Shown: positions 1-32,348 of the stretch, in pieces
Layout: every line of letters starts with the position of its first letter
Position numbering within the stretch: the stretch's first letter is position 1
Assembly: GCA_003132425.1 (NCBI GenBank)
Contig: PKXS01000124.1
Location: 92,472 to 124,819 of the forward strand
Direction: 5' to 3'
Origin: Gammaproteobacteria bacterium
GTDB taxonomy: Bacteria > Pseudomonadota > Gammaproteobacteria > Steroidobacterales > Steroidobacteraceae
DNA: 32,348 bases
Notes under the pieces: generated by a model
Database searches by the model: none
What the model was told of the DNA's origin: nothing
The model's input: only the letters and a program-made list of their open reading frames with translations
Made by a program: the position numbers and the translations under genes

Positions 1-696
1 CAGATGCTTGCCGGTTGCCGCATCGAATGCATCCATCGAGCCCCTGCCGATGCCGGTATCGACGTCGGAATTGCCGATGAAGACCTTACCGCCGCCAACC
101 CGAGGTGCGCCGTTGATCGCCCGGGTACCGTCCGTCTCGCAGGCCTGCACGTCCCACACCTTTATCCCGGTCTTACGGTTGACCGCGATGAGACGGCAAT
201 CGCTGGTTCCAAAAATGACCTCGTCCCGCCACAGCGCAACGCCGCGATTGAGGTGGTGCGACCACATGCTCGCGAATGCGCTCGCGACCTTCACCTTCGG
301 GTCGTAGGACCACACAATTTTGCCGGTTCGAACGTCGATGGCCCATACCTGCGCATACGCACCGATCTGGTAGACAAGCCCATCGGCGACCAGCGGATTG
401 GCGAGCAGACCGTCGGTTGTTGGCAAGTCGGCATGCCAAGCGAGCCCAAGAGTCTTCACGTTCGAGTCGTTTATCTCTGCCAGCGGACTGAAGTGATGCT
501 GCTCGGGCGTTCTACCGAGCATCGACCATTCACCGGCCTTCGGCGCGGCCATGACGCCGCCACTGAGCGCCACGGTACCCGCTACGCAAGCCAGCAACCT
601 TGAGGCGAAAGCGCCGATGCGTCGATGTCGAATGGTCATCGTGGATGTTTGCGGGAACCGTGAATCACTCATGTATTTGGCGGTGCGACTTGTCAT
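1..696 (-). CDS. PQQ-dependent dehydrogenase, N-terminal part (cut by window edge)
   Basis: The reading frame is open from the left edge to an ATG at 696 and encodes 232 residues with no stop, so the C-terminal part lies outside the window. The start is chosen because GGGGAG stands 7 bases upstream; in-frame ATGs at 672 and 639 are alternatives. After a basic stretch comes a hydrophobic, signal-like segment ending GGVMAA, consistent with export to the periplasm. The mature part begins like methanol/ethanol-type quinoproteins (EWSMLGRTPEQHHFSPL) and has propeller blade motifs ending in W (AIDVRTGKIVW, AVNRKTGIKVWDV). At the place where these enzymes carry two adjacent cysteines before NRGVA it reads WSHHLNRGVALW, so the vicinal disulfide is missing. 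Substrate cannot be predicted. It is divergent from the aldehyde dehydrogenase and may supply aldehyde to it (inference). Confidence 0.85.
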   Translation of the reverse strand, partial: MTSRTAKYMSDSRFPQTSTMTIRHRRIGAFASRLLACVAGTVALSGGVMAAPKAGEWSMLGRTPEQHHFSPLAEINDSNVKTLGLAWHADLPTTDGLLANPLVADGLVYQIGAYAQVWAIDVRTGKIVWSYDPKVKVASAFASMWSHHLNRGVALWRDEVIFGTSDCRLIAVNRKTGIKVWDVQACETDGTRAINGAPRVGGGKVFIGNSDVDTGIGRGSMDAFDAATGKHL

Positions 697-1045
697 TTAC
701 ATGCTCCCCACGCTCCGCATAATGTTTGTGACAACAAAGTGCGCTGCCGGCCTCTACCCGTCTTTCGATTTCTTGCGGACGCCATTCAGATCTTGCCCAT
801 ATTGCGAAACCATGCCGAGCGTGTGGCACATCCAGCGAAAGGGCCCAATGGCCTTTCCAGGCTGCCGAGTTCCGGACAGACTGTGGAAATTGCGCCGGGG
901 CCGAGCGGGATTGGCAGGATTCGAACAAACGTTGCAGGAACCTGTCAGACCGGTCGCTGCCGGCGCGCAATACTCGGCGTCAGGTCAGGGGCCGGGTGGC
1001 CACTCTCAGTAAGATCTTGGCGGTTCAATCGACCTGGAGGCTGCT
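697..1045. promoter_or_regulatory. Divergent intergenic region, 349 bp
   Basis: This is the spacer between the divergently transcribed PQQ dehydrogenase and aldehyde dehydrogenase genes and must hold both promoters. I see one clear symmetric motif, TTTGT-GACA-ACAAA at 725-738, close to the PQQ dehydrogenase start. A good ribosome binding site (GGAGG, 1036-1040) precedes the aldehyde dehydrogenase. Overlapping short ORFs in this stretch show no recognisable protein. A tRNA-like string, GGATTCGAAC, has no cloverleaf around it. No convincing -35/-10 pair was found. Confidence 0.5.
725..738. promoter_or_regulatory. 14-bp dyad TTTGT-GACA-ACAAA, candidate operator
   Basis: A perfect 5-bp inverted repeat with a 4-bp centre lies 29 bases upstream of the PQQ dehydrogenase start codon, where a repressor or activator could act. 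Size and position are typical of an operator, but a 5-bp arm can occur by chance and no second copy was noticed. Confidence 0.25.
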
Positions 1046-2560
1046 GTGGAAGCTCTAAATGCCTTCTCGAAGCTGAGTAGTCAGCATCTGATCGACGGAC
1101 GACTCGTCAGCGCCACCGGAATAAAGGTGCATGCGGTTATCGACCCGGCGACCGAGGCACGTATAGGCGAGATTACCGATGCGACTCCAACGGAGATCGA
1201 CCTCGCAGTTGAGGTCGCGACCGCCGCGCAGAAGCGATGGCGCAAAGTCAACTATCACAAGCGGGCCGAACTACTGCATGAGGTGGCGCACCGGATGCGC
1301 GCGACTAAGCGCCTCATCGGCGAGATGCTCACCCGAGAAATGGGCAAGCCGTTCAAGGAGTCGGTGGACGAGGCGGGATGGTCTTCCACGGCTACTGACT
1401 ACTACGCCGAGGTGGCCCGGCACGAGGCGGGACGAGTTTTCGGGCCGGTCGTCGACGGGCAATTCAATTTCACGACCAAGGACCCCGTGGGCGTTGTCGT
1501 GATCGTGCTGCCATTCAACTATCCCCTATGTCTCCTTTGCTGGCAGGCTGCAGCTGCAATCGCCTGCGGGAACGTTGTCATCGTCAAGCCGTCGGAACTG
1601 ACGACGCTGACCACCTTGCAGTTCGTCGACGCCTTCAGCGGCCTGCCGCCCGGAGTAGTGCAAGTGCTTGCCGGAGGCGGCGAAGTGGGGCGCTCGCTCG
1701 TCGAACATCCGAAGACGCATATGGTTGCCTTCACCGGCGGCGTGCCCACCGGACGCGCGGTTGCGGAGACTTGCGCGCGGCTCTATAAGCGGTCGCTGAT
1801 TGAAACCTCGGGGAATGATCCTTTTATCGTGATGCCGTCCGCGCCGATCGATACCGCCGCGCGGGGAGCCGCGTTTGGTGCGTACCTGAACTGCGGTCAG
1901 GTGTGCGCCGCCTCGGAGCGCTTTTACGTACACGAGCAGGTGTACTCGGAGTTCGTCGAGCGCCTGGTCCACTACACGCGCCAAGTGCGCGTCGGCAACG
2001 GCCTAGATCGCGTGGACATGGGACCGCTGGCTTCCGAGCGTGAACTCAATCGATACCTTGCATTATTGCATGGCGCCAATGAAGACGGGGGCAAGGTCGC
2101 GGCCGGAGGAGGTCGTCCGCCGGATCTTAAGAAGGGTTGGTTCGTCGATGCTACTGTACTGGTCGAGGTCGCCGCCGATGCGCGCATCATGAACACCGAG
2201 TCTTTCGGTCCGGTGGCACCGGTGTGCCGAGTCTCGAGCTTCGATGAGGCTATTGAATTGGCCAATCGCTCCCACTATGCACTCGGCTCGACGATCTATA
2301 CGAGGGATCTCCATGAGTCGATGCGCGCAGTCGAGGAACTGGAGGCCGGCATGGTCTGGGTTAACGCCCCGCTGCTCGACAACGACGCCGGACCCTTCGG
2401 CGGCCGCAAACAGTCCGGCATGGGACGACAGCTTGGGGCTGAAGGTCTAGACTCCTTCCGACACACGAAATTCACAATGATAGACTCCGCCGCGAAGCCC
2501 CATGACTTCTGGTGGTTTCCGTACTCAGACGCCGAGAGCTTTCCTGCGAGCTCGAAGTAG
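1046..2560 (+). CDS. NAD(P)-dependent aldehyde dehydrogenase
   Basis: This 504-residue protein has the normal length of the ALDH superfamily, which oxidises aldehydes to carboxylic acids. All four catalytic residues are visible: Asn158 (LPFNYP), Lys181 (VKPSE), Glu253 (IETSGND) and nucleophilic Cys287 (CGQVCAAS). The Rossmann turn FTGGVPTGRAVAE binds the nicotinamide cofactor. The usual LELGGK around the general-base glutamate is replaced by IETSGND, which marks a divergent subgroup. The start is GTG with GGAGG five bases upstream. It heads a plus-strand cluster with a small membrane protein, an NCS1 permease and, further down, an FAD-GcvT demethylase, so it may oxidise an aldehyde released from an N-methylated or amine substrate. 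The family is certain; the substrate is unknown. Confidence 0.95.
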   Translation: MEALNAFSKLSSQHLIDGRLVSATGIKVHAVIDPATEARIGEITDATPTEIDLAVEVATAAQKRWRKVNYHKRAELLHEVAHRMRATKRLIGEMLTREMGKPFKESVDEAGWSSTATDYYAEVARHEAGRVFGPVVDGQFNFTTKDPVGVVVIVLPFNYPLCLLCWQAAAAIACGNVVIVKPSELTTLTTLQFVDAFSGLPPGVVQVLAGGGEVGRSLVEHPKTHMVAFTGGVPTGRAVAETCARLYKRSLIETSGNDPFIVMPSAPIDTAARGAAFGAYLNCGQVCAASERFYVHEQVYSEFVERLVHYTRQVRVGNGLDRVDMGPLASERELNRYLALLHGANEDGGKVAAGGGRPPDLKKGWFVDATVLVEVAADARIMNTESFGPVAPVCRVSSFDEAIELANRSHYALGSTIYTRDLHESMRAVEELEAGMVWVNAPLLDNDAGPFGGRKQSGMGRQLGAEGLDSFRHTKFTMIDSAAKPHDFWWFPYSDAESFPASSK

Positions 2561-2590
2561 CGGGCGGTGATTTCGACCAGGGTCCGATAC

Positions 2591-2752
2591 ATGACAGAAC
2601 CTCTTCCGGCCGAACTCGAGGAACGCATCGCCGCGCTCGAGGCTCAACGCGAAGTTGGCGCGGATTTCGATGCAGTCAGTTGGTTTTGGCTCATTGTCCT
2701 TGGTGTACTACTCCCTGTCGTCTTGCTGCTGATCGCCTGGTGGGCACGGTGA
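2591..2752 (+). CDS. Small single-span membrane protein
   Basis: This short gene encodes 53 residues from the ATG at 2591; an in-frame GTG at 2567 would add eight. It has an acidic, helix-forming N-terminus (LEERIAALEAQREV, possible short coiled coil) and one strong membrane span (WFWLIVLGVLLPVVLLLIAWW) that ends in a single Arg. The gene sits 30 bases after the aldehyde dehydrogenase and 40 bases before the permease on the same strand, so it is very likely co-transcribed. By analogy with small subunits encoded next to secondary transporters it may assist the permease, but that is inference. I do not recognise the family. Confidence 0.6.
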   Translation: MTEPLPAELEERIAALEAQREVGADFDAVSWFWLIVLGVLLPVVLLLIAWWAR

Positions 2753-2792
2753 CCCCGAACGGGTGCGGCGGCCTCGGTCGGAGGGCTCGATC

Positions 2793-4232
2793 TTGAAGCC
2801 GCTCGACGAGCCGGCCGCGGACAAGAGCGCCTGGCCGATGCTCAGATCCGAGAGAACCTGGGGGCCCTGGCGCTTGGGCGTCGCGCTCGCCACCGCCGCA
2901 GCCGCGACCTGGTGTTACCTCATTGGGGAGTACGTCGGGTATTACCTCAATTTTGTTCAAGGCAGCCTAACTCTGGCGGCCGGCAGCATGATCGGGATGC
3001 TGCTGGTGTTGTTGGCGGCGGGCCCGATTTGCGTTCGTTACGGTATCGAGTCGGTCGCCTCGACAAAGCCGCAGTTCGGGTCGCGCGGATGGATGATCCC
3101 CGCCATGATGCAACTGGTTTCGATCGTCGGCTGGAATTCGCTGCTCCTTATCTTCTTTGCAAAGTCGCTGTCGCAGTTGCTCGACGTGCTGGGCTGGCTA
3201 CCGCCGGGCATCGGTGCGCAGCAGATCGTTCCGGCTGCTACGTTTCTGGCCTGTGGGCTTGTCTATCTGGTCTTGCTGCGCGGTGCCACGGGAATGAGCC
3301 GAATTTCCAACATCCTCGTACTGCACGTGCTCATCGGGCTCTGGATGCTGTACCTTCTCGTGTCGCGACGCTGGCCAGAACTCATTGCCGCGCAACCAAC
3401 CATGGCTCGGCCGGACCGTCTGTGGAACCATACGACCGGCGTGGAAATCGGCATCTCTTCGCTGCTATCTTGGTGGGCTTACATCGGCGCAATGATCCGG
3501 ATGGCGCCGCACGGGCGGACAGTGGCGGTGCCGGTCATGCTCGGCATGGGCGCACCGGTACCGTTGCTGTGCCTGATCGGCATCGCAGGCGTTCTCGTCC
3601 TCAAGGTATCCGACCCATCGGCGTGGCTACGCAGTGTCGGCGGACCTCTCTACGCGGTCATTGCGTTGACATTTGTGGCGGCCGCGAACCTCGGCACCAC
3701 GATCGCCGGCATCTACGCTTCGGCGATCGGCCTGCGGAACTTCAGTAAGCTTGAAAGACTGCCTTGGTCGCTCATACTGCTGCTGACGATTCTGCCGGTG
3801 GCACTTGTGGGGATTTTGATTCCCGAGCTTTTTTTTGGCCATTTCGGCGCGTTCCTCGCGTTCATCGGCGTCGCGTTTGCGCCCCTCTGCGGCATACAAG
3901 TCGCCGATTACTACTTTCTGCGGCGGCGCTTCATCGACATTCGGGCGGTCTACGATCGCAGTCCGTCCGGGGCCTACGCCTTCTGGGCCGGTGTCAATCC
4001 GGTCGCCATCGTCACCCTTGGGCTGGGGTGTGCCGTTTACGTCTATCTCCTCAATCCTCTGACTTACCTATCGCACGGGCCGTATCGGTACATCACGGCA
4101 TCGCTGCCGTCGGCGTTTATTTCAGGATGTATCTATGTTGTGCTTACCAGACTCTTCGTGATCCCCAAATGTCGCGGAGGCTATGGGTTGCGCCGGGCAG
4201 AGCCGACGACTCCCCGCGGCGTCGTTTCTTGA
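2793..4232 (+). CDS. NCS1-family (cytosine/purine/allantoin-type) permease
   Basis: A polytopic inner-membrane protein of about 480 residues with roughly 12 hydrophobic segments. The N-terminal GPWRLGVALATAAAATW stretch, the FGSRGW motif before a membrane helix, and the GIQVADYYFLRRR loop near the C-terminus are typical of nucleobase:cation symporter-1 proteins, which import nucleobases, hydantoins and related compounds. The ORF track starts at GTG 2763, but a TTG at 2793 has GGAGGG seven bases upstream and gives a more usual N-terminus, so I prefer it. It sits directly after the small membrane protein and before the AraC regulator, and is probably the uptake system for the substrate of this cluster. 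Substrate is not predictable. Confidence 0.85.
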   Translation: MKPLDEPAADKSAWPMLRSERTWGPWRLGVALATAAAATWCYLIGEYVGYYLNFVQGSLTLAAGSMIGMLLVLLAAGPICVRYGIESVASTKPQFGSRGWMIPAMMQLVSIVGWNSLLLIFFAKSLSQLLDVLGWLPPGIGAQQIVPAATFLACGLVYLVLLRGATGMSRISNILVLHVLIGLWMLYLLVSRRWPELIAAQPTMARPDRLWNHTTGVEIGISSLLSWWAYIGAMIRMAPHGRTVAVPVMLGMGAPVPLLCLIGIAGVLVLKVSDPSAWLRSVGGPLYAVIALTFVAAANLGTTIAGIYASAIGLRNFSKLERLPWSLILLLTILPVALVGILIPELFFGHFGAFLAFIGVAFAPLCGIQVADYYFLRRRFIDIRAVYDRSPSGAYAFWAGVNPVAIVTLGLGCAVYVYLLNPLTYLSHGPYRYITASLPSAFISGCIYVVLTRLFVIPKCRGGYGLRRAEPTTPRGVVS

Positions 4233-4286
4233 TACATCCCTGTTATAGGAGTAACTTTTTGACCGCGTGCTGGGCCGAACCGCACC

Positions 4287-5255
4287 ATGACGGTCAAAGC
4301 TTGGTGTCTGCGCGAGTTACGCAGCGAGCGAGGCGATTACCTAATGATGCATCCTGCGAACGCCGCAGCAACAAGCTCACTCATGCCGCCCGAGTGGATG
4401 CGGCAAATGCCGACGCCGCCGATGATGTCGAGCGAGCTTCTGCGCTGGCGCCGCATTTGTGCCTACCGGTTCAAGCACCCTGCCCAGTTCCAGATTCAGC
4501 TTCCCGCGGCGGGCGGGCATTTTCTGTCCGCCCACCTGAACAATCCATGTCAATTGTCGGCGCGCTGGAACGGCATGCTACGGCGCAGCCGGTCGTTGCC
4601 CGGCGAATCCATCATCATGTGCGCCAACCAGGAGAATTCGTGGGAGGGGACGGGTGAAATCGACGAGCTGCAGATCTTCATCGACCCCGAATTGCTGCTT
4701 GAAGCGGCAGCCGAGCTTAGCGACAAAGCCTTTTGGCTCGTGGAAGGAATCGGAATTCGGGACCCCATGATTTCCGTGATCGCGGCTCGAATCGTCGAGG
4801 AGCTGACAAATCCCGGCGACAGCTGTCAATTGGTCGGCGACGCGATGGCGCATGCATTGACGGCGCAGCTTCTGTCGCGTCACTCGAATTTCCGCGCCGT
4901 CTCAGTCATGCAGCGAATCGACATGCCGGTGCACAAAGTGCGGGCGGCCATCGACTATATCGAAGCGCATTTGAGCCACGACCTCTCGATTGACTTGATC
5001 GCTGCGGCCGTCAACATGAGTTCGTTTCGGTTCGCGAGGGGGTTCAAGAAGGCAACGGGCCATTCACCACACCAGTTCCTGCTCGAGCGTCGAATCGAAC
5101 TCGCCAAGGACATGCTGCGCTCGACCGACTACAAGTTGGCCGATGTAGCGCAAACCGTCGGTTTCGCAAACCAGAGCCATTTCGCTGCCGTTTTCCGGCA
5201 GCGCTGTCAGATGACGCCGAAGGCTTACCGCAATTTGACGCGATTCAACGGCTAG
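4287..5255 (+). CDS. AraC-family transcriptional regulator
   Basis: The last 100 residues form the double helix-turn-helix of the AraC/XylS family: DLSIDLIAAAVNMSSFRFARGFKKATGHSP is the first HTH, and ADVAQTVGFANQSHFAAVFRQRCQMTPKAYR the second, with the typical family signature. The N-terminal 200 residues would be the effector or dimerisation domain and match no ligand class I can name. The start is uncertain: ATG 4287 lacks a ribosome binding site, whereas ATG 4344 has GAGG ten bases upstream. It lies between the permease and the FAD-GcvT enzyme on the same strand and is the obvious candidate regulator of both halves of this cluster (inference). Confidence 0.9.
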   Translation: MTVKAWCLRELRSERGDYLMMHPANAAATSSLMPPEWMRQMPTPPMMSSELLRWRRICAYRFKHPAQFQIQLPAAGGHFLSAHLNNPCQLSARWNGMLRRSRSLPGESIIMCANQENSWEGTGEIDELQIFIDPELLLEAAAELSDKAFWLVEGIGIRDPMISVIAARIVEELTNPGDSCQLVGDAMAHALTAQLLSRHSNFRAVSVMQRIDMPVHKVRAAIDYIEAHLSHDLSIDLIAAAVNMSSFRFARGFKKATGHSPHQFLLERRIELAKDMLRSTDYKLADVAQTVGFANQSHFAAVFRQRCQMTPKAYRNLTRFNG

Positions 5256-5277
5256 CAGCGCGGCTTGGCCCGCGCTG
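5256..5277 (+). terminator. GC-rich hairpin after the AraC gene
   Basis: An 8-bp perfect stem (CAGCGCGG / CCGCGCTG) with a 6-base loop begins on the base after the AraC stop codon. The following bases (cactttct) are only moderately T-rich, so this is a weak intrinsic terminator candidate. If active it would separate the AraC transcript from the FAD-GcvT gene, which starts 168 bases after the AraC stop. Confidence 0.35.
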
Positions 5278-5423
5278 CACTTTCTAGTCGCGCGGGATTG
5301 AAATGGGCAAGTTCCCGACATCTTTGCGCGCAATATCGAAACACGGGTCTTGCAAGGCGATGCATGCTCGAAGTGTAGAGCTCGCCGCGCGTGGCGGGCG
5401 GAGGTCGTAATCCAGGTGCCTCA

Positions 5424-7889
5424 ATGGTCGCACAAGTGAGTACTAAGGTACTGCCGGACCAGGCCCGCGTGGTCATCGTCGGCGGGGGCATTATCGGCTG
5501 CTCAATCGCCTACCATCTTGCGAAGCTCGGATGGCGGGACATCGTGCTGCTGGAGCGCCAGCAACTGACGTCGGGAACCACCTGGCATGCGGCCGGGCTT
5601 CTGACGACGCTGCGGGACACGGAGACGCAGACGCGCCTGGCGAAGTACACCCAGGAGCTATATCGGAAGCTTGAGGCGGACACAGGCCAGGCCACAGGCC
5701 TCATTGGCTGCGGTTCGATCCAACTCGCGATGACGGCGGACAAGGCCGAGGAGATGCGGCGCGGCGTCAATATGGCGACTAGTTTCGGGGTGGAGGCTCA
5801 CGAAGTAAGCCCGGCCGAGGTGAAGTCCATGTGGCCGCTTGCCGACGTCGGCGATCTGGTGGCGGCCTTCTACTTCCCGAACGATGCGCGCGCCAATCCC
5901 ACCGACGTCACGCAAGCACTGGCGAAAGGCGCCCGGCGCGGCGGCACTCGGATCTTCGAGCACACGAAGGTCATCGGCATTACGACGGACCGGGGGCGGG
6001 TGACGGGCGTGCAAACCGACGTCGGCGCAATCCGCGCGGAGTTCGTAGTGAATTGCGCCGGAATGTGGGCGCGAGCCGTTGGCCAGATGGCCGGAGTCAA
6101 TGTTCCGCTGCAGGCCGCGGAGCATTATTATTTGATTTCGGAGCCAGTGGCCGGCGTGCACTCGATGCTGCCGATTCTCCGCGACCCGGGAAACTCGGCC
6201 TACGTCCGCGAGGAGGCGGGAAAGATCATGGTCGGGCTGTTCGAGCCCGTAGCAGCGCCGTGGGGGACAAACGGCATTCCGGACGATTTCAGCTTCGGTG
6301 ATATCCCGCCGGACTGGGACCGTATGTATCCGCACATCGAGAAGTCCATGAAGCGGGTCCCGTGCCTTCTACAGACCGGTATTAAGTTGCTGTTCTGCGG
6401 GCCGGAGTCTTTCACTCCGGACCACAACTACCTCATGGGCGAGGCGCCGAACGTCCGGAACTTCTTCGTCGCCGCCGGCTTCAACTCCCTGGGCATCCTG
6501 TCGGGCGGCGGCGTCGGGCACGTGATGGCCGACTGGATCGTCAATGGCCGCCCACAGATGGACGTGTGGTCGGTCAATTTGCGTCGCATGCACCGCTGGC
6601 AGAACAATGACCGGTATCTCCTCAATCGCACACAAGAGACGCTGGGCATCGGCTATCAGGATCATTGGCCCTTTCGCCAGTGGGCCACGGCGCGCGGTGT
6701 GAAGCAAAGCGTCCTTCATGACCGTGTCGCGGCAGCGGGCGCCTGCTTTGGCGAGTCGGCGGGCTGGGAACGCCCAAACTGGTATGGAAAGCCGGGCAAC
6801 ACGCCGGCGTATTCATACTCCTGGGGGCGCCAGAACTGGTTTCAGAATAACGCGCAGGAGCACGCTGCGGTTCGCGAGCGCGTCGGAGTCTTCGAGCAGT
6901 CGTCGTTCGCGAAACTTCTCGTTCAGGGCCGAGATGCCGTTACAGTGCTCAATCGCGTCGCCACGGCCAATATTGATGTGGCCGTAGGACGATGCATCTA
7001 TACACAGTTTCTAAACACGCGCGGCGGGATAGAGGCGGACCTCACTATCACACGGCTCGCGCCAGATCGTTTCCTAGTCGTCACCGCCGCATTCACACAT
7101 ACCCACGTCGATGCCTGGATTCACGATAACGTTCCTGACGATGCATTCTGCGTCGTGACCGACGTGACGGACGGCTATGCGATGCTGAACGTTCAGGGGC
7201 CATCCTCGCGTGCTCTACTGCAGTCACTCTCGAACGACGACTTTTCAGCCTCGGGGTTTCCGTTCGCCACATGCCGCGAAGTTCGCATCGGGTACCAGAC
7301 CCTGTTTGCACTCCGGCTCACCTACGTCGGCGAGTTAGGTTGGGAACTGTACGTACCGACGTCGTTCGCTCTGCCTGTTTACGATGCCATCGTCGAGGCC
7401 GGCGTCACGTACGGCTTGCACCACTGTGGCTACCATACCCTCAATTCTCTGCGAATCGAGAAGGCCTATCGCGATTGGTCGCATGACATAGGGCCCGACG
7501 ACTCGCCACTCGAGGCCGGGCTCGCATTCACCTGTGCATGGAATAAGCCGGGCGGGTTTATCGGCCGCGACGCTTTAATGGCGCAGCGTGATACCGAATC
7601 GCCGAAGCGCAGGCTGGTACAGCTCATGCTTGAGGATCCGCGACCTCTCCTGTATCACAATGAGCCGATTTACCGCGAAGGGGCGCGCATTGGCTTCGTG
7701 ACTTCGGCTATGTACGGGCACACCCTGGGAGCGGCCGTCGCGCTCGGCTACCTGTCTAATCCCGAGGGCGTGACGGACGAGTTCGTCACCGGTGGGCGCT
7801 ACGAGATTGCGATTGCGGATCGCCGCGTCCCGGCGAGAGCGTCCTTGGTCCCCATGTACGATCCGAAGAGCGTGCGTGTACGGCAGTAG
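5424..7889 (+). CDS. FAD-dependent demethylating dehydrogenase fused to GcvT domain (dimethylglycine/sarcosine dehydrogenase family)
   Basis: This 821-residue two-domain enzyme has the architecture of dimethylglycine and sarcosine dehydrogenases: an N-terminal DAO-type flavin domain (about residues 14-400) and a C-terminal aminomethyltransferase/GcvT folate domain (about 450-815). The dinucleotide-binding turn VVIVGGGIIGCS is at residues 17-26. TSGTTWHAAGLL carries His55, the position that binds FAD covalently in family members. Such enzymes oxidise an N-methyl group and pass the C1 unit to tetrahydrofolate. ATG 5424 is preferred over GTG 5391 because the conserved domain begins soon after it and an AGG lies upstream. 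Neighbours are an AraC regulator, an ALDH and transporters, which suggests catabolism of an N-methylated amino acid or betaine derivative; the exact substrate is not known. Confidence 0.9.
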   Translation: MVAQVSTKVLPDQARVVIVGGGIIGCSIAYHLAKLGWRDIVLLERQQLTSGTTWHAAGLLTTLRDTETQTRLAKYTQELYRKLEADTGQATGLIGCGSIQLAMTADKAEEMRRGVNMATSFGVEAHEVSPAEVKSMWPLADVGDLVAAFYFPNDARANPTDVTQALAKGARRGGTRIFEHTKVIGITTDRGRVTGVQTDVGAIRAEFVVNCAGMWARAVGQMAGVNVPLQAAEHYYLISEPVAGVHSMLPILRDPGNSAYVREEAGKIMVGLFEPVAAPWGTNGIPDDFSFGDIPPDWDRMYPHIEKSMKRVPCLLQTGIKLLFCGPESFTPDHNYLMGEAPNVRNFFVAAGFNSLGILSGGGVGHVMADWIVNGRPQMDVWSVNLRRMHRWQNNDRYLLNRTQETLGIGYQDHWPFRQWATARGVKQSVLHDRVAAAGACFGESAGWERPNWYGKPGNTPAYSYSWGRQNWFQNNAQEHAAVRERVGVFEQSSFAKLLVQGRDAVTVLNRVATANIDVAVGRCIYTQFLNTRGGIEADLTITRLAPDRFLVVTAAFTHTHVDAWIHDNVPDDAFCVVTDVTDGYAMLNVQGPSSRALLQSLSNDDFSASGFPFATCREVRIGYQTLFALRLTYVGELGWELYVPTSFALPVYDAIVEAGVTYGLHHCGYHTLNSLRIEKAYRDWSHDIGPDDSPLEAGLAFTCAWNKPGGFIGRDALMAQRDTESPKRRLVQLMLEDPRPLLYHNEPIYREGARIGFVTSAMYGHTLGAAVALGYLSNPEGVTDEFVTGGRYEIAIADRRVPARASLVPMYDPKSVRVRQ

Positions 7890-7894
7890 TAGCG

Positions 7895-9070
7895 GTGCAG
7901 CTCCCGTGCTATGGAACTAAGCGCGTGCCGCACTCATCGCAACGCATAATTCTCGCGTCTGTCTTCTCCAGCAGCCTCGGCGTCGGTTTGATATTCGGCT
8001 TTCAGCCGCCCTTGATCGCGCTGGCCTTGAGTCGTGCGGGCATTTCAAACCTCCTCATTGGGGCGGTGATCGCCGCCACACTGATCTCGGTGATTCTGTT
8101 CGGTCCTCTGTACCCTTACGCGATCGCCCGTTTTGGCTTGAAACGCTGCATCGTCGCCGGCATCGGCACTGCCTCCATGATCCTGATTCTCATGCCGGCA
8201 TGGCCCAGCGTCTCGGTGTGGTTTGGCTTGCGATTCGCGAGCGGCTGCGCTCTTGGGTTGAGCTGGATCGCGAGCGAAGTATGGATGAACAGCGTCAGCA
8301 GCAAAGAGTCTCGCGGCGCGGTGATGGGAATCTACGGCACCATTTTCTCGATCGGCATCATCACGGGCCCCATCCTGCTGGAATTCACCGGAACTCGCGG
8401 TTGGCAACCTTTCGCGATCGGGGCACTGTGCTTGGCGCTCACACTGTTGCCCGTCATCCTATTGCGCAAAGCCGTGGGCGAAGCGCAGGAATCCACGTCC
8501 CAGCACGGGCTGATGGGCGCGCTCAAGGCCGCCCCGGTGGTCATGCTGGCGGCCATCGTGGCAGGCCTGGTCGAGTCCGCGGACTTGAGCCTGCTGCCGC
8601 TTTACGGCATGCACGCCGGTTTCGGCGAACGGGCGGCGTTGTTGCTGGTGACCGTGTTCATGGCGGGAAATGTCGTGCTACAAGTCCCGATCGGCCTGCT
8701 CGCCGATCGCTTCGGGCGCAGGTTCATGCTCGGCATTTGCGCGCTGTTGAGCGGCATCGGTCCGCTGCTGCTGCAGCCCTTGATTCACGTTCCTGAATTG
8801 CTTTGGCCGTTGCTGTTTGTCTGGGGCGGCACGCTGTACGCATTCTACAGCCAGGGCGTTGCGCTTCTCGGCGAGGAGTTCCCCGCCGCAGAATTGCCCG
8901 GCGCGAATACCGTGTTCGTGATGGTGTACTGCCTTGGCGGCGCCATCGGGCCCACCTTGGGGGGCCTCGCCATGGATTCTTGGCCACGCGCCGGCTTGCC
9001 GAGCCTGCTCAGCGCCGCGGCGCTGATTTTGCTCGCAGGCTTGATGGCCGCGCGCCGGCAGACTCTATGA
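7895..9070 (+). CDS. MFS transporter
   Basis: A 391-residue, 12-span major facilitator superfamily protein. The conserved loop between the two halves of each bundle is visible as LLADRFGRRFMLG after the sixth to eighth spans, and the second half ends with a GPTLGGLAMD motif. It starts at GTG 7895, only five bases after the stop of the FAD-GcvT enzyme, so it is probably translated from the same message; GTG 7925 is an alternative start and neither has a strong ribosome binding site. It could import the N-methylated substrate or export a product. Specificity cannot be inferred. Confidence 0.85.
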   Translation: MQLPCYGTKRVPHSSQRIILASVFSSSLGVGLIFGFQPPLIALALSRAGISNLLIGAVIAATLISVILFGPLYPYAIARFGLKRCIVAGIGTASMILILMPAWPSVSVWFGLRFASGCALGLSWIASEVWMNSVSSKESRGAVMGIYGTIFSIGIITGPILLEFTGTRGWQPFAIGALCLALTLLPVILLRKAVGEAQESTSQHGLMGALKAAPVVMLAAIVAGLVESADLSLLPLYGMHAGFGERAALLLVTVFMAGNVVLQVPIGLLADRFGRRFMLGICALLSGIGPLLLQPLIHVPELLWPLLFVWGGTLYAFYSQGVALLGEEFPAAELPGANTVFVMVYCLGGAIGPTLGGLAMDSWPRAGLPSLLSAAALILLAGLMAARRQTL

Positions 9071-9140
9071 AGGCGCGGCCGCGTCTTTGGGTGCCGGCGA
9101 ATCAGTAGCATACTGTCGTGTTCACCAGGAAGGAGGGTCG

Positions 9141-10775
9141 ATGGCGCAGGGCCCAGCACGCGAGCCTGCGGCGGCAGCCGTGGTCCGAGCGCCGGTCTCG
9201 GCCTGGAGCCCTTTTCGGCATAAGACTTTCGCGGTCGTATGGTGGGCCACGGTCGTCGCCAACATCGGCACCTGGATGTACAACGCCGCATCCGGTTGGC
9301 TGATGACGAGCCTCGATGCGAATTCATTGACGGTTTCGCTGGTACAAGTGGCGGCTAATCTACCCATGTTCCTGCTGGCGCTGCCGGCCGGCGCGCTCGC
9401 CGACATCGTCGACAAGCGCCGATTGCTGTTGATCGCCGAGACCTTGACGACAGTCATCTGCGCGGCGTTTGCCCTGCTCATATCGCTTGGCACCGTGACG
9501 CCCGCGATTCTCCTGGTGTTCACATTTCTGATCGGCGCCGGCGGCGCCCTCACGGCCCCGGCTTGGGCTGCGGTCGTGCCGGATCTAGTGCCGAGAGAAA
9601 TCCTCTCGCCTGCCGTAGCGGCCAACAGCGTGGGAATCAATGTCAGCCGCGCGGTGGGGCCGGCGCTCGGCGGCTTGATTACGGCCGCACTGGGAATCGC
9701 GGCGCCGTTCTGGGTCAACGCCGTCAGCGATATCGGCATCATCGGAGCGCTCCTCTGGTGGCGCCCTTCGCATCACAGCAGCAGTCACCTACCCGCGGAA
9801 CGGCTGGGCAACGCCATCGTTACAGGTGTGCGACACGCGCGCAGCAACGCCCATCTGCACGCCACGGTGATGCGGTCCATCGCATTCTTCGTGTTTGCGA
9901 GCGCTTACTGGGCGCTGCTGCCGCTGGTGGCGCGTCATCAGCTGCAGGGCGGACCACAGCTTTATGGCGTTCTGATGGGCGCCATCGGTGCTGGCGCGGT
10001 GATCACCGCTTTCTCATTGTCCCGATTGAAAGCGATACTCGGCCCGGACCGGTTGGTTGCCGCGGGAACGGCGGGCACCGCGGTCACCTTGTTGCTTCTG
10101 GGCGTCGCGCACTCGGCAATCACGGCCCTGCTCGCCAGCCTTACCGCCGGGGCGTCCTGGATTGCCGTCCTGTCGAGCCTCAATGTGTCCGCCCAAGTGG
10201 CCCTTCCAGGATGGGTGCGCGGCCGCGGCCTCGCACTATTCGTCACGGTCATTTACGGGGCGATGACGCTCGGCAGCGCGCTCTGGGGGTTGGTCGCGCG
10301 GTTTACCGGCCTGCCGGGCGCACACTTCATTGCGGCCGCCGGCATTCTCGCCGCCGTCCCTCTGACGTGGCGCTGGAAATTACAAACGGGCGCAGGCGTC
10401 GACCTCACGCCCTCGATGCACTGGCCGGCGCCTCTGGTGGGGCATCAAATCGAGAACGAGGCCGGACCTGTGATGGTGACGGTCGAGTACCGAGTCGACG
10501 CGCTAAACCGCAATCCGTTCCTGGAGGCGCTCGAGAAACTCGCCCACGAGCGCCGTCGCGACGGCGCGTATGCCTGGGGCGTGTTCGAGGATTCGGCCGA
10601 GGAAGGACGGTTTATGGAAACCTTCCTGGTCGAATCCTGGCTGGAACATCTTCGGCAGCATGAGCGCGTCACGGCGGCCGATCGCCTGGTCGAAGCCGCG
10701 GTCGATCGATTTCACACGGCGGGCGTGCCGAAGGTCACGCACTACGTCGCCGCCGCGGCGCGAGCGGAACCGTAG
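9141..10775 (+). CDS. EntS-like MFS transporter with C-terminal monooxygenase-fold domain
   Basis: The first 420 residues form an MFS transporter of the enterobactin-exporter (transmembrane secretion effector) group, with the family loop ALADIVDKRRLLLIAETL. The last 110 residues form a soluble ferredoxin-like alpha/beta domain (VMVTVEYRVDALNRNPFLEAL and following) of the antibiotic-biosynthesis-monooxygenase fold often attached to this transporter group. ATG 9141 is chosen over the upstream TTG because of a strong AGGAAGGAGGG ribosome binding site. It is 70 bases after the previous MFS gene on the same strand. Likely role is efflux of a small molecule; substrate unknown. Confidence 0.85.
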   Translation: MAQGPAREPAAAAVVRAPVSAWSPFRHKTFAVVWWATVVANIGTWMYNAASGWLMTSLDANSLTVSLVQVAANLPMFLLALPAGALADIVDKRRLLLIAETLTTVICAAFALLISLGTVTPAILLVFTFLIGAGGALTAPAWAAVVPDLVPREILSPAVAANSVGINVSRAVGPALGGLITAALGIAAPFWVNAVSDIGIIGALLWWRPSHHSSSHLPAERLGNAIVTGVRHARSNAHLHATVMRSIAFFVFASAYWALLPLVARHQLQGGPQLYGVLMGAIGAGAVITAFSLSRLKAILGPDRLVAAGTAGTAVTLLLLGVAHSAITALLASLTAGASWIAVLSSLNVSAQVALPGWVRGRGLALFVTVIYGAMTLGSALWGLVARFTGLPGAHFIAAAGILAAVPLTWRWKLQTGAGVDLTPSMHWPAPLVGHQIENEAGPVMVTVEYRVDALNRNPFLEALEKLAHERRRDGAYAWGVFEDSAEEGRFMETFLVESWLEHLRQHERVTAADRLVEAAVDRFHTAGVPKVTHYVAAAARAEP

Positions 10776-10839
10776 AGTTCCGGATGACGAATTGAGGCGG
10801 CGCAGCATCCGTGTTAAGTTGTCAAAAAACCAACCCGCG

Positions 10840-10867
10840 CCGCACATCGAGCGCTCCGCACATCGAG
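10840..10867. repeat. Two direct copies of CCGCACATCGAG, 16-bp period
   Basis: Two perfect 12-bp copies at 10840-10851 and 10856-10867 are separated by CGCT, ending ten bases before the lactate permease start codon. They lie between a possible -35-like TTGTCA (10819) and the start codon and could be a binding site for a regulator that recognises direct half-sites, or simply a small local duplication. Confidence 0.5.
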
Positions 10868-10876
10868 GGAAGAATC

Positions 10877-12517
10877 ATGTTCACGCAACTGATAAACCCG
10901 CTCGACAACTTGTCGCTTACCTGCCTGGTGGCGCTGGTTCCCGTGGTTTCGCTCCTGGTCTTGCTGGCGGTATTTCGCATGCCCGCATGGCTCGCGACTC
11001 TGCTGGGTTCAATCCTCACGTTCGCGCTCGCGGCGTGGGTATGGAAGATGCCGTTCGGCGACGGCGCGCACGCCTACCTGTACGGCGCGGCAACCGGCGT
11101 GTGGAATGTCGACTGGATTACCTTCTGGGGCATGGTGCTGTTCAACACGCTGTCGGTGAGCGGCGTGTTCGAGAATTTCCGCCGCTGGCTGATCGCGCAG
11201 GGCAGCATGGACGTGCGCGTGCAGACCATGCTCTTCGCATGGGCATTCGGAGCAATGCTCGAGGGCCTGGTCGGTTTCGGCTATCCGTGGGCAGTCGTTG
11301 CGCCAATCCTGATTTCCCTCGGCATCTCCGATCTCAATGCGATCCGCGTCGCCGCGATCGCCAATAACGCACCGGTCTCTTTCGGCGCGCTCGGCGCGCC
11401 GCTCATCGCACTGGCGGCCGTGACGGGTTATCCGCTGCTGGCACTTTCCGGCTCGGTCGGCACCGTCGTCGCCGTGCTCGCGCTGCTGCCACCGTGGGTG
11501 CTGCTGTACTTGGTTTCCGGCAAGAAAGGCATGATAGGCGGGTGGCCGCTCGCCGTGGTCGGTTCGTTCGGCTACATCGCGGGTCAGTACCCGGTGGCCG
11601 TCTATCTAGGACCGTATCTGCCCGACGTCACCGGCGCCATCACCAGCTTCATCGCATTGCTCGTACTGCTCAAATTCTGGCAACCGAAAATAGTGCTCGG
11701 CTACGGCGGGGCGCCGGTGGATGCGGCAATGGCGCAGCGCACTCAAGGACACGGACTCAAACCCGCCGAGATAGTGCAAGCCTGGATGCCGTTCGCCGTG
11801 CTGCTGATTGTGGTCGCGGCCTGGACCGGCCCGTGGTCGCCGCTGCCGAAAATCAGCTGGTTCAGCGCCAAAGCGGTCGCCTGCTCGGCGCTCGCGGTCA
11901 CTTGCACGGCGGCCAAGGGCGATGTGAGCGCGGTCTTCAAGTTCGCCCCTTATGTCGGCGGCAGCGCAATCCTGGTCTCATGGGCTATCGTGGCGGCGCT
12001 GCTGCTGTCGATGGGCAAGCTCAAAGGCAGTCAGATCGGCGAAGTATTCCGGCGTTCCTACCAGCAGATGTGGGGCGCATGCTTGGTGGGCGTGTTCATT
12101 TTCGGGCTGGCGTACGTATTTAATTATTCCGGCATGGCAGCGTCGCTCGCGCAGGGATTTTCCAAAATGGGCACGGCGTTCATCATCGTCTGTCCGATAC
12201 TCGGCTTCATCGGCGTCGCGCTATCGGGCTCGAATACCTCGACGAATGCGATGTTCGGCAAATTCCAGGCACTCATCGGCGCGCAGCTTGGCATGCCGCC
12301 GCTGCTGTGCCCGACGTTCAATTCCGTCGGCGCGGAAATCGGCAAACCCGTCGCGCCGCAAACGGCGAGCGTCGGCGTGTCGACCAGCAAGTTCGTGCGC
12401 AAGGAAGGCGATGTCATCCGCCACAACATGGGCTGGACTTTCATTCTGCTCGCCTATCTGATCATCATCGCCATCGGCTTTTACCTGTGGCATCCGGCCG
12501 CGATGACTCTCAGGTAA
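10877..12517 (+). CDS. lctP: L-lactate permease family transporter
   Basis: A 546-residue polytopic inner-membrane protein of the lactate permease family, the usual length. Diagnostic stretches are EGLVGFGYPWAVVAPILISLG, NNAPVSFGALGAP and the C-terminal LSGSNTSTNAMFGKFQ and NSVGAEIGKPVAPQTASVG. Family members import L-lactate, D-lactate or glycolate with protons. ATG 10877 is selected over the upstream GTG 10811 because GAGGGA precedes it at good distance. It stands alone on the plus strand, with a 101-bp upstream gap containing a direct repeat, and is convergent with the cytochrome c4 gene, 27 bp apart. No lactate dehydrogenase is nearby, so the substrate could be another 2-hydroxy acid. Confidence 0.93.
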   Translation: MFTQLINPLDNLSLTCLVALVPVVSLLVLLAVFRMPAWLATLLGSILTFALAAWVWKMPFGDGAHAYLYGAATGVWNVDWITFWGMVLFNTLSVSGVFENFRRWLIAQGSMDVRVQTMLFAWAFGAMLEGLVGFGYPWAVVAPILISLGISDLNAIRVAAIANNAPVSFGALGAPLIALAAVTGYPLLALSGSVGTVVAVLALLPPWVLLYLVSGKKGMIGGWPLAVVGSFGYIAGQYPVAVYLGPYLPDVTGAITSFIALLVLLKFWQPKIVLGYGGAPVDAAMAQRTQGHGLKPAEIVQAWMPFAVLLIVVAAWTGPWSPLPKISWFSAKAVACSALAVTCTAAKGDVSAVFKFAPYVGGSAILVSWAIVAALLLSMGKLKGSQIGEVFRRSYQQMWGACLVGVFIFGLAYVFNYSGMAASLAQGFSKMGTAFIIVCPILGFIGVALSGSNTSTNAMFGKFQALIGAQLGMPPLLCPTFNSVGAEIGKPVAPQTASVGVSTSKFVRKEGDVIRHNMGWTFILLAYLIIIAIGFYLWHPAAMTLR

Positions 12518-12530
12518 GGCGGCATCCGCC
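12518..12530. terminator. Short hairpin between convergent genes
   Basis: GGCGG-CAT-CCGCC forms a 5-bp GC stem directly after the lactate permease stop codon, in the 27-bp gap before the convergent cytochrome c4 stop. There is no T-tract, so its role as terminator is weakly supported. Confidence 0.25.
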
Positions 12531-12544
12531 CCGCGCTCAAAGCG

Positions 12545-13180
12545 CTAAATCGATTCGAGATATGCGACCAGGGCCTGCATTTGGTCCCTGGTCAGATTTT
12601 TTACCACTCCGTGCATGACGGGCGCGGTGCGCAACACGCTTTGTATCACCAGCAGCTGCCTGAGCAAGTACGGCGCGTGTTGGCCCGCAAGGCGCGGAAA
12701 AGTGGCCATACCTTGGGCATTTGCGCCGTGACAGCTGGCACAAGGCGGAATCTGTTGGGCCGGCGCGCCTTGGTCAAACAAGCTCTTTCCCTGCGATATG
12801 AGCGCCGGATTGCCGGGCTTGCCTGCCGCGGCGGGCTGCGCGGAAAAATAGGCAGCCAGAGCCGTGATATTCGCGTCGCTCAATTGCGAAGCCATGCCCC
12901 ACATGTAAGCCTGCGCGTCGGGGTCGGCACGCGACTGGTCTTTGAACGCGTGCAGCTGCAATTCAATATAGGGCGCCAACTGCGCGGCCAAGTTCGGAAA
13001 AGTGGGAGACACACTGCGGCCATTGATTCCATGACAAGCAGCGCAGGTTTCAATGGTCTTGTGTAGATCGGCCTTTTGTCCAGCATTCATCGTGTCGGCA
13101 GGGGCAGCTGCACCGTGGACCATACCCGCGAAGCACAGTGACGTGCCGATTGCGAGGGCGAGAATGTAGCGAGAGTTCAT
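12545..13180 (-). CDS. Periplasmic di-haem cytochrome c4
   Basis: A 211-residue precursor with a signal peptide (LALAIGTSLCFAGMVHGAAA) and two c-type haem motifs, CAACH (46-50) and CASCH (147-151), in two homologous halves, as in cytochrome c4. Each half has FPxLAxQxAPY after the haem. Candidate distal methionines are in YMWGM and APVMHG. Cytochrome c4 carries electrons in the periplasm to terminal oxidases. The start is ATG 13180, which overlaps the stop of the upstream gene in TGATG, implying translational coupling; a longer start at 13195 would overlap further. Its partner is an outer-membrane barrel with its own haem site, so the pair may carry electrons between outer membrane and periplasm. 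Confidence 0.92.
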   Translation of the reverse strand: MNSRYILALAIGTSLCFAGMVHGAAAPADTMNAGQKADLHKTIETCAACHGINGRSVSPTFPNLAAQLAPYIELQLHAFKDQSRADPDAQAYMWGMASQLSDANITALAAYFSAQPAAAGKPGNPALISQGKSLFDQGAPAQQIPPCASCHGANAQGMATFPRLAGQHAPYLLRQLLVIQSVLRTAPVMHGVVKNLTRDQMQALVAYLESI

Positions 13181-14583
13181 CAGAAATTCAGCCAAACCAA
13201 CAAGTACGCGGTGTTGTTGTTGCTGGCGTTGCGGCCGCTGCCGTCATAATTGGTGCTTTGGCCGTTGAATTTCTGATAACCGACATACTGTGCCTGTAGT
13301 TTCGTATTGAGCCACGGCAGGTAATTCACCTCGAGTATGTAGCCATTGGTGTCGGGACTGTTGTTTGCGCTGCCGGTGAGCGGTGCGACGGCATAGAGAA
13401 GCGCATCGGTACTTCCGGTTGTGCTGAAGTATCCGATCGACCCGCCAATCCGTCGCTGGTAATAGTATTCGCCGGTCAGCTTGAGGGTCTTTAGATTGTT
13501 GTCGGCGTTGGCGGCAAATCCATCGAGAACGCTGGCATTGAGGGTTTGGTGCTCGCTGATATACGTCGCAAGGGCCGTGAACAAATGATCTTCGCCGATG
13601 AATTGATACTGGATGTCCGCAGCGGCGTCCCTGAACTTATCGGTGACGCCGGCGAGCGCTGTGCCGTTTCCCGGATGAACGCTGGCATCCAAGCCGAAGA
13701 CGCCGACCTCCAGGGAATTGCGGTCCCAGCGTTGCTCGTACGCCAAGCGCCAGTAAGGCGCCGCCCCCTGGACCACGTTGGCCTGGGTGCTGTCCAGAGG
13801 ATGTGCGCCCCCCGGTATCGCCGAAGTGTAATCGGTTATCTCAGCGTAAAAGTGATCATCGAACCACGCATAAACGCCGAGGCCTCCCACGCTCTGGCCG
13901 AAGCCTCCGGCACCGCTGTCGACCTTCGCCGAGGTACTGGAGCCGGGCGCGGTACTGCTATTGGAGTACGGAAACCCCCAGGCGGGCGTGGTGTTCCACA
14001 CGTCTTGCACCGTTGGGTTGTTATTCAGGGTGACGCCCACAATCAAACTGTGGCTGTTGCCGTCATTGCCGCCGAACGACAAATGGTGTGCATAGCGAAT
14101 GTCGGTGTTGTCGAGTCCAAAGTGATCTTCAACGCCGTCGTAGGTGAGCTGCACGAAAGCCCCCAGTCCATCGGCGATTTTGCCAGCGTAAAAAAAGCTC
14201 ACCTGTTGTGGAAAGTTCAGTTCGCCGTCTTTTGCGAGGGCACCAGTGATCGCGCTGTCCGGCAGCGCCTTACTCGTATGGGTATAAGAAATCTGCACCA
14301 TTAGACTGACGGGCGGTATGGAATTGAGCGCGAGCGTCTGATGATTCGTGGTGTCAATTCCCGTGACTTGTTTGATGTTGTCGAGCACGTAGCCGTTGAG
14401 CTTGAACTCCCGACCAAAAGGCGTCAGCTCCGGAAACACGGTGTGACACGCGGCGCAGGCCATGCCCGTTTGGCGAGCGAAGCTGGGTACCGCCCAGCTA
14501 GGAGTGACCGTCGCGCAAAACAATGCCAGCGCGAGAAGCCCCAGGCGCCCGCCGGGCATCTCAACGCGGCGACAGCGGATCAT
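13180..14583 (-). CDS. Outer-membrane beta-barrel with N-terminal monohaem c motif
   Basis: A 467-residue precursor with a signal peptide (LGLLALALFCATVTPSWA) followed at once by one haem c site, CAACH (43-47), in the context FARQTGMACAACHTVFPELTPFGREFKLNGY. The remaining 400 residues alternate polar and hydrophobic residues with many aromatic strand ends and finish in NF, as expected for an outer-membrane barrel. This cytochrome-porin fusion layout resembles Cyc2-type iron oxidases and related uncharacterised porins, but overall similarity to Cyc2 cannot be judged here. AAGGAG precedes the ATG. The gene ends in a one-base overlap with cytochrome c4. Role in extracellular electron exchange is inference; a porin with structural haem is the alternative. 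Confidence 0.85.
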   Translation of the reverse strand: MIRCRRVEMPGGRLGLLALALFCATVTPSWAVPSFARQTGMACAACHTVFPELTPFGREFKLNGYVLDNIKQVTGIDTTNHQTLALNSIPPVSLMVQISYTHTSKALPDSAITGALAKDGELNFPQQVSFFYAGKIADGLGAFVQLTYDGVEDHFGLDNTDIRYAHHLSFGGNDGNSHSLIVGVTLNNNPTVQDVWNTTPAWGFPYSNSSTAPGSSTSAKVDSGAGGFGQSVGGLGVYAWFDDHFYAEITDYTSAIPGGAHPLDSTQANVVQGAAPYWRLAYEQRWDRNSLEVGVFGLDASVHPGNGTALAGVTDKFRDAAADIQYQFIGEDHLFTALATYISEHQTLNASVLDGFAANADNNLKTLKLTGEYYYQRRIGGSIGYFSTTGSTDALLYAVAPLTGSANNSPDTNGYILEVNYLPWLNTKLQAQYVGYQKFNGQSTNYDGSGRNASNNNTAYLLVWLNF

Positions 14584-14718
14584 GGTAGACGCTCCTTGGC
14601 AGCGATTGAAGCTTGCTATTAGTCAGACGGCCACACCGCCGGCCGCACCGCAAGCTACCTTGAATTATCGTCGCCGTATGTGCGCCACCGCACGAACGAC
14701 CGGGGCGTCGGCGCGTGG

Positions 14719-14747
14719 TCCGCCACGACATCGGCTGGACTTTCACT
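14719..14747 (+). pseudogene. Possible remnant of a lactate permease 3' end
   Basis: These 29 bases match 12417-12445 within lctP with only three mismatches and on the same strand. Translated in the corresponding frame they read VRHDIGWTF against IRHNMGWTF in the intact permease. Nothing else of a permease is visible on either side. The simplest reading is a decayed fragment of a second permease gene left by rearrangement. Its complement now supplies the TGA stop codon (14743-14745) of the quinoprotein-like gene. Too short to be certain. Confidence 0.4.
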
Positions 14748-16377
14748 GCAGCAAGCCGAAAACCGCCACGCTTACCGTCGTGCCGACGAACACTTTGCCG
14801 TCGGCAACGGTCGGCGTGATGTATTTATTGCCGGCGCCAAAGTGATCTCGATTGTTGGCAGCCTGATTGCTGTTGTAAATCTCATGCCCAAGATTGCCCG
14901 CGTCGTACGCGTGCAGCACGGCTGGACTGACGTTCTCGTGAGCCCAAACGATCGCGTTGGACGTGCCGTTCGCGGACACGCTCGGTGCGCTGCCGGGATA
15001 GGCGAACTGCGCAGTGCTCTGCGACTTCGGCGCCGCCGATAATTTCGCGCCGGCGAGCGCAAACGCCTTGAGCGTGGCGCCGGAATCCGCGTAATACACA
15101 TAGCCGTTGAAGTACGCCGGCGTGGACCAGACTCCGGACGGCACGGCCGCGTTTACCTGCTGGTAGATGTTGTTCGAGGATGCGCTGAACTTGCCCATAG
15201 AATCCCGATCGACGATGTAGATGTTGCCGTCCTTGCCGGCGCCGACCATTAGATGCCGGACCGTGCCGGTGGCATCGGTCAAGTCCGGCAGCAGCAGCGC
15301 ACCGCCCGAGCCGAGATCCTCATCGACGGCCGATTCGGCCACCGTGTTCGACAATGCAAAATAATCCGCGACGCTCATGGCGCCGCCGGCGGTGGAGATC
15401 TTGAGGAACGAATTGCCGTAGTCCTGGCCGCTCGGAAACCCGTTCGCATCCAGCGTCGTGTCGAAGACGCCGTTTGCCGTCAATAGGTAGATATTGCCCG
15501 CCGCATCGGCGGCCGGGCCGCCGCCGCTCATCCAAATCGCCGGGCCCTTGCCGCCGCTGTTCGGCGCGACATTGAGAACGGCGCCGCGGATCAGCGAGCT
15601 CTCGGCATAGGCGATGATCCAGCCCATATAGGGTTGGTTGTCGCAATGCGAGGTCCAACTCGTGTAGACCGAACCGTTGAGCAGGAGCAGGGCGGCCCGC
15701 TCTTCGTACTGCCCGGGATCAAAGGTGCTGGTTCCGCCGCCGGAGGTGGGATATGTGGCCGCAATTTCGGCAGGCCCATTCAATAGTTCGGCGCCGCTGG
15801 CGAGGTCGAGCGCGTGCAGCCGCTGGTGATAGTTTCCGGCGCTGTCCTTCGTCATCGCGACCACGTAAATGGTGCCATGCACGCCGGCGCTGCGATCGAT
15901 CACCGGTGTCGCGGTGATGCCGATTTCCGGCGTCACCTGTCCGCAGCCGTGCGCATCACTGGTGGTTTCTGCGGATCCGAGCAGCGAGACCTGCCACAGT
16001 GTCGCGCCGCTATCGGAATCGAAAGCGTAGACCGAATCGTGTTCGGTCGCCGCGTACAGCACATTGTGAGAGGCGCCCGCTATGCTGAAGTGCGATACAT
16101 AGAGCGGCTGCGCGTCCACCTTGCCGTCCACCGCCAAATTGCGCAGCAGACCGAAGCTCGCCGGGGCGACGTTGGCGAGAGTGAGAGTCGTTTCGGTAAG
16201 ATTTTGACCGCTGCGATTCAAATCATTCTTGTACGTCGACACATCGGTGCCCGGGCCCGCCGCGGGCGGCGGGGTCATCGCCGGAGGGGCAATGGAGGTC
16301 CCAGGGGAACCGCCGCCGCAGGCAGCGAGGAGCGCAGAAAGAATCGCCGTGAATGCGAGCTTAGCGTGCTGGTGCAT
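14743..16377 (-). CDS. Quinoprotein-like beta-propeller lipoprotein
   Basis: The 544-residue product starts with a lipoprotein signal peptide; the lipobox LAAC puts the lipidated cysteine at residue 20, followed by GGGSPG and a Pro/Ala-rich linker. The rest is a beta-propeller with PQQ-like blade motifs (VLYAATEHDSVYAFDSDSGATLW, IYVVAM, HAYDAGNLG). No haem motif and no clear PQQ catalytic Asp motif (WDY) is visible, so it may be a binding or scaffold propeller and not an enzyme. AGGGGA lies seven bases before the ATG. It begins 20 bases after dmmD and so probably belongs to the end of the trimethylamine operon, followed 159 bases later by the cytochrome pair. Function unknown. Confidence 0.8.
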   Translation of the reverse strand: MHQHAKLAFTAILSALLAACGGGSPGTSIAPPAMTPPPAAGPGTDVSTYKNDLNRSGQNLTETTLTLANVAPASFGLLRNLAVDGKVDAQPLYVSHFSIAGASHNVLYAATEHDSVYAFDSDSGATLWQVSLLGSAETTSDAHGCGQVTPEIGITATPVIDRSAGVHGTIYVVAMTKDSAGNYHQRLHALDLASGAELLNGPAEIAATYPTSGGGTSTFDPGQYEERAALLLLNGSVYTSWTSHCDNQPYMGWIIAYAESSLIRGAVLNVAPNSGGKGPAIWMSGGGPAADAAGNIYLLTANGVFDTTLDANGFPSGQDYGNSFLKISTAGGAMSVADYFALSNTVAESAVDEDLGSGGALLLPDLTDATGTVRHLMVGAGKDGNIYIVDRDSMGKFSASSNNIYQQVNAAVPSGVWSTPAYFNGYVYYADSGATLKAFALAGAKLSAAPKSQSTAQFAYPGSAPSVSANGTSNAIVWAHENVSPAVLHAYDAGNLGHEIYNSNQAANNRDHFGAGNKYITPTVADGKVFVGTTVSVAVFGLLQ

Positions 16378-16397
16378 GTTCTGCGTCCCCTAAACCA

Positions 16398-17531
16398 TCA
16401 GCCCACCGCCGTGCGCTTCTTCTTTTCCACATCGTCGAAGGGTAGAGTGTGCGCCGTCGCTGGACCCTTGATGTTCTTGCCGCGGATCTCCAGCTTCGCG
16501 CCGTGCACCGCGGCAGGCACCGCGAGGCGCGCGATGGCCATCGACTTGCCGGTCAAGCTTGACGCCATCGCGCAGGTGACGACGCCCACTTTTTTGCCTG
16601 CCGCGTACACGGCATCGCCCATGTCCGCGGGCGCCTTACCGTCCACCAGCAGACCGAAGATCTTGAAGCGCTCCTTGCCCTTGAGGCGGTAGTGAGCATC
16701 CGCGCCGTGAAAGTCATTCTTTGCCGGGCTCACCGTGAAGTCCAGGCCAAGCTCCCACAGGCTGTCGCCCGGCGGGTCGTGCTCGAAGGGATACATCTGC
16801 GACATGTCGTAGGGATAGAAGAGCAAGGAGCTTTCCACGCGCAGCCAGTCAAGCGTGGTGAAACAGGTGGGAATGACCCCCATCGACTTGCCCTCGCTCA
16901 CGACGGTGTCCCATATCAATCCGGCATCCTCGGCCTTGCAGAAGATCTCGTAGCCGCGTTCGCCCGTGTAACCGGTGCGGGAGATCGAAACCGGCCGGCC
17001 GAATAGGGTCGCGGGCATATGATGAAAATACTGCAGATCGCGGATCCCCGGGACATGCTTCGCCAGGAAATCGACGGCGATGGGTCCCTGCAGCGACAAA
17101 TCGTGCAGATCGTCATCGACGATCATCGAGGCGTTGCGGCCGACGACATACTGCGTCAAGGTCTCATGACCGGCACCGCTGCCATGCACCACCATCCACG
17201 AGTTCGGGCCGGTCCGGTACAGGATGCAATCTTCGATAAAGTGCCCGGCCTCGTTCAGCATGCAGGCGTACGCCGATTTGCCCGGATAGATCTTGGTCAC
17301 ATCCCGAGTCGTGGCGTAGTTGAGGACCGCTGAGGCATGCGGGCCGACGAGGTGCAGCTTTTTCAGCCCCGACACATCCATCAAACCCGCCTTGGTGCGG
17401 ATCGCCACATGATCCAGGGCCACATCCTTGGCGTAGGTCCACGCAGTGCCCATACCGTTCCAATCCTCAAGTTTCGATCCGAGCGCGCGATGCCGATCGC
17501 CGAGGACCGAAGTACGCCAACTAAGTGCCAT
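16398..17531 (-). CDS. dmmD: DmmD: GcvT-like tetrahydrofolate-dependent subunit for dimethylamine demethylation
   Basis: A 377-residue single-domain protein of the aminomethyltransferase (GcvT) family, cytoplasmic. Visible family stretches are DHVAIRTKAGLMDVSGLKK near residue 40, GPHASAVLNY, and SRTGYTGERGYEIFCKAEDA in the central domain. Next to DUF3445-type oxidative demethylases this protein binds tetrahydrofolate and captures the formaldehyde-level C1 unit as methylene-THF. ATG 17531 is chosen because GGAGG lies six bases upstream; the ORF track extends to 18122 only because the frame stays open through dmmC in another frame. It follows dmmC by 47 bases and is followed by the quinoprotein lipoprotein gene. 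Confidence 0.9.
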   Translation of the reverse strand: MALSWRTSVLGDRHRALGSKLEDWNGMGTAWTYAKDVALDHVAIRTKAGLMDVSGLKKLHLVGPHASAVLNYATTRDVTKIYPGKSAYACMLNEAGHFIEDCILYRTGPNSWMVVHGSGAGHETLTQYVVGRNASMIVDDDLHDLSLQGPIAVDFLAKHVPGIRDLQYFHHMPATLFGRPVSISRTGYTGERGYEIFCKAEDAGLIWDTVVSEGKSMGVIPTCFTTLDWLRVESSLLFYPYDMSQMYPFEHDPPGDSLWELGLDFTVSPAKNDFHGADAHYRLKGKERFKIFGLLVDGKAPADMGDAVYAAGKKVGVVTCAMASSLTGKSMAIARLAVPAAVHGAKLEIRGKNIKGPATAHTLPFDDVEKKKRTAVG

Positions 17532-17578
17532 GTTCGCCTCCAGAGTGTTCCATTGTGAGCGCAGTGGGCGTTTCGCGT

Positions 17579-18622
17579 CTATTCCGGCGCCGTGCCCGAG
17601 GTGGTCGGCGCGCCGTCGTCGAACGGCGCCAGCCATTCGACCGCGGCGTCGCGGTAGCGCGTCAGTCCCTTGTAGTCGACCAGCGCCGGATGCAGGGCCC
17701 TCAGCACGCGGTGCACGCGGCGCGCCCATTTCGGCACCGTCGCCAACTCGCGCAGGTTGATCAAATAGCAACGGATGCCGAACACGATCGCATTGCTGCG
17801 CGGCAATCGCCACAGTCCCTGCAGCTCGACCCGCAGGTGCACGAGGTCCCCGGCGTTTTGCGCCGTTACGGTGGCGCGGTCCGAGCCCCATTTGTGATAG
17901 TTCTCGGGCGAGGTGTCGAGGCGCGGGTGCACCGTCATGGTCCAATTTAGCCTGCGAACCGGCTGCCCTAAGCGCAGGTTCAGCAGGAACTTCAACGCCC
18001 GATCGAACACGCCGAGCTCGTGCGCCAGCGGTACCGGACCGTGCCATTCTCGGAAGTTCATGCTCATATCGAAGTCCAGCGACCAATCCGCTTGAGTCGT
18101 CACCATGCCGGCCTCGAGCCACAGGTCCCCATCGCGCTGATCCATCACCACGAAGTCGCCTTGCGCCTGCCGTGTGATGTAGTCGAGCGGCTGGCGCGGC
18201 AGGCTGTCCGCCTCGCCGAAGGTAAAGCGCTGATCAATACTTAACGGCCGGTTGATCCAATGCCAATCATTGCCCCGGCGGCTAAGCGAGAAATGCTCCG
18301 GGTAGTCGCGCGCCAGCGACTCCATGATCAGGTCGAGGCAGTCCCATTGGGAACTCATCATATGCGGCAGCGCCTGGAAGCGCAGCGGCTCGGCGGCGAG
18401 CACCAGCTCGCGTTCGCGGCATTCCGCGATGTAATGCTCATCGACATCGAAGGCAAATTCGGTGACCGATCCCTTCGCTCCCGGCAGGTGCGGTTCGATG
18501 TTCACCGAATACATGTATTCGTCTTCCGCAAAGGGCAACGGAAAACGGCGTATGGTCGCCGGACTGTTGCTGAACCTAAAATCATCGCGGAACGTCTCAT
18601 CGGCTTTGAAAACGGCGCTCAT
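17579..18622 (-). CDS. dmmC: DmmC: haem-dependent oxidative N-demethylase catalytic subunit (DUF3445)
   Basis: A 347-residue cytoplasmic protein of the DUF3445/HODM alpha family, recognised from the overall sequence pattern (HMMSSQWDCLDLIMESLARDYPEHFSL, HWINRPLSIDQRFTFG, QGDFVVMDQRDGDLWLEAG, MNFREWHGPVP, NWTMTVHPRLDTSPE). Family members have a PAS-like fold with bound haem and use O2 and electrons to convert dimethylamine to methylamine plus formaldehyde. Electrons come from the flavin/Fe-S partner encoded immediately upstream (dmmB), and the C1 product goes to DmmD. The gene starts 11 bases after dmmB. Letter names follow the dmmDABC usage for marine bacteria as I remember it; the protein family is certain even if the letters are not. 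Confidence 0.92.
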   Translation of the reverse strand: MSAVFKADETFRDDFRFSNSPATIRRFPLPFAEDEYMYSVNIEPHLPGAKGSVTEFAFDVDEHYIAECRERELVLAAEPLRFQALPHMMSSQWDCLDLIMESLARDYPEHFSLSRRGNDWHWINRPLSIDQRFTFGEADSLPRQPLDYITRQAQGDFVVMDQRDGDLWLEAGMVTTQADWSLDFDMSMNFREWHGPVPLAHELGVFDRALKFLLNLRLGQPVRRLNWTMTVHPRLDTSPENYHKWGSDRATVTAQNAGDLVHLRVELQGLWRLPRSNAIVFGIRCYLINLRELATVPKWARRVHRVLRALHPALVDYKGLTRYRDAAVEWLAPFDDGAPTTSGTAPE

Positions 18623-18633
18623 TCGATTCCTCC

Positions 18634-19596
18634 CTATAAATCAAGCACCAGGCTCTTGCAGCGCGCCCGCGACACGCAGGGCATGATGCTCTTGGCCTTG
18701 GCCTTGTCGGCGTCCGAGAGATAATGGTCGTTGTGCAGCAGCTCGCCGTCCAACTCGAGCACGCGCGTATGGCAAAAGCCGCAGACGCCGCCGCGGCACA
18801 GGTAGGGCACTTCGACGCCGGCAGCCTCGATGCTCTCGAGCAGGCTGCGGTCCGGCGGCACGTGCACGCTCAGCTTGGATCGGGCGAGGAACACCTCGAA
18901 GGCATCGCCAACGGGCGGAGCGCTGAATTGCTCCCAGTGAATATGGCTGTCGGACCAGCCATAGGCCCGCGCGGTCGAGATGACATGCTTGATCATGCCG
19001 GCAGGTCCGCAGACGTAAACATGCGTACCCAGCGGCTGGTTCGCGAGCAGTGCATCGAAGTCGATCAGTTGCTGTTCGCTGTCGTAGTACATGCGCACCC
19101 GGCCGCCCTCGCGCCGCTGCAGCCTGTCCAAAAATGCGGCGTGTTCGGGCGAGCGGACCGAATAATGCAGCTCATAGGGTACATCGCCGCCGTGCAAATC
19201 CTCGAGCTGCGCCAGTATCGGGGTAATTCCGATCCCGCCGGCTATCAGCAAATGCTTGCGCGCGATCTTATCGAGACCGAATAAATTCACCGGGTGGGCG
19301 ATTTCCAGGCGACTGCCGACTCGCACGCTGTCATGCATGAAATGCGACCCGCCGCGAGATTCCTCTATGCGGCGCACGCCGATTTCGTAAGCCCCAAGCT
19401 GATGCGGCGCGCTGAGCAGAGAATAGGGATTGCGGTGCACGCGGGTAGCGCCGTTCATGACCACGATGATGTGCGAGCCCCCGGAGAATGCCGGGAGGTC
19501 GCCTCCTTCGGGCAGCGCGAGCTTGAAATGCTTGATGAGGGGCGTGATCTGCTCCACCCCCACGACTTGCACGGCGATGGTCTGCGCATCGTTCAT
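18634..19596 (-). CDS. dmmB: DmmB: flavin and [2Fe-2S] reductase subunit of dimethylamine monooxygenase
   Basis: A 320-residue reductase of the phthalate-dioxygenase-reductase type. In order: a flavin-binding barrel (RNPYSLLSAP is the flavin contact), a pyridine-nucleotide domain (LLIAGGIGITPILAQ, VYVCGPAGMI), and a C-terminal plant-type ferredoxin with cysteines at 267, 272, 275 (CRGGVCGFC) and 307. It would pass NAD(P)H electrons through FMN and the cluster to the haem subunit DmmC. The start codon overlaps the dmmA stop in ATGA, indicating coupled translation. Phthalate dioxygenase reductases also serve Rieske oxygenases, but no Rieske protein is encoded here and the neighbours fix its role. 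Confidence 0.93.
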   Translation of the reverse strand: MNDAQTIAVQVVGVEQITPLIKHFKLALPEGGDLPAFSGGSHIIVVMNGATRVHRNPYSLLSAPHQLGAYEIGVRRIEESRGGSHFMHDSVRVGSRLEIAHPVNLFGLDKIARKHLLIAGGIGITPILAQLEDLHGGDVPYELHYSVRSPEHAAFLDRLQRREGGRVRMYYDSEQQLIDFDALLANQPLGTHVYVCGPAGMIKHVISTARAYGWSDSHIHWEQFSAPPVGDAFEVFLARSKLSVHVPPDRSLLESIEAAGVEVPYLCRGGVCGFCHTRVLELDGELLHNDHYLSDADKAKAKSIMPCVSRARCKSLVLDL

Positions 19597-20204
19597 GCGA
19601 ATACCTCCTTGACCGGAGGCAATTCGCCCGGCGCTTCGGCATCGGCCATCACGCCCATATAGGCCGCCAGGCGCCGCGAGTAATGGTCGCGCACCAGCAG
19701 CCAGCGCTCGCAGTCGATGCAGCGCACGATATTGGTCCGCACGTTCTCGGTGGTGGCGCGGCAGTGAATGCAGTACACACGCCGCGCCAGCGAGCCCAAT
19801 TCTTCGGCGCGGACCTCATCTTTATTGAGGTTGAATTCGAGCGCAATTTTCATGGCGAGGCCGATGAAGCTCTCCGGGCCCGCGACATACAGACGCGTGC
19901 CCATCAAGGACCGCGTAAGTACCGCCCGGAATTCCTGCAGCAGCGCCTGGGAGTCGTCGAAGAGGCGCAAACCGGATAGCTTCGGCGCCTCGAACGGCGC
20001 GAGAGTCTCGGCGTCGCAATCGGTGGGTACCAGCAGCACTTGAGTGTTCTTTAGCGCGTGGGGCGCTTCGGTTTGCAACTCTGCCAGCACGCGCAGCAGC
20101 GCGCCGCCGCCGGACCCGAGACCGAGCATGAGATGGTAGCGCCCGTCGCTGTCGGCCTGCAAAGGCGCGTAGACAGGCTTGCTCTTGATTCCCGTGACCA
20201 GCAT
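19593..20204 (-). CDS. dmmA: DmmA: accessory subunit of dimethylamine monooxygenase
   Basis: A 203-residue protein whose N-terminal part resembles a nucleotide-binding reductase-like domain (LMLGLGSGGGALLRVL, TRLYVAGPESFIGLAM) and whose C-terminal part has a zinc-ribbon-like cysteine set at 145, 148, 162 and 165 (CIHC...CIDC) followed by RDHYSRRLAAYMGV. This combination is characteristic of DmmA-like proteins found beside DUF3445 demethylases. Its exact role in electron transfer or assembly is not established. The start codon lies five bases from the end of a large palindromic element and has no good ribosome binding site of its own. It overlaps dmmB by four bases. Confidence 0.85.
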   Translation of the reverse strand: MLVTGIKSKPVYAPLQADSDGRYHLMLGLGSGGGALLRVLAELQTEAPHALKNTQVLLVPTDCDAETLAPFEAPKLSGLRLFDDSQALLQEFRAVLTRSLMGTRLYVAGPESFIGLAMKIALEFNLNKDEVRAEELGSLARRVYCIHCRATTENVRTNIVRCIDCERWLLVRDHYSRRLAAYMGVMADAEAPGELPPVKEVFA

Positions 20205-20208
20205 GGTT

Positions 20209-20480
20209 AGGAGCCTATCTGAGTATTCCGCGTGAGCCGCGTTGGCCGGGCGAGGGAGCGGATGCTAGGCGCGCGGCGCAGGCCGTAGCGGGGACTACGG
20301 ACCAGCCGCGCAACACCGCAGACGCCCCTCCCCCGGCCAACCCTTTGGGACCGGGCAGATTTCGCTTCATCCATTGTTGTCGCCTCCTTATTGGGTTTCG
20401 ACCCAACCGCGTCGGCTCCGCCTCGGCTGAAGCGAAATCTGCCAGGGTCGCGGCCACGGGGAATACTCAGATAGGCTCCT
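20209..20480. mobile_element. 270-bp palindromic element (MITE-like) with 21-bp terminal inverted repeats
   Basis: The outer arms AGGAGCCTATCTGAGTATTCC (20209-20229, quoted here as its first 20 bases plus one) and its exact complement at 20460-20480 are perfect over 21 bp. They extend about 12 bp further with one mismatch and one gap. TTA flanks both sides (20207-20209 and 20480-20482), a possible 3-bp target duplication. Inside are two further long stems: 20241-20256 with 20326-20341 (15 of 16 paired) and 20354-20369 with 20428-20443 (16 of 16). Each encloses a smaller hairpin: CCGTAG/CTACGG (20283-20300) and TTGGGT-TTCG-ACCCAA (20391-20406). There is no transposase ORF, so it would be non-autonomous. 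It separates the permease from dmmA. Confidence 0.75.
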
Positions 20481-22186
20481 TAGTACACCGCGAGCCGATG
20501 CGTGACCGCGACCACGGCGATCCCCGCCGCTAACACCACGAAGGGCCAGATGCCGGCGCGCTTGATCTGCGATTCGCCGTTGTTGTGGCCCAAATCCTCG
20601 GCCATGTCCGCAGGAAAGGATCCCTTGTCCTGAATATAGTGACGGTAGATGAACACCGGGATGACCAAGGAGCAAAAGGCGAGGCCGGTGCTCAATGTTC
20701 CCACGCCGTACACGTCGGCGCCGAAACCCATAAACGCCAGATTCACGAAGGACAGACACGCGCCGGCCGCCAGAACCCAGGTGGGCGCGCGCCAGGGCCG
20801 CTCTTGCGTGGCGCGATCGAGGCGGTGAATCCAACCGGCATTCAAATTGAGGAAGTTGAAAATCATGTAACCGACATTGGCGGCGCCGATCACGAACACG
20901 GAGTCGGACATCAGCAACAGCACCAAGTTGAAGCACAGGTCCGTGAGCATGGCGTTCGACGGCGCATGATGCCGGTTCACCTTGGACAAGTATTTGGGAA
21001 GCCAGCCGTCGACCGAGGCTTGATACAGCGTGCGCGACGAGCCGGCCATGGAGGTGATCAACGACAGCACCAGCGCGAGAATCAGCATCACGACGACGAT
21101 AGCGCCGACGAAGCGGCCCGCATGCACCATTTTCGCCATGACTGCCGCAACGCCCATGCCGCTGTAGATGTCGGGCGCGAGCATGCCGCCATAGACCGCC
21201 GGCGCCGTCACCCTGCCGGCCGCATCGAGCACCGCGGGCTGGACGAGCGTTCCCAAGCCCAAGAACCCCTGAAAGGCAAAGGGCACCAGGGTGTACACCA
21301 CCACGCACAACAGGCCGGAATAGAAAATGGCCTTGAAGGTGTCCGTCTTCGGGTTCTTCAGCTCCGACGTGTAGCACACGGCCGTTTCAAAACCATAGGT
21401 CGACCAAGCGGCCAGAAACATCCCGCCCGCCAACACCGTAATGCCGGTCATGTTCCAGGTGCCGCTGAGAACATGACCCATGGTGTCGTGCGCCAGCGGC
21501 ACGAGCGGAAAGAAGTTGGTCCTGACGATATCGCCCGTGAGAATAGGGACCACGCCGATCAGAATGAGCGGGATCATCGCCGAGATCCCTAGGATCTTGG
21601 TGGTGTTGGCAGAGCGCAAGATGCCGCCGTCCTGAATGGCTTTGACCGAGAACAAGATCACGGCGCCGAGCAAGAACGCCGCGTTGACGCGCAAGGTCAG
21701 GCCGCTCTTGATGGATCCCAAATCGAGCAGCGTGATCTGCCAGGTGTTGATGAGCGAATCCGGCGCGAAAAGCGCGGTCAAGATGTAGCCGGCAGCCAGC
21801 GCCGAACCGGTGGCTTGCACCGGCGACCAGGCGAACCAGTTGCACCACACGGAGATGGGCGCGATAATTTTGCTATACCTGACCCACGCTATCGCACCGT
21901 ACACCGACGTGCCGCCGGACTTGTTGGGAAACAGTCCGGCGATCTCGGCGTAGGTGAACGATTGAATGAAACCCAGCGCGATCGAGGCCGCCCAGATGAC
22001 CCAAGACAGCTTGCCGACCGTGGCCGCCACCGCGCCGATCGAAAATAACACCAGCGGCGGCACGCCGCTCGCCACCCAGAAGGCGCCGGTCCAGTCGATG
22101 CCGCGTTCGAGACCATCGGCTTGCAGCGCGAGGGCGCTTGCGGTTTCTGCGTTAGAAATGACGGCGTAACTCCTCGGCGATTTCAA
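20480..22186 (-). CDS. APC-superfamily amino acid/amine permease
   Basis: A 568-residue protein with about 12-14 membrane spans. The N-terminal region ([46 protein letters not shown]) is the conserved first third of amino acid-polyamine-organocation transporters, with the glycine-rich break in span 1 and the ExxGxFP motif. The start is TTG 22186 with AGGGGA about six bases upstream, overlapping the end of etfA by 35 bases. Its TAA stop is the flanking trinucleotide of the palindromic element. Placed between ETF and the Dmm genes in a trimethylamine operon, it may carry methylamines, a methylated amino acid or a product across the inner membrane (inference). Confidence 0.87.
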
Positions 22187-23108
22187 AGATGTCCCCTACG
22201 ATGCCGTACTTGGCAACGCCAAAAATCGATGCCTCGGCGTCGCTGTTGACGGCGACGATGGTGGTCACATGCTTCATGCCGGCCAGGTGCTGGATCGCTC
22301 CGGACACGCCCATGGCGATGTAGAGCTTGCAGGCGCTGGCGGTCTTGCCCGACTGTCCAACTTGACGGCTCTTGGGCAACCAGCCGGCATCCGCGATGGG
22401 TCTGGAACAGCCGAGCGTGGCGCCGACGGCGTCCGCCAATTCACGAAACTGCGCGACTTTTGCTTCCTCGCCGATGCCGCGGCCGATGGTCAAGATGAAC
22501 TCGGCGCCCGCCATGTCCACATCGTCGCCGGCGCCTGCTTCGATGAACTCGCGCGCCGTCGAGCGGCTCACCGTCGCCGGTGCCTCGAATGCGCTCAGGC
22601 GCGGGGAGGCGGGCTGCTCCGGCGGCTTGAATACATTGCCGCGGATGGCGAGCAGGACGGTGCTGCGACCGGGAAATTCGACTTCCACGTTGACCTTTTG
22701 GCCATAGCCGCCGCGCGTGGCGAGAAGTTCGCCGTCGATGCGCTGCACTTTGAACACGTCGGTCGCGAATCCAAAGCCATGGCGTGCGGCGAGCGCCGCC
22801 GCGTAGCCGAATGAGTCGACGCTGTGTGCGACCAACACCACGTCAGGGTGCCGCTGTGCAATCAAGGCGCCCACGGCGGACTCGAAGGTGTCGGGGTCGA
22901 ACTCCGCGAGCGGCACTTTGACGGTGATGATTTCATCGACGCCTACGAGTTTCAGCGCGCCGGCGATACTCTCCGGCGCAGCGCCGATGATCGCCACGGA
23001 AACCTCATCTGCGCCCCGGCGCAGGCCCTGCGCGGCGCTCACGACTTCGAGCGACACGGCTCGCAGCTCGCCGCGCCGCTGCTCGGCGATCACCAACACG
23101 CCGCTCAT
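22152..23108 (-). CDS. etfA: Electron transfer flavoprotein alpha subunit
   Basis: This 318-residue protein has the two-part layout of ETF alpha: an N-terminal domain paired with EtfB, and a C-terminal FAD-binding domain with the signature [23 protein letters not shown] followed by [17 protein letters not shown] and [22 protein letters not shown]. With EtfB it forms the soluble carrier that accepts electrons one at a time from dehydrogenases, including trimethylamine dehydrogenase, and delivers them to a membrane quinone reductase. Its ATG overlaps the etfB stop by four bases (ATGA), and the TTG of the permease lies inside its 3' end. The gene order with TMADH strongly suggests dedication to trimethylamine oxidation. 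Confidence 0.96.
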
Positions 23109-23905
23109 GGCGCCTGTCCCTTGAATTCGCGAATGATGCCGGCGAGGCGCTGGGCTTGTTGCGCGGCATCGCCTTCGATGATCTGGGCGCGGCCCTTATC
23201 GGGGAGGTACATGCGCCGCACCCGCGACGCTGATCCCGCTTCGCCCACATCGGCGGCGGATAGACCAAGATCGCTCAAGGACAACACCTCGATCGGCTTT
23301 GCCGCGGCCTGTTTGATACTGCGCAGCGACGCATAGCGCGGCGTGTTGATCCCTAACTGGATGGTCAGCACCGCCGGGCATTGAATCTGCACTTCTTGCA
23401 AGACCCCGCCCTCCAGCTCGCGGCGAAAGACGGCGCTCTTGGCTCCCGGTGAGTAGCTTAAGGAACTCACCACCGCGGCATGCGGCCAGCTTAAGAACGC
23501 GGCCGCGGCGATTCCGGTGGCTGCGAATGCCTGATCGGAGGACTGGACGCCGGCAAACAGCATGTCGGGGGCCTCGCGTTTAGCCACGGCGGCCAGCACC
23601 CTTGCGACGGCAATGGGATCGGAGCCCTCGGCCGCCGTGTCCCAAACCCGAATGGCGCGATCCGCGCCCTTCGCCAGGCACTTGCGCAAGGCTTCGTCCG
23701 CCTCCGCGGGCGCCACCGAAACGACGACTACCTCCAGCGGTTCGGCCGTGGCCTCCTTGATTTTCACCGCCTCTTCCAAAGAGAAGTCATCCCATTCATT
23801 CAAGTCGCGAATGAGAAAATCCGGGTTCACGTCGCGCCCATCGTCGCGGATTTCGAAATCCTCATCGAGCGCCGCTACCTGCTTGACCGGCACCAAGATT
23901 TTCAT
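23105..23905 (-). CDS. etfB: Electron transfer flavoprotein beta subunit
   Basis: A 266-residue ETF beta subunit. Family features visible include the start MKILVPVKQV, the LNEWDDFSLEEAVKIKE segment, ALRKCLAKGADRAIRV, and DMLFAGVQSSDQAFAATG near residue 125, all part of the domain that holds AMP and contacts partner dehydrogenases. It pairs with EtfA. The ATG overlaps the last codon of the membrane Fe-S gene by four bases, and its own stop overlaps etfA, so the three genes are translationally linked. The order Fe-S oxidoreductase, etfB, etfA resembles the dgcB-etf arrangement of dimethylglycine catabolism in pseudomonads. Confidence 0.95.
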   Translation of the reverse strand: MKILVPVKQVAALDEDFEIRDDGRDVNPDFLIRDLNEWDDFSLEEAVKIKEATAEPLEVVVVSVAPAEADEALRKCLAKGADRAIRVWDTAAEGSDPIAVARVLAAVAKREAPDMLFAGVQSSDQAFAATGIAAAAFLSWPHAAVVSSLSYSPGAKSAVFRRELEGGVLQEVQIQCPAVLTIQLGINTPRYASLRSIKQAAAKPIEVLSLSDLGLSAADVGEAGSASRVRRMYLPDKGRAQIIEGDAAQQAQRLAGIIREFKGQAP

Positions 23906-26022
23906 GCGGGCAGCGCTGCAGCGCGGCGCTCGGGAATGGCTTCGCGGATGAGCTCGATCAATTCCTTGACCACGAACTTGCCCTCATTGCCGGTGGTCTT
24001 CAGCGCGTCTTCGAACATGGTCAAATCCTTCGGGCAACTCACGACATACACCTCGAGCCCCGGGATCGCCGCGGCTTCCTTGATGCGATTCTGCGCGGGT
24101 TTTTCACTACCGACCGGGTCGGGAATCCATATCCTGCCGCCGCCGGCGCCGCAGCAAAACGAGTTGGCCCGGCTGCGCCCCATTTCCACGAGCTCACAGC
24201 CCAACAACTTCAGGACTTCGCGCGGCGCTTCGTAGCCCTTGTTGAACCGGCCGAGATGACAGGGGTCGTGGAAAGTCGTGCGATATTTGAGCGGCTGGGT
24301 GACACGCAAGCTGCCGCTCGCGAATAGCTGCTTGACGAAGCTGGTGTAGTGCTGAATGGGATACTTGCCGCCGAAGTCCGGATATTCATTACGAATGGTA
24401 TTGTAGGAATGCGGGTCCGTGGTGACGATGGTTTTGAAAGTAGCGCCCTTGAGCGCGGCGACATTGGCGTTCGCCAGCACCTCGTACAGCCCTTCCTCCC
24501 CGACTCGCCGCACGTCATTGCCGGCATTCGATTCGCCGTCGTAGAGAATCCCGAAATCCACCCCCGCCTCATGCAGGAGCGAGGCAAAGAGTTGCGTCAC
24601 TTTTTGATTGCGCGGATCGAACGATGCGTAGTCGCCGACGAACCACAGCACATCGACCGGCTCTTTGCGGGCGTCCTTGACCGGAAACGGCAATGACTTG
24701 CTCCAACCGCCGCGCTTGCGTTTCGATTCACCGAAGGAGTTGCCGGTTTTGTGAATGGTCTGCAGAGTTTTGGCGAGCAACGGGTCCATGGCGCCGTCCT
24801 CGACCAGCTTGCGCCGCATTTGCACGATGATGGGCACGTGCTCCACGGCGACCGGGCAGATCTCGACGCAGGCCATGCAGGTGCGGCAGGACCACAGCGT
24901 CTCCATCGCGACCTGTCCCGGCGCTTTGCCGTGAATGTCCAGTTCCGCAGCGGCCGGAAGTACGCCTGATTCCAAGGTGGCATTCGCGAACTCGCGCAGG
25001 CTCAAGATTACATCGCGCGGCGACAACGGCGCGCCCACCGCAGTGGCGGGGCAGGCTTCATGGCAGCGGCCGCACTTGGTGCAGGCATCCAGGTTCAGCA
25101 GCTGCTTCCAGTTCAAATCGGTGATTTTCGCGGCGCCCGGCCGTGCCTGCGACTCAGGGACTCGCGCCAATCGCTGCGCCGCCAAGGGGTCGCGGACCAT
25201 CAAGGACGCCGCCGCCGTGAAAATGTGCTTTACCTTGGTAAACGGAATCAACGCGATGAACACGAGCGCGATCAGGCCATGGAACCACCACAGGCCGTGC
25301 CGCAAGCTACCGCCGCCGTGCGCGGTCAATCCCAGCGCACTCATGCCCTCGGCAATCAGCGCGCCCACCGGCGACCACCAGCGGGTATCCCAGACGTCCG
25401 GGCGCGCTTGCAGCCACACCAACCGGGCGGCTTCGAGCAGGTAGCCGGTGAGGCCGATGATCATCAAGGTCCAGAGGAAGGCCCAGTCCTCACGCCGATA
25501 TTGCGGCCGGTTGAAATCCGGGTCCTCCGGCAGCCGATCGGGTCGCGCATAGTCGAGCTTCGGCAGCGCCAGCCAGCCGCGCCGATACATCATGTAGGCG
25601 AGACCGCCGATGAGAGCGACGCCGGCCGCATCCAGCACCAAGGAGAACCATAGGTAGAATTTACCCTGCCAAAATTGAATCCCGAACAGCGGTTCGAGAA
25701 TGTCGTATTGCAGAGTGATCGTGGTGGTGCCCAAGAACAGCAGCACAAAGCCATAGAATATTAGGCGATGCGCCCCGCCCGCCGCCGGGTCGCGACGGTC
25801 GATGGTGCGATGGTTGAGTACCTTCGCGGCCATATCGCCTAAGCGCGACCAAAGGCTGCCCTCGAGTTGCAACGCGGCCCCGCGCCAGTACTTGCGGATC
25901 TGCACATAGACGCCGTAGCAGAAGATCGCGATCGCGCCGTAACCCAGCACGTAGAAGAGCCGCACTTCGGCTACGGAGAACGCCTCGAACAGGATCCGAG
26001 TAACGGCGTCAGTGCGGCTCAC
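23902..26022 (-). CDS. Membrane Fe-S oxidoreductase, probable ETF:quinone reductase (DgcB/HdrD-like)
   Basis: A 706-residue protein. The N-terminal 280 residues contain about five membrane spans with histidines placed as possible haem b ligands (His85, His242, His248), like the NarI-type domain. Two [4Fe-4S] motifs follow, CTKCGRCHEACP (Cys314, 317, 320, 324) and CRTCMACVEICP (379, 382, 385, 389). The C-terminal half has a CCG domain (HDPCHLGR and NSFCCGAGGG) as in HdrD and GlpC. Related proteins beside ETF genes, such as DgcB, are thought to move electrons from ETF to quinone, and no classical ETF:ubiquinone oxidoreductase is encoded here. It starts at GTG 26022, in the same frame as TMADH, seven codons after its stop. 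Confidence 0.9.
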   Translation of the reverse strand: MSRTDAVTRILFEAFSVAEVRLFYVLGYGAIAIFCYGVYVQIRKYWRGAALQLEGSLWSRLGDMAAKVLNHRTIDRRDPAAGGAHRLIFYGFVLLFLGTTTITLQYDILEPLFGIQFWQGKFYLWFSLVLDAAGVALIGGLAYMMYRRGWLALPKLDYARPDRLPEDPDFNRPQYRREDWAFLWTLMIIGLTGYLLEAARLVWLQARPDVWDTRWWSPVGALIAEGMSALGLTAHGGGSLRHGLWWFHGLIALVFIALIPFTKVKHIFTAAASLMVRDPLAAQRLARVPESQARPGAAKITDLNWKQLLNLDACTKCGRCHEACPATAVGAPLSPRDVILSLREFANATLESGVLPAAAELDIHGKAPGQVAMETLWSCRTCMACVEICPVAVEHVPIIVQMRRKLVEDGAMDPLLAKTLQTIHKTGNSFGESKRKRGGWSKSLPFPVKDARKEPVDVLWFVGDYASFDPRNQKVTQLFASLLHEAGVDFGILYDGESNAGNDVRRVGEEGLYEVLANANVAALKGATFKTIVTTDPHSYNTIRNEYPDFGGKYPIQHYTSFVKQLFASGSLRVTQPLKYRTTFHDPCHLGRFNKGYEAPREVLKLLGCELVEMGRSRANSFCCGAGGGRIWIPDPVGSEKPAQNRIKEAAAIPGLEVYVVSCPKDLTMFEDALKTTGNEGKFVVKELIELIREAIPERRAAALPA

Positions 26023-26043
26023 GTGCAGTGCTCGGTCATGCTC

Positions 26044-28447
<2,404 letters not shown>

Positions 28448-29080
28448 GTGTCGCGTGCTTCAAAAAAAGGGATTTCCCGAGCGGCCCTACCCGCGGCCGC
28501 CGCGACGGCCAATGTCGGCAGGCAATTGGGAGTCCTTGCGCGGCGGGTGCGCGAGAGCCAAGGCCTGACCCTGAATGATGTCGCGACCACGGCCGGCATC
28601 AGTGCCGGCATGCTCAGCCGCCTCGAGACCGGGCATGTCACGCCCAGCCTGGAAACCCTGGTCGCCCTGGCGGGCGCGCTGGGCGTGCGGCCGGCCTTGC
28701 TGCTGCAGACGGTGGGCGGCGATGAGGAGGGTGCGCAGCGCGTACCCGCGGGGCAGGGGTTGGAGGTGGTGCGGCGCGGAACCCGCCGCGGCCATACCTA
28801 CCATTTGTTGGCGGCCCAACGCGGCCCTCGGAAATCGTTTGAGCCGTTTCTCGTGACGCTCACCGATAAGAGCGAGGTGTTTCCTGGGTTCCAGCACCCC
28901 GGCACCGAGTTCATCTATATCCTGGCGGGAACGCTGACGTACCGCCACGGCAGCCATAGTTATCCGCTGGCTCCGGGAGACTCCTTGAGTTTTCGCGGCG
29001 ACGTCGCGCATGGCCCCGAGACGCTGGGCAAGGTGCCGATCCGCATGTTGTCGATCATCATCTACGATGAGGACAGTTAG
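28448..29080 (+). CDS. XRE-family regulator with cupin sensor domain
   Basis: A 210-residue DNA-binding protein. Residues 25-85 are an XRE helix-turn-helix (LGVLARRVRESQGLTLNDVATTAGISAGMLSRLETG), and residues 135-205 a double-stranded beta-helix cupin (HPGTEFIYILAGTLTYRHGSHSYPLAPGDSLSF, then DVAHGPETLG). This architecture is used by repressors and activators that sense small metabolites such as polyamines and amino acids. It begins at GTG with AGAGGA upstream. It is divergent from tmd and followed three bases later by a short-chain dehydrogenase, so it is the best candidate for the regulator of the methylamine operon. The ligand is unknown. Confidence 0.9.
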   Translation: MSRASKKGISRAALPAAAATANVGRQLGVLARRVRESQGLTLNDVATTAGISAGMLSRLETGHVTPSLETLVALAGALGVRPALLLQTVGGDEEGAQRVPAGQGLEVVRRGTRRGHTYHLLAAQRGPRKSFEPFLVTLTDKSEVFPGFQHPGTEFIYILAGTLTYRHGSHSYPLAPGDSLSFRGDVAHGPETLGKVPIRMLSIIIYDEDS

Positions 29081-29083
29081 CTC

Positions 29084-29845
29084 ATGAAAATCAACGCCGC
29101 GCGGGCGGTCATTACCGGAGGGGCGTCCGGGCTTGGCCGCGCTGTGGCGCAGCGCATCCTCGCCGTGGGCGGCAAAGCCGTCATAGTCGACCTGCAGGAG
29201 GCGGCAGGTCAGTCGGCGGCTCGAGAGATCGGCGCAGTGTTCCGCAAATGCGATGTCACCGTCGAGTCGCAAGTCGATGCGGCGATGGAAAGTGCCCGCG
29301 CGGATATGGGCGGCCTCAATTTGCTGGTCAATTGCGCCGGCATCGTCGGTGCCGGCAAGCTCATCGGCAAGGACGGACCGATGAGCGGCGAATACTTCGA
29401 GAAGGTGGTACGCGTCAATCTCATCGGCACCTTTCTGTGCGACAAGGCGGCGGCCTCGATCATGCAACAGAATGCGCCGAACGAGGACGGCGAGCGCGGA
29501 GTGCTGATTCACACCTCGTCGGTGGCGGCATTCGAAGGCCAGATCGGTCAGGTAGCTTACTCGGCCACGAAGGCGGCCGTCATGGGCATGACATTGCCGA
29601 TCGCCCGCGAACTGGCAAGGTTCGGCATTCGCTGCGTGGCCATTGCGCCGGGAATCTTCATAACGCCGATGGTGGCGGGTATGACTCCGGAGCTGCAAGA
29701 TTCCTTGGGCAAGCAGGTGCCGTTCCCGCCGAGGCTCGGCCGACCCGAGGAATTTGCTCAGCTGGTGCAATCGGTTGTCGAGATCGCCATGCTGAACGGG
29801 GAGACCATTCGCCTCGACGGCGCCATCCGAATGCAGCCTCGATAG
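29084..29845 (+). CDS. Short-chain dehydrogenase/reductase (HSD10/3-hydroxyacyl-CoA dehydrogenase-like)
   Basis: A 253-residue classical SDR: TGGASGLG (residues 11-18) binds NAD, Asp36 at the end of the second strand favours NAD over NADP, NCAG (83-86) is the structural motif, and Ser146-Tyr159-Lys163 (YSATK) is the catalytic set. The segment TSSVAAFEGQIGQVAYSATKAAVMGMTLPIAREL and the GIFITPM loop are close to type II 3-hydroxyacyl-CoA/17-beta-hydroxysteroid dehydrogenase 10. It is translated from the same message as the regulator. Its role in methylamine metabolism is not evident; HSD10-type enzymes act on acyl-CoA, hydroxy acids or steroids. Confidence 0.88.
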   Translation: MKINAARAVITGGASGLGRAVAQRILAVGGKAVIVDLQEAAGQSAAREIGAVFRKCDVTVESQVDAAMESARADMGGLNLLVNCAGIVGAGKLIGKDGPMSGEYFEKVVRVNLIGTFLCDKAAASIMQQNAPNEDGERGVLIHTSSVAAFEGQIGQVAYSATKAAVMGMTLPIARELARFGIRCVAIAPGIFITPMVAGMTPELQDSLGKQVPFPPRLGRPEEFAQLVQSVVEIAMLNGETIRLDGAIRMQPR

Positions 29846-29868
29846 GCCGGGGGTCGCTCTCTGGGACT

Positions 29869-32097
<2,229 letters not shown>

Positions 32098-32197
32098 GGC
32101 GGATGCTCCCAATGATCGGTTTCAAGCTTGCACAATACGCAATAAAGTTGCTCCACAGTAAACTTTTGTGCTTATATTCGACTATGGTAACCCCGCC

Positions 32198-32203
32198 TAT
32201 AAT
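32198..32203 (+). promoter_or_regulatory. Candidate -10 box TATAAT for the right-edge flavoprotein gene
   Basis: A perfect TATAAT hexamer lies 34 bases upstream of the ATG at 32238 in an AT-richer spacer (32098-32237). The best -35 candidate is TTCGAC at 32177-32182, with a short 15-base spacer, so the promoter is only suggested. Confidence 0.35.
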
Positions 32204-32237
32204 TGGGTGTCGCGCTCTCCTTTTCCGCTAGCAGCGT

Positions 32238-32348
32238 ATGCCCTATCGATTACTCCGCTTCGGCCTGTCGCGCTCGCATCCGGAACCGCGGATGTTCACC
32301 CGGCATGAGTCCCTGAAGGCCGCCTACGACGTCGTGATCATCGGCGCG
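32238..32348 (+). CDS. FAD-dependent amine oxidoreductase, N-terminal fragment (sarcosine oxidase beta/MgdA-like)
   Basis: This frame opens at ATG 32238 and runs off the right edge after 37 codons. The visible part, RMFTRHESLKAAYDVVIIGA, matches the start of sarcosine oxidase beta subunits and the related N-methylglutamate dehydrogenase subunit, where a short lead ends in the first strand of the FAD-binding fold (DVVIIGAG/GGG). No ribosome binding site is obvious and the ORF is too short for the provided track. If it is the N-methylglutamate enzyme, it would process methylamine made by the Dmm system; if sarcosine oxidase, it would act on an N-methyl amino acid. The sequence seen cannot tell these apart. 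Confidence 0.65.
   Translation, partial: MPYRLLRFGLSRSHPEPRMFTRHESLKAAYDVVIIGA

Follow-up and report, generated by a model that had tools for sequence, protein, structure and literature searches.

A Cyc2-type cytochrome-porin gene overlapping a cytochrome c4 gene in a Steroidobacteraceae genome, with a probable role in Fe(II) oxidation

Overview of the gene pair

A window of 32,348 nucleotides from a Steroidobacteraceae genome (GCA_003132425.1, contig PKXS01000124.1) was analysed, and two adjoining genes on its minus strand were identified as those of a Cyc2-type outer-membrane monohaem cytochrome-porin and a Cyc1-like diheme cytochrome c4. The pair probably represents a Cyc2 of the rus-operon type of A. 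ferrooxidans together with a Cyc1-like c4, which pass electrons from extracellular Fe(II) through the porin haem and the c4 to an oxidase, as a side-input in a mixotroph. The porin ORF (13180..14583, minus strand, 467 aa) is assigned from the reading frame, full-length family matches, a tree and a barrel model. The c4 gene (12545..13180, minus strand, 211 aa counted from the ATG) is assigned from its matches to PF00034 and 1h1o_A.

According to the first-pass annotation, a gene with a single CAACH overlaps a c4 gene by one base, and the sequence bears out both the coordinates and the strand of this arrangement. The overlap is the TGATG at 13178..13182 (minus strand), in which the porin stop codon TGA (13182-13180) and the c4 ATG (13180-13178) have one base in common. 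An alternative in-frame start of the c4 gene, TTG, lies at 13195, 15 bases upstream of the ATG. On the 3' side of the c4 gene a lactate permease gene is found in convergent orientation. Both proteins are presumably made from one transcript.

Sequence and predicted structure of the porin

The porin begins with a probable Sec signal peptide of 31 residues (residues 1-31, ending in ALALFCATVTPSWA; 14491..14583, minus strand), whose cleavage site was placed by eye. The sequence then reads AVPSFARQT-GMA-CAACH, and the CAACH (14443..14457, minus strand) is the haem c attachment site and the sole CXXCH in the ORF. It continues as CAACHTVFPEL, so that a PXL motif, PEL (14425..14433, minus strand), lies four residues past the CXXCH. 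C12, C15 and H16 of the mature porin are invariant in all 143 rows compared, and conservation within the porin family is highest in the haem segment. Outer-membrane barrels usually end in Phe, and Phe is also the C-terminal residue of this porin, which would be located in the outer membrane.

By the published criteria (PMC8406198), a Cyc2 protein has AXPXFAR[QK][TY] ahead of its only CXXCH and PXL behind it, is no shorter than 365 aa and includes a porin of 16 strands. All of these are found here, namely AVPSFARQT (14467..14493, minus strand), one CAACH, PEL (the latter also described in PMC8406198), 467 aa and a predicted 16-strand porin domain. No model of Pfam or NCBIfam recognises the porin, which is not unexpected for a Cyc2, since the porin part of these proteins is poorly conserved (PMC8406198). 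Searches of PDB sequences with the porin, either as a single sequence or as a profile, also returned no relative.

The first-pass annotation had guessed at a barrel and had named structure prediction as the check, and the AlphaFold2 model, built from 79 aligned sequences, is a confident barrel of 16 long strands (pLDDT 86.4, pTM 0.87). By the model and a PDB fold search, the barrel domain covers mature residues 61-436 (13183..14310, minus strand). In the PDB, Foldseek matched the fold best to OmpF-type porins, at E about 1e-8 and at query TM-scores near 0.45-0.5. Ahead of the barrel the model places a short haem-bearing N-terminal segment. Confidence drops to 58-66 at its residues 1-20 and to below 50 in two stretches of residues 41-57, and therefore the exact position of the haem is not fixed by the model. 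The single haem c would sit in or under the barrel mouth, near the periplasmic N-terminus. No distal haem ligand conserved across all Cyc2-like proteins was found. Met64 of the mature porin is present in 91% of the full-length group described below, and it is not claimed as the distal ligand, since it is absent from the distant Cyc2-like proteins.

Relation to known Cyc2 proteins

When 369 genomes of the class were sampled, two kinds of match to the porin emerged, those of full length and those limited to the N-terminal haem region. One full-length match, in genome G263, heads a rus operon in which the genes follow each other on one strand in the order cyc2-cupredoxin-coxB-coxA-coxC-ctaA-ctaB-rus; the names other than that of rusticyanin are our reading of the translations, and rusticyanin itself scores 137.2 bits, slightly below the curated cut-off of 146.7. 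Over the full length, this rus-operon Cyc2 and the window porin share 39.6% identity. In a careful tree, the full-length group, with the window porin and the rus Cyc2, is split from 18 Cyc2-like proteins with N-terminal matches only (support 100/100), and the same separation is seen in a quick tree. The Cyc2 identity is thus upheld by the published signature, the grouping with the rus-operon Cyc2 and the 16-strand barrel with its N-terminal haem segment.

The A. ferrooxidans pathway is defined by the rus operon, and since the Cyc2 of such an operon groups with the window porin, these comparisons of sequences suggest that the porin belongs to the published Cluster 2, the rus-operon Cyc2 serving here as a proxy for labelled reference proteins.

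A further Cyc2-like gene was observed on a plasmid of A. ferrooxidans YQ-N3 (L091, 5890-7257), and a Cyc2-like gene on an Acidiphilium cryptum plasmid has equal match figures. Transfer between acidophiles is possible for these copies.

The cytochrome c4

The c4 protein contains two PF00034 stretches (8.4e-21), and its haem sites are CAACH at 13031..13045 and CASCH at 12728..12742, both on the minus strand. Its best PDB match is 1h1o_A, cytochrome c-552 (2.8e-41, residues 41-211), which is the c4 of A. ferrooxidans (CYC41, Cyc1); other c4 proteins in the PDB follow behind it at about 1e-28. With two c domains that each carry a CXXCH and 1h1o as the nearest PDB structure, the partner is a true cytochrome c4, as had been proposed. 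In the rus operon, Cyc1 is a c4 and its gene comes second (PMC10654088).

Conservation of the pairing

The porin and the c4 had also been described as a compact two-gene module, and this agrees with the conservation of the pairing. Among 80 close relatives from genome collections, 78 were testable, and 73 of these have an ORF with two CXXCH directly downstream on the same strand; with this frequency, the adjacency is not due to chance. The gap between the genes is nearly always within 100 bp, and a true overlap is the arrangement of a minority. The five relatives (5/78) with no adjoining diheme cytochrome c include all three from Gemmatimonadota. Most full-length porin matches elsewhere in the class have no adjacent c4, and the link between porin and c4 is a property of the branch of the window porin.

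Across the loci, as read with a crude gene caller, the c4 is the sole generally conserved neighbour of the porin; clustering of all neighbouring ORFs was confounded by antisense frames in this high-GC DNA. HiPIP genes lie beside the pair in six relatives (L013, L032, L036, L066, L067 and Caballeronia SBC1). The porin also occurs together with c-type cytochromes on plasmids of Caballeronia, Methylocystis and Ideonella, and in the first two the cytochromes adjoin it.

Other genes in the window

Upstream of the porin and on the same strand, a lipoprotein-like beta-propeller with weak matches to PQQ families is encoded at 14743-16377 (minus strand). As it has no relative at other porin loci, the idea that it forms a third member of the unit was dismissed. 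Farther on, a methylated-amine cluster at 16398-22186 (minus strand) comprises a GcvT-like protein, a haem-dependent N-demethylase (HODM_asu-like), a ferredoxin reductase and a DmmA-family protein, and its permease passes the NCBIfam cut-off for TMAO permease. The genes at 22152-28236 (minus strand) resemble demethylation electron chains, with EtfAB-like genes, an Fe-S/membrane electron-transfer protein and an OYE-type oxidoreductase. These genes and the DAO-GCV_T protein at 5391-7889 (plus strand) suggest further N-methyl catabolism. A PQQ-dependent alcohol dehydrogenase with a C-terminal cytochrome c domain is encoded at 29869-32112 (minus strand).

Host genome and distribution

Within the family Steroidobacteraceae, a match to the porin is present in 103 of 217 genomes. 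In the genus, by our count, 18 of 22 further genomes have a strong one, which makes the porin near-core there. Beyond this, the porin family extends across Gammaproteobacteria, Gemmatimonadota, Acidobacteriota and plasmids of heterotrophs.

At 96.6% completeness, the host genome contains haem-copper oxidases, with three COX1 genes, and gives five matches to HiPIP, of which one is a remnant. On one of its contigs, by our reading, a caa3-type oxidase adjoins c4-type and PQQ dehydrogenase genes. Neither RuBisCO nor rusticyanin was found in this genome, which leaves the classic iron-oxidation pathway without its remaining parts; the MtrA-type decahaem model TIGR03508 also has no match. A second copy of the porin, on contig C79 of the same genome (L090, 1501-2940), is decayed, with its N-terminal part missing and an internal TGA, and is followed by an open c4 gene and a HiPIP remnant.

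Proposed function and alternative explanations

From the features described above, the pair would exchange electrons with a partner outside the cell, the c4 being the electron partner of the porin. Fe(II) would be the donor and the electron flow would run inward. Outside the cell, Fe(II) would give up an electron to the porin haem; the c4 would collect it in the periplasm and, alone or with HiPIP, carry it to a haem-copper oxidase. In an organotrophic host, this would be a side-input of electrons (mixotrophy) and not the basis of autotrophic growth. Several observations speak against this reading: RuBisCO and rusticyanin were not found, an adjacent c4 is lacking at most full-length matches elsewhere in the class and after cyc2 in the inspected rus operon, and the Cyc2-like proteins as a whole share no distal haem ligand.

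The opposite direction, with electrons sent out by the c4 and passed on by the cytochrome-porin to Fe(III) or humic quinones outside the cell, is considered unlikely. It follows what has been proposed for the second isoform of Cyc2 in A. ferrooxidans, and Cyc2/Cyc1 isoforms in acidithiobacilli have been assigned to ferric iron reduction (PMC10715153). The host looks organotrophic and its periplasmic dehydrogenases, including a PQQ dehydrogenase, would leave it electrons to spare, and the closest relatives include MAGs from peat (palsa, bog) and soil. However, a single haem and a high-potential c4 suit uptake better than the export of low-potential electrons, and haem-copper oxidases exist as an inward sink.

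With inward flow retained, the donor may be something other than iron, such as reduced humics, Mn(II), sulfur species or extracellular redox shuttles, and Cyc2 would then be a general device for electron uptake. The wide spread of the porin family, reaching to the plasmids of heterotrophs, is in keeping with this, and the function of Cyc2 is unproven outside known iron oxidisers (PMC8406198, PMC12442345). Yet the Cyc2 proteins tested biochemically, one per cluster, do oxidise Fe(II) (PMC8406198), and a non-iron donor is regarded as distinctly improbable.

Cytochromes c4 commonly serve oxidases by themselves, but it is very hard to believe that the porin is an ordinary solute porin with a structural N-terminal haem and no trans-membrane electron transfer, next to a c4 of the respiratory chain, when the haem segment is so conserved, the c4 adjoins it in nearly all testable relatives and the porin group includes the rus-operon Cyc2.

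Comparison with known systems and significance

Fe(II) oxidation by the pair, the preferred reading, has its closest parallel in Acidithiobacillus, whose rus operon starts with cyc2-cyc1 (PMC10654088). In both cases a monohaem cytochrome fused to a 16-strand porin is followed by a diheme c4, and the likeness extends to the 40% full-length identity with a rus-operon Cyc2 and to 1h1o as the nearest PDB relative of the c4. Unlike the rus operon, no cup, cox or rus genes lie downstream of the window pair, and the host differs from the Acidithiobacillus type in its lack of detected rusticyanin and RuBisCO. In the one rus operon inspected here, that of G263, no c4 gene lies between cyc2 and cupredoxin.

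The common architecture and the signature motif are also found in the Cyc2 of Mariprofundus ferrooxydans PV-1, of Cluster 1 (PMC8406198). In contrast to the window group, the distant Cyc2-like proteins compared here, which carry no cluster label, match over the N-terminal part only and fall outside that group. In Acetobacteraceae, Cyc2 occurs beside a mono- or diheme cytochrome c, and the association with HiPIP is similar as well (PMC10715153). These bacteria belong to a different class. In the window the partner is a 1h1o-type c4, and among the genomes of the genus the porin is near-core. Apart from these, MtrAB, MtoAB and PioAB likewise have a haem-bearing outer-membrane barrel, but with 26 strands and a separate decahaem protein, and none of these complexes was found in the host genome.

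Within Steroidobacteraceae, MAG 28 from acid mine drainage was given as Cyc2-positive and with carbon fixation (PMC8357290); in the host genome no RuBisCO was detected. The relative L018, matched to this MAG 28 by name only, has a 67% identical porin with an adjoining c4 gene. Both the adjacency of Cyc2 and Cyc1 and the presence of Cyc2 in Steroidobacteraceae are thus already published, and the gene pair is unsurprising to a specialist. The regularity of the pair across soil-type bacteria is mildly interesting.

The c4-coupled branch of Cyc2 is near-core in a soil-type gammaproteobacterial genus and has relatives in Gemmatimonadota and Acidobacteriota. As a tentative proposal, somewhat doubtful at present, this branch may be a standing two-gene device for electron exchange in organotrophs lacking RuBisCO, for mixotrophic oxidation of Fe(II) or humics, with a physiology distinct from lithoautotrophic iron oxidation. 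What Cyc2 does beyond the known iron oxidisers is acknowledged to be an open question, and a small two-gene unit conserved in soil-type bacteria with no detected RuBisCO, and found on plasmids of cultured species, would make this question testable. It would also warn against the use of cyc2 alone as a marker for autotrophic iron oxidation.
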